DNA from: Glycomyces algeriensis
GTDB lineage: Bacteria; Actinomycetota; Actinomycetes; Mycobacteriales; Micromonosporaceae
NCBI RefSeq assembly: GCF_027622855.1
Contig: NZ_JAPZVR010000002.1
Coordinates: 308,605-372,604, forward strand
DNA length: 64,000 bases
Direction: 5' to 3'
Numbering within the stretch: the first letter of the stretch is position 1; each line of letters starts with the position of its first letter. Positions 1-64,000 of this stretch are shown here, in pieces. Below the pieces are notes generated by a model, which saw only the letters and a list, made by a program, of their open reading frames with translations, searched no databases and was not told where the DNA came from. Both the position numbers and the translations under genes were made by a program.

Positions 1-63
1 CGCGCCCGCCCCCCGCCCCGCGGCGCGGGGGGGCCGGCGCCCCCCGCCCCGCGCCCCCCCCCC
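1..63. other. G/C-only low-complexity edge
   Basis: The first 63 bases are almost only G and C, in runs of up to about ten. They abut the 3' end of asnB and contain no recognisable gene or signal. Two similar stretches lie at 30245-30339 and 40271-40423. Runs like this are more likely a contig-edge or base-calling artefact than biology. Confidence 0.6.
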
Positions 64-73
64 ACTTCAGCGT

Positions 74-1996
74 TCAGGCGGCCGTCGCGAGGCCCGGGGC
101 GCCGGTCGCGGCCCGGCGCGGCGCGCGCACCCGGTCCCAGCCGAGCGGCGGCCGGTCGAGCTGGGCGTACCAGAGGCAGAACACCATGACCGCCCAGACC
201 TTGCGGGCGTGGTCGGCCTCCCCGGCGCGGTGCGCGCGCAGCAGGCCGCGCGCGTAGTCGAGGTCGAGCAGGTGTCCGCAGCCGCTCGCGGCCAGCACGT
301 GGTCGGCCCACTCGAACATGGGCCCGGCCAGCCACTGCCGGTGCGGGGTCGGGAAGCCGAGCTTCGGACGCTCGACGATGGCGGGCGGCACGAGTTCCGC
401 GACGGCCCGGCGCAGCGCGGTCTTGGTCTGGCGGCCCTGCAGCCGGTGCTCGACGGGGATCCGCGAGGCGGCCTCCCACACGACGCGGTCGAGGAACGGG
501 ACCCGCAGCTCCAGGCTGTGCGCCATGGACATCCGGTCGGCCTTGACGAGGATGTCGCCCTTCATCCAGGTGTGCAGGTCCAGCTGCTGCATGCGCGTGG
601 TCGGGTCGAGGTGCGCCGACTCGTCCCAGACCGGGTCGGTGACGGCGCGGTGCGGCGGGCCCTCCCGGCGCAGGAGCCGGCGCTTGTCGTCGCCGGTGAA
701 GATCTTCGCGTTGCCGACGAACCGCTCGCGCAGCTCCGCGGTGCCGCGCTCGAGGAAGCTCTTGCCCTTGACGCCTTCGGGGAGGACCGCAGAAGCCTTG
801 CGCAGCAGGCCCTTCGCAGGATCGGGCAGGGCTTCGAGACGTTTGAGCGAATGCGGTTCGCGGTAGATCGTGTAGCCGCCGAAGAGCTCGTCGGCGCCTT
901 CACCGCCGAGGGCGACGGTGACGTGCTCGGCGGCCTTCTTCGCCACGAAGTAGAGCGGGACCAGGGCCGGATCGGCGACCGGGTCGTCCAGGTGCCACAC
1001 GATCTTCGGCAGTTCGGCGATGACGTCGTCGACCGAGACGGGCGCGGGGATCGAGCGCACCCCGAGGGCCGCCGCGGAGGCGGCGGCGACCGGCAGCTCG
1101 TCGTACAGGCCCGGGTCGGTGAACTGCGCGGTGAACGTCAGCAGTCCGGGATTGACTTCACGGGCGAGGGCGACGACGGCGGTCGAGTCGATGCCGCTCG
1201 ACAGGAGCGCCCCGACCGGCACGTCCGAGCGCATGTGGATCCGCACCGAATCACGCAGGGCCGCAAGGATCTCGGCGTGGAGGCGGTCGGCATCGGCCAC
1301 GGGCTTCGGCCGGAACATGGGCTGGAAGTACCGCTGCGGGCGCAGCGCGGCGCCGGGCCGGAACATCGCGAAGTGCCCGGCTTCGAGGCGGTGGACGTGC
1401 CGGTGGAGGGTGGCGGGCTCGGGCGCGTACTGGAAGGTCGCGTAGTGGGCGACCTGATCGGGGTCGACCAGGTCGGGGTGGGCGAGGCCGGGGAGGGCCT
1501 TCTTCTCGCTGGCCAGCCAGGTGGCGCCGTCCCACTGCGTCCAGTAGAGGGGTTTGATCCCGAAGGGGTCGCGGGCGGCGAAGAGCAGGTCCGCGACGCG
1601 GTCGTGGATCACGAACGCGAACATGCCGCGGAGGCGGTGGACGAGGTCCGGTCCCCAGTGCCGGTACCCGGCGAGGATCACCTCGGTGTCGCCGCGGGTC
1701 GTGAACACCTCGCCGTGGACGCGCACGAGCTCCTCGCGCAGTTCGAGGAAGTTGTAGACCTCCCCGTTGAAGACGATCGTGTAGCGGTCGGGGTCGGCGC
1801 CGTCGCCGCGGCGCATCGGCTGGTGGGAGCCTTCGACGTCGATCACCGAGAGCCGCTTGAAGCCCATGAGGGCCTGGTCGCCCGCGGCGAGGACCGCGGT
1901 CTCGTCGGGACCGCGGTGGCCCAGGCGCGCCAGGGCCGCGGCGAAGTCGCCTTCGGAATCGGTGCGCGCTCCGGCGCGGACAGCGAAGCCGCACAT
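74..1996 (-). CDS. asnB: asparagine synthase (glutamine-hydrolysing)
   Basis: 640 aa. It makes asparagine from aspartate, ATP and glutamine-derived ammonia in the cytoplasm. The start is the ATG at 1996 because it gives the mature N-terminal Cys (MCGF) that is the Ntn glutaminase nucleophile; the frame continues 110 codons further upstream without being needed. The class-II glutaminase domain (about residues 1-210) shows HRGPDE and NGEVYNF. The synthetase domain (about 230-620) has the PP-loop SSGIDS near residue 265 and the later GGEGADELFGGY motif. Length is normal for actinobacterial AsnB. It is divergent from a two-component pair across a 273-nt spacer; regulation by that pair is possible but not shown. 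AsnB paralogues that modify peptides look similar, so the substrate is inferred. Confidence 0.93.
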   Translation of the reverse strand: MCGFAVRAGARTDSEGDFAAALARLGHRGPDETAVLAAGDQALMGFKRLSVIDVEGSHQPMRRGDGADPDRYTIVFNGEVYNFLELREELVRVHGEVFTTRGDTEVILAGYRHWGPDLVHRLRGMFAFVIHDRVADLLFAARDPFGIKPLYWTQWDGATWLASEKKALPGLAHPDLVDPDQVAHYATFQYAPEPATLHRHVHRLEAGHFAMFRPGAALRPQRYFQPMFRPKPVADADRLHAEILAALRDSVRIHMRSDVPVGALLSSGIDSTAVVALAREVNPGLLTFTAQFTDPGLYDELPVAAASAAALGVRSIPAPVSVDDVIAELPKIVWHLDDPVADPALVPLYFVAKKAAEHVTVALGGEGADELFGGYTIYREPHSLKRLEALPDPAKGLLRKASAVLPEGVKGKSFLERGTAELRERFVGNAKIFTGDDKRRLLRREGPPHRAVTDPVWDESAHLDPTTRMQQLDLHTWMKGDILVKADRMSMAHSLELRVPFLDRVVWEAASRIPVEHRLQGRQTKTALRRAVAELVPPAIVERPKLGFPTPHRQWLAGPMFEWADHVLAASGCGHLLDLDYARGLLRAHRAGEADHARKVWAVMVFCLWYAQLDRPPLGWDRVRAPRRAATGAPGLATAA

Positions 1997-2269
1997 GGTG
2001 CCTCCAGTTCGGGGGTGGGGTGGACTTCCAGACTCGTCCGCGGCGGCGGCGTCCGCCTCCGGCGAAGTGCCGGAACCGCCCCGGTGAAGGTCCCTCCGCG
2101 AAACCGTCCGATGGACTCGTCCGGATGCAGCCGAACGTCTGCAATGCACCCGCCGCAAGTCGGGTGCGTCGCTCCGCCATGTGGATGGGACTGCACCCGA
2201 CCTTCGACGGGTGGCCGGCCGTGTGGATGATGAGGACTCATATAACGAATAGGCCACCGGGAGGCGCAC

Positions 2270-2923
2270 GTGATCCGAGTGCTGATCGTCGACGACGAGG
2301 CGCTGATCCGATCGGGGTTCACCCACATCCTCAGCGCCGCCGAGGACATCGAGGTCGTCGGCGCCGTGTCAGGGGCCGACGCCCTGGACCAGGTGCTGGC
2401 GCTGCGGCCGGACGTCATGCTCCTCGACATCCGGATGCCGGACATGGACGGCCTCACGATCCTCAAACGGCTGCGGGAGCTGTCGCACCCGCCCGTGACC
2501 GCCGCACTGACCACCTTCGACACCGACGAGTACGTGTACGAGGCGCTGCGGCTCGGCGCGGCGGGCTTCCTCCTCAAGGACACCGAACCCGAGCACCTGG
2601 CCTACCAGGTGCGGGCGCTGGCGACCGAGGGCGCGGTGCTCTCGGCGAAGGTCACGCGCGCCGTCGTCGCCGGATACCTCGACCGGTCGGCGGAGTCGAA
2701 GCCGAACCCGCGGATCGAGCGGCTCACCGAACGGGAGCGGGAGATCCTGCTGCTCCTCGCCGAGGGGAAGTCGAACGGCGAGATCTCCGCAGAGCTGTTC
2801 CTGGGCCTGGGCACCGTCAAGGACCACGTCAGCTCGATCCTCACGAAACTGCAGGTCTCCAACCGGGTGCAGGCCGCGCTGACGGCCCACGACGCCGGCC
2901 TGCTCAAGGACACCGGCCGGTGA
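2270..2923 (+). CDS. NarL/LuxR-family response regulator
   Basis: 217 aa DNA-binding response regulator. The receiver domain (residues 1-120) has acidic pocket D8/D9, phospho-acceptor D53 in LLDIRMPDMDG, T81/T82 and K103. A LuxR-type helix-turn-helix follows (about 150-210, LTEREREILLLLAEGKS). The GTG start has GGGAGG five bases upstream. Its stop overlaps the start of the downstream kinase by 4 nt, so the two are translationally coupled and almost certainly cognate. A TATAAC word at 2240 could be the -10 of its promoter. The target genes are unknown; asnB is the divergent neighbour. Confidence 0.93.
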   Translation: MIRVLIVDDEALIRSGFTHILSAAEDIEVVGAVSGADALDQVLALRPDVMLLDIRMPDMDGLTILKRLRELSHPPVTAALTTFDTDEYVYEALRLGAAGFLLKDTEPEHLAYQVRALATEGAVLSAKVTRAVVAGYLDRSAESKPNPRIERLTEREREILLLLAEGKSNGEISAELFLGLGTVKDHVSSILTKLQVSNRVQAALTAHDAGLLKDTGR

Positions 2924-4101
2924 CGAGGCTCGGCCTGCCCGAGCGCTTCCCCCAGTGGGCGTGGGACACGGCCATCATGGGCGTCGCCATCGCACACCTG
3001 GCGTTCGTCATCGACCTCTCCAACCAGCCGGTCGCGACGCTCGCGTGCGTCGGCGTCCTGGCCCTGGTGCTGCGCCGGCGGTGGCCGTTCGCGGTGTTCC
3101 TGGTGACCCTGCCGGCGGCGTTCCTCGTGTTCGAGAAGGTCGCGTCGATGATCGCGCTCTACACGATCGCCCGCGAGTCCCGCCGCCCCTGGCTGCCGCT
3201 CACCGCGACGGCGCTCCTCGCGTTCTGCTTCATCTTCCAGGGGAGCCAGGTCTTCTACCTGTTCTTGGGTCCGGGGCGGGTCACGCCGTTCACAGCGGCC
3301 ATAGAGGTTCTGCCGCAGTTCATCTCCCCGTACGAGTCTTACCTGCGTTCGGCCCTCTTTTACACGGCGATGGCGGCGGTGCCCGCGATCCTCGGCTACA
3401 GCCAGCGCGCCAGGCAGTCCATGGCCGACCGGTTCGCCGAGATCCAGGAGGCGCGCGAGCACGAGCAGCTGCTGCTCACGCAGCAGGCGCTGGCGGCCGA
3501 GCGGGCCCAGTTGGCGCGGGAGATGCACGACGTGGTCTCCCACCAGGTCAGCCTGATCGCGGTGCAGGCCGGGGCGTTGCAGGTGCTGTCCACGGACGAG
3601 GAGGGGCGCCGGATCGCCTCGACGATCCGGCGCCTCAGCGTCACGACTTTGGAGGAGCTGCGGCACATGGTGCAGGTGCTGCGGGTCTCCGGGAGCCGGG
3701 CGACGGAGCTGACCCCGCAGCCGACCCTGGAGGAGCTGGGCGCGCTCGTCGCCGGGTCCGGGATCGAGGTGGAACTGCACGTCGAGCGGATCATCGGCCT
3801 CGACCCGGCCGGGCAGCGCGCGGTCTACCGGACCGTTCAGGAAGCGCTCACGAACGCCCGCAAGCACGCCCCGGGGGCGGCGGTGGCGGTGTCGGTGGTG
3901 AGCTCCGGCGACGGCGCGGAGGTGAGCGTCGTGAACGCGCCCGGGGCGCGGCCGGTGCTGGAGCTGCCTGGTTCGCGGCACGGACTGCTGGGGCTGCGGC
4001 AGCGCGCCGAACTGCTCGGCGGCCGCTTCGAGGCGGGGCCGACCCCCGAGGGCGGCTGGGCGGTGCGCGTGTGGGTGCCGCGGATCGCCGCGGCCCGCTG
4101 A
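2920..4101 (+). CDS. sensor histidine kinase, HisKA_3 type
   Basis: 393 aa membrane sensor kinase. The N-terminal half (residues 15-160) has about five hydrophobic segments with little loop sequence. A coiled linker leads to the HisKA_3 dimerisation box with phospho-acceptor H203 (REMHDVVSHQVSL). The HATPase_c domain contains NARKHAP and the G-rich HGLLGLRQRAELLGG segment. The GTG at 2920 overlaps the regulator stop (GTGA). NarL/LuxR-type pairs of this layout commonly sense envelope or membrane-active compounds; the ligand here is unknown. Confidence 0.92.
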   Translation: MTRLGLPERFPQWAWDTAIMGVAIAHLAFVIDLSNQPVATLACVGVLALVLRRRWPFAVFLVTLPAAFLVFEKVASMIALYTIARESRRPWLPLTATALLAFCFIFQGSQVFYLFLGPGRVTPFTAAIEVLPQFISPYESYLRSALFYTAMAAVPAILGYSQRARQSMADRFAEIQEAREHEQLLLTQQALAAERAQLAREMHDVVSHQVSLIAVQAGALQVLSTDEEGRRIASTIRRLSVTTLEELRHMVQVLRVSGSRATELTPQPTLEELGALVAGSGIEVELHVERIIGLDPAGQRAVYRTVQEALTNARKHAPGAAVAVSVVSSGDGAEVSVVNAPGARPVLELPGSRHGLLGLRQRAELLGGRFEAGPTPEGGWAVRVWVPRIAAAR

Positions 4102-4105
4102 GCCC

Positions 4106-4942
4106 CTACTGCCAGCGGCGCCCGGTGAGGAGCTCGTACGCCTCGATGTAGCGGGCGAGGGTCGCGTCGGCGACGTCCTGCGGGATCTCGGGGGCCTCGG
4201 CGTCGTCGGGTTTCCAGCCGGTGGACCGGGCCCAGTCGCGCACGTACTGCTTGTCGAAGGACGGCTGCGTCTGGCCGGGCTTCCAGGCGGCGGCCTCCCA
4301 GAAGCGGGACGAGTCGGAGGTGAGCACTTCGTCGGCGAGGCGGAGCGTGCCGTCGGCGTCGAGCCCGAACTCGAACTTCGTGTCCGCGATGATGATGCCC
4401 TTGTCCAGGGCGATCTCGGCGCCGCGGTTGTAGATCGCGAAGGTGAGGTCGCGGATGCGGGCGGCCAGGTCGGGGCCGAGCTTGGCCGCGGTCTCCTCGT
4501 AGGTCATCGGGAGGTCGTGGTCGCCGATGTCGGCCTTGGTCGTCGGGGTGTAGATCGGCTCGGGCAGGCGCGAGCCGTCGACCAGGCCCGCGGGCAGGTC
4601 GTTGCCGCACACGGTGCCGCGCTTGTCGTACTCGGCGAGGCCGGAGCCGGTGAGGTAGCCGCGCACGACCGCCTCGACCTTGAGGATCTCGAGGCGCTTG
4701 ACGCGCAGCGCGCGCCCGGCGAACTCGGCGGGCACGTCATCGGCGGAGATCACGTGGTTGGGGACGATGTCGGCGAGCTGCTCGAACCACCACGCGCTCA
4801 GGGCGGTGAGGAGCGCGCCCTTGCCGGGGATCGGCGTCGGCAGGACCACGTCGTAGACGCTCACGCGGTCGGAGGCGACGAGCACCAGGTCGCCGCCGTC
4901 GGCGTAGACGTCGCGGACCTTGCCCTGGTGAATGAGTTCCAC
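4106..4942 (-). CDS. purC: SAICAR synthase
   Basis: 278 aa. Phosphoribosylaminoimidazole-succinocarboxamide synthase, purine step from CAIR plus aspartate and ATP. Family signatures seen are HQGKVRDVY at the N-terminus, ASDRVSVYD, a VVRGYLTGSG segment, IIADTKFEFG and LTSDSSRFW. The GTG start at 4942 is preceded by AGAGGAG. The gene converges on the kinase gene with only 4 nt between stops and stands alone on its strand, with no other pur genes next to it. Confidence 0.97.
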   Translation of the reverse strand: MELIHQGKVRDVYADGGDLVLVASDRVSVYDVVLPTPIPGKGALLTALSAWWFEQLADIVPNHVISADDVPAEFAGRALRVKRLEILKVEAVVRGYLTGSGLAEYDKRGTVCGNDLPAGLVDGSRLPEPIYTPTTKADIGDHDLPMTYEETAAKLGPDLAARIRDLTFAIYNRGAEIALDKGIIIADTKFEFGLDADGTLRLADEVLTSDSSRFWEAAAWKPGQTQPSFDKQYVRDWARSTGWKPDDAEAPEIPQDVADATLARYIEAYELLTGRRWQ

Positions 4943-5066
4943 AGTTGCTCCTCTACTCGACTCGCACTCATTAGAGCAGCGGGAACGTCATCCTACGTTT
5001 CATCGAAGCCGCCGCTGTGCCCAGCGACACCTGCCGACCGGCGCCTGCGCGGCGTAGGCTGGGCCG

Positions 5067-6008
5067 GTGACTTCCGTACAGCCTGAAGGACGCCGGATGC
5101 TGCGCCTCGAAGTGCGCAACGCCCAGACCCCGATCGAGAAGAAACCCTCCTGGATCAAGGTCAAGGCAAAGACCGGCCCGGAATACACCGAACTGCGAAG
5201 CCTCGTCAAGAGCGAAGGCCTGCACACGGTCTGCCAAGAAGCCGGTTGCCCCAACATCTACGAGTGCTGGGAGGACCGGGAGGCGACGTTCCTCATCGGC
5301 GGCTCCCAGTGCACGCGGCGCTGCGACTTCTGCCAGATCGACACCGGCAAGCCCGACGCGCTCGACCGCGACGAGCCCCGCCGGGTCGCCGAGTCGGTGC
5401 AGACCATGGGCCTGAAGTACGCCACGATCACCGGCGTCGCCCGCGACGACCTGGACGACGGCGGCGCCTGGCTCTACGCCGAGACCGTGCGCCAGATCCA
5501 CGCGGCCGTCCCCGGCTGCGGCGTCGAGCTCCTCATCCCCGACTTCAACGCGGTCCCCGAGCAGCTCGCCGAGGTCTTCTCCTCCCGCCCCCAGGTGCTC
5601 GCGCACAACGTCGAGACCGTGCCGCGCATCTTCAAGCGCATCCGGCCCGCGTTCCGCTACGAGCGGTCCCTCGAGGTCATCACCAAGGCCCGCGAGGACG
5701 GCCTGGTCACCAAGTCGAACCTCATCCTCGGCATGGGCGAGACCCGCGAAGAGGTCTCCCAGGCCCTCAAGGACCTGCACGCCGCGGGCTGCGAGCTCAT
5801 CACCATCACGCAGTACCTGCGCCCCACCAAGCGCCACCACCCGGTGGACCGCTGGGTCAAGCCCGAGGAGTTCGTGGAACTCACCGCCGAGGCCGAGGAG
5901 ATCGGCTTCGCCGGTGTCATGAGCGGCCCGCTGGTCCGCTCCTCCTACCGGGCCGGACGCCTGTACCAGCAGGCGATCGAGGCACGCGCCGCCGCCACGC
6001 CTGTGTAG
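5067..6008 (+). CDS. lipA: lipoyl synthase
   Basis: 313 aa radical-SAM enzyme that inserts two sulfurs into protein-bound octanoate. The auxiliary cluster cysteines are C56, C61 and C67 ([12 protein letters not shown]). The radical-SAM triad is C82, C86, C89 (CTRRCDFC). The C-terminal RSSYRAG motif is present. The GTG start at 5067 is preferred over the ATG ten codons in (5097) because the extra residues match the usual actinobacterial N-terminus ending in LLRLEVRN-type sequence. It is followed 60 nt later by a DUF4191 gene, a common pairing. Its usual partner lipB is not adjacent but at 42448. Confidence 0.97.
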
Positions 6009-6068
6009 TAGAAAGCCGCAGATCAGCCCGGTCCTGCGGGTCCCCGACCGCCCATTAGAATTGACGAC

Positions 6069-6764
6069 ATGGCAAAGCAGCAGGAAAAAGAGACGTTCGG
6101 GTCGCGCCTGAAGACCATCGGGATGGCGATCAAGTTCACGCACCAGCGCGACAAGTTGTTCGTGCCGCTGGAGGCCGCCGCGATCCTGCTGCCGTTCGCG
6201 ATCATCACCGCTCTGGTGATCTTCGCGAAGTTCTCGCTGCTCTGGTATGTCAGCGCCCTGTTCGTGGCGCTTCTGGCCGGTTTGATCGTGCTCAACATGC
6301 GCACCAGCAAAGTGGTGAACAAGGAGGCCGTGGGCAAGCCGGGGGCGGCGTACGCGCTCATCGACGGCATCCGCGGCTGGCAGGTCACGCCCGGTGTGGC
6401 GGCCCTGTCCGAGACGCAGATGGTGCACCGCGCGGTCGGCAAGGCCGGCGTGGTCCTCCTCGGCGAGGGCGGCCCCAAGGTCCGCAAGCTCCTCGGCCAG
6501 GAGAAGAAGCGCATCTCCCGCGTGGTCGGCTCGACCCCGGTCTACACGTTCCTCGTCGGCGAGACCGGCGGCGACGACTTCTCGGTCACCGAGGTGCGCA
6601 AGCGCCTCATGAAGCTGCCCAAGAACATCGACTCCAAGGACGCCAACCACATCGCCAAGCGCCTTGACGCGCTCGGCATCGGCATGGCCATCCCGAAGGG
6701 CCCGATCCCGACCAGCGCCAACGCCGGCAAGGGCGCGCGCCGCGCCATGCTGCGGGGCCGCTAG
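6069..6764 (+). CDS. DUF4191 membrane protein
   Basis: 231 aa integral membrane protein of the DUF4191 family, regularly found after lipA in Actinomycetota. Two transmembrane helices lie at about residues 33-53 and 58-77. A basic cytoplasmic domain follows, with GWQVTPGVAA, a K-rich GQEKKRISRVVG stretch and a Lys/Arg-rich C-terminus. The function is unknown; the link to lipoate metabolism rests only on gene order. A strong hairpin follows at 6855. Confidence 0.9.
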   Translation: MAKQQEKETFGSRLKTIGMAIKFTHQRDKLFVPLEAAAILLPFAIITALVIFAKFSLLWYVSALFVALLAGLIVLNMRTSKVVNKEAVGKPGAAYALIDGIRGWQVTPGVAALSETQMVHRAVGKAGVVLLGEGGPKVRKLLGQEKKRISRVVGSTPVYTFLVGETGGDDFSVTEVRKRLMKLPKNIDSKDANHIAKRLDALGIGMAIPKGPIPTSANAGKGARRAMLRGR

Positions 6765-6854
6765 GCCGAGCCGCCGCGCTCAGCACGGCACTCAGGGCGT
6801 TCAGCTCGGTCGCCCGGGCGCTGCGAGGCCAATGACTGCGAGGCCAGTGAACGT

Positions 6855-6894
6855 GAACCGGCCCGGCGGGGGAACTCCCCCGCCGGGCCGGTTC
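6855..6894. terminator. bidirectional terminator hairpin
   Basis: A perfect 18-bp stem (6855-6872 with 6877-6894) closes a 4-base AACT loop. It lies between the DUF4191 gene (+) and the DUF3040 gene (-), so it can serve both. There is no long T-run, as is usual in such GC-rich genomes. Confidence 0.85.
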
Positions 6895-6942
6895 TTCGCG
6901 CTGCCGGTCGTGCCGCAGCGCGCGAAGTCGATCAGAAGTGAA

Positions 6943-7353
6943 TCAGAAGATGTCGCCGTTGTCGCGGCGGCGGCGCCACCGCTCCTCCATGCGCGAGGTG
7001 AATCCACCGGGCTTTGGGGGCTTCGAGCCGCCGACCGAGCGGCTGGCCTTGCCGTCGACCGCCTTCAGCTTCACATTCGTGCCGCGGCGCTGGGCCCATA
7101 GACCGAGGATCAGACCGCCGAACATGAGCACCGCGCCGATCGGGGCGCCGAACACGGCGACGTCGCCCCCTGCGATCACGGAGCCGATGACGACGCCGAT
7201 CCCTAGGACAGTGACGATGCCGGCCAGGATGAGCCTGCGCCGGGTCACGTGCGCCGGGTCGTGGGCGCGCACAGCAGAGGCGAACTGCGGGTCTTCGGAC
7301 AAGGACTGCTCGATTTGCTCGAACAGACGTTGTTCGTGGTCGGAGAGCGGCAC
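6943..7353 (-). CDS. DUF3040 membrane protein
   Basis: 136 aa. The N-terminal PLSDHEQRLFEQIEQSL segment and the SEDPQFA motif are the DUF3040 hallmark. Two hydrophobic helices (about 40-62 and 66-85) follow, then a basic, Arg-rich tail. The GTG start has a GGAGGAG ribosome site four bases upstream. DUF3040 genes often lie near dinB or the division/cell-wall cluster in actinobacteria; here dinB is 201 nt upstream on the same strand. The function is unknown. Confidence 0.9.
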   Translation of the reverse strand: MPLSDHEQRLFEQIEQSLSEDPQFASAVRAHDPAHVTRRRLILAGIVTVLGIGVVIGSVIAGGDVAVFGAPIGAVLMFGGLILGLWAQRRGTNVKLKAVDGKASRSVGGSKPPKPGGFTSRMEERWRRRRDNGDIF

Positions 7354-7554
7354 GACACTCCTCCTGCGCTAGTGCTCGACGGAGCCACCGCCACGGCGAC
7401 TCCACTGCTTGCATCCAAGTCTACGAGGCTTTCGCCCGAGGCGGAAGGCAGTTCGTGCTTGAATCAGTCCGTTCTGGCCTGGATGCGCGAGCTGACAGGG
7501 GTGCTTCGGTGCAATGCTCATCTACAGCTCGCAAGCTTCGCTGAGGCCCGGTGC

Positions 7555-8799
7555 TCACCGGCCCGGGTTCCCCGATTCCGGGGTGTCTACACGCGAGTCA
7601 CGGCGGGCCAGCCGGCCCGCCGACCGGACCGCGCCCTTCCCGAACTTCGCGCTCGCCTGATCGATCACCGTCTCGATGTCGCGCCACCCGTGCTCGGGCT
7701 CGCCGAGCGCCACCTGCCGGCCCACCGCGGCGGCCTCGACCAGGTGATCGAGCTTCACGCCGATGAGCCGCACCGGCGCCGTCGCCGCCGCGTCCGCCAA
7801 TTCCCTTGCGGCGGCGTAGATCTCACGCCCCACATCGGTGGGTGCCGCGAGCATCCGCGAACGCGTGATCGTGCGGAAGTCCCCGAAGCGGATCTTCACC
7901 GTCACCCCGCGGCCCGCCCAGCCCGCCTTGCGGGCCCGCGACGCGACCTTGCGGGACAGCTCCAGGAGCACCGGGCCCCACACCGCTCCGTCCGGGGCGT
8001 CGCGGTCGAACGTCGTCTCATTGCTGATCGACTTCTCGACCCGCTCGGGCCGCACCGGCCGCGGGTCGATGTTCCGCGAGAGCGCGTACAGGTGCTCGGC
8101 GCTGGCGTGGCCGACCGAGGAGGCGAGGCTGTCCACGTCCAGGCGCGCCAGGTCGCCGACCGTGCGCATGCCCAGGCGGGTGAGTTTCTCGGCGGTCTTC
8201 TCGCCGATGCCCCACACGGAGCGGATCGGGAGGCGGTGCAGGAACTCGAGCTCGGTCGCGGCGGGGACGACGCCGAGGCCGTCGGGTTTGGAGGCCTCGC
8301 TGGCGAGTTTGGAGAGGAATTTCGTGGAGGCGATGCCCACGGTGCAGGTGATGCCGTGGTCGGCGCGGACGCGCTCGCGGATCGCGCGGGCGATCGCGAC
8401 GGGCGGGCCGATGAGGCGGCGCGCGCCCGCGACGTCGAGGAACGCCTCGTCGACGGAGATCGGCTGCACGTGCGGCGTGAACTCGCGGAAGATCGCCATG
8501 ACCGCGCGGGAGACCTCGCCGTACGAGGTGGTGGGGGTGATGAAGACGCCGTGCGGGCAGCGGCGGCGCGCGATCGCGGTCGGCAGGGCCGAGTGCACGC
8601 CGTACTCGCGTGCCTCGTACGAGGCGGCGGAGACGACTCCGCGCGGCCCGAGTCCGGCGACGATCACGGGCCTGCCGCGCAGCGAGGGGTCGCGCGCGAT
8701 CTCCACGGACGCGAAGAACGCGTCCATGTCGACGTGCATGATCCCGAGACCGTCATCGGACAGCTCGGGACCGATGAACCGATGAAGATCGCTGGCCAC
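7555..8799 (-). CDS. dinB: DNA polymerase IV (Y family)
   Basis: 414 aa translesion polymerase. The catalytic acids are D24 (HVDMDAFFASVE) and D117/E118 (SVDEAFLD). The YEAREYGVHSALP finger and a C-terminal little-finger domain are present. A helix-hairpin-helix lies around IRSVWGIGEKTAEKL. The start is a GTG at 8799. No LexA-type site was recognised in the upstream spacer, which contains tandem repeats. It is probably transcribed alone. Confidence 0.96.
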   Translation of the reverse strand: MASDLHRFIGPELSDDGLGIMHVDMDAFFASVEIARDPSLRGRPVIVAGLGPRGVVSAASYEAREYGVHSALPTAIARRRCPHGVFITPTTSYGEVSRAVMAIFREFTPHVQPISVDEAFLDVAGARRLIGPPVAIARAIRERVRADHGITCTVGIASTKFLSKLASEASKPDGLGVVPAATELEFLHRLPIRSVWGIGEKTAEKLTRLGMRTVGDLARLDVDSLASSVGHASAEHLYALSRNIDPRPVRPERVEKSISNETTFDRDAPDGAVWGPVLLELSRKVASRARKAGWAGRGVTVKIRFGDFRTITRSRMLAAPTDVGREIYAAARELADAAATAPVRLIGVKLDHLVEAAAVGRQVALGEPEHGWRDIETVIDQASAKFGKGAVRSAGRLARRDSRVDTPESGNPGR

Positions 8800-9010
8800 C
8801 CCCGAAGCCTAGCCAGCGGGTCCGACAACCGCCCGCAACCGCTCCGCCCCCGACCCGACGATCGCCCCTGAACTGCGCAAACGCCGCAATGGCGGACCCG
8901 TATGGGAGTGTGGTCCTTTTCGGTTGGTCGGAGGCGGATGCGGGTGGGAAGGGGCACGCCCTACGCGCCCGCCGCGGTCGCGGCGGCCCGCCGAACGGCG
9001 CCCATGGCCA

Positions 9011-9085
9011 CGGCTCACGGCTCACGGCTCACGGCTCACGGCTCACGGCTCACGGCTCACGGCTCACGGCTCACGGCTCACGGCT
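9011..9085. repeat. 7-bp tandem repeat (CGGCTCA)x10
   Basis: Ten perfect copies of CGGCTCA (9011-9080) plus a partial eleventh copy sit in the 365-nt spacer between dinB and the phosphodiesterase gene (8800-9164). Frames through it encode a TAHGSRL heptad on the plus strand, but nothing supports translation. It resembles a variable-number tandem repeat. Confidence 0.95.
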
Positions 9086-9102
9086 AGATCCTGCCCCGGC
9101 CT

Positions 9103-9172
9103 CGGCCGCTCCCCCGCTCAGTCTTGGAGCCACTCCCCCGCTCAGCCTCGGGGCCACTCCCCGCTCAGCCGT
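9103..9172. repeat. 24-bp imperfect tandem repeat, three copies, overlapping a gene end
   Basis: Three units of about 24 bp share CCACTCCCCCGCTCAG. They start near 9103, 9126 and 9150. The last unit contains the stop codon (9165-9167) of the phosphodiesterase gene, so the array extends that gene's 3' end into the spacer. Confidence 0.8.
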
Positions 9173-10325
9173 TGCGGTAGCTCCACAGCGGGACGGCCAT
9201 CTCCGCGGCGGTGAGGCCGCCGTGGTGGCCGATGAGCCTCGCCACGTGCGGCGGCTCGCCCTCGACGCCCACGATCGCGAACGTGCCGCGGCAGGCCACC
9301 ACCAGGTCGCCGATGCGCTCGCGGCTCGACTCGGTGACCTTCGGGCCGTACCAGCCACGGTCGATCGCCTCGTCCCGGCCGATCACCTCGGCGCGCTCGC
9401 CGACCGCCGCCGCCCACGCCTGCCGCACGTCCTCGACCGCGCCCGGCGCGGCGTACAGGTACCGCATCCGGCCGTCGCCGGCGACCGCTTCGACCCCGGT
9501 CGCCAGGTCGGGCCGCCGGTCCAGGTGCAGCCGGTCGGTGATGTTCACCATGCCGTGGTCGGCGGTCACCAGCAGCGCCGCGTCCCGCGGCAGGCCCGTG
9601 AGGATGCCGTCGATCGCCTCCGACACCTTCGCGACGGCCTCGAGCCACTCGGGCGAGCCGATCCCGTGGAAGTGCCCGGCGGTGTCCACGTCCGGCAGGT
9701 ACCCGTACACGAGGCTCCGGTCGCCGCGCGCCAGCGCGGCCAGGATCCCTCCGGCGACCTCGTGCGGGGCGATCGCGGGGAGCCAGTCGGCGCCGCGGTA
9801 GATCGCGCGGGTCAGGCCGGTGTCCCGGAACGTCCCGTTCGAGACGATGGTGCAGGCGACCCCTTGGGCGTCGGCCTGCTCGAAGCAGGTGGGCTCGGGC
9901 TGCCAGGCCTCCGGGTCGGGGGCGCCGTCCCAGCGGATGTGGGTGACGAGGTCGCCGGTGTCGGGCACGCGCACGGTGAAGCCGATGATGCCGTGCTCGC
10001 CGGGCGGGAGTCCGCACGCGAGTGACGCGAGGCTGATCGGGGTCGAGGAGGGGACCGTGGCGGTGATCGGGGTGAGGGTGCCGAGTTCGCCGTGGTGGAT
10101 GGCGCCGACGGTGTCGCTGGCCTGGGCGGCCTGGCCGAGGAGGTGGAAGCCGAAGCCGTCGAGGAGGAGCACGGCGATGCGGCGGACGCCGTCGAGCTCG
10201 GCGCTGCGCAGGTTGACGCCGCGGGCGGGGATGCCAAGGGCCGCAAGCGCGGTCGGCATGACATCGGCGAGGGTGCCGGTGCCGTAGGCGGGTTGGACCG
10301 CCGTGAGGTGCGGGCTCGTGGGCAT
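9165..10325 (-). CDS. type I phosphodiesterase/nucleotide pyrophosphatase family protein
   Basis: 386 aa alkaline-phosphatase-superfamily hydrolase. Predicted two-metal site: D56 (LLLDGFG), nucleophile T95 (PSSTPIS), D214 and H218 (DVDTAGH), D256 and H257 (TADHGM), and a late His in LIGHHGG. There is no signal peptide, so it is probably cytoplasmic. The family hydrolyses phosphodiester or pyrophosphate bonds of nucleotides and related compounds; the substrate cannot be read from sequence. It stands alone, 71 nt downstream of a response regulator gene on the same strand. Confidence 0.88.
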   Translation of the reverse strand: MPTSPHLTAVQPAYGTGTLADVMPTALAALGIPARGVNLRSAELDGVRRIAVLLLDGFGFHLLGQAAQASDTVGAIHHGELGTLTPITATVPSSTPISLASLACGLPPGEHGIIGFTVRVPDTGDLVTHIRWDGAPDPEAWQPEPTCFEQADAQGVACTIVSNGTFRDTGLTRAIYRGADWLPAIAPHEVAGGILAALARGDRSLVYGYLPDVDTAGHFHGIGSPEWLEAVAKVSEAIDGILTGLPRDAALLVTADHGMVNITDRLHLDRRPDLATGVEAVAGDGRMRYLYAAPGAVEDVRQAWAAAVGERAEVIGRDEAIDRGWYGPKVTESSRERIGDLVVACRGTFAIVGVEGEPPHVARLIGHHGGLTAAEMAVPLWSYRNG

Positions 10326-10396
10326 GGCCCGAGGCTAGCCGGTTTCGTGTCGGTTCGGCCACACCACGTGTGAAAGCGGCCGAGTCGGCGGGATTG

Positions 10397-11059
10397 TCAG
10401 ACCTCGGGGACGTCGAGGCCGGAGCGGTAGGCGATGGCGACGAGGCCGGCGCGGTCGCGGGCGGCGAGCTTCGTGAGGAGCTTCCCGACGTGGGTGCGGA
10501 CGGTGGCGGGGCTGATGAACAGGCGCCCGCCGATCTCGTCGTTGGGCAGGCCGGTGGCGACCCAGCGGAGGATCTCGAGTTCGCGTTCGGTGAGGTCGGG
10601 GAGGTTCGGGTGGGGCTTGCCGGCGCCGGTGCCGCGTTCGGCGTACGCGTTGATGACCTTGCGGGTCACGTCCGGGCTGAGGAGGGAGTCGCCGGCGGCG
10701 GCGAGGCGCACGGCGCGCAGGAGGTCTTCGGGGGGCGCGTCCTTCATGACGAATCCGGCGGCGCCGTTGGAGAGGGCGTCGAAGATGTAGTCGTCGACCT
10801 CGAAGGTGGTGATCATGACGACGCGGGTGGTGGCGAGGTTCGCGTCGCGGCTGATGCGCCGCAGCACTTCGAGCCCGTCGATGCCGGGCATGCGGATGTC
10901 GAGCAGGGCGACGTCGGGGCGCAGCCGCGAGACGAGCTCCCAGGCCTCCTGGCCGTTCGCGGCCTCGGCGGCGACGTGGACGTCGTCTTCGCCGTTGAAG
11001 AGGTTGCGCAGGGCCATCCTGATGAGGCTCTGGTCGTCGGCGATCACGAGTTCGATCAT
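10397..11059 (-). CDS. NarL/LuxR-family response regulator
   Basis: 220 aa. Receiver domain with D8/D9 pocket, phospho-acceptor D54 (LLDIRMPGIDG) and K106 in FVMKDAPPEDLL. LuxR helix-turn-helix at about 150-210 (LTERELEILRWVATGL). It lies 88 nt downstream of its likely kinase on the same strand. It is distinct in sequence from the regulator at 2270. Targets unknown. Confidence 0.93.
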   Translation of the reverse strand: MIELVIADDQSLIRMALRNLFNGEDDVHVAAEAANGQEAWELVSRLRPDVALLDIRMPGIDGLEVLRRISRDANLATTRVVMITTFEVDDYIFDALSNGAAGFVMKDAPPEDLLRAVRLAAAGDSLLSPDVTRKVINAYAERGTGAGKPHPNLPDLTERELEILRWVATGLPNDEIGGRLFISPATVRTHVGKLLTKLAARDRAGLVAIAYRSGLDVPEV

Positions 11060-11147
11060 GCGCGGTCCTCCGCTGCTGTTCTGTCGGGCCGGTACTGCAC
11101 TGTAGGCGGGGGCGGCGAGCCGCGCTCGGGGCGAGGCTCGCGGGCGG

Positions 11148-12320
11148 TCAGTCGGCGCTGCGGGTGTACGGCATGTCGGCCTCGACGGCGAAGCCGCCGC
11201 CGCGGGCGGGCGCGGCGCTGAAGGTGCCGCCGCTGGTCTCGACCCGCTCGGTCATGCCGGTGACGCCTTGGCCGATCCGGTCGGGGGCGACGGGTCCGCC
11301 GCGGCCGTCGTCTTCGACGAGGATGCGGATATGCGTTGGGCCGCAGTCGATCCGGACGGTGGCCTTGGTGGCCTCGGCGTGACGGATGACGTTCGTCAGG
11401 GACTCCTGGACGACCCGGTACGCGGTGGCGGCGATGTTCGTCGGCACGAGGCCGGGCTCCCCGGCCACGGTGTACTCGACCTGGAGGCCGCCGGTGCGAA
11501 CAGAATCTACAAGGGAGGGAATGTCGGCGATCGCGCCGGTGGGGCGCAGGTCGGGCTGGCGGCCCTGCCGCAGGGGCGCGAGGGTGGCGCGCAGGTCCTG
11601 GAGGGCGCGGGTCGAGGCGTCCCTGATGGCCTGGAGGTTCTCGACGACCTCGGGCGGGACCGCGGCCCCCTCGCCCCGTCCCCGCTTCTGCAGACGGTGC
11701 TTTTCCAAGACGTGCAGGGCCACACCGGCGTTCATGCTGACCACGGCGAGGCTGTGGCCGACCACGTCGTGGATCTCGCGGGCCATCTCGACGCGCTCGT
11801 CGGCGCGGTACCGCTCGCGTTCGGCCTCGCGCTCGCGGGCCCGGGCGTGCCGGGCCTCGCGGACGATGCGCCCGCCCGCGGCGGCGATGCCGAGCCACAC
11901 GAACGTGATGCTGGCGTTGACCCACAGGTCCGGGATGTCGTTGATCGCGAACGTCTGGAAGGCCGTGTTGACGACGAAGAGCACGGCCAGGACGGTCAGG
12001 ACGGTCTTGAGGGGCCGCGCGAACGCGTAGAAGAAGACCGCGAACGCCGGGAGCATGTAGATCGGGCCCTCGGGGAGGCCCAGGTAGAGGTAGGCGTACA
12101 GGCCCGCCAGCGACCCGGCCAGCGCGATCTCGGGCCAGTGGCGGCGCACCGCCAGGAACGCGGCGGTGGCGCCGATGAGCACGAACGCGAGCGGGCCGGG
12201 GTGGTGGTCGGCGGTGGCGCCGATGGTGGTGCCGCTCGTGAGGACGCCGAGGAGCACGGCGAGGCCGATGTCGAAGGCGAGGGCCGGGAGCCTGGTCCGT
12301 GCGGCGGGTGGCGAGGTCAC
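11148..12320 (-). CDS. sensor histidine kinase, HisKA_3 type
   Basis: 390 aa. Five to six hydrophobic segments occupy residues 12-150. A charged helical linker (ARAREREAERERYRADERV) leads to the HisKA_3 box with H184 (REIHDVVGHSLAVVS). HATPase_c motifs VIRHAEA and VEDDGRGG follow, and GMTERVETSGG closes the domain. The GTG start is at 12320. It pairs with the regulator at 10397. The signal is unknown. Confidence 0.92.
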   Translation of the reverse strand: MTSPPAARTRLPALAFDIGLAVLLGVLTSGTTIGATADHHPGPLAFVLIGATAAFLAVRRHWPEIALAGSLAGLYAYLYLGLPEGPIYMLPAFAVFFYAFARPLKTVLTVLAVLFVVNTAFQTFAINDIPDLWVNASITFVWLGIAAAGGRIVREARHARAREREAERERYRADERVEMAREIHDVVGHSLAVVSMNAGVALHVLEKHRLQKRGRGEGAAVPPEVVENLQAIRDASTRALQDLRATLAPLRQGRQPDLRPTGAIADIPSLVDSVRTGGLQVEYTVAGEPGLVPTNIAATAYRVVQESLTNVIRHAEATKATVRIDCGPTHIRILVEDDGRGGPVAPDRIGQGVTGMTERVETSGGTFSAAPARGGGFAVEADMPYTRSAD

Positions 12321-12415
12321 GGGTCCAGGCTACGGTCCGGCGGGCCCGTCGCCTTCGGCGTGCGGACGTAACCGCGTCTACGCGCCTCGACGTAGACGCG
12401 GCCGTCCGCGGGCGG

Positions 12416-13183
12416 TCAGCGCATGGGTTTGCGGGCGAGGAGGTGGATGTGGGTGGCCATGTCGCGGAAGGGGACGCGTGAGGCGGTGGCGAGTTCGAAC
12501 TCGCGCAGTGCCTCGCCGCCGCCGGTCTCGCTTTTCGCGGCCGTGGGGAGGAGGTCGCCGACGACGCCGACGCCGTGGACCTGTTCGGTGACGAGGCCGG
12601 AGCCGCCGACGAGCGCGGTGAGGGTGGCGGTCTCGAAGCGGCGCTTGATGGTGTCGCGGCCGGCGATGACACCGTCGACGTGGGCGAGGAGGTCGATCGC
12701 GGCCGGGAAGTTCCCGGCGAGGGCCTTGCCGAGGACGGCGGCGATGCGGTTGGCGACGAGGATGCTGACGCCGCCGCCGGGCGCGCAGACGCGGCGGAGG
12801 GCGTCGAGCGCGATGTCCGGGTAGTCGACCATCTCCAGGACCGAGTGGCACAGGACGAGGTCGGCGGTGCCGGGCTCGGCCACGTCGGGGAGTTCGTCGG
12901 CGTCGGCCTGGACGGCGCGGACGCGGTCGGTGACGCCCGCGTCGGCGGCGCGCTGCCGCAGTGACGCGAGGGCGTTGGCGCTGGGTTCGACGACGGTGAC
13001 GTCGTGGCCGAGTTCGGCGAGGGGGACGGCGAAGCCGCCGGAGCCGCCGCCGACATCGAGGATGCGGAGGGTCGCTCCGGTGCCTGCGGCGAATCGCTCG
13101 ATCTCGGCCGACAGGACCGACCACACGACGGCCATGCGGGGGTGGTGCCCGGTGTGCGTGATCTCTTTGGGAATGTCGACCAT
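12416..13183 (-). CDS. class I SAM-dependent methyltransferase
   Basis: 255 aa. Rossmann-fold methyltransferase: motif I LDVGGGSGG at residues 42-50, acidic V-V-E-P at the end of strand 2, and a post-motif LVLCHSVLEMVDYP typical of Methyltransf_11. The ATG at 13183 is chosen because it opens the conserved N-terminus MVDIPKEITHTG; the frame stays open further upstream only through repeat DNA. The substrate is unknown; the VLEMV and HIHLLARKP features recall small-molecule or tRNA-type methylases, but this is not decisive. Confidence 0.88.
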   Translation of the reverse strand: MVDIPKEITHTGHHPRMAVVWSVLSAEIERFAAGTGATLRILDVGGGSGGFAVPLAELGHDVTVVEPSANALASLRQRAADAGVTDRVRAVQADADELPDVAEPGTADLVLCHSVLEMVDYPDIALDALRRVCAPGGGVSILVANRIAAVLGKALAGNFPAAIDLLAHVDGVIAGRDTIKRRFETATLTALVGGSGLVTEQVHGVGVVGDLLPTAAKSETGGGEALREFELATASRVPFRDMATHIHLLARKPMR

Positions 13184-13279
13184 GCGCCACAGCCTAGCGC
13201 CGCCGCGCCGTCTGGGGCAGGAGGGCGGAATGAACGGTGCGAGTCCGTGCGGGCGGCGCTTGGGGGACGCCTCGACGAG

Positions 13280-13647
13280 TCGGCGCCCGAGTCCGCACGG
13301 CGCGAAGGCCCGTCCGAGGTCTCGGTGAATCTGAGGGGGCCATTGCGAGCGGCCGGACGGCGGTCGGCGGGGTTGCTCAGGTGCCCTCAGACCGCGGTGT
13401 CGGCGCCCGATTCCATACCGGCGCAAAGGTCCGTCCGAGGTCTCGGCAAATCTGAGGAGCGGTCGTTGCGAGCGGACCGGATAACGGCCGGAAGGGCTGC
13501 TCAGGCACCCCTAGACCGCGGTGTCGGCGCCCGATTCGGTACCGGGCGAAGGCCGGTCCGAGGTCTCCGCGAATCCGAAAAGCGGTCGTTGCGAGCGGAC
13601 CGGATAACGGCCGGAAGGGCTGCTCAGGCACCCCTAAACCGCGGTGT
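13280..13647. repeat. ~122-bp direct repeat, three copies, overlapping a gene end
   Basis: Three head-to-tail copies begin at 13280, 13400 and 13524, each opening with TCGGCGCCCGA and closing with ACCGCGGTGT. Copies 2 and 3 are the most alike. The end of copy 3 is the last codons and stop (13634) of the TIGR03085 gene. The repeats fill most of the 450-nt gene-free stretch 13184-13633. Frames through them give repetitive peptides but no plausible gene. Confidence 0.9.
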
Positions 13648-14230
13648 CAGCTCCCTGCAATGCAGCGACGGCGTCGGCGTCGCCGGTGAGGCGGACTTCG
13701 GCGGCGTCGCGGCGGCCGCTGAGGTACAGGAGCAGTTCGGTCGGTTCGCCGTGCAGCACGGCGCCTCCGGGGGATCCGAAGCGGCGGGGGCTGCCCCCGG
13801 GCGGGCGCAGTTCGAGGCCATACGGCCGGATGCGGCGGGCGGCGCGGCGTCCGGCGAAGCCGGTCATGCGCCAGGCGAGCGCGTCGAGGTCGGGGCGGTC
13901 GGGGCGCCGTCCGAGGCCGTTGGCGCGGCGCACGTCCTCGTGGTGGATGAAGTACTCGAGGCCGTTCATCAGGGTGCGGAGGCCGGGCACGCGCCAGGGC
14001 ACGGGCGGCGGTCCGGTGCGGAGCCGGGCGATGAGGGCGGGGAGGCCTTTGGCCTTCTCGGCGGCCATCTGCTCGTCGGTCCCGCGCTTGAAGTGCTCGC
14101 GCAGCACCAGGTGCGCGGCGAGGTCGGCGGTGTCCCAGCCCTCGCAGAGGGTCGGTGCGTCCGGTCCGAGTTCGGCCAGCAGGTCGCACAGTGCTTCGCG
14201 TTCGCGCATGTCGATCGGTGCGGTGCCCAT
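13634..14230 (-). CDS. TIGR03085-family metal-binding protein
   Basis: 198 aa member of the DinB/maleylpyruvate-isomerase-N four-helix bundle group. Candidate metal ligands are H40 (LAAHLVLREH) and H96/H97/E98 (FIHHEDVRRA). The LCEGWDTADLAAH opening and GADTAV ending fit TIGR03085. These proteins are thought to act as thiol-dependent (for example mycothiol) transferases or isomerases, but the activity of this one is unknown. The ATG at 14230 is used; an in-frame ATG at 14209 is possible. The 3' end is inside a tandem repeat. Confidence 0.85.
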   Translation of the reverse strand: MGTAPIDMREREALCDLLAELGPDAPTLCEGWDTADLAAHLVLREHFKRGTDEQMAAEKAKGLPALIARLRTGPPPVPWRVPGLRTLMNGLEYFIHHEDVRRANGLGRRPDRPDLDALAWRMTGFAGRRAARRIRPYGLELRPPGGSPRRFGSPGGAVLHGEPTELLLYLSGRRDAAEVRLTGDADAVAALQGADTAV

Positions 14231-14286
14231 CCGTCGCTCCCTTGCCCGGTCCGGCGGCGAAGGTCGCCGCCGGTTCCGATGCTATG

Positions 14287-14326
14287 CCGCTGCGGCCGCC
14301 GCCCGTGAGGACGGCGGCCGCAGCGG
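14287..14326 (-). terminator. terminator hairpin after the glycosyltransferase gene
   Basis: A perfect 15-bp stem (14287-14301 with 14312-14326) closes a 10-base loop. It starts 8 nt after the stop of the WecG-family gene and ends that operon before the TIGR03085 gene. Confidence 0.75.
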
Positions 14327-14333
14327 TGTCGCA

Positions 14334-15098
14334 CTAGTCGCGCAGGAACGGGGGCCGTTTGCGGATCTCCCGCAGGTAGGCCGGGTTGTTCTGGAAGTAG
14401 CGGCGCCAGAGCCGCTTGGGCTCCTTCGTGAGCCGGAACAGCCATTCGAGGCCGTTGCGCTGCATCCACGGCGGGGCCTGCGGGACGAGCCCGGCGTGGA
14501 AGTCGAACGCGGCGCCGACGCCGAACATCGCGGGGGCGTTCAGGCGGTCGCGGTGGGCGGCCATCCAGCGCTCCTGCTTCGGCGTCGAGAGCCCCACCCA
14601 CACCAGCTGCGCGCCGGAGTCGTTGATGCGCTTGACGATCGCGTCGTCCTCTTCCTCCGTCAAGGGACGGAACGGCGGCGAGTACATGCCGGCGAACTTG
14701 ACGCCGGGGATGCGCTCGGCAAGCTTCTCGGCGAGCAGTTCGGGCACGCCGTCCTTGCCGCCGTAGAGGAACGAGGTCCAGCCGCGCTCGGCGGCGCGGG
14801 CGAGCACGTTGAGCATGAGGTCGGGCCCGTAGACCCGGTCCATCCAGTCGGCGCCGGCCTTGTGCCCGGCCCACACCATCGGCATGCCGTCGGGCGTGGT
14901 GAGCCCGGAGGCGTTGTGGATGGCGAGGAGCTCGGGGTCGCGCTGGGACTCCATGACGCCGTGCACGCCGGTGACGCACACGTAGTGCCGTTCACCGTTC
15001 TCGACCCAGCGGGTGACCTCGGCCAGCGCCGTCCCCTGGTTGACGGTGGAGACGCCGACGCCGAGTACGTCGACGCGGCGGAGCTGCGGGTCGGCCAT
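14334..15098 (-). CDS. WecG/TagA/CpsF family glycosyltransferase
   Basis: 254 aa family GT26-type transferase. Conserved features are DVLGVGVSTVN at the start, DGMPMVWAGHKAG in the acceptor region and VWVGLSTPKQERWM near residue 170. These enzymes add a sugar from a nucleotide donor to a lipid-linked precursor of a cell-surface polymer. Its ATG overlaps the stop of the epimerase gene by one base (TAATG), so the two are coupled and probably act on the same glycan. The C-terminal basic region (KRLWRRYFQ) may contact the membrane. The donor sugar is not known. Confidence 0.9.
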   Translation of the reverse strand: MADPQLRRVDVLGVGVSTVNQGTALAEVTRWVENGERHYVCVTGVHGVMESQRDPELLAIHNASGLTTPDGMPMVWAGHKAGADWMDRVYGPDLMLNVLARAAERGWTSFLYGGKDGVPELLAEKLAERIPGVKFAGMYSPPFRPLTEEEDDAIVKRINDSGAQLVWVGLSTPKQERWMAAHRDRLNAPAMFGVGAAFDFHAGLVPQAPPWMQRNGLEWLFRLTKEPKRLWRRYFQNNPAYLREIRKRPPFLRD

Positions 15099-16081
15099 TA
15101 GCGGTTGTACTGGGCTTTGACCTGGTCGTAGACCCACTCGTAGGTCTTGGTCATGCCTTCGCGGAGGCTGATGGACGGCTCCCAGCCGTAGTACTTCTGG
15201 ATGAGCGTGTTGTCCGAGTTGCGGCCGCGCACGCCCAGGGGGCCGTCGATGTGCTTGAGCTCGATCTCGATGCCCGCGATGTCGGCGACCAGGTAGTACA
15301 GGTTGTTGATGGTGGTCAGCTCGGAGGAGCCGAGGTTGAGCGGCTCGGTGACGTCGCCGCGGGTGAACATCTTGGTGCCCTGGACGCAGTCGTCGATGTA
15401 GGTGAAGGAGCGGGTCTGCTCGCCGTCGCCCCAGATCTCGACGCTCTTCTCGCCCTTGAGGGCGGCGAGGGCGATCTTGCGGCAGGTGGCGGCGGGGGCC
15501 TTCTCGCGGCCGCCGTCCCAGGTGCCTTCGGGACCGTAGATGTTGTGGTAGCGGGCGATGCGGGTCTCGAGGCCGAAGTCCTCGCGGAAGTGGCGGCACA
15601 TGCGCTCGGAGAACAGCTTCTCCCAGCCGTAGCCGTCCTCGGCGTCGGCGGGGTAGGCGTCCTCTTCCTTCAGGGGCGCGATGTCGGCCTCGGTCTGCTT
15701 GTAGCCGGCGTAGACGCACGCGGAGGAGGAGTAGAAGAAGCGGCCGACCTCGGCGTCCTTGGCGGCCATGAGCATGTGCGTGGAGGGGAGGACCGAGAGC
15801 ATGCACAGGGCCTTGTTGTTCTCGATGAAGCCCATGCCGCCCATGTTGCAGGCGAGGTTGTAGACCTCTCCCGCGCCGTCGCCGACGGCTTCGCGGCAGG
15901 CCTCGAGGTCGGCGAGGTCGCGCTGGAGGTTCTCGGTGTCGCCGTGGACCTGGTACCACTCGTCGAGGGGCTTGACGTCGACGGCGCGAACGGTCTTGCC
16001 TTCGGCGAGGAGGCTCGCCACCAGGTGCCCGCCGATGAAGCCACCGGCTCCCGCCACTACCGCGTCCACGCTTGCCGCCAT
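15098..16081 (-). CDS. NAD-dependent epimerase, GDP-mannose 3,5-epimerase-like
   Basis: 327 aa extended short-chain dehydrogenase. NAD site GAGGFIGG near the N-terminus. Residues corresponding to the plant GDP-mannose 3,5-epimerase active site are all present: C122 (SSACVY), Y151 and K155 (YGWEK), and K202 (CRK). Longer blocks also match that enzyme: NMGGMGFIENN, HNIYGPEGTWDGGREKAPAA, GDGEQTRSFTYIDDC and GVRGRNSDN. The predicted product is GDP-L-galactose and/or GDP-L-gulose. The start is the ATG at 16081 because AGGAG lies five bases upstream; an in-frame GTG at 16087 overlaps that site. It is coupled to the WecG-family gene, suggesting use in a surface or secreted glycan. Confidence 0.88.
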   Translation of the reverse strand: MAASVDAVVAGAGGFIGGHLVASLLAEGKTVRAVDVKPLDEWYQVHGDTENLQRDLADLEACREAVGDGAGEVYNLACNMGGMGFIENNKALCMLSVLPSTHMLMAAKDAEVGRFFYSSSACVYAGYKQTEADIAPLKEEDAYPADAEDGYGWEKLFSERMCRHFREDFGLETRIARYHNIYGPEGTWDGGREKAPAATCRKIALAALKGEKSVEIWGDGEQTRSFTYIDDCVQGTKMFTRGDVTEPLNLGSSELTTINNLYYLVADIAGIEIELKHIDGPLGVRGRNSDNTLIQKYYGWEPSISLREGMTKTYEWVYDQVKAQYNR

Positions 16082-16119
16082 CGTCACTCCTCAAGGTTTC
16101 GGATACGGGGAAAGAAGCC

Positions 16120-17091
16120 TCAGCCTACCCGTCGCGTCTGCGCCCCCACCAGCCGGGAAATGGGGTGTAAGTCACCGTTAGGAGCGGTTTCCGGGGCGTT
16201 CGCGGACTCGTTCGCGCCGCGCCGCAGGAGCTGCGCGGGGCCGATCACGAACAGGTCCGGGTCGGGGTCGGCGGTGATGGCGGCCTCGACGCGGGGGGCG
16301 ATGCAGTAGAGGCGCGCCTTGGGGTCGCCGAGGAGCCGCTTGACGTAGCGAAGGCGCTTGAGCTGGCGTTCGACCATCTGGAACTTCCAGCGGATGGTGC
16401 CCAGGGCGATCGGTTCGCCCGCGGCGTTCCACGCGGCGAGCTCGATGGTGCGCAGCTGCCGGAACCGCGGGTCGGGGACGGTGACGCGGGTGGTCTGCGC
16501 GGCGGCGGGGTCGTTGAGGGCCCATTCGCGGGCGAGCCGGTGGAACTCGGGGCGGCACACGTACCGGTCGTAGCGGGCGTGGGTCATCCGCCACAGTTTG
16601 TCGGTGATGTACCCGCGGCGCCAGCGCGGGAGGTGCTCGGCGAGCATGGCGTAGTGGAAGCGCGCGAAGCGGTGGTCCATGGTCCAGAAGGGCGCTTCGG
16701 GGTCGAGGGGGTTCGCGTCGGCGCGGACGAGCCCGGCGGCTTCGAGGTGCGGGAGGAGCACGTCGAGGTCGGCTTCGGCGAGGCCGGTGACGGCGCGCAG
16801 GTCGTAGGGGGTGCGCGGCCGGGTGGTGATGGCTGCGAGGGTCTCGTCGACGGCCTTGTCGGGGGCTTCGCCGAGGGCGTCTTCGACGGCGCTCGCGGCG
16901 ATTTCGAGGAAGGGGCCCTCGGGGCGCAGGAACATGGTCTTGACCCAGGCGTCGACGGCGCTGCGGCGCTGGGGGAGGTCGCCGGCCAGGGCCAGGAGGT
17001 CGGGGTCGGAGCCGAGGAGGGCGTGGACGCTGACGGCCGTCTCGGGGTCGGCCACGCCTACGGAGAGGATGGACTCGCGCAGTTCGTTCAT
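16120..17091 (-). CDS. ATPase-less DUF234-like protein
   Basis: 323 aa. It resembles only the C-terminal part of AAA-type ATPases with a DUF234 domain. There is a helical region with FLRPEGPFLEIAASAVEDAL, a winged-helix-like segment (RTPYDLRAVTGLAEADLDVLLPHL read in two parts), then PFWTMDHRFARFHYAMLAEHLPRW, and a C-terminal nuclease-like alpha/beta part (ELAAWNAAGEP, LGTIRWKF). No Walker A or B motif is present and no ATPase gene lies beside it. It is 38 nt upstream of the epimerase gene on the same strand, probably in one operon. Function unknown. Confidence 0.65.
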   Translation of the reverse strand: MNELRESILSVGVADPETAVSVHALLGSDPDLLALAGDLPQRRSAVDAWVKTMFLRPEGPFLEIAASAVEDALGEAPDKAVDETLAAITTRPRTPYDLRAVTGLAEADLDVLLPHLEAAGLVRADANPLDPEAPFWTMDHRFARFHYAMLAEHLPRWRRGYITDKLWRMTHARYDRYVCRPEFHRLAREWALNDPAAAQTTRVTVPDPRFRQLRTIELAAWNAAGEPIALGTIRWKFQMVERQLKRLRYVKRLLGDPKARLYCIAPRVEAAITADPDPDLFVIGPAQLLRRGANESANAPETAPNGDLHPISRLVGAQTRRVG

Positions 17092-17124
17092 AGCAGTTGC
17101 GATGCTACACAGGGGCTGCGCGGC

Positions 17125-17673
17125 TCACAGTTCGCGGAACATGAGGTGCATGCCGACCAGGCCCTGGACGGGGTGCCGGAACGTCCCCGGGAGGACCGCG
17201 AGAGTGCGGAAGCCGAGGGCGTGCCAGAGGTCGACGGCGCGGGTGTTGGTGGCGACGACGGCGTTGAACTGCATGGCCGCGAAGCCGTCTGCCTTGGCGC
17301 GGGCGAGCGCGGCCTCGCCGAGGGCGCGGCCGACGCCCTGGCCGCGGACGGCGGGGTCGACCATGAACCCGGCGTTGGCGATGTGCGAGCCGCGGCCGGG
17401 CTGGTTCGGGTGGATCTCGGCGATGCCGACGACGCGGCCCTCGGCCGCAACGTCCGCGCCGGTGCCGTCTTGGCCGGTGCTGTTGTCGCCAGTGCCGTCT
17501 TCGAGGACGGCGACGAGGGCGCTCGCGGGCGCCTCCTTCTCGATCCAGTAGGCGCGCAGCCGCTCTTCGGAGGTGTCGCCCTCCCACACGAAGTGCTCAC
17601 CGGAGGCGATGATCGGCTCGGCGAAGGCCCACACGGCGGGCCAGTCCTCGGGGCGGGCGTCACGGATGCGCAT
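17125..17673 (-). CDS. GNAT-family N-acetyltransferase
   Basis: 182 aa. The acetyl-CoA site VRGQGVGRALGE (110-121) and the following NTRAVDLWHALGF block define a GNAT of the phosphinothricin/ribosomal-protein acetyltransferase type. The ATG at 17673 is preferred; a TTG three codons upstream is open. Residues 60-80 form a Gly/Asp/Thr-rich insertion (GTGDNSTGQDGTG) encoded by locally repetitive DNA, which probably sits in a surface loop. The acceptor is unknown. It lies 33 nt upstream of the DUF234-like gene. Confidence 0.88.
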   Translation of the reverse strand: MRIRDARPEDWPAVWAFAEPIIASGEHFVWEGDTSEERLRAYWIEKEAPASALVAVLEDGTGDNSTGQDGTGADVAAEGRVVGIAEIHPNQPGRGSHIANAGFMVDPAVRGQGVGRALGEAALARAKADGFAAMQFNAVVATNTRAVDLWHALGFRTLAVLPGTFRHPVQGLVGMHLMFREL

Positions 17674-17722
17674 GGCACGCAAGCGTAATCGTCGACCGGT
17701 GCCCGCGCCAGCGCGCTGCTAC

Positions 17723-17782
17723 GCCGTTGCGCCGTTGCGCCGTTGCGCCGTTGCGCCGTTGCGCCGTTGCGCCGTTGCGCCG
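17723..17782. repeat. 8-bp tandem repeat (GCCGTTGC)x7.5
   Basis: Seven and a half perfect copies of GCCGTTGC lie in the 245-nt spacer between the GNAT gene and the FAD monooxygenase gene, directly before a dispersed repeat copy. Non-coding and VNTR-like. Confidence 0.95.
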
Positions 17783-17787
17783 AACGG

Positions 17788-17863
17788 TGTCGTACCCGCA
17801 TGTCAGGGTTGATACCGGGGGCCCATCGATGTCCGATTCGCCGGGACCCTCCGTTCACATTCG
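17788..17863 (+). repeat. dispersed intergenic repeat, copy A (type 1 tail)
   Basis: The 33-bp head starts TGTCGTACCC, contains TGTCAGGGT and ends GATACCGGGGG. It is followed by a 43-bp tail (CCCATCGATGTCCGATT ... GGGACCCTCCGTTCAC). The same 76-bp unit, with few differences, is copy C at 34399. Both are intergenic. Confidence 0.9.
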
Positions 17864-17877
17864 GCCCCAACCGCAGT

Positions 17878-17910
17878 TGTCGTACCCGCATGTCAGGGTT
17901 GATACCGGGG
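17878..17910 (+). repeat. dispersed intergenic repeat, copy B (head only)
   Basis: A second head, identical over 33 bp to copy A and in the same orientation, lies exactly 90 bp downstream, just before the 3' end of the monooxygenase gene. No tail follows. Confidence 0.9.
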
Positions 17911-17918
17911 GCGATCCT

Positions 17919-19079
17919 TCAGCGCGGCGGCTGCCAGTCCGACAGCGACGCCGCCTGGTGCTGCACCCACGAGTCGGGCACCGCCCGCAGGAGGCTCTTG
18001 GTGACGCCCCTGCCGCCGGACGCGATCGTGTGGACGCGCCGCGAGAGGCGCGCGACGCGCTTGATCCGCGCCATGCGGGCCCGGTCGTAGGAGCCGAGCG
18101 CGGCCGGTATCGACTCGGGGGTGCGGCGCAGCGCCCAGCCGAGCGTGACCGCGTCCTCCAGGGCGAGGCTCCCGCCCTGCGCGAGGATCGGCGCGACACC
18201 GTGCGCGGCGTCGCCGATCAGCACCAGGCCGCCCTGGCCCACCGCCTGGTGGAACACGGGCGGGACCGGCCAGACGTACCGGACCGGCTGCTGCGTCAGT
18301 TCCGAGGGGCGGGTGGCGGCGATGAACTTGCCCACGGGCGCGGGCCAGTCGGCGAACCACCGGTTGATGAGCTCGTGCTGGATCTGCGGCGACTCGGGCC
18401 GCATCCCGCCGGGGACCGTGGCCCACCAGCAGGCGCCGGCGTGCCCGAGGTCGCCGTAGCCGAAGCGGCGGCGGTCGGGCCCGTAGATCTCCACGGCGTC
18501 GGTGGTGCGCTCGGGGGCGCGGTGGGCGGGCACGAGCCCGCGGAAGCACACCGCCCCGGCGTCCACAGTGGGCGAACCGGGGGCGATGATGGCGCGGCTG
18601 GGCGAGTCGATGCCGTCGGCGGCGACCACGAGCTCGGCGTCCCAGCGCCGCGAGGCGTCACCGGCGGCCAGGTCGACCATGTCGATCCGGTCGACCTGCG
18701 TCGCCGGGTGCACCTGCACGTTGTCCCCCAGGCGCGACACGAGCGCCTCATAGAGCATCGCGGTGTGCACCATCACCGAGGGCGTGCCGTCGTCGGCGCC
18801 GAGCATCGCCGCCGCGAACGAGCTCGACAGGCGCTCCTCGTTGCGCAGTTCGAACCGGTCCACCGGGGTCCCGGAGGCGTCGAGCAGCGCGTCGACGCCG
18901 AGCGCGCGCAGTGCGCGCACGCCCGAAGCCCACAGGACCATCCCCAGGTTCTCGCCCTTCAGGCGCTCGCGCCGCTCCAGCAGCGCCACCTGCCAGCCCA
19001 GCCGGGACAGGACGATGGCGCTGGCGAGTCCGGCGACGCCGGCGCCGACGACTACGGCTCTTCGGTTCTGCATGCGCAC
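17919..19079 (-). CDS. FAD-dependent monooxygenase
   Basis: 386 aa aromatic-hydroxylase-type flavoprotein (FAD_binding_3). The FAD Rossmann motif is GAGVAG at 12-17. The DG motif (AADGID) and the GD motif LIGDAAHGVAP with a following QGG are present. Substrate unknown; enzymes of this class hydroxylate aromatics, quinones or polyketides. It lies 18 nt downstream of lgt on the same strand, so it may be read with lgt, though no functional link is evident. The C-terminus ends DWQPPR. Confidence 0.9.
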   Translation of the reverse strand: MRMQNRRAVVVGAGVAGLASAIVLSRLGWQVALLERRERLKGENLGMVLWASGVRALRALGVDALLDASGTPVDRFELRNEERLSSSFAAAMLGADDGTPSVMVHTAMLYEALVSRLGDNVQVHPATQVDRIDMVDLAAGDASRRWDAELVVAADGIDSPSRAIIAPGSPTVDAGAVCFRGLVPAHRAPERTTDAVEIYGPDRRRFGYGDLGHAGACWWATVPGGMRPESPQIQHELINRWFADWPAPVGKFIAATRPSELTQQPVRYVWPVPPVFHQAVGQGGLVLIGDAAHGVAPILAQGGSLALEDAVTLGWALRRTPESIPAALGSYDRARMARIKRVARLSRRVHTIASGGRGVTKSLLRAVPDSWVQHQAASLSDWQPPR

Positions 19080-19097
19080 CTGCCCGGAGGGGTTGGG

Positions 19098-20132
19098 TCA
19101 GCTGTCGTCGCGGGGCTTGCCCGCGCCGGCCGAGGGCTCCTCGGCAGTCGGCTCATCGGGGATCACGTCGTCCTCGGGCCGGTCGGGTTCGGGCTCGTCC
19201 TCCGCTTCCTGCGCGGCGGACTCGATCTCGCCCGGTTCGGTGCCCTTGGGGAGGGCGCCGTTCACGTAGCCGGCGGTCGTCGCCTCGGCGGAGTCCCAGT
19301 CCACGGTGACGCGCTCGCCGCCGTCGAGGACGAACACCTGGCGGGTGCCGCGCGCGAAGATCAGGTACGCGACGGCGAGGACGACGACGATGACGCTCAT
19401 CCACTGGTTGAGGCGCAGGCCCGCGAAGTCCTCGGCGGGGTCGATGCGCAGGCCCTCGATCCAGAACCGGCCGATGCCGTAGAGGGCGACGTAGAGGGCG
19501 ACGGCGCGCCCGGCCCCGAACTTGGCCTTGCGGTCGGCCAAGAGCACGGCGAGCGCGACCCCGACATTCCACAGCAGTTCGTACAGGAACGTGGGGTGGA
19601 ACGTGCCGTACTGCGCGTACCCGGCGACCCGGTGGTCGAAGTCGATCGAGACGGCCCACCACGTGTCGAGCGGCTTGCCGTACAGCTCCTGGTTGAACCA
19701 GTTGCCGAGGCGGCCGATGGCCTGCCCGACCGGGATGCCGGGGACGATCGCGTCGGCGGTCAGCGCGAACGGCAGCTTCAGCTGGCGGCAGCCGAGCCAC
19801 ACGCCGACCGCGCCGAGGGCGACGGCGCCGGGGATGCCGAGACCGCCCTCCCAGACGGCGAGGGCCTTCCACGGGTCGCCGTCCGGGCCGAAATAGGCGT
19901 CGGGGCTGGAGAAGACGTGGTAGAGGCGGGCGCCGACGATGCCGAACGGCACGGCCCACACGGCGAGGTCGAGCACGGCCCACTTGGGGGCGCCGCGCGA
20001 GCGCATGCGCGCCTCGGCGATCCAGCAGGCGGCGACGATGCCCGCGATGAGGCACAGCGCGTACGCGCGGATCGGGATGGGGCCGAGGTGCCAGACGGAC
20101 TCCGACGGGCTCGGGATATATGCGAGGTCCAC
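19098..20132 (-). CDS. lgt: prolipoprotein diacylglyceryl transferase
   Basis: 344 aa membrane enzyme that transfers diacylglycerol to the lipobox Cys of prolipoproteins. Seven hydrophobic helices; signature GQAIGRLGNWFNQELYG with the essential Arg; GIGRFWIEGLR near the last helix. The last ~75 residues are an acidic Glu/Pro-rich cytoplasmic tail, common in actinobacterial Lgt. It stands directly downstream of trpA as in many actinobacteria, but a hairpin separates them. Confidence 0.96.
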   Translation of the reverse strand: MDLAYIPSPSESVWHLGPIPIRAYALCLIAGIVAACWIAEARMRSRGAPKWAVLDLAVWAVPFGIVGARLYHVFSSPDAYFGPDGDPWKALAVWEGGLGIPGAVALGAVGVWLGCRQLKLPFALTADAIVPGIPVGQAIGRLGNWFNQELYGKPLDTWWAVSIDFDHRVAGYAQYGTFHPTFLYELLWNVGVALAVLLADRKAKFGAGRAVALYVALYGIGRFWIEGLRIDPAEDFAGLRLNQWMSVIVVVLAVAYLIFARGTRQVFVLDGGERVTVDWDSAEATTAGYVNGALPKGTEPGEIESAAQEAEDEPEPDRPEDDVIPDEPTAEEPSAGAGKPRDDS

Positions 20133-20249
20133 GACGAGTAAACCTATCGGTTGCGCGAGCGGGACGTGGCACGGGCCCGAGCCGGTCCCATGGCGCCGCT
20201 CCCGAAGCGGCGGTGCCGCTCTCGCATACCGCGCATTTCGGGCGGTGAA

Positions 20250-20274
20250 GCCCCGCGGGCGGTGCCCGCGGGGC
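20250..20274 (-). terminator. hairpin between trpA and lgt
   Basis: An 11-bp perfect stem (20250-20260 with 20264-20274) with a 3-base loop begins 6 nt after the trpA stop. It could end or attenuate trp transcription before lgt. No T-run follows. Confidence 0.6.
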
Positions 20275-20280
20275 CGGTCG

Positions 20281-21069
20281 CTAGCGGCGCACGCCCGCGG
20301 CGAGGTCCGCGGTGAGCTCGGCGAGCTTCTGGTGCCCCGACGGGATGTCGTCGGACTCCAGGTAGCAGTTGACGATCGCGGAGCCGACGATGACCGCGTC
20401 CCCGTACGCGCCGATCTCGGCGGCCTGGTCGCCCGAGCGGACGCCCAGCCCCACGCCGATCGGCAGGTCGGTGTGCTTGCGGGTGCGCTCCACGAGCGCG
20501 GGCGCGACCGCGGAGGTGGCGGCGCGGGCGCCGGTGACGCCCATGACCGACTGCGCGTACACGAACCCGCGGCAGGCCGCCACGGTGGAGATGATGCGCT
20601 CCTCGGTGGAGGACGGGGCGACGAGGAAGACCCGGTCGAGGTCGTGCTCGTCGGAGGCCTTGATCCACTCCCCCGCCTCGTCGGGGATGAGGTCGGGCGT
20701 GATGAGCCCGGCCCCGCCCGCGGCGGCGAAGTCGCGCGCGAAACGGTCGACGCCGTACCGCTCCACGAGGTTCCAGTAGGTCATGACGAGGATCGGGACG
20801 CGGCCGGCGACGGCCTCGGTCACCTCGAACACCTGCCTGGTCCGGAACCCGGCCGCGAGGGCCTGGTCGGCGGCCTTCTGGATCGCCGGGCCGTCCATCA
20901 CCGGGTCGGAGTACGGCAGGCCCAGCTCGATGATGTCGGCCCCGTGGTCGATCATGATGTCGACGGCCTTGATGGAGTCGGCGAGCGTCGGGTAGCCCGC
21001 GGGCAGGTAGCCCACCAGCGCGGCCCGGCCCTCGGCCTTGGTCTTCGCGAAAGCGTCAGCGGCGTGCAC
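20281..21069 (-). CDS. trpA: tryptophan synthase alpha subunit
   Basis: 262 aa TIM barrel that splits indole-3-glycerol phosphate. Catalytic E48 and D59 lie in ELGLPYSDPVMDGP. The phosphate-binding GVGLGVRS loop is present. The GTG start is 2 nt from the trpB stop, so translation is coupled and the two form the alpha2-beta2 complex. Last trp gene of the cluster. Confidence 0.97.
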   Translation of the reverse strand: MHAADAFAKTKAEGRAALVGYLPAGYPTLADSIKAVDIMIDHGADIIELGLPYSDPVMDGPAIQKAADQALAAGFRTRQVFEVTEAVAGRVPILVMTYWNLVERYGVDRFARDFAAAGGAGLITPDLIPDEAGEWIKASDEHDLDRVFLVAPSSTEERIISTVAACRGFVYAQSVMGVTGARAATSAVAPALVERTRKHTDLPIGVGLGVRSGDQAAEIGAYGDAVIVGSAIVNCYLESDDIPSGHQKLAELTADLAAGVRR

Positions 21070-21071
21070 GG

Positions 21072-22280
21072 CTACGCCCCCCTCTTCTCAGGGGCGCCTG
21101 CGAAGCCGAAGTACTCGACGACGTTGCCCATGTCCTTGTCGCCGCGCCCGGAGAGGTTCACCAGGACGCGCGCGCCGGGCTTGAGGCCCTTGGCGAGGCG
21201 CAGCGCCCCGGCCAGGCCGTGCGCGGACTCGATCGCGCAGATGATGCCCTCGGTGCGCGCCAGCTTCTCCAGGGCCGCCATGGCCTCCGCGTCGTCCACG
21301 GGCTCATAGGCGGCGCGGCCGGTGGCCGCGAGGTGCGCGTGCTCGGGGCCGACGCCCGGGTAGTCCAGGCCGGCGGAGATCGAGTGCGACTCGATGGTCT
21401 GCCCGTCCTCGTCCTGCAGGACGAACGTGCGGGCGCCGTGGAGGACGCCGACCTGCCCGGCGGTGATCGTCGCGGCGTGGCGGCCGGTGTCGTACCCGTC
21501 GCCGCCCGCCTCGAACCCGAAGAGCTTCACGTCGGCGTCGTCGAGGAACGCGGTGAAGATCCCCATCGCGTTCGAGCCGCCGCCGACGCACGCGGCGACG
21601 ACGTCCGGCAGGGCGCCGGTGCGCTCGAGGAACTGGGCGCGGGCCTCGTCGCCGATGCCGCGGCAGTAGTCGCGCACGAGCTGCGGGAACGGGGCGGGGC
21701 CGCCGACCGAGCCGATCAGGTAGTGCGTGTGGTCCACGGAGGCGACCCACTCGCGCAGGGCCTCGTTCATGGCGTCCTTCAGCGTGCGCGAACCGGTCGT
21801 GACGGGCACGACCTCGGCGCCGAGGAGCCGCATGCGGGCGACGTTCAGCGCCTGGCGGCGCGTGTCCTCCTCGCCCATGTACACGGTGCACTCGAGCCCG
21901 AAGTAGGCCGCGGCGGTCGCCGAGGCGACCCCGTGCTGACCCGCGCCGGTCTCGGCGATGATCCGGGTCTTGCCCATGCGCTTGGTCAGCAGGGCCTGCC
22001 CGAGCACGTTGCGGATCTTGTGCGCGCCCGTGTGGTTGAGGTCCTCGCGCTTGAGCCAGACCTCGACCCCGGCCTCCTCGGAGAGCCGCTCGGCGAAGTA
22101 CAGCGGGGACGGCAGGTTGCCGTACTCGCGGCCGAGCTTCTCGAGTTCGGCGGTGAACGCGGGGTCGGCGAGCGCGGCCGTGTGGGCGGCCTCGAGCTCG
22201 TCGAGCGCGGCGATGAGCGCCTCGGGGACGAAGCGGCCCCCGAATTCGCCCCAGTGGCCGCTGGCATCTGGATTAGGCAC
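21072..22280 (-). CDS. trpB: tryptophan synthase beta subunit
   Basis: 402 aa PLP enzyme joining indole and serine. The PLP lysine is K88 in HTGAHKIRN; the GGGSNAMG phosphate loop is present. The start is set at the GTG at 22280 (reads [14 protein letters not shown]), which has GGGGAG nine bases upstream; the frame is open 20 codons further upstream through a low-complexity RARARAR stretch that is unlikely to be translated. It lies 81 nt downstream of trpC. Confidence 0.96.
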
Positions 22281-22361
22281 GGTGTCTCGCTCCCCTTCGC
22301 AACTCGCTGCCCGGGCGCGCGCACGCGCGCACAGGCTCACCTGTGTGTTCGTCCGCGACCG

Positions 22362-23168
22362 CTAGCTCGGGCGCGGCGTTGCCGGGTGGGACCCGGCGGT
22401 GACCAGCTCGGCGACGGCGTCGCGCGGGCTCTTCGTCTTGACGACGCCCTCGCCGACGAGCACGGCGTCCGCGCCGGCGCTGGCGTAGCGGATGAGGTCG
22501 CGGGTGCCCCTGACGCCCGATTCCGCGACTTTGACGACGTCGCGGGGCAGGCCGGGGGCGATGCGCTCGAAGACCGAGCGGTCCACGTCGAGCGTAGTCA
22601 GGTCGCGGGCGTTGACGCCAATGACTTTCGCGCCGGCGCGCAGGGCGCGGTCGGCCTCGTACTCGGTGTGGACTTCGACGAGGGCGGTCATGCCGAGGCC
22701 TTCGATGCGCTCGTGGAGCGAGACGAGGGTGTCCTGGTCGAGGGCGGCGACGATGAGGAGCACGAGGTCGGCGCCGTGGGCGCGGGCTTCGAGCACCTGG
22801 TAGGGGGAGACCACGAAGTCCTTGCGGAGCACCGGGATCTGGACCTTGGCGCGGACGGCGTCGAGGTCGTCGAGGCTGCCCTTGAAGTAGTGCTGCTCGG
22901 TGAGGACCGAGATGACGGCGGCGCCGCCCGCGGCGTACTCGGCGGCGAGCACGGCCGGGTCGGGGATGTCGGCGAGGGCGCCTTTGGAGGGGGAGGCCCG
23001 CTTGACCTCGGCGATGACGCTGACGCCGCCGCCGGAGAGCGCGGCGTACCCGTCGAGCGCGGGGCGGGCGGCCTCGGCGCGTTCGCGGATCTTCTCGATG
23101 GGGATCGCGGTCTGGCGCCGTTCGAGATCGGCGCGGACTTCGGTGATGATCTGCTCCAGCACGTTCAC
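22362..23168 (-). CDS. trpC: indole-3-glycerol phosphate synthase
   Basis: 268 aa. Closes CdRP to indole-3-glycerol phosphate. Conserved [32 protein letters not shown] and VAESGV motifs of the barrel are present. The GTG start directly follows the stop of the membrane-protein gene. It is monofunctional, with no fused TrpF, as usual in actinobacteria. Confidence 0.97.
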
Positions 23169-23783
23169 CTAAGATCGTCCCTTCTCCTGCGCCGATGCCG
23201 TGATATTAGGCGACGAGGGGTCCTCGCCGGAGTCGAGGGCGTTCCACAGGGACACCGGGTCCTCTGCTATGGCGGACGCCTTGTCGGGGGCCGCTTCGTA
23301 GCGGTCGCTGCTGTCGGGCCAGGCGCCGGCGCGCGCGGTGGTGGCGGCCCCGGCGAACGCGAGGACGAGCGCGGCCGCGCCCATGGCGATCGGCCAGGGC
23401 CCGGCGTCGAGGTTGAGGGCGCCGCCGAGGGCGGTCGCGAGGCCGGCGAGGGCGGCGACGACGCCGAGGACGCGGCGGGCGCGGTTGCCGGTGGCGAGCA
23501 TCGCCAGGAAGGCGGCGCCGCCGGCGAGGGCGCACGGCAGGGCCCAGGAGGCGAGGTCGGTGCCGGCCTGGGCGGTGGTGGCGGTGATCCCGGCGTGGCC
23601 GGTCTCGTTGGTCGCGGTCCAGTCGCGGGAGGCGGCGAGCGCGCTGAAGGCGGCCGCGAGGATCCCGGCGAGGAGCACGCGAGTGCGTTCGGCGGCGCGC
23701 TTGTCGGCGGGACTGGTCTCGGCGGTGCCCTGATCGGCGGCGCCGTCTCCTGCAGCGGTGTCGCCGCTGGTCGGTTCGCTCAT
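23169..23783 (-). CDS. TIGR02234-type Trp-operon membrane protein
   Basis: 204 aa. A disordered N-terminus of about 30 residues is followed by four hydrophobic helices (roughly 35-55, 78-97, 105-125, 130-150) and a polar tail. It matches the small membrane protein regularly found between trpE and trpC in actinobacteria. The ATG at 23783 overlaps the hisI stop by 4 nt (ATGA) and its stop abuts trpC. Function unknown; a role in tryptophan transport or biosynthesis is only inferred from position. Confidence 0.85.
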
Positions 23784-24124
23784 GCGATCTCCCTTCCGGT
23801 GAAGCAGGTGCGGGTGCCGGTGTGGCAGGCGGGGCCGGTCTGGTCCACCTGCAGCAGGACGGTGTCGCCGTCGCAGTCGACCGCGACCGAGACGACCGCC
23901 TGGTGGTGGCCGGAGGTCTCGCCCTTGACCCAGTACTCGCCGCGGCTGCGCGACCAGTAGGTGGCCTTGCGGGTGGCGACGGTGCGCCGCAGCGCCTCGG
24001 CGTCCATCCACGCGAGCATGAGGACCTCGCCCGTGTCGTGCTGCTGCGCGATGGCGGGGACGAGCCCGTCGGCGTTGAACGTGAGGTTCGCGATCACGTC
24101 GTCGCTGGTCTGTCCTGCTTCCAC
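23780..24124 (-). CDS. hisI: phosphoribosyl-AMP cyclohydrolase
   Basis: 114 aa zinc enzyme of histidine synthesis. Metal cysteines C84 (VDCDGD), C100 (GPACHTG) and C107 (RTCF) are present. The GTG at 24124 is chosen because it gives the usual length and starts shortly before [12 protein letters not shown]; an upstream frame to 24205 would overlap the divergent gene. It is separated from hisF by 10.7 kb. trpE, normally next downstream, is missing. Confidence 0.94.
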
Positions 24125-24203
24125 GTCTACCGATTGTGATCGCACCCCTGCGGGGTCCGCCACCCGGCCCCGGTCGGGAGTGCATCGTGGGATTCTCGGG
24201 GGC

Positions 24204-24929
24204 ATGGAGCGCCCTTATGTGATCGTTTCGGCCGCGATGAGCATCGACGGCTTTCTCGACGACGTCTCGCCGGAGCGGCTGATGCTGTCGAACGCGGCGG
24301 ACTTCGACCGGGTGGACGCGGTGCGCGCGAGCGTCGACGCGATCGCGGTCGGGGCCGGGACGGTGCGCGCGGACGACCCGCGGCTGCTGGTGCGGTCGGC
24401 GGAGCGCCGCGAGGAGCGGTTGGCGGGCGGGAGGCCGGCGACGCCGCTGCGGGCCGTGATCTCGCCGTCGGGCCGGCTGGAGCCGGGCGCGAGGCTCTTC
24501 AACCGGGACGCGGACGACGCCGCCGGGCCGGTGGTGGTGTACACGAGCACCGAGGGGGCCCGGACGTTCCCGCTCGGGCCGGACGCGGACGAGTTCGGGC
24601 CCGCGACGTGGCCGGAGGGCTCGGCCCACCCCGAGGTGGTGGCGGTCGGCGAGAACGCCGTGGCGCCTCTCGCGGTCCTGGAGGACCTGGCCCGGCGCGG
24701 CATCGGGCGGGTCCTGGTGGAGGGCGGCGGGATCGTGCACACCGCGTTCATGTCGGCCGACCTCGTCGACGAGGTGCACTTGGTGGTCGCGCCGTTCCTG
24801 CTGGGAAGCGCGGGCGGGCCCCGCTTCGTGCACGCCGCGGCGTTCCCGCAGTCGCCCGACCGCCCCCTGAAACTGGTCGAGGCGCGCGCGATCGGCGAGG
24901 TCGCGCTGCTGGTCTACCGGCGGGACTGA
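24204..24929 (+). CDS. RibD C-terminal-domain reductase
   Basis: 241 aa. A stand-alone dihydrofolate-reductase-like RibD_C domain: N-terminal [22 protein letters not shown] at about residues 50-60, and [14 protein letters not shown] near the C-terminus. In riboflavin synthesis this fold reduces the pyrimidinone intermediate with NADPH. Stand-alone copies may do that or reduce other substrates such as folates. Divergent from hisI with an 79-nt gap. No rib genes nearby, so function is open. Confidence 0.82.
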
Positions 24930-25151
24930 CTGCACAGCTGATCCAGCAGTGGGCGTGCTTCACCGGAACGACTGATCTACCTGCGCTGCTGATCTACCCG
25001 TACGACTGATCTGCCTATACGACAGTGCGGCGCGGCGCGCTGTCGTACCTGTACGACGGTGCGGCGCGGCGTCGCCGAATCGGACGGACACGCGCGTTTC
25101 GTCACTTATGGTGACTGAAGCGCCACTCCACCGACGAACGGAGCCCGTCCG

Positions 25152-26900
25152 ATGGCAACGACCGCGACGCCGCCCACCGACCCCGGGGAGACCCCGCCGC
25201 CCGCCGTGCCCATCGAGGCGGAGGAGCGCCAGACGACCTACCCGGTCGACCGGCCGGTGTTCTGGATCAGCGCCGTCGTCATCCTCGCCGTGATCGTCTT
25301 CGGAGCGGTCTACCCCGACCAGTTCGAGACCGGCTCGACCGCCGCGCTCAATTGGGTCATCGTCAACTTCGCGTGGCTGTTCATCATCGCCGGCAACATC
25401 TTCGTGGTCCTCGCCATCTACATCGCCGCCAGCCGTTTCGGCGCCATCAAGCTCGCCGCGAGCGCGGACGAGGAGCCCGAGTTCGGGACCCTCCCGTGGA
25501 TCTCCATGATGTTCGCCGCCGGCATGGGCATCGGCCTCATGTTCTACGGCGTCGCCGAGCCCCTGGCTCACTACTTCGAGGCGCCCCCGCCGCTCGAGCT
25601 CAACCCGGCGTCCCCCTTCTACAACGACCAGCTCACCGAAGGCGCCCTCGTCTACTCGTTCTTCCACTGGGGACTGCACCCGTGGGCGATCTACGCCGTC
25701 GCCGGCCTCGCCCTCGCGTACTCCACGTTCCGGAAGCAGCGCGGCAACAACATGAGCGACGCGTTCGCGCCCCTCACCGCCGGGAAGCGCTGGGGGCCCA
25801 TGACCGGCAAGGCCATCGACCTGCTCGCCGTGTTCGCAACCGTGTTCGGCACCGCCGCCAGCCTCGGGCTCGGCGCCCTCCAGGTCGCGGTGGGCCTCGA
25901 GATCGTGGTCGGCGTCCCCGAGTCGACCCAGCTCGAACTGGTCGTCATCATCGCGCTCACCGCAGCGTTCGTCGCCTCGGCGTTCTCCGGCGTCCACCGC
26001 GGCGTCAAATGGCTCTCCACCACGAACGTCGTCCTCGCCCTGTTCCTCATCGTGTTCGTGTTCTTCGCCGGCCCGACCCTCTTCATCCTCGACGCGTGGC
26101 CCAACGCCATCGGCGGCTACCTCTCCGAGCTCGCCGGCATCTCCAGCGCCACCGGCGCGTTCGGCGGCGGCGAATGGCTGGGCACCTGGACGATCTTCTA
26201 CTGGGCGTGGTGGCTGTCGTGGGCGCCCTTCGTGGGCACCTTCATCGCCCGCATCTCCCGCGGCCGCACCATCCGCCAGTTCATCGTCGGCGTCCTCCTC
26301 ATCCCCTCGGCCGCGTCCACGCTGTGGTTCGCGATCCTCGGCGGCACCGCCCTGTGGCAGCAGAACCACGGCGAGGACTTCAGCGACGCCGTCGCCCTGG
26401 GCGAGGAGTACTCCCTGTTCGCGCTCCTGGAGTCGCTCCCGCTGTACAGCCTGCTCTCGGGGCTGTCGATGGTGCTCGTCGCCATCTACTTCGTCACCGG
26501 CGCCGACTCGGCCTCGCTCGTGCTCGGCTCGCTCTCCAGCCACGGGTCCCTCGCCCCGAAGAAGCCGCTCGTCGTGTTCTGGGGCGCGACCATCGGCGCC
26601 GTCGCGGCCGTGCTCCTGCTCTCGGGCGGGCTTCAGGGCCTCAAGAACGCGACGATCATCGTCGCGCTCCCGTTCGTCATCGTCATGCTCCTCCTCTGCG
26701 TCTCGCTCATGAAGGAGCTCGCCACCGACCCCGCCGGGCACCCGCTGCGGCACCAGCTGCGGCACAAGGGGTTCCGGGACGCGATCCGCAAACTCGTCGG
26801 CGAAGAGGTCGACTCCCGCACCGCGAACCCCAACAAGTGGAGCCGCGGGCGCGTGCGCTTCGGGGTCGGCAACGGCAAGCGCGGCGGCACAGAGGAGTAG
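25152..26900 (+). CDS. BCCT-family betaine/choline/carnitine transporter
   Basis: 582 aa secondary transporter for trimethylammonium osmolytes. Twelve predicted helices. The substrate/Na+ site GMGIGLMFYGVAEPLAHY and the Trp-rich segment WAWWLSWAPFVG followed by FIARISRGRTIR are the family signatures; GMGIG favours Na+-coupled betaine-type uptake. The C-terminal tail of about 60 residues is charged and could be an osmosensory domain as in BetP. A 222-nt upstream spacer holds short direct repeats (GTGCGGCGCGGCG twice). Monocistronic. Confidence 0.94.
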   Translation: MATTATPPTDPGETPPPAVPIEAEERQTTYPVDRPVFWISAVVILAVIVFGAVYPDQFETGSTAALNWVIVNFAWLFIIAGNIFVVLAIYIAASRFGAIKLAASADEEPEFGTLPWISMMFAAGMGIGLMFYGVAEPLAHYFEAPPPLELNPASPFYNDQLTEGALVYSFFHWGLHPWAIYAVAGLALAYSTFRKQRGNNMSDAFAPLTAGKRWGPMTGKAIDLLAVFATVFGTAASLGLGALQVAVGLEIVVGVPESTQLELVVIIALTAAFVASAFSGVHRGVKWLSTTNVVLALFLIVFVFFAGPTLFILDAWPNAIGGYLSELAGISSATGAFGGGEWLGTWTIFYWAWWLSWAPFVGTFIARISRGRTIRQFIVGVLLIPSAASTLWFAILGGTALWQQNHGEDFSDAVALGEEYSLFALLESLPLYSLLSGLSMVLVAIYFVTGADSASLVLGSLSSHGSLAPKKPLVVFWGATIGAVAAVLLLSGGLQGLKNATIIVALPFVIVMLLLCVSLMKELATDPAGHPLRHQLRHKGFRDAIRKLVGEEVDSRTANPNKWSRGRVRFGVGNGKRGGTEE

Positions 26901-26954
26901 GCGGCGCCGGGCGCTGCTATTTTATGGGGTGACCCTGCGGCGGAAGGAAACCCC

Positions 26955-27917
26955 ATGAAGGCGATCGTGGTCGAGCAGACCGGCGGGCCGGGCGTCATGC
27001 GAGTCCTGGAAGGCGAGGACCCGGGCCCCCGCCCCGGCCAGATCGCCGTCAAGGTCGCCGCCGCCGGCGTCAACTTCATCGACGTCTACCACCGCACCGG
27101 CGCCTACGGCCTCCCGCTGCCGTTCACACCCGGCCTCGAAGGCGGCGGGTACGTCGCGGCCGTCGGCGCCGGCGTCACCGGCTTCGACGTCGGCGACGAA
27201 GTCGCCTGGAAGAGCGTCCCCGGGTCCTACGCGGACCTCGTCGTCGGCGACGCCGACCAGTTCGTGCTCGTCCCAGAGAAAGTGGCGGTCGAGACCGCCG
27301 CGGCCGTCATGCTCCAGGGCCTCACCGCGCACTACCTGTGCAACACCGTCCACCCCGTGCAGGAGGGCGACACCGTCATCGTGCACGCCGCCGCCGGCGG
27401 CATGGGCCTCCTCCTCACCCAGATGGTCAAGTCCAAGGGCGGCAAGGTCATCGGCACCGTCTCCACCGACGCGAAGGCCGAACTCGCCCGCCAGAACGGC
27501 GCCGACCACGTCATGCGCTACGAGGGCTTCGGCGCCAAGGCCCGCGAGCTCACCGGCGGCGAAGGCGTCGCGGCCGTCTACGACGGCGTCGGCAAGACCA
27601 CCTTCGCCGAAGGGCTCACCGCACTGCGCCGCCGCGGCGTCATGGCGCTCTTCGGCCAGGCCAGCGGCCCCGTCCCGCCCGTGGACCCGCAGGACCTCCA
27701 CCGCGGCGGCTCGCTCGTCCTCACCCGGCCCACCCTCCACGACTTCACCGCGACCCGCGAGGAGTTCCTCTGGCGCGCGAACGAGGTCTTCCAGATGATC
27801 GAGGACGACGACCTGCTCGTGCGCGTCGGCGAGACCTTCCGCCTCGAAGAGGCCCCCGAAGCCCACCAGGCCCTCGAAGCCCGCAAGACCACCGGGAAGC
27901 TCCTCCTCATCCCTTAG
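26955..27917 (+). CDS. quinone oxidoreductase (zeta-crystallin-like)
   Basis: 320 aa medium-chain dehydrogenase/reductase without zinc ligands. N-terminal GVNFIDVYHRTGAYG block, the signature HAAAGGMGLLLTQ nucleotide loop near residues 145-160, and the QASGPVPP region are those of NADPH:quinone reductases. GGAAGGAAA ribosome site upstream. It is convergent with the GlxA-type regulator gene. Confidence 0.92.
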   Translation: MKAIVVEQTGGPGVMRVLEGEDPGPRPGQIAVKVAAAGVNFIDVYHRTGAYGLPLPFTPGLEGGGYVAAVGAGVTGFDVGDEVAWKSVPGSYADLVVGDADQFVLVPEKVAVETAAAVMLQGLTAHYLCNTVHPVQEGDTVIVHAAAGGMGLLLTQMVKSKGGKVIGTVSTDAKAELARQNGADHVMRYEGFGAKARELTGGEGVAAVYDGVGKTTFAEGLTALRRRGVMALFGQASGPVPPVDPQDLHRGGSLVLTRPTLHDFTATREEFLWRANEVFQMIEDDDLLVRVGETFRLEEAPEAHQALEARKTTGKLLLIP

Positions 27918-27942
27918 CGCCACTCCACATCACGCACGCACG

Positions 27943-28944
27943 TCACTCCATAGCGGACACCGCGGCCCGCTCGCGGAACGTGCGGCGGTACGCCGACGGC
28001 GACACCCCCAGGACCGCCCGCAGGTGCTGCCGCAGCGACACGCCCGTGCCCAGGCCCGCCCGGTGCGCGATCTGGTCCACCGTCAACTCGCTCGACTCCA
28101 GGAGCCGCCGCGCGTGCTCCACGCGCTGCCGGGTGAGCCACTGGGCCGGGCTCTGCCCGGTCTCCTCGCGGAACCGCCGCGTGAAAGAGCGACGGCTCAT
28201 CCGCGCCCGACTCGCCAAAGCATCGATCGACAATGGACTGTCGAGGTGCTGCAGCGCCCACTCGCGGACCTCCGCGGTCCCCGCCCCGGTCACCTCCGGC
28301 ACCGGCCGCTCGATGAACTGCGCCTGCCCGCCCTCGCGCCACGGCGGCATCACGCAGCGGCGCGCCACCGCGTTCGCGACCTGACTGCCGTGGTCGCGCC
28401 GCACCAGGTGCAAGCAGAGGTCAACGGCCGCACCGGCTCCGGCCGACGTGAGGATGCGCCCCTCGTCCACGAACAGCACGTCCGGATCGACCCTGACCTC
28501 CGGATGGCGCTCACTGAGCCGGTCCGTGAGCATCCAGTGAGTGGTCGCGGCGCGGCCGTCGAGCAGCCCCAGGTGGGCGAGCACGAACGCGGCACTGCAG
28601 AAGGAGACGATCCGCGCCTCGGGCCGGATCCGCGCGAAAGCCGCCCCGAGCCCGGCGGGCAGGTCAGGGAAGTCGCAGGTCGGCCCCTCCACCGGGTCCA
28701 CAGTGGCCACGATGACGGTGTCGGCGCCGGCCAGCAGCTCTGGCCCGTGCTCCACGTTGATCGTGTACCCGGCGGTGGTGCGCACCGGCCCGCCGTCGAG
28801 GGAGCACACGCGCACCTCGTAGCGGTCGGTCCCGTCGGCGCGGCCGGCCGAGGCGAAGACGCGCTCGGGGATGCCCAGGTCGAAGGTGATCACCCCGTCG
28901 AGGGCGAGGACCGCGATGCGGTGGGGCGCATTGGGTTCCGTCAT
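27943..28944 (-). CDS. GlxA-type AraC-family transcriptional regulator
   Basis: 333 aa. N-terminal DJ-1/PfpI-like domain (residues 8-190) with the FCSAAFVLAHLGLLDGR elbow. C-terminal AraC helix-turn-helix pair (about 225-325) with SIDALASRARMSRRSFTRRF and LTVDQIAHRAGLGTGVSLRQH. Such regulators bind small metabolites or act as redox sensors. It is divergent from the oxidoreductase gene at 29047 across 102 nt, making that gene the likely target. Confidence 0.93.
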   Translation of the reverse strand: MTEPNAPHRIAVLALDGVITFDLGIPERVFASAGRADGTDRYEVRVCSLDGGPVRTTAGYTINVEHGPELLAGADTVIVATVDPVEGPTCDFPDLPAGLGAAFARIRPEARIVSFCSAAFVLAHLGLLDGRAATTHWMLTDRLSERHPEVRVDPDVLFVDEGRILTSAGAGAAVDLCLHLVRRDHGSQVANAVARRCVMPPWREGGQAQFIERPVPEVTGAGTAEVREWALQHLDSPLSIDALASRARMSRRSFTRRFREETGQSPAQWLTRQRVEHARRLLESSELTVDQIAHRAGLGTGVSLRQHLRAVLGVSPSAYRRTFRERAAVSAME

Positions 28945-29046
28945 GGCCCGATTCTTTCATATAACGGCCTTCAGGTCACTAGGCGAAGCCGCGCCGCTCG
29001 CGAAGACTGGGGGTCACCGAAAGGCCACTGTCAGAAAGGCAACGCC

Positions 29047-29982
29047 ATGACCACCATGCGCGCCATCGTCCAGAACGCCCTGGGCGGATCCGAAGTCCTC
29101 GAGCTCGCCGAGGTCGAACGGCCCGAACCGGGCGCGGGCGAGATCCTCGTGAAGGTGCACGCCGCCGGCCTGAACCCGGTGGACTGGAAGGTGCGGACCT
29201 ACGGCGCGATCACCGGCGACCCGACCCCGTTCACCGTCGGCTGGGACGTCTCGGGCACCGTGGAGGCCGTCGGCCCCGGCGTGCGGCTCTACCGGGTCGG
29301 CGACGAGGTCTACGGCATGCCGCGGTTCCCGGAGTTCGCCGGCGCCTACGCCGAGTACGTGACCGCGCCCGCCCGCCACTTCGCCCCCAAACCCGCCGGG
29401 CTCAGCCATGAGGAGGCCGCGGCCCTGCCGCTCGCCGCCCTCACCGCCTACCAGTCCCTCGTGGACATCGCGGGCCTCCAAGCGGGCCAGAAGGTCCTCA
29501 TCCACGCCGCCGCGGGCGGCGTCGGCCACCTCGCGGTCCAGATCGCGAAGGCCAAGGGCGCCTACGTGATCGCCACTGCCAGCGCCGCCAAGCACGAGTA
29601 CCTGCGGGGCCTCGGCGCCGACGAGGTCATCGACTACACGGCCGGCGACTTCGCCGAGCAGGTGAGCGGTGTCGACGTGGTGCTCGACGGCGTCGGCGGG
29701 GACTACGCCGCCCGCTCCGCCGCGGTGGTCCGCGACGGCGGCCACCTCGTCATCCTGCCGAGCCCGGCCGAAATCCCCGAGTCCGAGCTGGCCCGGATCA
29801 ACGCCGGCTACAACATCGTCGAACCCGACCTGGGCGGGCTCAAGGCGATCACCGCGCTGGTCGAGTCAGGCCGGCTCACGCCCACGGTCTCGGAGACGTA
29901 CGCGCTCGAGGACGCGGCCAAGGCCCACGAGTCGCTGGAGCAGGGCCGCACGATCGGCAAGATCGTCCTCACCATCGCCTAA
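29047..29982 (+). CDS. NADP-dependent zinc-free alcohol dehydrogenase-like oxidoreductase
   Basis: 311 aa medium-chain reductase of the quinone-reductase/enoyl-reductase type. GLNPVDWKVRTYGA, HAAAGGVGHLAVQIAKAKGA and VLDGVGGDY are visible. No structural zinc cysteines. The ATG at 29047 is set by the AAGGCAACGCC leader. It probably responds to the divergent GlxA-type regulator. Substrate unknown; quinones or enals are likely. Confidence 0.9.
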   Translation: MTTMRAIVQNALGGSEVLELAEVERPEPGAGEILVKVHAAGLNPVDWKVRTYGAITGDPTPFTVGWDVSGTVEAVGPGVRLYRVGDEVYGMPRFPEFAGAYAEYVTAPARHFAPKPAGLSHEEAAALPLAALTAYQSLVDIAGLQAGQKVLIHAAAGGVGHLAVQIAKAKGAYVIATASAAKHEYLRGLGADEVIDYTAGDFAEQVSGVDVVLDGVGGDYAARSAAVVRDGGHLVILPSPAEIPESELARINAGYNIVEPDLGGLKAITALVESGRLTPTVSETYALEDAAKAHESLEQGRTIGKIVLTIA

Positions 29983-29994
29983 TCGCCTGGCCAG

Positions 29995-30003
29995 TTATCC
30001 ACA
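29995..30003 (+). promoter_or_regulatory. consensus DnaA box TTATCCACA
   Basis: An exact TTATCCACA 12 nt after the stop of the oxidoreductase gene. A second identical box lies at 30041 in the same orientation. Neither dnaA nor dnaN is nearby, so this is not oriC by context. Confidence 0.6.
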
Positions 30004-30040
30004 GACTCTTCACCAGGCAACAAAAGTCAAGCTCACGAAG

Positions 30041-30049
30041 TTATCCACA
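30041..30049 (+). promoter_or_regulatory. consensus DnaA box TTATCCACA
   Basis: Second exact TTATCCACA, 46 bp from the first (start to start). The DNA around it is less GC-rich than the neighbouring genes. It may be a DnaA-binding or titration site, or chance. Confidence 0.6.
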
Positions 30050-30244
30050 GGCAGAAAACTCTTGTTGCCGTCCAACTACCCCACATGTTGTAGTAGATAG
30101 CAAAAACGCCATCTGGCACCGGCGGGATGGCGGCGACACAAGGGGATTCGCGAACGTCGCCATACCGAGACCGCGCGCGGGAATCCACCCGCGCGCGGTC
30201 CCCGCCAGGTGCCACACCCCTCCGCCTCCGCGGAGGCCGAGCGT

Positions 30245-30339
30245 GGGGGGGGGGGGCCCCCCCCGGCCCCCCCCCCCCCCCCCCCACAGCGCCACAGCGG
30301 GGGGGGGGGGGGGGGGGGCGGCCCCCCCCCCCCCCCCCC
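30245..30339. other. poly-G/poly-C block
   Basis: Alternating G and C homopolymers, several over 15 long, broken only by a short CACAGCGCCACAGC. Codon and base pattern are unlike anything nearby. Probably an artefact; the true sequence here should be treated as unknown. Confidence 0.7.
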
Positions 30340-30351
30340 ACGCCACAACAC

Positions 30352-30516
30352 CATTCAGCTCAGCCCAAGACTCGACTAAAGCACTCAGCTCAACTCAGCC
30401 CGAGACTCGAACCAAAGCATTCAACTCAGCCGAAGCCCGACTCAGCATTCAGTTCAGTCCAGCTCGAAACCCAGACGCACATTCAACTCGACTCACCACT
30501 CGGCTCAACTCGAGCG
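30352..30516. repeat. degenerate ~30-38-bp repeat overlapping a gene end
   Basis: About five degenerate units share CA(T/C)TCA(G/A)CTCA and GACTCGA words. The last unit contains the stop codon (30505-30507) of the downstream-facing ABC exporter gene, whose own end reads CTCAACTCGAGCG. The array therefore extends that gene's 3' end into the spacer. Confidence 0.65.
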
Positions 30517-32289
30517 GGTCTGCTCGACCCACGAGCCGTGCAGCCCGGCATAGACCGAGCCGGGCTCGGCGGCGAGTTCGGCGTGCGGCCCGTGCTGCAC
30601 CAGGTTCCCCGCGTCGAAGACCAGCACCTCGTCCGAGGTTTCGGCCGTCGACAGGCGGTGCGCGATGATCACCGTGGTGCGCCCGCGCGTGACCGCGTCG
30701 AGGGCCGATGAGAGCCGCAGCTCGGTGGCCGGGTCGACGGCGCTCGTGGCCTCGTCGAGGACGAGCAGGTCCGGGTCGGCCACATAGGCGCGCACCAGCG
30801 ACACCAATTGGCGCTCGCCCACACTCAGGTTCGCGCCGCTCTCGCCGAGCGGCGTCTCGAGGCCGGCCGAGAGCGTCTCGAGCCAGTCGTCGAGGCCGAG
30901 CTCGGCGAAGGCCACGTAGATCTCCGCGTCCGTCAGCTCGGGCCGGGCGAAGCGCACGTTGTGCGCGAGGGTGCCGTTGAACAGGAAGCCCTCCTGGGGC
31001 ACCATCATCACCCGGCTGCGCAGCGACGCGAACGTGACCCCGGTCAGCGGCACGCCGCCGATGACCACGCTCCCGGAAGTCGGGTCCATCAGGCGGGTCA
31101 GCAGTTTCGCGAACGTGGTCTTGCCCGAGCCGGTCTCGCCGACCACGGCGACCTTCGAATGGGCCCGGATCTCGACGTCGATGCCGTGCAGCACCTCCTC
31201 GCCGCCCGGGTAGGCGAAGCGCACGCCTTCGAAGCGGACCCCAAGGGGCCCTTCGGGAAGGGCGACGCCGTCGACCGGGTCGGCGACGTCGGGCTCGGTG
31301 TCGACGATGTCGAGCACGCGCCGCCAGCCGGAGACCGCGTTCTGGGCCTCGTTGAGCGTCTCTGTGCCGATCACGATGGGCTGGGTGAAGAGGATGACGA
31401 GGAACAGGAACGCCGTCAGCTCGCCCACAGTCATCGATCCGTCGGCGACGAGGAACGCGCCGAGGACCACCACGATCACGTTGACGCCCAGGTAGACCAG
31501 CTCCCCCGCGCCGAACGAGAATGCCGAGCGGCTGATCGCGCGGGTCTGGTCGCGCCGGTGCTCGTCGATCGACGCGTCGAGCCGCTCGCTCGTGCGGGCC
31601 CCGACCCCGTACGCGCGCACGGTGCCCGCGCCGACCACGGACTCGGCGACGGCCGAGAGCATCTTGGACACGCTCTTGCGCACATCCGTATAAGCGGCGG
31701 CCAGGTGCCCCTGGAGCCATTTGATCAGCCAGGTCACGGGGATGAACACGACCCACACCGCGATCGCCAGCTGCCACGAGTAGACCGCCATGACCACGGT
31801 GGCGACGACGATCTGCGCCGCCGCGGTCACCAGCACCATGCCGCCCTGCTGCAGGAACGTGCTCACCTGGTCGATATCGGTCGTGACACGCGCGGTCAGC
31901 GCACCGCGCCGCTCGGACTGCTGGTGCAGCATCGACAGGTCGTGAATGTGGCGGAACGTCCTGCGCCGCAGCGACGCCAGCGCGTGCTCCGAGACGACGA
32001 ACAGGCGCCGGTTCATGAGGTAGTTGGTGCCGGTGGTGACAAGGAGGGCCGCGACGCCGATGGAGGCGACGAGTACGACGTACCCGATGTCGGGTCCGCC
32101 TTCGCCGAGGAGGCCTTTGTCGAGGACCTGCTGCGCGCCGATGGGTACGACGAGGCGGCCGATGGAGGTGACGGCCGCGAGGAACACGGTGAAGCCGAGG
32201 CCGCGGCGCAGCTCGGGCGAGAGCCGTAGGCCGCGTTTGACGGTCTGCCACGGGCCGGGCTGCGTCTGGGTTGCTTCTTGCGCGCTCAC
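30505..32289 (-). CDS. ABC exporter half-transporter (permease + ATPase)
   Basis: 594 aa. N-terminal ABC_membrane domain with six helices (about residues 30-310). The C-terminal ATPase has Walker A GETGSGKTT with K390, signature LSVGERQLVSL (the usual LSGGQ is LSVGE), Walker B LLVLDEATS and H-loop IIAHRLS. The GTG start overlaps the stop of the upstream ABC gene (GTGA), so they form a coupled pair and probably a heterodimer. Substrate unknown (drug, lipid or peptide). Confidence 0.93.
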   Translation of the reverse strand: MSAQEATQTQPGPWQTVKRGLRLSPELRRGLGFTVFLAAVTSIGRLVVPIGAQQVLDKGLLGEGGPDIGYVVLVASIGVAALLVTTGTNYLMNRRLFVVSEHALASLRRRTFRHIHDLSMLHQQSERRGALTARVTTDIDQVSTFLQQGGMVLVTAAAQIVVATVVMAVYSWQLAIAVWVVFIPVTWLIKWLQGHLAAAYTDVRKSVSKMLSAVAESVVGAGTVRAYGVGARTSERLDASIDEHRRDQTRAISRSAFSFGAGELVYLGVNVIVVVLGAFLVADGSMTVGELTAFLFLVILFTQPIVIGTETLNEAQNAVSGWRRVLDIVDTEPDVADPVDGVALPEGPLGVRFEGVRFAYPGGEEVLHGIDVEIRAHSKVAVVGETGSGKTTFAKLLTRLMDPTSGSVVIGGVPLTGVTFASLRSRVMMVPQEGFLFNGTLAHNVRFARPELTDAEIYVAFAELGLDDWLETLSAGLETPLGESGANLSVGERQLVSLVRAYVADPDLLVLDEATSAVDPATELRLSSALDAVTRGRTTVIIAHRLSTAETSDEVLVFDAGNLVQHGPHAELAAEPGSVYAGLHGSWVEQTRSS

Positions 32290-34229
32290 GCCGTGGTCTC
32301 CTCTTCGTTGCGCTTGGTGCCGTTGAGGCCGGCGTCGTAGAACTCGGTGTCGTTCAGTTCGCCGTCGAATTCGGGGGCGCTGAATTCGGGGTCGTCGAAC
32401 TCGCTGTCGAATTCGCGTTCGGCTTCGGCCCGCTCGTAGGCGGTGACGAGGTCGGCGTAGGGCTGGTGGGTCTTGAGGAGGTCCTGGTGGGGGCCGCGGG
32501 CGGTGATGCGGCCGTTCTCGAGGAAGACCACTTCGTCGGCGAGGGCGATGGTGGCTCTGCGGTAGGCGACGACGAGGACGCTCGCGACTTCGGAGGAGTC
32601 CTTGAGGCCGGTGAGGATCTGCGACTCGACTTTCGGGTCGACGGCGCTGGTGGCGTCGTCGAGGATGAGCATCCGGGGTCTGCCGGCGAGGGCGCGCGCG
32701 AGGGTGAGTCGCTGGCGCTGGCCGCCGGAGAGGGTGGTGCCGCGTTCGCCGACCTCGGTGTCGAGGCCGTCGTCGAGGGCGGCGATGAACTTCTCGGCGC
32801 CGGCGGCGACGAGGGCGTCCCAGAGTCGGTCGTCGGTGAGCCCGGCGCGGTCGAGGGCGAGGTTGGCGCGGACGGTGTCGTCGAAGACGAACGGGATCTG
32901 CTGGACGAGCGCGGTGGTGCGGGCGAGGCTCGCGTGGGTGAGGTCGCGCAGGTCTTCGCCGTCGAGGGTGACGGTGCCGCGGCTGGGGTCGACGAGGCGG
33001 GCGGCGAGGTGGGCGAGGGTGGATTTGCCGGAGCCAGTGGCGCCGACGAGGGCGACGGTGGTGCCGGCTTCGACGGAGAAGGTGACTTCGTGGAGGGCTT
33101 CGTGGCCGTCGGGGTAGGCGTAGGCGACGGCGTCGAATTCGAGGCGCGCGGGGGTGGTCGTGTCGGGGAGTTCCTTGTCGCCGTAGGTCATGTCACCGGT
33201 GGCGGAGAGGACGTGGTCGACGCGGCGGCGTCCGACGACGGAGCCGGGGAGGTCGCCGAGGACCCAGCCGATGGCGCGGACGGGGAAGGCGAGCACGGAG
33301 AACATGAAGGAGACGGTGACGAGCTGGCCGAGGTCGATGGCGCCGGCTTCGTAGCGGGCGAGGCCGACGAGGAGGGCGACGAGCACGCCGATCTCGGGGA
33401 GTCCGGAGATCGCCGGTTCGAAGGCGGCGCGCAGGCGCCCGACGCCGATCATGGCGTCGCGCAGGTCCTCGGCGGTGGCGGTGAACCGCTCGGTCTCGGC
33501 CGCTTCGCGTCCCATTGCCTTGACGACGAGGGCGCCGTCGAAGGATTCGTGGCCGACGGCGGAGACTTCGGCGCGCAGTTCCTGGGCGCGCTTGGCGCGG
33601 GGGGCCATCTTGGTGGCGAAGAGGGCGTTGAGCGCGAAGAGGGCGGGGAACATGCCGAGGGCGACGAGCGCGATGGCCCAGTCGATCCAGAGGAAGGCGC
33701 CCATGGCGACGACGACCATGAAGAGGGTGCCGACCGCGAACGGGAGCGGGGCGAGGGGGCGGGTGGCGGCTTCGACGTCGGCGTTCGCGTTGGAGAGGAG
33801 GGTGCCGGTGGGGTGCTTCTGGTGCCAGGAGACGGGGAGGGCGAGGTAGCGGCGGGTGATCTGGCGGCGCCAGTGGGCCTGGACGCCGAACATCATGACG
33901 CCGGCGCCGATGCGGCGGGCGCACATGGTGGAGAAGCGGACGATGGAGGTGCCGACCAGTGCGGCGACGCCGATCATGACGGTGCCGAAGACGACTTCGC
34001 CGTTCTCGTAGGCGGGCACGGCGATCGCGGAGACGACCCACCCGACGACGAAGGAGAGGAAGAGTGTCATCGCGGTGTTCGCCATGGCCCCGGCGGCGCC
34101 AACCGCGAACGGTTTGGGTTCGAGGCGGATCATGTCGCCGATGTTGCGCAGTCCTTGGCGGAGGATGCGGTCGTCGGCGGGTTGGTCGTCTAGGGACGAC
34201 GGTGTGTCGGCGCCGGTGGGCAGCGTCAT
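32286..34229 (-). CDS. ABC exporter half-transporter with acidic repeat tail
   Basis: 647 aa. Six-helix membrane domain, then an ATPase with Walker A GATGSGKST, canonical signature TLSGGQRQRLTLARAL and Walker B MLILDDATSAVD, where the usual catalytic Glu is Asp. The ATG at 34229 is chosen for its GGAG site seven bases upstream; the frame is open to 34295. The last ~40 residues are an acidic repeat built from DSEF, DDPEF, SAPEF, DGEL and NDTEF units, encoded by an in-frame 15-18-bp DNA repeat at 32340-32420. With the 30505 gene it makes a heterodimer in which one site (Asp for Glu) is probably degenerate. Confidence 0.92.
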   Translation of the reverse strand: MTLPTGADTPSSLDDQPADDRILRQGLRNIGDMIRLEPKPFAVGAAGAMANTAMTLFLSFVVGWVVSAIAVPAYENGEVVFGTVMIGVAALVGTSIVRFSTMCARRIGAGVMMFGVQAHWRRQITRRYLALPVSWHQKHPTGTLLSNANADVEAATRPLAPLPFAVGTLFMVVVAMGAFLWIDWAIALVALGMFPALFALNALFATKMAPRAKRAQELRAEVSAVGHESFDGALVVKAMGREAAETERFTATAEDLRDAMIGVGRLRAAFEPAISGLPEIGVLVALLVGLARYEAGAIDLGQLVTVSFMFSVLAFPVRAIGWVLGDLPGSVVGRRRVDHVLSATGDMTYGDKELPDTTTPARLEFDAVAYAYPDGHEALHEVTFSVEAGTTVALVGATGSGKSTLAHLAARLVDPSRGTVTLDGEDLRDLTHASLARTTALVQQIPFVFDDTVRANLALDRAGLTDDRLWDALVAAGAEKFIAALDDGLDTEVGERGTTLSGGQRQRLTLARALAGRPRMLILDDATSAVDPKVESQILTGLKDSSEVASVLVVAYRRATIALADEVVFLENGRITARGPHQDLLKTHQPYADLVTAYERAEAEREFDSEFDDPEFSAPEFDGELNDTEFYDAGLNGTKRNEEETTA

Positions 34230-34398
34230 TGGGTCTCCGGTCGGTGGGTACGGGCGCCAGCCCTGGGAGGCGCTGGCTAGCCGGTCGGCAAGCAACCGCT
34301 AGCAATCATGCCTCGCGCCTGCGACAGTCGCCAACCGCAATTCCACCCGACGGCATCGAACGGCATGATCACGCACGGTTCAGCACCAGTCGACAAAT

Positions 34399-34474
34399 TG
34401 TCGTACCCCTAGGTCAGGGTTGATACCGGGGGCCCATCGATGTCCGATTTGCGGAGACCCTCCGCTCACGTTCG
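34399..34474 (+). repeat. dispersed intergenic repeat, copy C (type 1 tail)
   Basis: 76-bp unit nearly identical to copy A: head TGTCGTACCC then TCAGGGTTGATACCGGGGG, tail CCCATCGATGTCCGATTTG and CCTCCGCTCACGTTCG. It lies in the 619-nt gene-free stretch 34230-34848, which also holds the next two repeats; the remainder (34230-34398, 34475-34570) shows nothing recognisable. Confidence 0.9.
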
Positions 34475-34570
34475 CTGTCCTCTCGGCAGGTGTGGCGAAT
34501 TCCCGCGCCGATCACTCCTCGGGCGGGGCCAGCGCTCAAGCCATTTCAGACTCGACCCTCGACCTCACTC

Positions 34571-34695
34571 GGCTCGGCTCGGCTCGGCTCGGCTCGGCTC
34601 GGCTCGGCTCGGCTCGGCTCGGCTCGGCTCGGCTCGGCTCGGCTCGGCTCGGCTCGGCTCGGCTCGGCTCGGCTCGGCTCGGCTCGGCTCGGCTC
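34571..34695. repeat. 5-bp tandem repeat (GGCTC)x25
   Basis: Twenty-five perfect copies of GGCTC. Frames through it read as repeated ARLGS peptides, with no sign of translation. Probably hypervariable in length. Confidence 0.97.
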
Positions 34696-34725
34696 GGCGA
34701 AGTCTGCGCGCCGATGACCGGCGGC

Positions 34726-34867
34726 GCGGTCGTTTCACAGAGACGCTTCGCTCACGTCCAGCAAAGCGATCGGTTTATCCGACCGGGCGGCCCATGGGGC
34801 GGTCGTTTCGCTGAGACGCTTCGCTCGCGCCCAGCGATGCCGGCCGCTTCAGCGGACCGGGTGGCCC
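34726..34867. repeat. 73-bp direct repeat, two copies, overlapping the hisF end
   Basis: Copy 1 (34726-34795) and copy 2 (34799-34867) share GCGGTCGTTTC, GAGACGCTTCGCTC and GACCGGG(C/T)GGCCC. Copy 2 contains the last codons and stop (34849) of hisF, so the array duplicates the gene's 3' end into the downstream spacer. Confidence 0.85.
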
Positions 34868-35613
34868 GTTTCGCGTAGTTCCTGCTTGACCTCGCCGATC
34901 GCGACGTCGCCGAAGTGAAAGATCGAGGCCGCGAGGACCGCGTCGGCCCCGGCGTCGACGGCGGGCGGGAAGTGGGCGGCCTTGCCGGCGCCGCCGGAGG
35001 CGATGAGCGGGATGTCCACGGCCGCGCGCACGGCGGCGATGAGTTTGAGGTCGAAGCCCTGCTTCATGCCGTCGGAGTCGATCGAGTTGAGCAGGATCTC
35101 CCCCGCCCCCAGTTCGGCGGCGCGGGCGCACCATTCGACGGCGTCGAGGCCGGTCGAGCGCTTCTGGCCGCCGTGGGTGGTGACCTCCCAGCCCGATGCG
35201 GTGTCGCGGCCGGAGGCGACGTCGGCGGAGAGTACGAGCACCTGGTTGCCGAACCGCTCGGCGATCTCGGAGATGACCTCGGGCCGCGCGATGGCGGCGG
35301 TGTTGATGCCGACCTTGTCGGCGCCGGCGCGCAGGAGCCGGTCGACGTCGTCGGGGGTGCGGACGCCGCCGCCGACGGTGAGGGGGATGAAGACCTGCTC
35401 GGCGGTGCGGGCGACGACGTCGTACATGGTCGCCCGGTCGCCGGAGGAGGCGCTCACGTCGAGGAAGGTGAGCTCGTCGGCGCCGGCGGCGTCGTAGGCG
35501 GCGGCCAGTTCGACCGGGTCGCCCGCGTCGCGCAGGTTCTCGAAGTTCACTCCTTTGACGACCCGCCCGGCATCGACGTCCAGGCAGGGGATCACACGCA
35601 CCGCAACAGTCAC
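34849..35613 (-). CDS. hisF: imidazole glycerol phosphate synthase subunit HisF
   Basis: 254 aa TIM barrel that closes the imidazole ring with ammonia from HisH. Catalytic D12 (CLDVD) and D131 (LSADVASG) are present, with phosphate loops GGGVRT and ASGGAG. GTG start at 35613. It stands alone; hisI is at 23780 and hisH/hisA are not in the window. The 3' end lies inside a direct repeat. Confidence 0.97.
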
Positions 35614-35668
35614 GTGGCAAGCCTACAGGCGCCGGTGGGCCGTGTCGTCCGCCATATTTCCGTATCAT

Positions 35669-35686
35669 TCTTGAACATGTTCAAGA
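35669..35686. promoter_or_regulatory. operator palindrome 1 (with probable -35)
   Basis: Perfect 18-bp palindrome TCTTGAACATGTTCAAGA. Its TTGAAC (35671) could be the -35 element of a promoter whose -10 is TAGCTT at 35695, 18 bp away. Probably bound by the TetR protein encoded at 36201. Confidence 0.8.
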
Positions 35687-35709
35687 CGCGGGTGTAGCTT
35701 GAAATCAGA

Positions 35710-35727
35710 AGTTGAACATGTTCAACT
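35710..35727. promoter_or_regulatory. operator palindrome 2
   Basis: Perfect 18-bp palindrome AGTTGAACATGTTCAACT with the same 14-bp core as operator 1. The two centres are 41 bp apart, about four helical turns, so dimers would sit on the same DNA face. It lies just after the expected transcription start. Confidence 0.8.
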
Positions 35728-35766
35728 CAAGCCCGAACCACACCCCGCACAGAACGGAGCACTGCC

Positions 35767-36180
35767 ATGGACCTGGCAGTCATCGGCTACATCGCCTACC
35801 TCCTCGTCGCCATCCCGCTCACCGTCTGGGTCGCCCGCACCCTCGGCGCCAACGGCTTCCACTTCATCAAGGACGTCTTCGCCGGCGACGAGCAGCTCGC
35901 CCAAGCCGTCAACAAGCTTCTCCAGGTCGGCTTCTACCTCCTGAACTTCGGGTTCGTGGCGCTGTGGCTGCGCACCGCCGACCCGGTCTACGACGCCCGC
36001 GGCGTCTTCGAGACCGTCGCCGTCAAGATCGGCGCCGTGCTCCTCGTGCTCGGCGTCCTCCACGTCCTCAACATCCTGGTGCTCAACGGCTTCCGCAAGC
36101 GCGGCCACGTCGACGCCCGCGCCCTCGCCACCCTTGAACCGCCGCGCCCGCCGCAGCGGCCGCAGGCGTACGGCGCCTGA
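35767..36180 (+). CDS. small integral membrane protein
   Basis: 137 aa with three hydrophobic helices (about 4-22, 52-70 and 85-108) and a Pro-rich C-terminal tail. The LGANGFHFIKDVFAGDEQLA loop after helix 1 is distinctive. No enzyme motif seen. It is the first gene behind the twin TTGAACATGTTCAA operators, 20 nt ahead of the TetR gene, so it is the likely effector or target of that regulator. Function unknown. Confidence 0.8.
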   Translation: MDLAVIGYIAYLLVAIPLTVWVARTLGANGFHFIKDVFAGDEQLAQAVNKLLQVGFYLLNFGFVALWLRTADPVYDARGVFETVAVKIGAVLLVLGVLHVLNILVLNGFRKRGHVDARALATLEPPRPPQRPQAYGA

Positions 36181-36200
36181 ACCGCAGTAGGATCGCCTGC

Positions 36201-36911
36201 GTGAGCACCGAAGCCGAGTCCTCTGACGCGTCCGCCCGCCCCTCCTCGAAGGGCGAGCGGACACGTCAGCGCATCATCGAGACCGCGCTCGACATGTTCG
36301 CCGAACGCGGCTACGACAAGACGACGATGCGGGCGATCGCCGCCGAGGCCGGCGTCTCCGTGGGCAACGCGTACTACTACTTCAAGTCCAAAGAGCACCT
36401 CATCCAGGGCTTCTACGAGCAGGCCACGACCCGCCACGCCGAGCTCACCCCGCGCCTGCTCGACGGCAAGGAGACGCTCGCCGAGCGGATCGAGGCGGCG
36501 CTGCTCGCCTGGCTCGACATCGCCGGGCCCTACCACGCGTTCGCGGGCCAGTTCTTCCGCAACGCCGCCGACCCGTCCAGCCCGCTGAGCCCCTTCTCCG
36601 CCGACTCCACCGAGAGCCGCGACCGTGACATCGCGCTCTACCGCGAAGTCCTCGAAGGGTCGAAGACCAAGGTCCCCAAGGACATGGCGGACATCCTGCC
36701 CGAGATGCTCTGGCTCCACCAGATGGTCGTGGTCCTGTACTGGGTGTACGACGCCTCGCCGGGCCAGGAGAAATCGCGCGAGCTGGCCCGCCGCACCGCG
36801 CCCCTCGCCGCCCGCGTCGTCGCCCTCTCCCGCCTGAAGATCCTGCGCCCCTTGGTGAAGCAGGGCGAGGAGCTCGTGCGGGACTTCCTCATCACCAGGC
36901 GCCCCGAGTAG
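36201..36911 (+). CDS. TetR-family transcriptional regulator
   Basis: 236 aa. N-terminal helix-turn-helix (residues about 18-64): TRQRIIETALDMFAERGYDKTT and the recognition helix segment VSVGNAYYYFKSKE, read in parts. The C-terminal ligand domain is rich in aromatic residues. GTG start. It is co-transcribed with the 137-aa membrane protein; the two identical-core palindromes upstream make autoregulation likely. Ligand unknown. Confidence 0.92.
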   Translation: MSTEAESSDASARPSSKGERTRQRIIETALDMFAERGYDKTTMRAIAAEAGVSVGNAYYYFKSKEHLIQGFYEQATTRHAELTPRLLDGKETLAERIEAALLAWLDIAGPYHAFAGQFFRNAADPSSPLSPFSADSTESRDRDIALYREVLEGSKTKVPKDMADILPEMLWLHQMVVVLYWVYDASPGQEKSRELARRTAPLAARVVALSRLKILRPLVKQGEELVRDFLITRRPE

Positions 36912-36917
36912 ACGCGA

Positions 36918-36953
36918 AACGGGCCGGCGGGACGAGTGTCCCGCCGGCCCGTT
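36918..36953. terminator. bidirectional terminator hairpin
   Basis: Perfect 16-bp stem (36918-36933 with 36938-36953) with a GAGT loop, between the TetR gene (+) and the 136-aa gene (-). Confidence 0.85.
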
Positions 36954-36984
36954 CAGCCTGTGCCGCAGCGCAGTGGCTCAGGGG

Positions 36985-37395
36985 TCAGCAGTCGCGCAGT
37001 TCCGGCGACTGGTTGAGCAGCTGCCCGCGCGGGGAGATGAACTTGCGGTACGTGTCCGAGTCGACCTCCGCCAGCGGGAACGCCGCGATCCGGTGGCAGT
37101 TCTGGAACGCGAGCTTCACGCCGTAGTGGCGTTCGAGCGCGCCGCGCATCGAGTCCGAGGCCAGCACCCGCAGCAGCTGCCCGCGGGCCTGCTCGTCCGG
37201 TGGGGGCGTGGTGTTGTCGGCGAACTGCGTCGAGCCGCTCGACGAGACCACCCCGTTCTTCAGGTCGTTCACGACCTTGGCGATGAGCTCCCATGCGAAC
37301 GGCAGCGACTGCTTGACGCAGTCGATGAAGTCGGCGTCGCCGACCTCCCCCGCTTCAGCCTTGTGCAGCAGGTCTTCAGAGACGTCAAGGGACAT
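36985..37395 (-). CDS. conserved hypothetical protein beside CooC-like ATPase
   Basis: 136 aa soluble protein, not recognised as a named family. It is mainly helical. Distinctive segments are PPPDEQARGQLLRVLASDSM, FQNCHRIAAF and the extreme C-terminus SPRGQLLNQSPELRDC. Three cysteines (in DFIDC, QNC and the final residue) could bind metal or thiol. The ATG at 37395 has AGGAG eight bases upstream. It follows the ATPase gene by 131 nt on the same strand and may act with it. Confidence 0.7.
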   Translation of the reverse strand: MSLDVSEDLLHKAEAGEVGDADFIDCVKQSLPFAWELIAKVVNDLKNGVVSSSGSTQFADNTTPPPDEQARGQLLRVLASDSMRGALERHYGVKLAFQNCHRIAAFPLAEVDSDTYRKFISPRGQLLNQSPELRDC

Positions 37396-37526
37396 GCGTT
37401 CTCCTCTCGGTTCGAATCGGTTCATTGTGCTCGGTCCGGTCACCGTCCGCTGTCGGGTAGTCGACGCAGAAGGGTCTCCGGACCGGGACGTCCAGGCCGG
37501 CCGCACGGCGCTGTGCGGCCGGGCCG

Positions 37527-38495
37527 CTAGACGGTCTGCGCCCGCAGCAGGTGCTCGCCGAGGACGAAGTCGGGCACGATCTGGTCGGCCAGGTCGACGC
37601 CGGCGCGGTCGTTGCCCCACGCGAGCGCGGCCTTGCGGTGGAACTCGTGGGCCTGGCGGGTGAACTTGGCCCAGTCCTTGCCAGCGGCCACGGCCCGCTC
37701 ACGGGCGGCGTCGACCACGGCCAGGTTCTCCGGTTCGAGGTCGGCCACGGGCCCGACGCTGCCGCGCTCGGCGGCCTTGACGTACTTCGAGCGCGAGCAC
37801 CAGCCCAGGAGGGCGTCGCCGACGTGGCCGCGCAGGAACGCGACGTCGTCCGCATCGTCGATCTTGTTGCCGATGACCGAGATCCGCACGTCGTAGTCCT
37901 CGGCGTACCCGAGGTACTGCTTGTAGACGCCGACGCTGCGCAGGGTCGGCTCGCAGACCAGGAAGGTGTGGTCGAAGCGGGTGAACATGCCGGAGGCGAA
38001 GGCCTCGGCCCCGGCGACCATGTCGACCACGACGAACTCGTCGGCGCCGTCCACGAGGTGGTTGAGCAGCAGCTCGACCGCCCCGACCTTCGAGTGGTAG
38101 CAGGAGACGCCGAGGTCGTCGTCCACGAAACCGCCCGTGGCGGCGAAGCGGATGCCCTCGTGCTCGGTGAAGAGCGCGTCGAACACCGGGTTCGACTCCC
38201 CCACCGTGAGCAGGCGCGAACCCGGGCCGGGCGGCGTGGTCTTGAGCATGAGCTCCGCCGTCGGGATGAGCGGGTTGCTCCCGCGCAGGTGCTCCTTGAT
38301 GTCGCCGAGCCGCTCCCCGAGGACCGGACCCATCGCGGCGGCCTCGGCGTCGAGACCGAGCGCAGCGGCCAAGTGCTGGTTGATGTCGGCGTCGATCGCC
38401 ATGACCGGGTGGCCGAGGGCGGCCGCGCGGCGCGCGAACAGCGAGGCCATCGTGGTCTTGCCCGAGCCGCCCTTGCCGACGAAGGCGAGTTTCAT
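37527..38495 (-). CDS. CooC/MinD-like P-loop ATPase
   Basis: 322 aa SIMIBI-class ATPase. Deviant Walker A GKGGSGKTT at residues 8-16, AIDADINQHLAAALG switch, VVVDMVAGAEAFASG Walker B region and a VIGNKIDD base-recognition-like motif. CooC-type proteins insert nickel into CO dehydrogenase; MinD/ParA relatives position cell structures. No CO dehydrogenase or hydrogenase gene lies here. The ATG at 38495 is preferred over an upstream TTG because the protein then begins KLAFVGKGG, as in the family. Confidence 0.83.
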   Translation of the reverse strand: MKLAFVGKGGSGKTTMASLFARRAAALGHPVMAIDADINQHLAAALGLDAEAAAMGPVLGERLGDIKEHLRGSNPLIPTAELMLKTTPPGPGSRLLTVGESNPVFDALFTEHEGIRFAATGGFVDDDLGVSCYHSKVGAVELLLNHLVDGADEFVVVDMVAGAEAFASGMFTRFDHTFLVCEPTLRSVGVYKQYLGYAEDYDVRISVIGNKIDDADDVAFLRGHVGDALLGWCSRSKYVKAAERGSVGPVADLEPENLAVVDAARERAVAAGKDWAKFTRQAHEFHRKAALAWGNDRAGVDLADQIVPDFVLGEHLLRAQTV

Positions 38496-38513
38496 GCTGT
38501 GGTCCCCCACCAA

Positions 38514-38536
38514 TTGAAAATGGTTGTTGATTTCAA
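38514..38536. promoter_or_regulatory. possible operator upstream of the CooC-like gene
   Basis: Inverted repeat TTGAAA, 11 bases, TTTCAA, 18 nt upstream of the ATPase start. It lies in a short AT-rich patch likely to hold the promoter. Binding protein unknown. Confidence 0.35.
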
Positions 38537-38617
38537 AAGGAGCGTAGCAGGGCCCGAATGTGCTTGCGCCTCATATTGGTCGGTGGTACGGACGGCGCTT
38601 GTTGATGCCGGTGGGTG

Positions 38618-38659
38618 CACTGAGGGCCCCGCCGCGGTGATGCGGCGGGGCCCTCAGTG
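38618..38659. terminator. terminator of the glu operon
   Basis: Perfect 18-bp stem (38618-38635 with 38642-38659) with a 6-base loop, 26 nt after the gluD stop. It separates the glutamate operon from the CooC-like gene. Confidence 0.8.
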
Positions 38660-38685
38660 GTACGTGATGCGTGATAGGTGATGTA

Positions 38686-39582
38686 TTACTCGGCGACGGC
38701 GGTCGCCTCGATCTGCCGCACCCGCGCCAGCGGGGCCGCCGTCTTCGTGCGCATGCGCCGCTCCACGACGACCACCAGCTTCGAGAGGGCGTAGGCCATC
38801 GCGAAGTAGATGAACGCGGCGATGATGAGCGCCTGCAGATAGGACTGGCCGTAGTCGTGGCCGATGATGTTGGCCGAGTGCAGCAGCTCCGGGTAGGTGA
38901 TCACGGCGCCGAGCGACGTGTCCTTCAGGAGGATCACCAACTGCGCCAGCACCGCCGGGAGCATGTTCCGCACCACCTGCGGCAGCACGACCAGGCGCTG
39001 CACCTGGCCGTGGTTCAGCCCGACCGCGTACCCCGCCATGGCCTGGCCCGGCGGAAGCGCCGCGACGCCCGCCCGCAGGATCTCGGCGAGGACCGCGCCG
39101 TTGTAGATGCCGAGGCCCAGCACCAGGAACACCAGGCGCCGCGTGTCGCCGTCCCAGCCGAACGTGTCGCCGGTGAACCTGAACGCCCCGTCGATCGTGA
39201 AGGAGATCCAGATGAGCAGCACCAGCGGAAGGGAGCGGAAGAACTGGACGTAGCCCGTGGCGGCCCAGCGGGTCAGCGCGAACCGGGAGATCCGGCCGAA
39301 CCCGAAGACGACGCCGAGGACGATCGCCAGGACCGACCCGAGCGCGAACGCCAGGAGCGTGTTGAGGATCGCCGGGATCCAGGTGTTCTCCACGACGAGC
39401 ACGTCGAGCGGGTTGGCCCAGCGGGTCTCCTCGAAGAAACCGTCCCGGGCGAGTGCCAGTGCGCCCCAGCCCAGCAGGGCCAGGATCACCGCGCCGGAGA
39501 TGATGGAGGCGATGAGCGAGCGCTGCCGGCCCTTGGGGCCGAGCGCGTCGAACAGGACCGTGCTTTCTTGCTGTCTGGTCAT
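38686..39582 (-). CDS. gluD: glutamate ABC transporter permease
   Basis: 298 aa amino-acid ABC permease (His/Glu/Gln/Arg type). Five or so helices. The EAA-loop region reads NHGQVQRLVVLPQVVRNMLP. The N-terminal cytoplasmic extension of about 30 residues is typical of GluD. It lies 13 nt after gluC; last gene of the operon, followed by a terminator. Confidence 0.92.
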   Translation of the reverse strand: MTRQQESTVLFDALGPKGRQRSLIASIISGAVILALLGWGALALARDGFFEETRWANPLDVLVVENTWIPAILNTLLAFALGSVLAIVLGVVFGFGRISRFALTRWAATGYVQFFRSLPLVLLIWISFTIDGAFRFTGDTFGWDGDTRRLVFLVLGLGIYNGAVLAEILRAGVAALPPGQAMAGYAVGLNHGQVQRLVVLPQVVRNMLPAVLAQLVILLKDTSLGAVITYPELLHSANIIGHDYGQSYLQALIIAAFIYFAMAYALSKLVVVVERRMRTKTAAPLARVRQIEATAVAE

Positions 39583-39595
39583 GAGTCACCCGCCT

Positions 39596-40252
39596 TCATC
39601 GGACGAACGCGGCGCGCCGCTCGGCGAGCCGGACGAGGTAGCTGAGGACAAAGGCGATCGCCAGGTAGCAGACGGTCACGCTGATCGTGACGCCCCACAG
39701 GTCGTACCGGGACTGGGGGTCGTCGATCAGGCCCCGCGAGGTCGAGTACAGCTCGGTGATGCCGACCGCGTACACGAGGGCGCTGTTCTTGACCAGGGCG
39801 ATCAGGAGCGACCCCAGCGGCGGGATGACCGCGCGGAAGGCCTGCGGGAGGATCACGTTCTGCAGCGACTGCCCGAAGGTCAGGCCGATCGAGCGGGCCG
39901 CCTCGGCCTGCCCGAGGGGGATCGAGTTGATGCCGGACCGCAGGGTCTCGCCGGCGAACGCCCCGGTGTACATGCCCAGGCCGAGCAGGCCGACACCCCA
40001 GGAGGTGGTCTCGATGCCGATGGACGGCAGGCCGAAGTACATGATGAACAGGACCGCCAGGAGCGGCACGTTGCGGAACAGCTGGGTGTAGGCGTTCGCG
40101 GCCCAGCGGGCCGGCGCGGCGGGGCTCACGTGCATGACCACCAGGACCATGCCGATCGCGAGGGCGATGGCGTAGCTGGCGAGCGTCACGACCACGGTGA
40201 TGCGCGCGCCCTCCAGCAGGGCTTCGGCCATCGAGGCGAAATTGTCGAACAA
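39596..40252 (-). CDS. gluC: glutamate ABC transporter permease
   Basis: 218 aa permease with EAA loop LTFGQSLQNVILPQAFRAVIPP. The start is set at a TTG (40252) because a near-perfect GGAGGAG lies five bases upstream; the codon two before it is GTC and cannot initiate. Reading further upstream enters the G/C homopolymer block and yields only Pro/Gly. Forms the membrane channel with GluD. Confidence 0.88.
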   Translation of the reverse strand: MFDNFASMAEALLEGARITVVVTLASYAIALAIGMVLVVMHVSPAAPARWAANAYTQLFRNVPLLAVLFIMYFGLPSIGIETTSWGVGLLGLGMYTGAFAGETLRSGINSIPLGQAEAARSIGLTFGQSLQNVILPQAFRAVIPPLGSLLIALVKNSALVYAVGITELYSTSRGLIDDPQSRYDLWGVTISVTVCYLAIAFVLSYLVRLAERRAAFVR

Positions 40253-40270
40253 GCGGACTCCTCCATAAGG

Positions 40271-40423
40271 CGGGCGGGGGGGGGGGGGGGGGGGGGGCCC
40301 CCCCCCCCCCCCCCCCCGGGGCGGGGGCGGGGGGGGGGGGGGGGGCCCCCGCGGCCAAATTGCCCACACCCGCGCCCCCCCCCCCCCGGGGGGGGGGGGG
40401 GGCGGGGCCCCCGCCCCCCCCCG
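40271..40423. other. poly-G/poly-C block in the gluB-gluC gap
   Basis: About 150 bases of G and C homopolymer in the 192-nt gap between gluB and gluC. An operon spacer normally would not look like this. Probably artefactual; the real gap length and content are uncertain. Confidence 0.7.
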
Positions 40424-40444
40424 CCTCACCGAACGGTCGCGGAC

Positions 40445-41389
40445 CTAGTAGCGGTTGGGTTCCGGGAGCGCCTCGGGGGTGGGCATCCCGGCGGCGCCGA
40501 AGGTCTTGTCGAAGGCCTTCTGCCAGTCGCCGTTGGCGATGATCGCGTCGATCATGTCGTTGACGAAGTTGCGGGCGTCGGTCTCGCCGAGGGGCATCGC
40601 GACGCCGTAGGGCTCGTCGGTGAAGATGTTCGCGGAGTCGAGGACGCGGTAGGCGTCCGGCTTGTCGACGGTGAAGCCGTACAGGATGGTCTCGTCGGTG
40701 CTGACCGCTTCGGTCTGGCCGTTCTCCAGGGCCAGGGCACAGGCGGCGTAGTCGGCCAGCGGCGTGATGTTCGCCTCCGGGTTCGCGGCCTCCAGGTTCG
40801 CGATCGAGCCGGAGCCCTCCGCGATGCACACGTCGCGGCCGGCGAGGTCGGCCACCGACTGGATGTCGGTGTTGTCGGCGGCGACCATGACGTTCTGGCC
40901 GGTCTCGAAGTACGGGCCGGCGAAGTCGAACTGGGTCAGCCGCTCCGGGTACATCGAGTAGGACGCGATGACCACGTCGACGGTGCCGTCGTTGATGTAC
41001 GTCTCGCGGTTCTGCGAGGTCGTCTCCACGAAGCGGAGGTTGCCGTCGTCGCCCTCGGTGACCTCACCGAAGATGTAGGTGGCCAGCAGGCGGGCGATTT
41101 CGGCGTCGAAGCCCTCGACCTCGCCGGTGGCGGTGTTCATCTGGCCGATGAGCGGCTGGTCGTACTTGACGCCGACCGTGATGAAGCCCTTGTCCTGGAT
41201 CTCCTGGATGAGGCCGGCGGGAATCGCCTCGGCCTGGCCCAGCGAGTACTCGCCGACCGAGGCGTCGACCGACTCCTGCTCCTCGGCGTCCTGGCTGGCT
41301 TCGCCAGAGCAGGCGGCGAGCGACATGGCCACCGCAGCTAGCGCTGCGACGACGGTTCTACGACTCGTGCGTTTGAAAGACGTGCGCAT
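40445..41389 (-). CDS. gluB: glutamate-binding lipoprotein
   Basis: 314 aa periplasmic-type solute-binding protein anchored as a lipoprotein: basic N-terminus, hydrophobic segment, lipobox LAAC with C27. SBP_bac_3 fold with GVKYDQPLIG, GEVEGFDAEIARLLA and ASYSMYPERLTQFDFAGPYF. Delivers glutamate to GluCD. It depends on Lgt (19098) for lipidation. Confidence 0.93.
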   Translation of the reverse strand: MRTSFKRTSRRTVVAALAAVAMSLAACSGEASQDAEEQESVDASVGEYSLGQAEAIPAGLIQEIQDKGFITVGVKYDQPLIGQMNTATGEVEGFDAEIARLLATYIFGEVTEGDDGNLRFVETTSQNRETYINDGTVDVVIASYSMYPERLTQFDFAGPYFETGQNVMVAADNTDIQSVADLAGRDVCIAEGSGSIANLEAANPEANITPLADYAACALALENGQTEAVSTDETILYGFTVDKPDAYRVLDSANIFTDEPYGVAMPLGETDARNFVNDMIDAIIANGDWQKAFDKTFGAAGMPTPEALPEPNRY

Positions 41390-41440
41390 TCGGATGTGTC
41401 CTTCCTAAAAGGGCGAACGGTGTGGTGGTTTCAGGTGGCT

Positions 41441-42196
41441 CTAGTGCGTCATGACCTTCGCGAGGAAGTCCTGCGCGCGCGCGGTCTTCGGGTCGTCGAA
41501 GAACTCGTCCGGGGTGGCGGTCTCGACGATCTGGCCCTCGGCCATGAACACGACGCGGTTGGCCGCGCGGCGGGCGAAGCCCATCTCGTGGGTCACCACG
41601 ACCATCGTCATGCCCTCGCGGGCGAGGTCCTGCATGACGTCGAGGACCTCGTTGATCATCTCGGGGTCGAGCGCGGAGGTCGGCTCGTCGAACATCATGA
41701 GCTTGGGGTCCATGGCCAGGCCGCGGGCGATCGCCACGCGCTGCTGCTGGCCGCCGGAGAGCTGCGACGGGAAGACGTCCGCCTTCTCGGCGAGGCCGAC
41801 GCGCTCGAGGAGCTGGCGGGCGCGGGCCTCGGCCTTCGCCTTGGGGGTGCGGCGCACCTTGATCGGGCCCAGCGTGATGTTCTGCAGCACCGTGAGGTGC
41901 GCGAACAGGTTGAAGTGCTGGAAGACCATGCCGACGTCGGCGCGGAGGTTCGCGAGCGCGCGGCCCTCGGCGGGGAGCGGCTTGCCGTTGACGGTGATGT
42001 CGCCGGAGTCGACGGTTTCGAGCCGGTTGATGGTGCGGCACAGGGTGGACTTGCCGGAGCCGGAGGGTCCGATGAGGACCACCACCTCGCCGTCCTCCAC
42101 GGTCAGGTCGATGTCCTTGAGCGCGTGCAGGTCTCCGAAGTGCTTGTTGACGCCGGAGATGCTGACCATCGGTGCCTTCGGCTGCGTTGCTTCCAT
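41441..42196 (-). CDS. gluA: glutamate ABC transporter ATPase
   Basis: 251 aa. Walker A GPSGSGKST, Q-loop VFQHFNLF, signature LSGGQQQRVAIARGLA, Walker B MMFDEPTSALD and H-loop THEMGFA. The ATG at 42196 has AGGGAC upstream; an internal ATG nine codons in is possible. First gene of gluABCD; the 251-nt region to lipB holds its promoter. Confidence 0.94.
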   Translation of the reverse strand: MEATQPKAPMVSISGVNKHFGDLHALKDIDLTVEDGEVVVLIGPSGSGKSTLCRTINRLETVDSGDITVNGKPLPAEGRALANLRADVGMVFQHFNLFAHLTVLQNITLGPIKVRRTPKAKAEARARQLLERVGLAEKADVFPSQLSGGQQQRVAIARGLAMDPKLMMFDEPTSALDPEMINEVLDVMQDLAREGMTMVVVTHEMGFARRAANRVVFMAEGQIVETATPDEFFDDPKTARAQDFLAKVMTH

Positions 42197-42447
42197 TCGT
42201 GTCCCTGTTGTCGTGTGCAACCCTCGACTGGCGCGGGGCGAGCGGATTGGCTTGAGTACCTGGAAATAGTAGTGTGACAGCTCACGCGCGGTTAGCGGGG
42301 CGGCCAGAGCCGCAACTAGTCGGCAATTAAGTAACAGCATCATAAAGAACGACCAGGGCATAACGGATACGACCCATCGCTGGAACAACCGTGACGCATC
42401 CGGCGTCCGGTGGCCGCGGGGGCGCGGCGCGGATTAATGTCGTCCCC

Positions 42448-43119
42448 ATGACCGCAACCGTGGGAACCGCGAGCGTCGCAGGCGGGAAGATCACCGTCGA
42501 ACGGCGCGGCCTGGTGGACTACCAGGAAGCCTGGGACTACCAGAAGGCGCTGCAGCAGCGGCGGATCGACGACGAGATCGGCGACACCGTGCTGCTCCTC
42601 GAGCATCCGAGCGTGTACACCGCCGGGCGGCGGACCGAGACGTGGGCGCTGCCGCAGGACGGCACCCCCGTGGTCACCGTGGACCGGGGCGGGCAGATCA
42701 CCTGGCACGGGCCGGGGCAGATCGTGGGCTACCCGATCATGAAGATGCGCAACAAGGTCGACGTCGTCGGGTACGTGCGGCGGGTCGAGGACACGATCGC
42801 GGCGGTCTGCCACGAGTTCGGGGTGACCTCGGCGCGCGGGCGGATGCACGACCGCACGGGCGTGTGGCTCCCGGAGGACGACAAGGGCCCGGAGCGGAAG
42901 ATCTGCGCGATCGGCGTGCGGGTGCGGTGGGCGACCACGATGCACGGCTTCGCGTTGAACTGCAACCCGGACATGAGCTACTGGGAGCGGATCGCGCCGT
43001 GCGCGATCACGGACGCGGACGTCACGAGCCTGTCGCAGGAGCTGGGCCGGGAGGTCACTGTCGCGGAGGTCCTGCCGGTGGTGGAGAAGCACCTGGGCCT
43101 GCTGCTCGAGCAGGACTAG
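42448..43119 (+). CDS. lipB: lipoyl(octanoyl) transferase
   Basis: 223 aa. Transfers octanoyl from ACP to lipoate-dependent proteins. Catalytic lysine K151 (ERKICAIG) and cysteine C185 (IAPCAITD). [17 protein letters not shown] and [11 protein letters not shown] are family motifs. ATG at 42448 chosen; the frame is open to 42391. Divergent from gluA and 36 kb from lipA, which is unusual. Confidence 0.95.
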
Positions 43120-43133
43120 CGAGACCTGAAGGG

Positions 43134-43159
43134 ACGGGCGCGGTGCGTGCCGCGCCCGT
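43134..43159 (+). terminator. terminator after lipB
   Basis: 10-bp perfect stem (43134-43143 with 43150-43159), 6-base loop, followed by TTTCG. Lies between convergent lipB and the hydrolase gene. Confidence 0.7.
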
Positions 43160-43183
43160 TTCGCGTACCCCGGGCCCGCCTCG

Positions 43184-44566
43184 CTACGAGCAGGGCTCGT
43201 AGGCCTCGGGCTGCTCGTCGGCGAGGTCGGGGGTCTCGTTCATGAGGACCTTGAAGATGTTGTTCCAGGCGTCGGACTCGGGGTAGAAGATCTCCGAGTG
43301 CGAGTGGACGCCTTCGACGGGCTTCCCGGAGATGCCCTGGTCGGAGAGGCGCAGGCCGTAGTCGTCGACGGCGTCGGGGTCGTCGGAGAGGTTGCCGGTG
43401 ACGAGGTTCCGGTTGCCGGGGAAGTCGTCGGGGTCGGCGCCGTGGCCCAGGAGCGGCACGTACGGCATGCCCTGGACGTAGGAGATCGGGTCGCCCGGGC
43501 CGGTGATCGAGTAGCGGGGGCGGCAGGGCTCGGTGTAGTCGGCGGGGCTGTACACGTCGTTGCCCATGCCGGCCGAGGCGATGTGGAGGACCTGGTCGGC
43601 GGCGACGTCGTAGGTCTCGGCGTAGCCGATGACCGCGCCGCCGTAGGAGTGGCCGGCGAGGGTGAACGGGGTGTCGTTCCCGATCTGGTTGCGCACGTCG
43701 AACGTGAACGAGGCGAGGCTCTCGGCCGCGACCTGCGACCAGGACGCCCAGGACTCCTCGACCCAGCCCGAGGGCCAGGACGCGGCGGCCCAGACGATGA
43801 CCGCGAGTTCGCCGTCGGCGGCGTCGACGAACGACTTGGCCCGGTTGTAGTAGAGCTCGAAGTTCTCGCTGGAGAGCACGGCCGAACCGCCGGGGACGAG
43901 CACCGCGACGTTCGCGGCCGTGTCGAGGTCGCCGACGACCTCGATCCAGGAGCCGTCGCCGTTGTTGTTGTACGGGTCGAGGTACAGGAACTGCCGGTCG
44001 GTGCCGACGAGGGCCTGGAGCTCCTCGCGGGCGGGCCGCTCGGCATCGTCGGTCCACGGCCGGGTCGGGCTGTCGTACGTGGTGGAGGCCTCGGTGGTGG
44101 CCTTGAGGATGAGCTGGTTCGCGGTGATGCGGGCGTCGAACGGCGCGCCGGGCATCTCGGCGACGATGGACGGGTAGAGGACGGCGAGCCAGGCGGTCGC
44201 GTCCTCGCCGAGGCCGTCGTAGAAGGCGTTCACTTCGAGGGGGTCGAGGCTGCCGCCGGCGTCGTGGAGCTCGGCGAGGGCCGCCCCGAGTTCGCCGGAG
44301 TCGGCGGTCGGTTCGGCGGCGACGAGCTCGGCGGCGATCGCGGGGTCGGCGAGCGCGGTCTCGAGCGCTGCGGCGGGGTCGTCACCGGCGATGGGCGCGT
44401 CGGCGCGGAGCGCCGAGAGCTCGTTCACCGGGTCGGCCGCGAGGACGGGGACCGGGTGGAGCTGGTCGGCCTCGGCCTCGCCCAGGCGTGTCAGGCCGGC
44501 GAGGTAGACGAGCGCGAAAACGGCGACGGCCGTCACGACCGTCGCACGCCACCACCGAAATCTCAC
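43184..44566 (-). CDS. DUF1023-type alpha/beta hydrolase
   Basis: 460 aa. A single N-terminal membrane segment (about residues 8-25) anchors or exports it; a mixed helical region follows (to about 170), then an alpha/beta-hydrolase domain with nucleophile S307 in AGHSYGGAVIG and a late His in GVHSHSEIFYP. Substrate unknown. GTG start at 44566 gives the RFRWWRATVV N-terminus; the longer frame runs into repeat DNA. Convergent with lipB. Confidence 0.87.
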   Translation of the reverse strand: MRFRWWRATVVTAVAVFALVYLAGLTRLGEAEADQLHPVPVLAADPVNELSALRADAPIAGDDPAAALETALADPAIAAELVAAEPTADSGELGAALAELHDAGGSLDPLEVNAFYDGLGEDATAWLAVLYPSIVAEMPGAPFDARITANQLILKATTEASTTYDSPTRPWTDDAERPAREELQALVGTDRQFLYLDPYNNNGDGSWIEVVGDLDTAANVAVLVPGGSAVLSSENFELYYNRAKSFVDAADGELAVIVWAAASWPSGWVEESWASWSQVAAESLASFTFDVRNQIGNDTPFTLAGHSYGGAVIGYAETYDVAADQVLHIASAGMGNDVYSPADYTEPCRPRYSITGPGDPISYVQGMPYVPLLGHGADPDDFPGNRNLVTGNLSDDPDAVDDYGLRLSDQGISGKPVEGVHSHSEIFYPESDAWNNIFKVLMNETPDLADEQPEAYEPCS

Positions 44567-44640
44567 CGGGCCAGCGTAACCGAGGCCGCCCAGGCCCGGC
44601 GAACGCTGCGCGTGTGAGGGCAGCCTCCGGGCGGAGCAAA

Positions 44641-44713
44641 CGAGGGCAGGAGTCGAGCCGCTGGGGGCCGTGTTCCGGGCCCCCGGTATACACCCTGACA
44701 TGCGGGTACGACA
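44641..44713 (-). repeat. dispersed intergenic repeat, copy D
   Basis: On the minus strand it reads head (TGTCGTACCCGCATGTCAGG then GTATACCGGGGG), then directly the second half of the type 2 tail (ACACGGCCCCCAGCGGCTCG ... CCTGCCCTCG). It lacks the ~30-bp middle present in copies E and F and bridges the two tail types. Part of the 477-nt gene-free stretch 44567-45043. Confidence 0.85.
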
Positions 44714-44756
44714 TCCGCGCGGACCGGAGTCGACCTCACATTGAGGCCGGTTTTCA

Positions 44757-44815
44757 CGGCGGCGGGCCGAGCCGCCGAGAGCCGTGTTTCAGGCCCGGCG
44801 ATGCTTGCGGCTGGT
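44757..44815 (-). repeat. dispersed repeat tail fragment
   Basis: Minus strand carries GCCGCAAGCATCGCCGGGCC and AAACACGGCTCTCGGCGGCTC, matching the type 2 tail of copies E and F but with no head. Degenerate. Confidence 0.6.
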
Positions 44816-44876
44816 TCGCGCCTGGCCCGCGGTGGCGAATGCGCCAGCGCGAATCAGGCTCGTGTTCGGGTCCGTT

Positions 44877-44984
44877 TCGAGGGCAGGATCCGAGCCGCTA
44901 GGGGCCGTGTTTCGGGCCCGGCCTCGGCGACGCTTGCGAGCCGTAAATGAGCGCAGTCAATACCCTGACACACGGGTCTGACAT
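44877..44984 (-). repeat. dispersed intergenic repeat, copy E (type 2 tail)
   Basis: 108-bp unit on the minus strand: head variant ATGTCAGACCCGTGTGTCAG, then TTACGGCTCGCAAGCGTCGC, CGGGCCCGAAACACGGCCCC and GGCTCGGATCCTGCCCTCGA. Same length and order as copy F. Confidence 0.85.
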
Positions 44985-45043
44985 TCCGGCGCGACCCGAC
45001 TACGGCTCGCATTTGGCGCCGCTGTTGGGGCGCGGATGGTCGG

Positions 45044-45835
45044 TCAGGAGGCCGTGGCGGTGAAGCGGTCGCCGTGGGCGGTGAGGGTGAGCGGGAGGCC
45101 GAAGGCCTTCGAGAGGGTCTCCGAGGTGAGCGCCTCGGCGATCGGGCCTGCGGCGATCACGCCGCCGCCGGAGAGGACGAGCGCGTGGGTGAACCCGGGC
45201 GGGATCTCCTCCACGTGGTGGGTGACCAGTACCAGGGCGGGTGCGGACTCGTCGCGGGCGAGGCCGGCGAGGGTCGCCACGAGTGCTTCGCGCGCGCCCA
45301 GGTCGAGTCCGGCGGCGGGCTCGTCGAGGAGCAGCAGTTCGGGGTCGGTCATGAGCGCCCGGGCGATGAGGACGCGCTTGCGCTCGCCCTCCGAGAGCGT
45401 GCCGAACAGGCGGTCGGCGAGCTGGGCGACGCCGAGCCAGCGCATGAGGGAGGCGGCGCGCTCGTCGTCCTGCGAGTCGTACTCTTCGCGCCAGCGGCCC
45501 ATCATGCCCCAGGCGGCGGTGCGGACGACGTCGAACGCCCGCTCGTCGTTGGGGATGGCGTCGGCGACCTGGGTGGTGGTGAGGCCGATGCGGGGGCGCA
45601 GTTCGAACACGTCGACGCGGCCGAGGCGTTCGCCGAGGATCTCGACCACGCCGGAGGTGGGGTGGTTGCGGGCGGCCGCTAGGTTGAGCAGCGTCGTCTT
45701 GCCGGCGCCGTTGGGGCCGAGGACGACCCAGCGCTGTGCGGCGTCGACTTGCCAGTCGACGCCGTCGAGGAGCTGGTTGCCGCCGCGTCGCACGGTGACG
45801 CCGGACAGGTCGAGGACGCGTTCAGACTGAGCCAC
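45044..45835 (-). CDS. stand-alone ABC ATPase
   Basis: 263 aa. Walker A GPNGAGKTT, signature TLSEGERKRVLIARALM, Walker B LLLLDEPAAGLD, H-loop VTHHVEEIPPGF. The EEIPPGFTH feature is typical of the YlmA/ModF-like ATPase subgroup. No permease is adjacent, so it may be non-transport or use a distant partner. Confidence 0.88.
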   Translation of the reverse strand: MAQSERVLDLSGVTVRRGGNQLLDGVDWQVDAAQRWVVLGPNGAGKTTLLNLAAARNHPTSGVVEILGERLGRVDVFELRPRIGLTTTQVADAIPNDERAFDVVRTAAWGMMGRWREEYDSQDDERAASLMRWLGVAQLADRLFGTLSEGERKRVLIARALMTDPELLLLDEPAAGLDLGAREALVATLAGLARDESAPALVLVTHHVEEIPPGFTHALVLSGGGVIAAGPIAEALTSETLSKAFGLPLTLTAHGDRFTATAS

Positions 45836-46057
45836 GGGTCAATGAAACCACGGGCCCCCGACGATCGGTCGCGGGCGGGCCTCGGCGGCGGTGCTACGAC
45901 ACACGGGCGAACGCCCGGCGGCGCGTCTGGAGTGAATGCCCGGGCCGTGCAACGACGCCGCGTTTGGCGGCGTCTGAACTATCAGACGCCGGACCCCGGT
46001 GCCGCCGCTCGCGGGGCCGGGCACTTTGACCATGCAAGTCCTGACTGGAATGAGCAG

Positions 46058-47119
46058 ATGCCCCCCATCATCGAGATATCGGGGCTGAGGAAGACCTATT
46101 CGAGGGCCTTCCGTCAGCCGCACAACGCTTTGGACGGCCTCGACCTTGAGGTCGCCGCGGGCCAGGTGCACGGTTTCCTGGGCCCCAACGGGTCCGGGAA
46201 GACCACGACCCTGCGGGCCCTGCTCGGTCTCATCCGTGTTGACGGCGGGACCATGCGGATCTTCGGCGAGGAGGTCCCCCGCCGCCTTCCCGAGGTCGTC
46301 GGGCGGATCGGCGCGGTCGTGGAGTCCCCGCAGTTCTTCAAGCACTTCTCCGGGCGCCTGACCCTCCAGCTGCTCGCCGAGAGCGCGGGCGTGTCGAAGG
46401 CGCGTGTCGAGGAGGTCTTGGAGCAGGTGGGCCTGCGCGATGCCGCGAAGGCGTCCGTCAAGGGCTACTCGCTGGGCATGCGGCAGCGGCTCGCGGTGGC
46501 GCAGGCGCTGCTGAAGCAGCCGCAGCTGCTGATCCTGGACGAGCCGGCGAACGGGCTGGACCCGGCCGGGATCCACCACATGAGGGAGCTGCTGCAGTGG
46601 CTCGCGCATTCGCAGGGTGTGACCGTGGTGGTCAGCTCGCACCTGCTCTCCGAGGTGCAGCAGTTGTGCGATTCGATGACGATCGTCTCCAGGGGACGTC
46701 GGATCGTCGACGGAAAGGTCGCGGACATCATTGCGGGGCACGGGGATTCGAGTCTCACGGTGCGGTTCCCGGATGTGGCGTCGCTACCGGAGGCGGCCGA
46801 GGCCCTTGCGGCGGCTTCGGGTTCGCCGGGTGCGGCCGCGGTGTCGGCTGCGGTCGACCGCGACCGGCTGGTGGTGAGGGGCGCGCCGGAGGCGGCGTGG
46901 GTGACGAGGACGCTCGCTGACGCGGGGATCTACCTGTCCGAGCTGCGGATGGAGACGAAGAACCTCGAGTCGGTGTTCTTGGAGCTGACCGGCACTGCGC
47001 CGGTCCCGGGGCAGACCGTCCAGATCGGGGAGTCGGTGGTGGTGCCGCAGGGTCCGCCCGTGGCGGTCTCCGACGGTGTCGTTTCCATCGAGGTCGAGTC
47101 TGAAGGGGCCGAGCGGTGA
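46058..47119 (+). CDS. ABC transporter ATP-binding protein
   Basis: 353 aa. Walker A GPNGSGKTT, signature SLGMRQRLAVAQALL (degenerate LSGGQ, usual for DrrA/CcmA-like exporters), Walker B LLILDEPANGLDP and H-loop SSHLLSEV. A C-terminal extension of about 120 residues follows the ATPase core. It overlaps the permease by 4 nt (GTGA). The upstream 222-nt spacer separates it from the divergent lone ABC ATPase. Confidence 0.9.
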   Translation: MPPIIEISGLRKTYSRAFRQPHNALDGLDLEVAAGQVHGFLGPNGSGKTTTLRALLGLIRVDGGTMRIFGEEVPRRLPEVVGRIGAVVESPQFFKHFSGRLTLQLLAESAGVSKARVEEVLEQVGLRDAAKASVKGYSLGMRQRLAVAQALLKQPQLLILDEPANGLDPAGIHHMRELLQWLAHSQGVTVVVSSHLLSEVQQLCDSMTIVSRGRRIVDGKVADIIAGHGDSSLTVRFPDVASLPEAAEALAAASGSPGAAAVSAAVDRDRLVVRGAPEAAWVTRTLADAGIYLSELRMETKNLESVFLELTGTAPVPGQTVQIGESVVVPQGPPVAVSDGVVSIEVESEGAER

Positions 47120-48132
47120 ACCTGTTCAAAGCCGAACTGCGGCGCTTGGCGCGCCGCCGCCTGTCGATGGTCTTCGGGATCATCGCCGCGGCGGGTCTGC
47201 TGGTGCTGGCCGGTGTCTTCTGGTTCACGTCGAGCAAGGGCCCGACGGCGGCCGAGCTCGCCGACGCGCAGGCCGAGGCGGACCGGATGAACGAGGAGAA
47301 CTACGAGTACGACGAGTGCGTGGAGGACGAGGCGTACTTCGACACCGAGGAGTACGGCTACCTCGAGGACGAGCCGTACTACGCGGACATGACCCACGAG
47401 GAGCTGTGCGCCGACTGGTTCGGCGTGTGGACCGCCGAGGACCTCATCTACACGTACACGTTCGACTTCGCCGAGGAGAGCCCGCTGATCCTCATCGGCG
47501 CGGCGGTCATCACGGGCCTGATCATGATGATGCTCGGGTCCTCGGCGATCGGCGCCGAGTGGTCGAGCGGCGGGTTGGCGAACCTGCTGCTGTGGCACCC
47601 GAACCGGATGAAGGTGTGGGGTGCGAAGCTCGGTGCGGCTTCGGCGGTGTGCGCGGGGGCGGTGATCGCGGTGCTGCTGCTGGCCTTCGGGCTGCTGTAC
47701 GTGACCGCGGCGGCGCGCGGGGAGGTCGGCACCCTGAATGCGGCCTGGTGGGACGAGAACCTGCCGAAGCTCGCGCGCGCCGGCCTGCTGTCGGTCGCGA
47801 TGACCGTGCTCGGTGCGTCGCTGGCGATGCTGGGGCGGCACACGGCGATCTCCGGCGGGATCATCGCCGGTTACCTGATCGTGGGCGACATGCTGGTGCG
47901 GTTCGCGGGCATGGCGATGCAGATGCCGTTCTCGGAGCGGTTGTCCCTGTACACGTGGGTGACCGCGTGGATCGACGGGAAGATCGAGCTGCAGGACTGG
48001 AGCGACATGTACTCGGAGTACCCGGACGTCATGGTGATCACCTCGAGTGAGGCCGGGCTGCTGCTGGGCGGGATCGTGCTCGCCTTCGCGGCATTGGCGA
48101 CCTGGGCGTTCCAGCGGCGCGACGTGTCGTAG
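47116..48132 (+). CDS. ABC-2 type permease with acidic extracytoplasmic loop
   Basis: 338 aa. Helix 1 at about 19-38, then a ~90-residue loop, then five helices. The loop (about 45-110) is very acidic and Tyr-rich (NEENYEYDECVEDEAYFDTE, EEYGYLEDEPYYADM) with two cysteines that could pair. The rest is like ABC-2 exporters, with EWSSGGLANLLLWHPNR as the coupling region. GTG start. Substrate unknown. Confidence 0.87.
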   Translation: MNLFKAELRRLARRRLSMVFGIIAAAGLLVLAGVFWFTSSKGPTAAELADAQAEADRMNEENYEYDECVEDEAYFDTEEYGYLEDEPYYADMTHEELCADWFGVWTAEDLIYTYTFDFAEESPLILIGAAVITGLIMMMLGSSAIGAEWSSGGLANLLLWHPNRMKVWGAKLGAASAVCAGAVIAVLLLAFGLLYVTAAARGEVGTLNAAWWDENLPKLARAGLLSVAMTVLGASLAMLGRHTAISGGIIAGYLIVGDMLVRFAGMAMQMPFSERLSLYTWVTAWIDGKIELQDWSDMYSEYPDVMVITSSEAGLLLGGIVLAFAALATWAFQRRDVS

Positions 48133-48180
48133 CCGCGCTGGCGCGGTAGCGCGTCACGCGTGATATACCACTGTGGTCGG

Positions 48181-48264
48181 AGCCCGGAGCCCGGAGCCCG
48201 GAGCCCGGAGCCCGGAGCCCGGAGCCCGGAGCCCGGAGCCCGGAGCCCGGAGCCCGGAGCCCGG
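48181..48264. repeat. 7-bp tandem repeat (AGCCCGG)x12
   Basis: Twelve perfect copies in the 268-nt spacer between the ABC permease (+) and ROK (-) genes. On the minus strand it contains GGGCTCC, sharing GGCTC with two other arrays in this window. A TCACGCGTGA palindrome lies just before it (48153). Confidence 0.95.
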
Positions 48265-48325
48265 AGCGGTGGCGTGTGATGCGTGGCGCGTGACATATCA
48301 CCGCCTGAGCGATTGAGCGAGTAGA

Positions 48326-48362
48326 CGAGACGCCGCCCGCGGATTCCGCGGGCGGCGTCTCG
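48326..48362. terminator. bidirectional terminator hairpin
   Basis: Perfect 17-bp stem (48326-48342 with 48346-48362) with ATT loop, followed by TTTGATGTT. Serves the convergent permease and ROK genes. Confidence 0.85.
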
Positions 48363-48400
48363 TTTGATGTTGCAGGGCGGCGCGCGTAAAGCCGCCTCGA

Positions 48401-49570
48401 TCAGTCGAAGAGGCTTTCCCGGACGGCGTCGAGGCCGTGCAGGATCGCGCCGCGCATGACCGGCTCGTCCATGACCGAGCCCGCGACCACGCTCGGGTTG
48501 ACGGGGGCGAGCTGGGAGGTCTGGGCGGCGACGCGGCCGGCGAGCTCGAGCCCGCCCGCGTAGCCGACGGGCCCGCCGAGGACCACCACCGTGGGGTCGA
48601 GGAGGACGCAGACCGCGACGATGCCGAGCGCGATGCCGCGGGCGATCTCGTCCAGGCACGCGGCGCCCTCCGGGCCCGCGTCGATCGCCGCGGCCAGGAC
48701 CTCTCCGGGTTCGGCGGCCTCGAAGCCGTGCTTCGCGCCGATGTCGACGACCGCGTCACCGCCGATGACACGCTGGTAGGAGCCCTTGGAGAGGCGGGTG
48801 ACGACGCCGCCGGTGGGCAGTTCGCCCCCGGGCACGGGCAGGAAGCCGATCTCGCCGGCCGCGCCGCTGGCGCCCCGGTACAGCTGCCCGTTGAGGATGA
48901 CGCCGAGGCCGAGGCCGCCGCCGAACCACGCGTACACGAAGTCGGTGGCCCCGCCGGCGCCGCCCGAGCGCTGCTCCGCGAGGCAGGCGAGGTTGACGTC
49001 GTTCTCGATCTCGACGGCCGGGGTGAACTCCTCGTTCAGCGCGGTGCGCAGGCCGCGGTGCCAGGCCGGGAGGTTCCAGGAGAAGCCGATGTCGCCGCTC
49101 GCGGGGTCGATGACGCCGGGGGTGCCGAGGACGATCCGCTGCACCTTGGACATCTCGACTCCCGCGTCGGCGACGGAGTCGGTGACGACCCGGCGGACCA
49201 CGGCCACCGGGTCGGTCGAGTGCTCGACGTCGATCTCGGCGCGGCCGACGATGCGGCCGGTGAAGTCGGCGCAGGCGCCCTTGGTGGTCACGGGGCCGAC
49301 CTCAACACCGACGACGTACGTGAAGGCCGGAACGGCCGCGTACAGGGACGCGTTGGGGCCGCGCCCGCCGGACTTGGAGCCGACGACCTCGACGAGGCCG
49401 CGGCTCTGGAGGCGCTCCATCATCTGGGAGGCGGTGACCTTGGACATCGAGGTCCGCTCGGCGAGCTGGGCGCGGGTCTGGGGGCCGTCCTCCAGCAGGA
49501 GTTTCAGCGCGGCCTGGTCGTTCAGGACGCGAAGCAGTTTGGGCACCCCGGGGGTGTGGCTCTTCGGCAT
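48401..49570 (-). CDS. ROK-family transcriptional regulator
   Basis: 389 aa. N-terminal winged helix (about 10-75: AQLAERTSMSKVTASQMMER) and a C-terminal ROK sugar-kinase-like domain with GVEVGPVTTKGACADFTG, LGTPGVIDPASG and GASGAAGEIGFLPV. The usual CxCGxxGC zinc motif is absent. ATG at 49570 chosen for its AGGAAG site; the frame extends 12 codons upstream. It probably controls a sugar uptake or catabolic operon elsewhere; none is adjacent. Confidence 0.9.
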   Translation of the reverse strand: MPKSHTPGVPKLLRVLNDQAALKLLLEDGPQTRAQLAERTSMSKVTASQMMERLQSRGLVEVVGSKSGGRGPNASLYAAVPAFTYVVGVEVGPVTTKGACADFTGRIVGRAEIDVEHSTDPVAVVRRVVTDSVADAGVEMSKVQRIVLGTPGVIDPASGDIGFSWNLPAWHRGLRTALNEEFTPAVEIENDVNLACLAEQRSGGAGGATDFVYAWFGGGLGLGVILNGQLYRGASGAAGEIGFLPVPGGELPTGGVVTRLSKGSYQRVIGGDAVVDIGAKHGFEAAEPGEVLAAAIDAGPEGAACLDEIARGIALGIVAVCVLLDPTVVVLGGPVGYAGGLELAGRVAAQTSQLAPVNPSVVAGSVMDEPVMRGAILHGLDAVRESLFD

Positions 49571-49735
49571 TCGTACTTCCTTATTCTCCGAGCCCACATT
49601 ATCCACGCGGGCCCACCCGCCCCAACCGCAGCTAGCGCGCGAAAGCCGAACGCATGATCGTTAGAGGCCGACTGACGGCACGGACGCACCGCCTCCGACC
49701 GGTTCACGGGCCGGCCGCGAACCGGTCGACCGGGA

Positions 49736-49843
49736 ATGTCGTACCCCTATGTCAGGGTATGAGCTGTCCCGATTAACGGCTCGCAAGCTTCGCCGAGACC
49801 GGGCCCGAAACACGGCCCCCAGCAGCTCGGACCCTGCCCGCGA
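49736..49843 (+). repeat. dispersed intergenic repeat, copy F (type 2 tail)
   Basis: 108-bp unit: head ATGTCGTACCCCTATGTCAG, then TTAACGGCTCGCAAGCTTCG, CCGGGCCCGAAACACGGCCC and AGCTCGGACCCTGCCCGCGA. Matches copy E over its whole length. It lies in the 397-nt spacer 49571-49967 between ROK and gdh; the rest of the spacer shows nothing. Confidence 0.88.
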
Positions 49844-49967
49844 ACGCCACGGCGGCCCCGTCGTAACGGCAGGACCGCCGCCCTGGAGGAGCCGTGCCGG
49901 CGCAGGCGTGGAGCGGCTTCGCCGCCGACCGCGCGGTCCGGCACCTAGCCCCGGCACGCGGCCTCGT

Positions 49968-52900
49968 CTACTCCCCGCCGGTCTCGACCAGGCTCCTGAT
50001 CTGGCGCAGCGACACCGACAGCACGGCGAGCTTCTCGTCCGAGCGGGAGGCCTCGGCCGTCGCCTCGTGGATCCGCTCGATCTCGGCGGCGTTCCGCTCG
50101 GCCCACGAGCCGACCGCCTCGGCCGGGTCCGTGCCAGGCTTCGCCCGCATCACGCTCGCGGTCAGGCCCGCCATCGCGCCGTACAGGTCGTACCGCAGCG
50201 CCGAGCGCGCGAGCGTCTGCCACCGGTTCGTGCGCGGCAGCGCCGAGATCTCGTTGAGGATCGCGTCGAGGTGCACCCGCGCAGCGATCCCGTAGTACAC
50301 CTCCGCGGTCTGGTCCAGGTCCGTCTCGTTCAGGCGCGCGCACTCGACGACGTCGACCAGGCCGAACCCGAAGATCGGCGCCGAGGCGTCCCGCGCGATC
50401 TCCGCGGGCATCCCCTGCTCCTCCAGCTCGTCGCAGAACTCCTCGAACCCGACCGCCTCGGAGTCGTGGAGCAGCTCCGGCAGCCGCGGCTGCAGCACCG
50501 CGAGCCCCGGCCGCAGCCGCTCGGTCTCGGCCGCCACGTCCAGTGCCCCGCGCCGGTGCTGCACGAGCCAGCGCACGCCCCGGTCGAGGAGGCGGCGGAT
50601 GACCAGCATCCCCGCGATCTGGGCGTCCTGCGGCACCTGGTTGTCGAGCGCTTCGATGCGCCGCCACAGGCCCGGCAGGCCGAACGCGTCGCGGATGATC
50701 ACGTACGCCCGGACCACGTCCACGACGTCGGCGCCGGTCTCGTCGGCGATGCGGAAGAGGAAGGTCGTGCCCGCCCGGTTCACGGCCTCGCCGACGACCG
50801 CGGTCGCCACGATCTCGCGTCGCAGCGGGTGGTCGGCCATGAGGTCGGCGTACGGTTCGCGAAGCGGCGCAGGGAAGTACGAGCGGAGCACGGGCGCGGT
50901 CCACTCCTCGTCGGGCAGGCCGGAGTCGAGCACGGCCCGCTTCGCCCAGATCTTCACGTACGAGAGCAGCACGCAGAGTTCGGGTTCGGTCAGGGCCGTG
51001 CCGGTCGCGACCCGCTCCTTGAGCTGCTTGTCGCTGGGGAGCCCTTCGATCTCGCGGTCGAGGCCGACCGTCTTCTCCAGGTGCTTCATGAGTCTGATGT
51101 GGACGGGCAGGAGGCGGGCGCCGAGGCGTGTCGCGTTCGCCAGGGCCATGTTCTGGCCGTAGTTGTCGGCGAGGACGGCGTCGGCGACGTCGTCGGCCAT
51201 GTCCATGAAGAGCTTGTTGCGGTGGTCGGGTTCGACGCGGCCGGCGAGTGCGGCGGAGCGGAGGAGGATCTTGATGTTGACTTCGTGGTCGGAGGTGTCG
51301 ACGCCGGCGGAGTTGTCGATGAAGTCGGTGTTGCAGTGGCCGCCGGTGCCGTCGGGTCCGCCGGTCTGGGCGTATTCGATGCGGCCGAGCTGGGTGAAGC
51401 CGAGGTTGCCGCCTTCGCCGATGACGCGGCAGCGGAGCTGTTCGCCGTTGACGCGGACGGCGTCGTTGGCTTTGTCGCCGGCGTCGGCGTCGGTCTGCGC
51501 GGCGGATTTGACGTAGGTGCCGATGCCGCCGTTCCAGAGGAGGTCGACGGGGGCGGTGAGGATCGCGCGGATGAGTTCGGGCGGTGTCAGGTCTTTGACG
51601 TCGGCGTCGATGCCGAGTGCGGTGCGCACTTCCGGGGAGACGGGGATGGATTTCGCTGAGCGTTCCCAGACGCCGCCGCCGGCGGAGATGAGGGTGGGGT
51701 CGTAGTCGGCCCAGGTGGAGCGGGGCATGTCGAAGAGTCGGCGGCGCTCGGTGTAGGAGGCGGCGGCGACGGGGTTGGGGTCGATGAAGATGTGCATGTG
51801 GTTGAACGCGGCGACGAGGCGGATGTGCTCGGAGAGGAGCATGCCGTTGCCGAAGACGTCGCCGCCCATGTCGCCGATGCCGACGACGGTGAAGTCCTGC
51901 GCCTGGGTGTCGACGCCTTCCGCGCGGAAGTGGCGTTTCACGGATTCCCATGCGCCCCTTGCGGTGATGCCCATCTTCTTGTGGTCGTAGCCGACGGAGC
52001 CGCCGGAGGCGAAGGCGTCGCCGAGCCAGAACCCGTATTCGGCGGCGACGCCGTTGGCGATGTCGGAGAAGGTCGCGGTGCCTTTGTCGGCGGCGACGAC
52101 GAGGTAGGGGTCGTCGCCGTCGTGGCGGACGACGTTGGGCGGGGGGACGACGGTGTTGTCGGCGTCGCGGTTGTCGGTGATGTCGAGGAGGGCGGAGATG
52201 AACTCGCGGTAGCGGGCGACGCCTTCGGCCTGGAGCGCGGCGCGGTCGGGGAACTCGGTGCGCTTGAGGACGAAGCCGCCTTTCGCGCCGACGGGGGTGA
52301 TGACGGTGTTCTTGACTTCCTGGGCTTTGACGAGGCCGAGGATCTCGGTGCGGAAGTCCTCTTTGCGGTCGGACCAGCGCAGGCCGCCGCGGGCGACGCG
52401 TCCGTATCGCATGTGGACGCCTTCGAAGTGCGGGGAGTAGACGAACACTTCGAACATGGGTCGGGGTTTGGGGAGGAAGTCGAGGGCGCGGGCGTCGAAT
52501 TTGAACGCGACGTACTCCTTGGGGCGGCCGGAGTCGGCGCGCTGGAAGTACGAGGTGCGGAGGGTGGAGCGGATGAGGGTGAGGAAGGCGCGGAGGATGC
52601 GGTCGGCGTCGAGGTTGGGGACGGCGGCGAGGCCTTCGGCGAGCGTGTCGTCGATGCGGGCGACGGCGGCGTCGCGGTCGGCTCCGACGCGGGGGTCGAA
52701 GCGGGCTTCGAAGAGCCGCACGAGGTTCGCGGCGATCTCGGGGTAGGTGCCGAGGGTGGCGGAGATGAACGCCTGGGAGAACACGAATCCGCACTGGCGG
52801 AGGTATTTGGCGAGGGCGCGGAGGACGACGACCTGCCGCCAGGTGAGGCCGGCGGCGATCACGAGCTCGTTGAAGCGGTCGGATTCGGCTTCGCCGATCC

Positions 52901-54833
52901 AGGCGGCGCGGAACGCGTTCTCGAAGCGGACGCGCAGTTGCGGCACCGATTCGGCGGCGCGGCCGGGGAGCTGGAGGCCGAAGTCGTGGAGGTGGATGGT
53001 GCCGTCGACGCGTTTGATGTGGTACGGGCGTTCTTCGGAGACTTTGACGCCGAGGTGGCGCAGGACGGGGAGGGCTTCGGAGAGGCCGACGGCCTGTTCG
53101 AAGGCGTAGATCTTGAAGTGGACGTCGTCGTCGCTGCCGCCGCGGCGGAACAGCTGGAGTTCCATCTCGCCGCTGTCGCGGAGGGTCTCGAGTTTCGCGA
53201 TGTCCTTGGCGGCGTCGATCGGCGAGTGCTCGGCCTTGTAGGCGGGCGGGTAAGCGTGGGCGTAGGCCTTGGCGAGCATGCGGGCCTGCCCTTCGCCGAT
53301 GTGGTGGTCGAGCTGGAGGGCGAGGTCGGCGTCCCAGGAGCGGGTGGCGTCGGCGAGTTCGGCCTGGATGGATTCGACGTCGACCGGGGGGTGGTCGGCG
53401 AACGGGTCGATGCGGACGACGAAGTGGAGGCGGGCGAGCACCGATTCGGTGACGCGGGCGTCGTAGTCGATCTGGGAGCCGTTGAGGCGGCGGCGCAGGA
53501 TCTCCTCGATGCGCGTCCGGTTCTCGGTGTTGTAGCGGTCGCGCGGGAGGTAGACGAGGCAGGAGTAGAAGCGACCGTAGACGTCCCGGCGGGCGAACAG
53601 GCGCAGGCGGCGGCGCCCGGCGAGACGGAGGACGCCCATCGCGGTGGTGTACAGGTCGTCGGTGCGGGCCTGGAACAGCTCGTCGCGCGGGTAGGTCTCG
53701 AGGGCGGTGACGAGGTCCTTCCCGGAGTGGGAGGAGAGGGTCACGCCGGAGCGGGCGAGGACGTCCTGGACCTTGCGTTTCACGACGGGCAGTTCGGTGA
53801 CGCTGGAGAGGTACGCGGCGGAGGTGAACAGGCCGAGGAACCGCAGTTCGCCGTCGGGGTTCCCGTCCGCGTCGAACGTCTTCACGCCGACGTAGTCCAT
53901 GAAGGACGTGCGGTGGACGGTGGAGCGGGCGTTCGACTTCGTGATCACCAGGAGCCGCCGCGCGCCGATCTGCGCGCGCGCGTCGGTGTTGAACGAGGCG
54001 AGCGGGCGCGGCGCGGCCGGGGCCTTGCGCAGCAGGCCGAGGCCGGTCTCCCCCATCGGGGTGAGCGCCTCGTCGTCGCCTTCGCCGGTGAGCCGGTACT
54101 GCCGGAAGCCCAGGAACGTGAACTTGTCGTCGGCGAGCCAGCGCAGGAGTTCGACGGTGTCATCGATGTCTTTAGGAGGCACGGGGAGCGGTGTGGTGCC
54201 TTCGGCGCCGGTGGCGGCGCGGTCGAGGTCTTCGGCGATCTGGAGGGCCTTGGCGCGCATGGCCTGCCAGTCGGCGACGCACACGCCGACGTCGGAGAGG
54301 ACTTCGAGGATGTCCGCTTCGAGTTCGGCGAGGAACGCGGCGTCGGCGACCCGCTGGGTCTCGATGTGCATCCAGGATTCGGCGCGCCCGTCCGCGGCGG
54401 GGGCCTCCTGGAGGTTGCCGTCGGCGTCGCGGCGGACGGGGACGATGGGGTGGACGAACACGGAGACGTCGACGCCGTGCTTGTTGAACAGGCCGGTGAT
54501 GGAGTCGACGAGGAACGGGGAGTCGTCGCAGACGATGTCGACGCGGGTGGAGGAGGCGGCGTCGGGGCCTTCGGCGTCCTCGGGGCAGTCGAGTTCGAGG
54601 ATGATCTGGCCGGGGGCGCGGACCTCGGCCATGCGGCGGTGGTGGGCGGTGGTCTCGAGGAGCTGGTGGGCGCTGCGGCCGACGAGGTCGTCGTCGGCCA
54701 CGAGGCTCCAGTAGAGCTCGACCAGCCTCGCCAGGGATTCGTCGGGGCCGGCCAGTCGGGCGGCCTCCTGGAGCAGTTCCTCCCGGTCGGGGAGGGTCTC
54801 GCGGAACTCTTCGTCGCCGATGAACGCCAACAC
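49968..54833 (-). CDS. gdh: NAD-specific glutamate dehydrogenase, large type
   Basis: 1621 aa, the ~180-kDa class of oxidative NAD-GDH (Bac_GDH). N-terminal ACT-like regulatory region (residues ~1-400: DDSPFLVDSITGLFNKHGVD), central domains, catalytic Rossmann core around K851 (GAKGGFVLKR) with GGDVFGNGMLLSEH and GGNLGFTQLGRIEY, and a long helical C-terminus. Converts glutamate to 2-oxoglutarate. In actinobacteria this enzyme is often controlled by the FHA protein GarA/OdhI; none is here. Its ATG gives a full-length protein, with no frameshift. Largest gene in the window. Confidence 0.95.
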   Translation of the reverse strand: MLAFIGDEEFRETLPDREELLQEAARLAGPDESLARLVELYWSLVADDDLVGRSAHQLLETTAHHRRMAEVRAPGQIILELDCPEDAEGPDAASSTRVDIVCDDSPFLVDSITGLFNKHGVDVSVFVHPIVPVRRDADGNLQEAPAADGRAESWMHIETQRVADAAFLAELEADILEVLSDVGVCVADWQAMRAKALQIAEDLDRAATGAEGTTPLPVPPKDIDDTVELLRWLADDKFTFLGFRQYRLTGEGDDEALTPMGETGLGLLRKAPAAPRPLASFNTDARAQIGARRLLVITKSNARSTVHRTSFMDYVGVKTFDADGNPDGELRFLGLFTSAAYLSSVTELPVVKRKVQDVLARSGVTLSSHSGKDLVTALETYPRDELFQARTDDLYTTAMGVLRLAGRRRLRLFARRDVYGRFYSCLVYLPRDRYNTENRTRIEEILRRRLNGSQIDYDARVTESVLARLHFVVRIDPFADHPPVDVESIQAELADATRSWDADLALQLDHHIGEGQARMLAKAYAHAYPPAYKAEHSPIDAAKDIAKLETLRDSGEMELQLFRRGGSDDDVHFKIYAFEQAVGLSEALPVLRHLGVKVSEERPYHIKRVDGTIHLHDFGLQLPGRAAESVPQLRVRFENAFRAAWIGEAESDRFNELVIAAGLTWRQVVVLRALAKYLRQCGFVFSQAFISATLGTYPEIAANLVRLFEARFDPRVGADRDAAVARIDDTLAEGLAAVPNLDADRILRAFLTLIRSTLRTSYFQRADSGRPKEYVAFKFDARALDFLPKPRPMFEVFVYSPHFEGVHMRYGRVARGGLRWSDRKEDFRTEILGLVKAQEVKNTVITPVGAKGGFVLKRTEFPDRAALQAEGVARYREFISALLDITDNRDADNTVVPPPNVVRHDGDDPYLVVAADKGTATFSDIANGVAAEYGFWLGDAFASGGSVGYDHKKMGITARGAWESVKRHFRAEGVDTQAQDFTVVGIGDMGGDVFGNGMLLSEHIRLVAAFNHMHIFIDPNPVAAASYTERRRLFDMPRSTWADYDPTLISAGGGVWERSAKSIPVSPEVRTALGIDADVKDLTPPELIRAILTAPVDLLWNGGIGTYVKSAAQTDADAGDKANDAVRVNGEQLRCRVIGEGGNLGFTQLGRIEYAQTGGPDGTGGHCNTDFIDNSAGVDTSDHEVNIKILLRSAALAGRVEPDHRNKLFMDMADDVADAVLADNYGQNMALANATRLGARLLPVHIRLMKHLEKTVGLDREIEGLPSDKQLKERVATGTALTEPELCVLLSYVKIWAKRAVLDSGLPDEEWTAPVLRSYFPAPLREPYADLMADHPLRREIVATAVVGEAVNRAGTTFLFRIADETGADVVDVVRAYVIIRDAFGLPGLWRRIEALDNQVPQDAQIAGMLVIRRLLDRGVRWLVQHRRGALDVAAETERLRPGLAVLQPRLPELLHDSEAVGFEEFCDELEEQGMPAEIARDASAPIFGFGLVDVVECARLNETDLDQTAEVYYGIAARVHLDAILNEISALPRTNRWQTLARSALRYDLYGAMAGLTASVMRAKPGTDPAEAVGSWAERNAAEIERIHEATAEASRSDEKLAVLSVSLRQIRSLVETGGE

Positions 54834-55043
54834 GTCTCGATCTCCAGTCCGAATCGACTCGGCCCACCTCGTCGTGGGCCGCCTACAGGCTAGATCCTAT
54901 GGATCTGCGCCGGCATCGTAGGGTTCTCACGCGACACTGGTGTTACACCCGCGTTGCCGAACTGCGGTGCCACCGGCTTTGCCAACTTGGCGGTAGAGTG
55001 ACGTCAAGGAACCATCCCGCACCCACTCTGTGAAGGCAACGCC

Positions 55044-55655
55044 ATGGAAGCCGTCATCATCCTGCTGCTCATCGCCGCCGTCGTGTTCGGCGGCTGGTGG
55101 TTGTGGCGCAGGAACTCCCGCAAGAACGAGCCCGTCCCGCCGCGGCCCCCGGCCGACCCGTTCGCGGACGCCGACACCGACGTGCTGCGCGGCGACCCGC
55201 TGCGGCTCAAGGCCGCCGACCTGGTCGAGCTGTACGGCAAGACCCTCGCCGTGCGCGGCACCCTGCGCCTCTCGGAGGGCGACTACCAGTGGGCCGAGCA
55301 CTTCCTCGACACCGGCACCGGTGTGCGGCGCTGGCTGTCGGTCGAGGCCGACCCGGACGTGGAGATGGTGCTGTGGGAGGAGGTCACCGACACCGACCTG
55401 CAGCCCGGCGCGCGTGAACTCAGTCACGAAGGCGTCTCGTTCAAGTCGGACGAGAAGGGCAAGGCGAGGTACGTGAGCGAGGCGACGACGGGCCTGGCCC
55501 CGGCCGGTACGCTGCGCTACCACGACTACGCGGGCCCCGAGGGCCAGAAGCTGTCGTTCGAGGCGTTCGGCGACGACGCCAAGTGGGAGGTGGCGAAGGG
55601 GCTTACCCTGGACCGCAACCAGGTCACGATCTACCACCAGAGCGACGAGGCCTGA
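55044..55655 (+). CDS. DUF4178 protein, membrane-anchored
   Basis: 203 aa. One N-terminal membrane helix (residues 3-21), then a soluble beta-rich DUF4178 domain (about 60-200): VRGTLRLSEGDYQWAEHFLD, RRWLSVEADPDVEMVLWEE and KWEVAKGL. First gene of a five-to-six-gene cluster on the plus strand. DUF4178 proteins recur with DUF350 and polyamine-synthase-like genes. Function unknown. Confidence 0.85.
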   Translation: MEAVIILLLIAAVVFGGWWLWRRNSRKNEPVPPRPPADPFADADTDVLRGDPLRLKAADLVELYGKTLAVRGTLRLSEGDYQWAEHFLDTGTGVRRWLSVEADPDVEMVLWEEVTDTDLQPGARELSHEGVSFKSDEKGKARYVSEATTGLAPAGTLRYHDYAGPEGQKLSFEAFGDDAKWEVAKGLTLDRNQVTIYHQSDEA

Positions 55656-55704
55656 GCCCCGTTCCCCCGCGATCCCCCGCTCGCCTTCCCCACTGGAGCA
55701 CACG

Positions 55705-56214
55705 CTGATAGCGCATATCGAGGTGCCGTTCGTCGACGTCTCGGCGGCCTCGCTCACCTTCCGGCCCGACGCCCCGTCGATGCCGGTCCTCGACCTGCTC
55801 GAACGCGACGCCGGGCCGCTGCGGCTCTCGCTGCGGCTGCTCGGCGCGAGCCACCAGGCGGTCGTCGCGACCCCTGACGGGCTCCTCTCGGAGACCCTCG
55901 CGTACCGGTCCGACTTCGGGCCGGACCTGCCCGAGGCGTTCAGCCAGCGGGTCGGCTCGTGGCGGCACCGCTACGAGTGCAAGGTCGAGAAGCTCACGGT
56001 TCCCGAACTGCGGCAGCGGGTCCGGGCCCTGCGCGACCGCGCCTTGCTGCGCACCGGCGAACCGGACCTGCTCGTGGGCGTGTTCGGGGAGGACCTGGAC
56101 GCGCTCACGGCCCTGGAGGTCACCGGGACGGCGCCGCTCTCATGGCGGACCGTCCACACCTACCCGCAGTACGGCGAAGTCGTGACCACCCAGAGCATGG
56201 TCGTACCGACGTAG
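55705..56214 (+). CDS. DUF2617 protein (probable CTG start)
   Basis: 169 aa if it begins at CTG 55705. A GGAG ribosome site lies six bases before this CTG, and the resulting N-terminus LIAHIEVPFVDVSAASLTF has the register expected for the family, whereas the first conventional start (GTG 55723) has no ribosome site and loses six residues. The domain includes LRLLGASHQAVV and WRHRYECKVEKL. Function unknown; co-transcribed with the other cluster genes. Confidence 0.8.
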   Translation: MIAHIEVPFVDVSAASLTFRPDAPSMPVLDLLERDAGPLRLSLRLLGASHQAVVATPDGLLSETLAYRSDFGPDLPEAFSQRVGSWRHRYECKVEKLTVPELRQRVRALRDRALLRTGEPDLLVGVFGEDLDALTALEVTGTAPLSWRTVHTYPQYGEVVTTQSMVVPT

Positions 56215-56271
56215 TCGCCGTGCGCCCGTAAGCTGAACCGACTCCCCGACAGGACGACCCGAGGACCACCG

Positions 56272-56736
56272 ATGAGCAATCCGCACCCGCCCCCTCCGCC
56301 GCCCGCCACCCGCGGCCTCAACTGGAAGCACTGGACGGCGATCATCGTCGTCATCGCCCTGTGCTGCGGCGGGGTCTTCCTGATGAACTCGAACTTCTCG
56401 AACCCGACGAACACGATCCGCGACCACTACACGCGGGCCGCGAACCTCGACGAGGGCGGCGGCAGGGCGTACACGTCGCCCAACTCCCCCGCGACCGTGG
56501 CCGACCAGATCGACGACGACGCCGAGGCGCGCTCGGAGCGGTCCTCCGGCGGCACGTACTACCTGCAGTACTCCAAGCACATCGTGGCCGTCTCGCCCTA
56601 CAACGGCGGCTCGAAGATCCTGCTGCACGACTACCGCAGCGGCTACAACCACTACTCCTCCGTGTTCATCCTGTGGGGATGGTCGTCCTCACCCCCCTCG
56701 CCGTTCCGCGGCGGCGGCCCCGGCTCCGGCAAGTAG
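56272..56736 (+). CDS. DUF4247 membrane protein
   Basis: 154 aa. A Pro-rich N-terminus (HPPPPPPATRG) precedes one membrane helix (about 21-40). The extracytoplasmic part has TYYLQYSKHIVAVSPYNGGS and a conserved end FRGGGPGSGK. Matches DUF4247. Probably faces outside the membrane. Function unknown. Confidence 0.85.
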   Translation: MSNPHPPPPPPATRGLNWKHWTAIIVVIALCCGGVFLMNSNFSNPTNTIRDHYTRAANLDEGGGRAYTSPNSPATVADQIDDDAEARSERSSGGTYYLQYSKHIVAVSPYNGGSKILLHDYRSGYNHYSSVFILWGWSSSPPSPFRGGGPGSGK

Positions 56737-56772
56737 CGCGAACCCAACCCAGACAAGGAAAGGCAATCCAAC

Positions 56773-57219
56773 ATGCTCGCACAGGTTGAAAGTCAACTGG
56801 GAGGGTTCGGGGGCGACGTCGTCGGCGCACTCGCCTACAGCGTCATCGGCATCGTGCTGATGGTGCTCGGGTTCTTCATCGTCGACTGGCTCACCCCCGG
56901 CAAGCTCGGCGAACTGATCTGGACCCAGCGCAACCGCAACGCCGCACTCCTGCTCTCCTCCAACCTGGTCGGCGTCGGGCTCATCGTCGTCGGCGCGATC
57001 TGGGCCTCTGAGGGGAACCTGATCGGGGGCATCATCTCGACGTTCGTGTTCGGCGTGATCGGCCTCGGCGCGATGGCCGTCGCGTTCCTCATCCTCGACG
57101 TGATCACCCCCGGGAAGCTCGGCGCGCTCGTCGTCGACGAGGAACCGCACCCGGCCGTGTGGGTCAGCTCGGCGATGCACCTCGCCCTCGGCGGGGTCAT
57201 CGCCATGGCGCTCTCGTAA
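56773..57219 (+). CDS. DUF350 membrane protein
   Basis: 148 aa with four hydrophobic helices and two internal pseudo-repeats, each ending in a D-x-(L/I)-TPGKLG motif (DWLTPGKLGELI and DVITPGKLGALV). This repeat pattern is the DUF350 hallmark. In other bacteria DUF350 genes lie with polyamine-conjugation genes and PspA relatives. Function unknown. Confidence 0.88.
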   Translation: MLAQVESQLGGFGGDVVGALAYSVIGIVLMVLGFFIVDWLTPGKLGELIWTQRNRNAALLLSSNLVGVGLIVVGAIWASEGNLIGGIISTFVFGVIGLGAMAVAFLILDVITPGKLGALVVDEEPHPAVWVSSAMHLALGGVIAMALS

Positions 57220-57231
57220 TGCCGGTGCGTC

Positions 57232-58809
57232 TTGACCGCTGAGGCCGCCCCTCGAACCGTGATGCCGGCGCGCCGGGTTCGCCTGGCGCGCTTCGGTCTG
57301 CTCGCCACCGCCTTCGCGGTCTCGGCGTGCGGGCTCGTGTACGAACTGGCGCTCATCACCCTGGGCGCCTACCTGGTCGGGAACACCGCGAAGCAGGCGT
57401 CGATCGTCCTGGCCGTCATGGTGTTCGCGATGGGGCTCGGCGCGCTGGCGGCGAAGCCGCTGCGCCGCTGGCCCGCGCTGGCGTTCGCCGCGGTCGAGCT
57501 CGCCCTCGCGCTGCTGGGCGGCTTCAGCGTCATGCTGCTGTACGCGGCGTTCTCCTGGACCGACCTGTACAGCCTGCCGCTCGTGCTCGTGGCGGCCGCG
57601 ATCGGGCTCCTGATCGGCGCGGAGATCCCGCTGCTCATGGAGCTCCTGCAGCGCATCCGGGAGCAGGCCGCGGGCGCGGCCGTCGCGGACCTCAACGCCG
57701 CGGACTACCTGGGCGGGCTCATCGGCGGCCTGGCGTTCCCGTTCATCCTGCTGCCGTTCTTCGGGCAGATCCAGGGCGCGCTCCTCGTCGGCGCCGTCAA
57801 CGCGGTCGCCGGGGTCCTGCTGGTGTGGATCCTGTTCCGCCACGACCTCGCGAAGGCCGCGAAGCAGCTGCTCACCGTCGTCGCGGCGCTCACGGCGGTG
57901 CTCCTGGTGGCCGCGTTCGCGTACACCGGGAAGTTCGAGACCGCGGCCCGGCAGGCCCTGTACGCGGCCCCGATCGTCTACAGCGAGGACAGCCAGTACC
58001 AGCAGATCGTCATGACCGAGGCCGCCTCGCCGTTCGGCGAGCAGGACCTGCGGCTCTACCTCAACGGCGACCTGCAGTTCTCCTCAGTGGACGAATACCG
58101 GTACCATGAGGCGCTCGTCCACCCGGCCATGAACGGCCCCCACGAGAACGTCCTGGTCCTCGGCGGCGGCGACGGCCTCGCCGTGCGCGAGATCCTCCGC
58201 TACCCCGACGTCGCCACGGTGACCCTGGTCGACCTCGACGGGGCCGTCACCGACCTCGCCCGCGAGTTCGACGACCTGGTGGCGCTCAACGAGAACGCCA
58301 TGAACGACCCCAAGGTCGAGGTCGTCAACGCGGACGCGTTCACCTGGCTGCGCGAGCAACACGGCACCTGGGACACGATCATCGTCGACATGCCCGACCC
58401 CGACGCGACCGAGACCGCGAAGCTCTACTCCGTCGAGTTCTACGGCCTCGCCACCGACCACCTCGCCGAGGCCGGCCGGATGGTCGTCCAGGCCGGCTCC
58501 CCGTACTTCGCGCCGAAGACGTTCTGGACCATCGCCTCGACCCTCGAGGCGGCCGGCCACGCGCCCGCCCCGTACTGGGTGTCCGTGCCCAGCTTCGGCG
58601 ACTGGGGCTACATGCTCGTCCAGGCCGGCGGCGACGTTCCCGACCTCGGCCTCGACACGTCGATCGGCCCGTTCCAGTCCCTCACGCCCGAACTCATCGA
58701 AGCCGCGCAGGTGTTCCCGCCCGACCGCGACCGCATGGACATGGAGCCCTCCACGCTCATGCGCCCGGTGATCCTCGACCGGGTCGAATCCGAGTGGAAC
58801 AACTACTGA
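57232..58809 (+). CDS. membrane-bound spermidine-synthase-like protein
   Basis: 525 aa. The N-terminal half has about seven transmembrane helices (residues 20-240: CGLVYELALITLGAYLVGN). The C-terminal half is a polyamine aminopropyltransferase fold: LNGDLQFSSVDEYRYHEALV, VLVLGGGDGLAVREIL, LVDLDGAV, NADAFTWL and IIVDMPDPD. The catalytic aspartate-containing DMPDPD replaces the usual DSSDP. Start uncertain: TTG 57232, or GTG-ATG at 57259/57262. Last of the DUF4178-DUF2617-DUF4247-DUF350 cluster. True substrate unknown. Confidence 0.85.
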   Translation: MTAEAAPRTVMPARRVRLARFGLLATAFAVSACGLVYELALITLGAYLVGNTAKQASIVLAVMVFAMGLGALAAKPLRRWPALAFAAVELALALLGGFSVMLLYAAFSWTDLYSLPLVLVAAAIGLLIGAEIPLLMELLQRIREQAAGAAVADLNAADYLGGLIGGLAFPFILLPFFGQIQGALLVGAVNAVAGVLLVWILFRHDLAKAAKQLLTVVAALTAVLLVAAFAYTGKFETAARQALYAAPIVYSEDSQYQQIVMTEAASPFGEQDLRLYLNGDLQFSSVDEYRYHEALVHPAMNGPHENVLVLGGGDGLAVREILRYPDVATVTLVDLDGAVTDLAREFDDLVALNENAMNDPKVEVVNADAFTWLREQHGTWDTIIVDMPDPDATETAKLYSVEFYGLATDHLAEAGRMVVQAGSPYFAPKTFWTIASTLEAAGHAPAPYWVSVPSFGDWGYMLVQAGGDVPDLGLDTSIGPFQSLTPELIEAAQVFPPDRDRMDMEPSTLMRPVILDRVESEWNNY

Positions 58810-58859
58810 GGTAGCCTGGCGGCCTTGCCCCTGCCCTTACTCCCAGCACAGGAAACAAC

Positions 58860-59270
58860 ATGTCGCAACAACCGAACCCCTACCTCCTCACCGTCCGGCT
58901 CGGCACCGCCCAGCGGGTCCTCCTCATCGTCCTCGGCGGCCTGCTGACCCTCCTCGCCGTGTTCGCCCTCACGCTGGGCGGGTTCAGCATCTACCTCATC
59001 CTGGGCCCGCTGTTCCTGCTCATGGGCATCCTCTCGACCACGAACCCGTACCTCCGCTTCGACACCGCCACCGGCGAGCTGGGCCTCTACTCGCCGCTCG
59101 GCTTCAAGTCGCGCACCTACGGCGCCCCCAAGGGCGAGAGCATCTACTACCAGGCGGCCACCGGCAAGATCATGCGCGCGCTGCCGAACGGCACCCACCG
59201 CAAGGTGAGCACCTTCGGCGTCGACCGCAACGAACTCGCCCGCGTCATCGCCGCCCTCCCCCAGGGCTGA
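58860..59270 (+). CDS. small membrane protein
   Basis: 136 aa with two hydrophobic segments (about 20-40 and 43-62) and a soluble C-terminus (RFDTATGELGLYSPLGFKSR, KVSTFGVDRNELARVIAALP) that looks like a small beta domain. It follows the spermidine-synthase-like gene by 50 nt and precedes the terminator, so it is probably in the same operon. Not recognised as a named family. Confidence 0.7.
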   Translation: MSQQPNPYLLTVRLGTAQRVLLIVLGGLLTLLAVFALTLGGFSIYLILGPLFLLMGILSTTNPYLRFDTATGELGLYSPLGFKSRTYGAPKGESIYYQAATGKIMRALPNGTHRKVSTFGVDRNELARVIAALPQG

Positions 59271-59284
59271 ACTACCGCATAGAA

Positions 59285-59318
59285 CGAAAGGCCCGAGCGT
59301 CAGCGCTCGGGCCTTTCG
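59285..59318. terminator. bidirectional terminator hairpin
   Basis: Perfect 15-bp stem (59285-59299 with 59304-59318) with a TCAG loop, ending the plus-strand cluster and the minus-strand Lnt-like gene. Confidence 0.88.
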
Positions 59319-59336
59319 TCAACTGCCGGCAGGGGT

Positions 59337-60800
59337 TCACGCAGCGGCGAGCTCCACCTCCGGCCGATCGCGCTCGCGCTCGGGCCTGCGCTTGGGGAAG
59401 GCGGCGGCGACGCCCGCCAGGAGGATCAGCAGCACGGGGAACAGGAACCAGTTCCCCAACCGCCCGTAGACGGTCGCCACATGACCGGTCGGGACATCGG
59501 CGATCGCGAGCCGCTCGTCCTCCGCGAGGACCTCGCCGGAGGCGTCGCTGACGGTCATCAGGCCGATCTGCCCCGCCCGCACGAGCGAGAACCCCTGCTC
59601 CACACCGCGGGTGACGGCGACACGGCTGTGCCACCATCCGTCCACAGTGAAGTCGAGCGCCGGAGCCAGCACCAGACCGGCGCCCGCGTCCCCATACTCG
59701 CTGATCGTCCCGGCGTGGTCGAGGTCCTTGCAGATCGTCAACGCCCACCGCTCGCCGGCGACGAACGTCGGCCCCGCGTCGGACGCGGTCATCCAATCCT
59801 CCAGGCCCGGGATGAGGTGCTGCTTGTGGTACTCGGCCGGCCCCGCACCGTCGGCGGGGAGCCACACGGCCGCGTTGACCGTGCCCGCGCCTTGGTCGAT
59901 CGCCAGACCGAGCACCAGGTCGATCCCGGACTCGACGGCCAGTGCCGACCAGCGGTCGAGATAAGGGCCGGCCTCCTCGGCGGTGACGTGGAAGATCTTC
60001 TCGGACAGGACGAGCACGTCGATGTCGTCACCGTCCCCGAGGCGGGTGATCTCGGCCCGGTAGTCGGCGAACAGGCGCTCGCCCTTGTCGGTGTCGGTGC
60101 GGATCGAGTCCTCGTCGGTGGGGAGTGCGAGGGCCGCGGCGCGGATCGTCTCGCCCTGGTCGACGGGCCTGGCGAGTCCGAAGGCGAGGGTCGCGGCGAG
60201 ACAGGCGGCCGCGGTGGCGGCGATGCCGATGCGGCCCCGGCGTTCCGCGCCGGGGGCGAGCATCGCCGCGGCCGCGGTCGGGACGGCGGTGAGGAGGAAC
60301 GTCAGGCCCCAGACCCCGGTGACCGACACGAGTTGCAGGACCGCGGGGTGGTCGGCCTGGGTGTAGGCGAAACTCCACCATTCGCCGCCGGCTTCGGCGT
60401 TGATGACCGAGCCGAGGTATTCGACGGCGACGACTCCGGCGGGCATGGCGAGGAACGCGAACCAGTGGCGTCCGCGCCGGACGAGGCCCCGGTAGAGGAG
60501 GGTGACGGCGGTGTAGAGCCCGGTGAAGACGAGCGCGGAGACGATGACGAACGCCGGGGGCATCTCGAGGGAGGCCGCGAGGTAGGCCCAGATGCGGGAG
60601 GTGCCGCCGAGCCAGGCGAGTTCGGCGGCGAGGAGGGCGGTCCAGAAGCCGACGCGCGGGACGACGAGCAGCAGGGGCACGGGCGCGATCCACATGAGCC
60701 AGGAGACGGGGTCGAGGGCGAATCCGAAGGCGTACAGGAGGGCGGTCGCGGCGGCGGCGCCGAGCGCCCAGGGCAGGGGTCGGTCAAGCGAGGATGCCAT
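59337..60800 (-). CDS. apolipoprotein N-acyltransferase-like protein
   Basis: 487 aa. N-terminal membrane region (about six helices to residue 215), then a carbon-nitrogen hydrolase domain with the E-K-C triad E267 (LSEKIFH), K326 (EYHKQHLIPG) and C357 (LTICKDLDH), then a C-terminal helix. This is the Lnt architecture; N-acylation of lipoproteins in actinobacteria is known. The sequence deviates from Lnt (the active-site block is short), so a different amide acyltransferase is possible. It overlaps the TetR gene by 17 nt. Confidence 0.82.
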   Translation of the reverse strand: MASSLDRPLPWALGAAAATALLYAFGFALDPVSWLMWIAPVPLLLVVPRVGFWTALLAAELAWLGGTSRIWAYLAASLEMPPAFVIVSALVFTGLYTAVTLLYRGLVRRGRHWFAFLAMPAGVVAVEYLGSVINAEAGGEWWSFAYTQADHPAVLQLVSVTGVWGLTFLLTAVPTAAAAMLAPGAERRGRIGIAATAAACLAATLAFGLARPVDQGETIRAAALALPTDEDSIRTDTDKGERLFADYRAEITRLGDGDDIDVLVLSEKIFHVTAEEAGPYLDRWSALAVESGIDLVLGLAIDQGAGTVNAAVWLPADGAGPAEYHKQHLIPGLEDWMTASDAGPTFVAGERWALTICKDLDHAGTISEYGDAGAGLVLAPALDFTVDGWWHSRVAVTRGVEQGFSLVRAGQIGLMTVSDASGEVLAEDERLAIADVPTGHVATVYGRLGNWFLFPVLLILLAGVAAAFPKRRPERERDRPEVELAAA

Positions 60801-61359
60801 TGAGGAGCCTTTCGAGGGAGTCGTGGCACAGGTCGCGGAATCCCTTGTCGTCCAGGGCGATGCGGCCGCCCTGGTAAAGGGCGGCGAGGCCGTAGAGGTT
60901 GGCGGTGAGGGTGAGGCCGACTTTCCAGGAGTCGGCGCTTTCGAGGGTCCCGTCGGCGATGCCGGTGTCGATGATGGCAGTGAGGAGGCCGAACAAGCGG
61001 GAGCGTCCGACGCTGAAGTCGCCGGGGAAGACGCGGGCGCCTTCGCGGGGCTCGATGAACATGAACGCGAACTGGCGGGGGTGGTCGAGGGCGAGGTCGA
61101 CGAGGTCGTCGACGGCGCCGTGGAGGGCTTCGACGGTGTCGGCGGGGACCGTCTTCCGGCTGAGGCGGTCGTGGACGTCGGTGAACATGTCGTCGGCGAC
61201 GCGTTTGAGGAGCGCTTCGCGGTTGGGGAAGTGGCGGTAGACGGCCATGGGCGAGAGGCCGAGGGCGTCGCCGATCTTGCGCATGCTGACCGCGGCGCTG
61301 CCGCCTTCGGTGACCAGTTCCTTGGCCACGTCGGCGATGCGGTCGGAAGTCGAACTCAT
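60784..61359 (-). CDS. TetR-family transcriptional regulator
   Basis: 191 aa. N-terminal HTH: VSMRKIGDALGLSPMAVYRHFPN. C-terminal ligand-binding domain of the TetR_C-type. The ATG at 61359 is used; an ATG at 61374 is also open. It overlaps the Lnt-like gene, which it probably regulates together with itself through the inverted repeat directly before its start. Confidence 0.9.
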   Translation of the reverse strand: MSSTSDRIADVAKELVTEGGSAAVSMRKIGDALGLSPMAVYRHFPNREALLKRVADDMFTDVHDRLSRKTVPADTVEALHGAVDDLVDLALDHPRQFAFMFIEPREGARVFPGDFSVGRSRLFGLLTAIIDTGIADGTLESADSWKVGLTLTANLYGLAALYQGGRIALDDKGFRDLCHDSLERLLNGILA

Positions 61360-61395
61360 GTTTACACCATACACATGCGCGTGTACGCCGTAAAC
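61360..61395. promoter_or_regulatory. probable TetR operator
   Basis: A 36-bp imperfect inverted repeat with half-sites GTTTACNNCNTACACNNG (13 of 18 positions match) directly upstream of the TetR start. Probably autoregulatory. Confidence 0.65.
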
Positions 61396-61438
61396 AACGG
61401 CAGCGTGCGTTCACGCGATCAAGGGGAACAAGCGAAAC

Positions 61439-61466
61439 GGGCCCGAGCGCTGCTGCGCTCGGGCCC
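61439..61466 (-). terminator. terminator after the MFS gene
   Basis: Perfect 12-bp stem (61439-61450 with 61455-61466) with a 4-base loop. On the minus strand it is followed by GTTTCG. It lies 14 nt after the MFS stop. Confidence 0.78.
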
Positions 61467-61480
61467 GGTCCTGTCTGGAA

Positions 61481-63052
61481 CTACTTCGCGCCGAGGACGG
61501 TCTCCTCGCCGACGACGATCTCCTCCATGAGGTCCACCGTCTCCCGCAGCTTCACGGGCGTGAGGAACAGGGCCGCGATGAACCCGACCGCCGCGATGCA
61601 GGCCGAGATCAGGAACAGGTGCCCCGTCGCGTCCCCGTACGAGGCGCGGACGATCTCCGCGACCGGCTCGGGCATCGCGTCCAGGTCCAGCGTCGACCCG
61701 CCGAGGCTCCCGCTCGCGTCGATGCCCAGGGCCGCGAGGCCCGAGGCGATCTTGTCGGCGACCTGGTTGGCCAGGACCGCGCCCAGGACCGAGACGCCGA
61801 TCGTGCCGCCCAGGGACCGGAAGAACGCGATCGCGCCCGAGGCCGCCCCGAGCTCGCGCAGCGGCACCGAGTTCTGGACCACCAGCACGAGGTTCTGCAT
61901 GGCCATGCCGACACCGGTGCCCACCAGGAACATGCCCACGCCCATGAACACCAGGGAGGTCGTGTGGTCGATCGTCGCCAGCATCGCGAAACCGCCGGTC
62001 AGGACCAGCGCGCCGGTCACGATGTACGGCTTGACCTTCCCGGAGTTGGACACCATCCGCCCCGCCACCGCGGAGGAGACCATCACGCCGCACATCATCG
62101 GGATCGTCAGCAGGCCGGCCTCGGTCGGCGAGAAGCCGCGGGCGATCTGGAAGTACTGGCCGAGGAAGACCGCGCCGCCGAACATGGCCATGCCCACCGC
62201 GAGACTGGCGACGACCGCGAGCGCGGGGTCGCGGCGCTTGATGACGTGCAGCGGCACGACCGGTTCCTTGACCTTGGTCTCCACGACGGTGGCCCCGCCG
62301 AGCAGCACGACCGAACCGGCGACCATGAGCCCGGTCTGCCAGGAGATCCAGTCGAAGTCGTTGCCCACGAAGGTGACCCAGAGCAGCAGCAGGCTGACGC
62401 CCGCGGCGATGAGGGTCGCGCCGAGGTAGTCGATCTTGGTGTCGGGCTTCTTGGTCTCGGTCAGGTGCAGGGTCCGCTGGAGCATCAGGAACGCGATGAC
62501 CGTGATCGGGACGGCCAGGAAGAAGCACCACTGCCAGCCGAGCCAGTCGGTGTCGGTGATCGCGCCGCCGAGCAGCGGACCGCCCACCGTCGACACGGCC
62601 ATGACCGCGCCGAGGTAGCCGTTGTACCGGCCGCGCTCCTTCGGGCTGACCATCGCGCCGATGATCACCTGCACGAGCACCTGCAGCGCGCCCATGCCGA
62701 GGCCCTGGACCGCGCGCAGGGCGATGAGCTGCCCGGTGTTCTCCACGAGCCCGCACGCGAGCGAGGCCAGCGCGAAGATGACGATGGCGATCTGGAGCAG
62801 GCGCTTCTTGTCGAACAGGTCGGCGAGCTTGCCCCAGATGGGCGTCGAGGCGGTGCTGGCCAGGAGTGTCGCGGTGACGACCCAGGTGTACTGGGACTGC
62901 GTGCCCTCGAGGTCGCCGACGATCTGCGGGAGCGCGACGGAGACGACAGTGGACGAGACCATCGCGGCGAACAGGACCATGAGCAGGCCGGACAGGGCCC
63001 GCATGATCTCGCGGTGGGTCATCGGCGCGGGAGCGGCGGTTGCGGCGGTCAA
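61481..63052 (-). CDS. MFS drug:H+ antiporter, DHA2 family
   Basis: 523 aa with 14 predicted helices. DHA2 motifs: GKLADLFDKKRLLQ (motif A), RAVQGLGMGALQVLVQV and VGGPLLGGAITD (motif C). The TTG start at 63052 has AGGAGG seven bases upstream; the frame remains open to 63130. Probably exports a drug or metabolite. Divergent from a TetR gene whose operator lies between them. Confidence 0.92.
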   Translation of the reverse strand: MTAATAAPAPMTHREIMRALSGLLMVLFAAMVSSTVVSVALPQIVGDLEGTQSQYTWVVTATLLASTASTPIWGKLADLFDKKRLLQIAIVIFALASLACGLVENTGQLIALRAVQGLGMGALQVLVQVIIGAMVSPKERGRYNGYLGAVMAVSTVGGPLLGGAITDTDWLGWQWCFFLAVPITVIAFLMLQRTLHLTETKKPDTKIDYLGATLIAAGVSLLLLWVTFVGNDFDWISWQTGLMVAGSVVLLGGATVVETKVKEPVVPLHVIKRRDPALAVVASLAVGMAMFGGAVFLGQYFQIARGFSPTEAGLLTIPMMCGVMVSSAVAGRMVSNSGKVKPYIVTGALVLTGGFAMLATIDHTTSLVFMGVGMFLVGTGVGMAMQNLVLVVQNSVPLRELGAASGAIAFFRSLGGTIGVSVLGAVLANQVADKIASGLAALGIDASGSLGGSTLDLDAMPEPVAEIVRASYGDATGHLFLISACIAAVGFIAALFLTPVKLRETVDLMEEIVVGEETVLGAK

Positions 63053-63168
63053 GAGACGGCCTCCTAGGGTGTTACTGGAGGAGGGCCGGGGGGTCGTTGG
63101 GGCCCGGCGGCCGGAGACAGGAAGACGCACTGTAGTGAACGCTGCGTCTCTTACATAACGCTAGCATT

Positions 63169-63189
63169 TAGTGAACGCATCGTTCACTA
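63169..63189. promoter_or_regulatory. TetR operator between MFS and TetR genes
   Basis: Perfect 9-bp inverted repeat TAGTGAACG, CAT spacer, CGTTCACTA. A further half-site TAGTGAACG lies at 63133. Its place in the divergent promoter region makes it the likely site of the 63205 regulator. Confidence 0.8.
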
Positions 63190-63204
63190 CTGAAGGGATG
63201 GCCG

Positions 63205-63795
63205 GTGACCGATTCCACAGCGAGCCGCAGACGCGGCGACGACCTCGAACGCGCGATCTTCGAGGCCGCACTGGAGGAGTTGGCCGAGGTCGGGTACGCC
63301 AACCTCCGCATGGAGGCCATCGCCGCCCGCGCCAAAGCCGGCAAAGCGTCCCTCTACAAGCGCTGGCCCGACCGCGCGCACCTCATCAGGGCGGCGGCCC
63401 GGCACAAAGCGACCGAGGTCGACACCCCGTTCGAACCCAGCGGCGACGTCAGGGCCGACATGGAGCGGGTCATGCGCCGCATCACCGAGAACCAGGGCGG
63501 CCCCGCCGGGGAGGCGCTGCGCGGCTGGGTCGGCGAACTGCGCGCCTCGAGCGAGGAGGCCGAGGAGATCCGCGACGCGATCGAGCAGCCCCGCATCCGG
63601 GTCTTCGCCAAGATCTTCGAGATCGGCATCGCGAACGGCACCGTCCGGCCCGAAGCCCTCCACCCCCGCATCGTGAACCTGGCCCCCAGCCTGCTCACCC
63701 AGCACTTCCTCATGAAGGGCCGCCCGGCCACCGAAGCGGTCATCGGCGAGATCCTCGACCAGATCGTGATGCCCCTGATCACCGCCGGCCGATAA
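63205..63795 (+). CDS. TetR-family transcriptional regulator
   Basis: 196 aa. HTH at about 12-58: LERAIFEAALEELAEVGYAN, MEAIAARAKAGKASLYKRWP. C-terminal domain of the TetR_C_16/AcrR-like type. GTG start with AAGGG upstream. Divergently transcribed from the MFS exporter, which it probably represses until a drug or metabolite binds. Confidence 0.92.
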   Translation: MTDSTASRRRGDDLERAIFEAALEELAEVGYANLRMEAIAARAKAGKASLYKRWPDRAHLIRAAARHKATEVDTPFEPSGDVRADMERVMRRITENQGGPAGEALRGWVGELRASSEEAEEIRDAIEQPRIRVFAKIFEIGIANGTVRPEALHPRIVNLAPSLLTQHFLMKGRPATEAVIGEILDQIVMPLITAGR

Positions 63796-63896
63796 GCCGC
63801 GAACACGCCGGAGGATCGGTCCACGGAAGTGATCTGCATCGCTTACGTCGAATTTACGTGAACCGGATTGTCGGGCCCCTTCCGCACAGTTGATCC

Positions 63897-64000
63897 ATGT
63901 TCGACGCAACACAACCAGAAATCGCATACCTCGTCGGCCTACTCCAGGCCGACGGCTCGCACCACGGATACCTCGACGGCAAAGGCAAGGTCACGCTTGA
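63897..64000 (+). CDS. LAGLIDADG-type homing-endonuclease-like protein (partial)
   Basis: The first 34 codons of a gene cut by the window end. YLVGLLQADGSHHGYLDGKG is the LAGLIDADG motif and its following beta strand. Codon use is less GC-biased than that of the neighbours. In actinomycetes such proteins occur as free-standing endonucleases or transcription-factor-like homologues. No intein or intron context is visible. Confidence 0.7.
   Translation, partial: MFDATQPEIAYLVGLLQADGSHHGYLDGKGKVTL

What the first reader, a model, noticed from the sequence alone, without database searches (positions are those of the whole stretch)
55044..59270. Polyamine-synthase-like membrane cluster: DUF4178-DUF2617-DUF4247-DUF350-SpeE-like, plus an unnamed sixth gene
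Five genes of unknown-function families and a membrane-fused aminopropyltransferase-like protein are packed in one plus-strand run ending in a strong terminator. I know of related sets in other bacteria in which DUF350 and polyamine or glutathionylspermidine synthase-type genes accompany PspA-type envelope-stress proteins (for example the E. coli yjfIJKLMC region). Here the set lacks PspA and contains an extra 136-aa membrane protein. The SpeE half has DMPDPD where classical spermidine synthases have another acidic motif, so it may modify something other than putrescine. This is the best candidate in the window for an uncharacterised biochemical system.
Basis: partly seen in the sequence, partly recalled or inferred. 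Interest (0 to 1): 0.72.

Follow-up and report, generated by a model that had tools for sequence, protein, structure and literature searches.

The report
Likely missing polyamine-pathway enzyme (DUF2617)
A five-gene membrane cluster in a soil bacterium carries an uncharacterised protein, DUF2617, that looks like the missing enzyme that supplies the building block for polyamine synthesis in many actinobacteria and some salt-loving archaea, a prediction that a simple complementation test could settle.

Summary
The genes are real. Five (DUF4178, DUF2617, DUF4247, DUF350, membrane SpeE of the PRK03612 type) form a block conserved across Actinobacteria; related operons are in print (PMC11237479). 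The sixth gene was found only in Glycomyces, the window's genus. DMPDPD is the ordinary DxxDP acidic pair of spermidine synthases.

The surprise is DUF2617. The window's genome has SpeE but no AdoMet decarboxylase (SpeD, PF02675). Of 75 long-SpeE genomes with known state, 15 lack DUF2617 and all 15 have SpeD; 60 have DUF2617 and one of these has SpeD. In five of six proteobacterial or gemmatimonadal loci examined SpeD lies near SpeE instead; in three of three haloarchaeal loci with membrane SpeE, DUF2617 is the next gene. DUF2617 has SpeD-like motifs: an invariant xSH, usually a later Cys, then T...H-x-Y-P. Its profile matches SpeD above 400 of 400 column-permuted profiles and 26 of 26 neighbour-gene families. 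Fold comparison is inconclusive.

Best reading (0.62): DUF2617 is a diverged AdoMet decarboxylase feeding membrane SpeE, which would answer the dcAdoMet question raised for haloarchaea in 2016 (PMC5178350). Activity is untested. The window's copy has Tyr where most have Cys.

The parts
55044..55655 (+). DUF4178 protein, 203 aa, N-terminal hydrophobic segment
   Evidence: Pfam PF13785 6.6e-33; hydropathy
55705..56214 (+). DUF2617 protein, 168-169 aa, soluble; proposed AdoMet decarboxylase-like enzyme (start CTG 55705 or GTG 55723)
   Evidence: Pfam PF10936 3.4e-35; AlphaFold2 model pLDDT 93.3; inverse occurrence with SpeD; profile match to SpeD
55849..55851 (+). Codon of Ser48 of DUF2617 (LGASH; residue 1 = 55708), proposed self-cleavage/pyruvoyl serine
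   Evidence: Ser in 87 of 87; GESH in 2 of 3 haloarchaeal sequences; ESH/ASH/QSH in 25 of 25 SpeD; role is inference
55903..55905 (+). Codon of residue 66: Tyr here, Cys in most relatives; proposed general-acid position
   Evidence: Cys 77 of 87, Tyr 10 of 87; role is inference
56107..56109 (+). Codon of Thr134 of DUF2617, proposed helper Ser/Thr position
   Evidence: Thr in 87 of 87; role is inference
56155..56157 (+). Codon of His150 of DUF2617 (T-x-H-x-Y-P), proposed helper histidine
   Evidence: His in 87 of 87; aligned with the His of SpeD HTWP/HTYP by hhalign
56272..56736 (+). DUF4247 protein, 154 aa, one hydrophobic segment near the N-terminus
   Evidence: Pfam PF14042 1e-23; hydropathy
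56773..57219 (+). DUF350 (YjfL-type) membrane protein, 148 aa
   Evidence: Pfam PF03994 6.4e-26; hydropathy
57259..58809 (+). Membrane SpeE: 7 hydrophobic segments fused to an aminopropyltransferase domain (PRK03612)
   Evidence: NCBIfam NF002956 654 bits; PF01564; alignment to solved enzymes; hydropathy
58387..58398 (+). DMPD: the DxxDP acidic pair (D376, D379 counted from ATG 57262)
   Evidence: Present in 88 of 88 relatives; aligned with DLTDP/DLADP of solved enzymes
58860..59270 (+). Sixth gene, 136-aa membrane protein, seen only in Glycomyces in the loci searched; probably not part of the conserved system
   Evidence: No Pfam/NCBIfam family over its cut-off; hits only in Glycomyces loci
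59284..59319 (+). 16-bp hairpin between convergent genes, without a following T-run
   Evidence: not listed by the terminator scan

Best explanation
The five-gene block is a membrane-anchored aminopropylation system, and DUF2617 is its AdoMet decarboxylase. Proposed working: DUF2617 cleaves itself in front of the invariant Ser48 to make a pyruvoyl group, helped by His150 and Thr134 from its second half, and decarboxylates S-adenosylmethionine, with residue 66 (Cys in most, Tyr in Glycomyces) as proton donor. The decarboxylated AdoMet goes to the SpeE domain on the membrane, which transfers aminopropyl to an amine acceptor. DUF350, DUF4247 and DUF4178 are membrane or envelope partners. Shown here: gene order, conservation, absence of SpeD, inverse occurrence, motif and profile similarity, a nearly unchanged SpeE pocket. 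Inferred: self-cleavage, decarboxylation, roles of the residues, and the acceptor (not identified).
For: Own genome: no PF02675, one Spermine_synth, one DUF2617. Named long-SpeE genomes: DUF2617-less 15 of 15 have SpeD; DUF2617-bearing 1 of 60, a MAG, L138 (Fisher p 7e-15, not corrected for kinship). Class sample of 148: DUF2617 in 27, all among the 30 genomes with a Spermine_synth hit of 70 bits or more; the other 3 all have SpeD. Phylum sample of 246 (overlaps the class sample): DUF2617 over its cut-off in 14, all among the 16 with PRK03612 over its cut-off; the other two have SpeD; the two carriers from outside the window's class lack it. Control genomes: DUF2617 rings only in C. glutamicum and H. 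volcanii, which have Spermine_synth but no PF02675. SpeD near SpeE in 5 of 6 non-actinobacterial bacterial loci, DUF2617 in none; DUF2617 directly after membrane SpeE in 3 of 3 haloarchaeal loci. Residues. hhalign score 31.3, P 1.7e-4; 0 of 400 column-permuted SpeD profiles and 0 of 26 neighbour-gene families as high. SpeE pocket the same with either partner at 12 positions, except H282 (68 of 72) and D304 (71 of 72) on the DUF2617 side.
Against: No Pfam hit to PF02675 or PF01536 for any of 23 DUF2617 sequences at E up to 10 (the program's filters drop weak hits), and no PDB chain by sequence. Foldseek finds nothing at E 0.001 or better. VIA-align ranks AdoMet decarboxylase first for one model, tied with other folds, and tenth for the second, where PsbP and START-like folds are level or above. 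The N-terminal half alone is barely above decoys (4 of 150 permuted, 1 of 26 families), and the two halves show no similarity to each other (score 7.4), so an internal duplication is not shown. 9 of 400 block-shuffled SpeD profiles score as high, so the match rests on a local motif. The residue before the Ser is mostly Ala, not Glu, and Thr stands where SpeD has Ser (recalled numbering). The window's copy lacks the Cys. The inverse pattern rests on three changes in the tree, two of them forced by well-supported branches. Three DUF2617-bearing genomes also have SpeD (L138, G018, G112). One control genome, Lactococcus lactis, has a Spermine_synth match and neither SpeD nor DUF2617, and no SpeD or DUF2617 was seen near SpeE in Tritonibacter. 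H. volcanii made no detectable spermidine (PMC5178350, passages). No polyamine data for Glycomyces were met in the searches made.
Confidence: 0.62

Rival explanations
1. DUF2617 is a non-catalytic partner that binds AdoMet or its decarboxylated form, or activates another decarboxylase (prozyme-like), and dcAdoMet is made by an unknown enzyme.
For: Weak overall similarity to SpeD; Cys replaced by Tyr in the eight Glycomyces copies seen and two others; Glu before Ser mostly replaced by Ala.
Against: Ser48, His49, Glu62, Thr134 and His150 are invariant in 87 of 87. The DUF2617-bearing named genomes have no PF02675 protein to activate, with one exception in 60.
Confidence: 0.17
2. In DUF2617 genomes the SpeE-like enzyme uses AdoMet itself (methyl or aminocarboxypropyl transfer) and DUF2617 does something unrelated.
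For: The genomes have no recognised AdoMet decarboxylase. [quoted passage not shown]
Against: SpeE pocket residues are essentially the same whether the partner is SpeD or DUF2617 in Actinobacteria, and SpeD is present in each of the three lineages without DUF2617.
Confidence: 0.13
3. DUF2617 and SpeD exclude each other only through shared ancestry; DUF2617 is a structural or regulatory member of the block with an unrelated function.
For: Few independent changes (3) and a paired test that cannot reach significance; generic fold matches; [quoted passage not shown]
Against: The same pattern recurs in haloarchaeal loci and in the control genomes; motif and profile match to SpeD.
Confidence: 0.08

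Closest known systems
SpeD / AdoMet decarboxylase (PF02675), bacterial-archaeal class
   Same: xSH Ser-His, a later Cys, a HTYP/HTWP motif, and a strand-helix-strands order in the second half (model; SpeD order recalled); genomic partner of SpeE
   Different: No HMM match; about 165 aa with the Ser in the first half and the HTYP-like motif in the second; Ala usually before the Ser; Thr for Ser; Tyr for Cys in Glycomyces
Eukaryotic AdoMet decarboxylase (human, potato; two repeats in one chain, recalled)
   Same: As recalled, pyruvoyl Ser and Cys in the first repeat and helper Ser and His in the second, the same division as proposed for DUF2617. VIA-align starts at residue 69 (human) or 74 (potato), the one after the pyruvoyl Ser as recalled, against residue 49/50 of both models; those chains may simply begin there
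   Different: Less than two thirds of the length of the listed chains (253-254 residues) and only a rudimentary first half; Z 4.0-4.7 only; no similarity between the halves of DUF2617
DUF350/SpeE/DUF4178 operons with CesT/Tir-PspA and their DUF4247-DUF2617 variant (PMC11237479)
   Same: Same gene families; the variant without PspA is described there with accessions CCP45394.1 and CCP45395.1 (M. tuberculosis, recalled)
   Different: No PspA or CesT/Tir gene in the block; the passages read do not connect DUF2617 with AdoMet decarboxylase
E. coli yjfIJKLMC (recalled)
   Same: DUF350 beside polyamine-type genes
   Different: No ATP-grasp ligase here; PRK03612 SpeE instead
Haloferax volcanii HVO_0255 / HVO_B0357 (PMC5178350)
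   Same: SpeE homologues with 7 transmembrane segments and no recognised AdoMet decarboxylase (passages); the H. volcanii control genome rings for DUF2617
   Different: Archaeal; the paper leaves the source of dcAdoMet open; DUF2617 is not named in it as far as the library search shows

Membership tests
Pyruvoyl-dependent AdoMet decarboxylase (SpeD) | Scores against the family profile PF02675 or PF01536 | tested here: not met
   None of 23 DUF2617 sequences at E up to 10
Pyruvoyl-dependent AdoMet decarboxylase (SpeD) | Invariant Ser at the cleavage site, followed by His | tested here: met
   Ser48-His49 in 87 of 87; GESH in Halorussus caseinilyticus and Natribaculum breve, GASH in Halorussus aquaticus. 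Conservation only; cleavage not tested
Pyruvoyl-dependent AdoMet decarboxylase (SpeD) | Catalytic Cys after the Ser | tested here: inconclusive
   Cys in 77 of 87, Tyr in 10 including the window; 2 of 25 SpeD sequences also have Tyr
Pyruvoyl-dependent AdoMet decarboxylase (SpeD) | Helper Ser and His of processing (numbering recalled) | tested here: inconclusive
   His150 87 of 87 and aligned by hhalign; Thr134 instead of Ser
Pyruvoyl-dependent AdoMet decarboxylase (SpeD) | AdoMet decarboxylase fold | tested here: inconclusive
   VIA-align ranks 1, 6, 7, 17 and, for the N-domain of human spermine synthase, 13 (model 1); 10, 28 and 30 (model 2); tied with other folds; Foldseek none at E 0.001
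Pyruvoyl-dependent AdoMet decarboxylase (SpeD) | Self-cleavage, pyruvoyl group, decarboxylation of AdoMet | not testable with these tools
   Needs protein
PRK03612 membrane polyamine aminopropyltransferase | Score over the curated cut-off over the full length | tested here: met
   654 against 472 bits, residues 9-515
PRK03612 membrane polyamine aminopropyltransferase | Pocket residues incl. the DxxDP pair | tested here: met
PRK03612 membrane polyamine aminopropyltransferase | Makes spermidine or another aminopropylated amine | not testable with these tools
   Needs assay
PspA (PSP) envelope-stress operon | PspA or CesT/Tir gene in the block | tested here: not met
   The six genes give other families or none and the one flanking gene scanned is Lnt-like; other open frames near the block were only read; the rest of the genome was not searched for PspA

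The most novel reading that the evidence does not exclude
DUF2617 is the missing AdoMet decarboxylase of Actinobacteria and haloarchaea: a compact self-processing enzyme with the catalytic serine in one half and the helper histidine in the other, working with a membrane-bound aminopropyltransferase in a dedicated membrane amine-modification system that may not make free spermidine.
Probability: 0.58. Interest if true: 0.85.

Novelty: new variant of a known kind. Interest (0 to 1): 0.74.

Why it matters
If right, an orphan family gets a function; the question where haloarchaea get decarboxylated AdoMet (left open in PMC5178350, passages) becomes directly testable; and spermidine reported in Streptomyces coelicolor (PMC9397018, passage) could be explained in a genus in which 12 of 12 named genomes searched here have no SpeD (S. 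coelicolor itself was not searched). It would also add a diverged branch of the pyruvoyl AdoMet decarboxylases and show which step of polyamine metabolism these membrane operons share.

Tried and rejected
Sixth gene as part of the system: no hit in the 38 loci (not all of these hold the operon) and hits in 6 of 80 named loci, all Glycomyces; five lie just downstream of SpeE, one weak hit (L131, E 5e-5) is about 6.7 kb further on, one Glycomyces locus (L135) has none. The whole genomes were not searched for it. DMPDPD as a new motif: rejected. Detection of SpeD similarity by HMM alone: failed. A first hhalign with few sequences was weak (4%); the deeper one gave 49% and P 1.7e-4. The alignment for one search left out rows of 190 aa or longer and added three haloarchaeal sequences. 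An internal duplication of DUF2617: no similarity between the halves. Foldseek against PDB and viral models: nothing at E 0.001. In one search PsbP, START-like and LpqN folds rank level with or above AdoMet decarboxylase. Distances between the proposed catalytic residues could not be measured because model coordinates are not among the files. A putrescine source: the two PF02784 hits of the own genome are LysA and a siderophore-type fused decarboxylase (the siderophore label is my reading of weak NCBIfam hits), so no ornithine decarboxylase of that fold was found; other folds were not searched. Plasmid tblastn with the window's DUF2617: no match. Of 48 plasmid records with a SpeE match I examined ten: six of the twelve that cover at least 80% of the query, and four haloarchaeal ones. 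In the phylum sample one DUF2617 match below the cut-off (G356) was not counted. Literature: DUF2617 occurs in three papers of the library; I read passages of two, neither names it an AdoMet decarboxylase there; the third (PMC9505326) was seen in the listing only. Other searches. PMC11107197 and PMC11841054 were read in passages only.


Full report
What is there. The six open frames at 55044-59270 are real genes on the + strand. Pfam and NCBIfam identify DUF4178, DUF2617, DUF4247, DUF350 and a membrane SpeE of the PRK03612 type; the sixth, 136 aa, matches no family over a cut-off. SpeE has seven hydrophobic segments before an aminopropyltransferase domain, and DUF2617 is the only member without a hydrophobic segment. 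The nearest relatives of the SpeE protein are from Glycomyces, at 78-94% identity in seven loci, so the window is taken to be from that genus.

Conservation. I took 80 named loci with a PRK03612-type SpeE (the best 80 of 570 confirmed stretches). Among 66 with full flanks, 36 hold all five families, 12 lack only DUF2617, 10 lack only DUF4178, 6 lack a recognisable DUF4247, and 2 hold only DUF4247, DUF350 and SpeE. The sixth gene has homologues in 6 of the 80 loci, all Glycomyces, five of them just downstream of SpeE, and in none of the 38 loci (that set includes loci taken for SpeD or for DUF4178 alone). The five-gene block is therefore the system and the sixth gene a local addition. Related operons, and a variant in which DUF4247 and DUF2617 replace the CesT/Tir-PspA pair, are described in PMC11237479 (passages); the passage does not list these five genes together.

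SpeE. Its closest solved relatives are thermospermine synthase and polyamine aminopropyltransferases. DMPDPD is the usual DxxDP: the two aspartates align with DLADP and DLTDP of these enzymes and are present in 88 of 88 relatives. The motif therefore does not suggest a new substrate.

The missing decarboxylase. Aminopropyl transfer needs decarboxylated AdoMet, which SpeD makes. The window's genome has no PF02675 match, one Spermine_synth protein and one DUF2617. I searched SpeD in 76 of the 80 named genomes; the loci L159, L167, L172 and L191, on short contigs, were left out. For 50 of these DUF2617 was also searched genome-wide: 35 have it, 15 do not. All 15 without it have SpeD; of the 35 with it one has SpeD, L138, a metagenome-assembled genome. 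Of the other 26 none has SpeD; 25 have DUF2617 in the locus, and in one (L181) the contig edge hides the place. So 15 of 15 against 1 of 60 (Fisher p 7e-15). This p value ignores kinship: on the SpeE tree of 88 rows DUF2617 changes state three times (two forced by starred branches), the three lineages without it all have SpeD, and the paired test cannot reach significance with so few pairs.

Other draws agree. In 148 genomes of the class, DUF2617 occurs in 27, all of them among the 30 with a Spermine_synth hit of 70 bits or more; the remaining three (G031, G107, G078) all have SpeD. Two of the 27, G018 and G112, have both. In 246 genomes of the phylum, which overlap the class sample, PRK03612 is over its cut-off in 16 and DUF2617 in 14 of those and in no other (one further DUF2617 match, G356, is below the cut-off); the two without (G031, G107) have SpeD, and two DUF2617 carriers from outside the window's class, G335 and G372, lack it. 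Of the 14 control genomes, DUF2617 rings only in C. glutamicum and H. volcanii, both with Spermine_synth and without PF02675; Lactococcus lactis has a Spermine_synth match and neither.

Outside Actinobacteria. A plasmid search with SpeE matched 48 records; I examined ten. Of six proteobacterial or gemmatimonadal loci with membrane SpeE, SpeD lies nearby in five (Novosphingobium, Ensifer, Gemmatirosa, Burkholderia, Alteromonas) and not in Tritonibacter; DUF2617 is in none. In three haloarchaeal loci with SpeE of 590-628 residues and 5-7 hydrophobic segments (two Halorussus, one Natribaculum) DUF2617 is the gene directly after SpeE; in one of them the public record itself names it DUF2617. A fourth haloarchaeal locus, Halobaculum, has a 302-residue SpeE without hydrophobic segments and an ordinary SpeD beside it. 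A 2016 paper states that no AdoMet decarboxylase was found in any sequenced halophile, that the H. volcanii SpeE homologues carry seven transmembrane segments, and that the source of dcAdoMet is an open question (PMC5178350, passages); the Halobaculum SpeD is an exception to that. The same paper reports no spermidine in H. volcanii under its conditions, so the product there may be something else.

Sequence evidence. In 87 DUF2617 sequences Ser48, His49, Glu62, Thr134, His150, Tyr152 and Pro153 are invariant; residue 66 is Cys in 77 and Tyr in 10, among them the window and the seven other Glycomyces copies. That set holds one haloarchaeal sequence; two more fell below its threshold. Haloarchaeal copies read for example IIGESHYVG...HEVCSC...YHTYPEHG, next to SpeD's ESH...HTWPE...C (25 of 25 SpeD with xSH; Cys in 23, Tyr in 2). 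With recalled numbering, Ser48 would be the pyruvoyl serine, residue 66 the general acid, and Thr134 and His150 the helper pair, divided between two halves as in the eukaryotic enzyme. Profile comparison of 83 DUF2617 with 25 SpeD sequences gives score 31.3, P 1.7e-4, probability 49%. None of 400 column-permuted SpeD profiles (maximum 23.0) and none of 26 families built from neighbouring open frames, some perhaps spurious (maximum 17.8), reach this, but 9 of 400 block-shuffled profiles do. The signal comes from the second half (30.5; 0 of 150 permuted, 0 of 26 families); the first half alone is only suggestive (15.7; 4 of 150, 1 of 26), and the halves do not resemble each other (7.4). HMMER finds no link.

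Structure. Both AlphaFold2 models are confident (pLDDT 93.3 and 95.5). The second half runs strand, helix, four strands. Foldseek has no significant hit. VIA-align lists AdoMet decarboxylases at ranks 1, 6, 7 and 17 and the N-domain of human spermine synthase at 13 for the window model (Z 3.7-4.6), and at ranks 10, 28 and 30 for the Salinispora model, behind PsbP and level with START-like folds. In both models the alignments to human and potato enzymes begin at residue 49 or 50, the one after the invariant Ser, on residue 69 or 74, the first after the pyruvoyl serine as I recall it; since those chains may start there, this is a hint only. The T. maritima alignment 84-168 on 2-86 puts His150 near His68 if no net gap lies between (recalled number). 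I treat structure as compatible and inconclusive.

Mechanism. The SpeE pocket is the same in lineages with SpeD and with DUF2617 at the twelve positions compared, apart from H282 (68 of 72) and D304 (71 of 72) on the DUF2617 side, so the donor is most simply dcAdoMet in both. The acceptor is not known; the own genome has no ornithine decarboxylase of the PF02784 fold beyond LysA and a siderophore-type gene. The membrane partners suggest a membrane or envelope role, as PMC11237479 proposes for polyamine-linked PspA operons.

Verdict. The cluster itself is a known kind. The new element is the reading of DUF2617 as a diverged AdoMet decarboxylase, which rests on genome patterns, motifs and profile similarity and has not been tested biochemically. 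It fails the family profile, so it is not filed as a PF02675 member; the claim is that it works like one and is probably a remote relative. The copy in this window has Tyr in place of the Cys and may be weaker or altered.

Noticed in passing
L077 (about 5642-6397); perhaps G169 (locus L161), where the DUF2617 match is split: In L077 a repetitive Gly/Ala/Pro/Thr-rich insert of about 53 residues lies in DUF2617 between Ser48 and Glu62, the hairpin after the proposed catalytic Ser; G169 gives two separate DUF2617 matches, which would fit a similar insert.
   Followed up: no
L030, L031 (genomes G112, G018; Streptomyces by inference from the group code and tree): PF02675 proteins with ASH and Tyr in place of ESH and Cys, the same two changes as seen in Glycomyces DUF2617; they lie away from SpeE and may have another role.
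   Followed up: partly
G177, G189, G190, G192, G196; L087-L093: Several Streptomyces genomes have two DUF2617 matches, and a two-gene DUF2617-SpeE locus with a more divergent SpeE exists beside the full operon type.
   Followed up: no
window 59337-60800, minus strand: Apolipoprotein N-acyltransferase-like protein (LNT_N and CN_hydrolase domains), convergent with the cluster; below the NCBIfam lnt cut-off.
   Followed up: no
L086 7023-8564: SpeE appears split into two adjacent frames in this genome (G128), with DUF350 placed before DUF4178.
   Followed up: no
G107 (L028, L097), G156, G159, G174: SpeD lies in an open frame of 408-416 codons; in G107 it reads on into a SpeE-like domain, a SpeD-SpeE fusion, besides the membrane SpeE elsewhere in the genome.
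   Followed up: partly
L226 3639-9459: Novosphingobium plasmid run: two DUF4178 genes, a small gene, DUF350, membrane SpeE, FAD-dependent oxidoreductase, SpeD, with an SPFH gene just before.
   Followed up: partly
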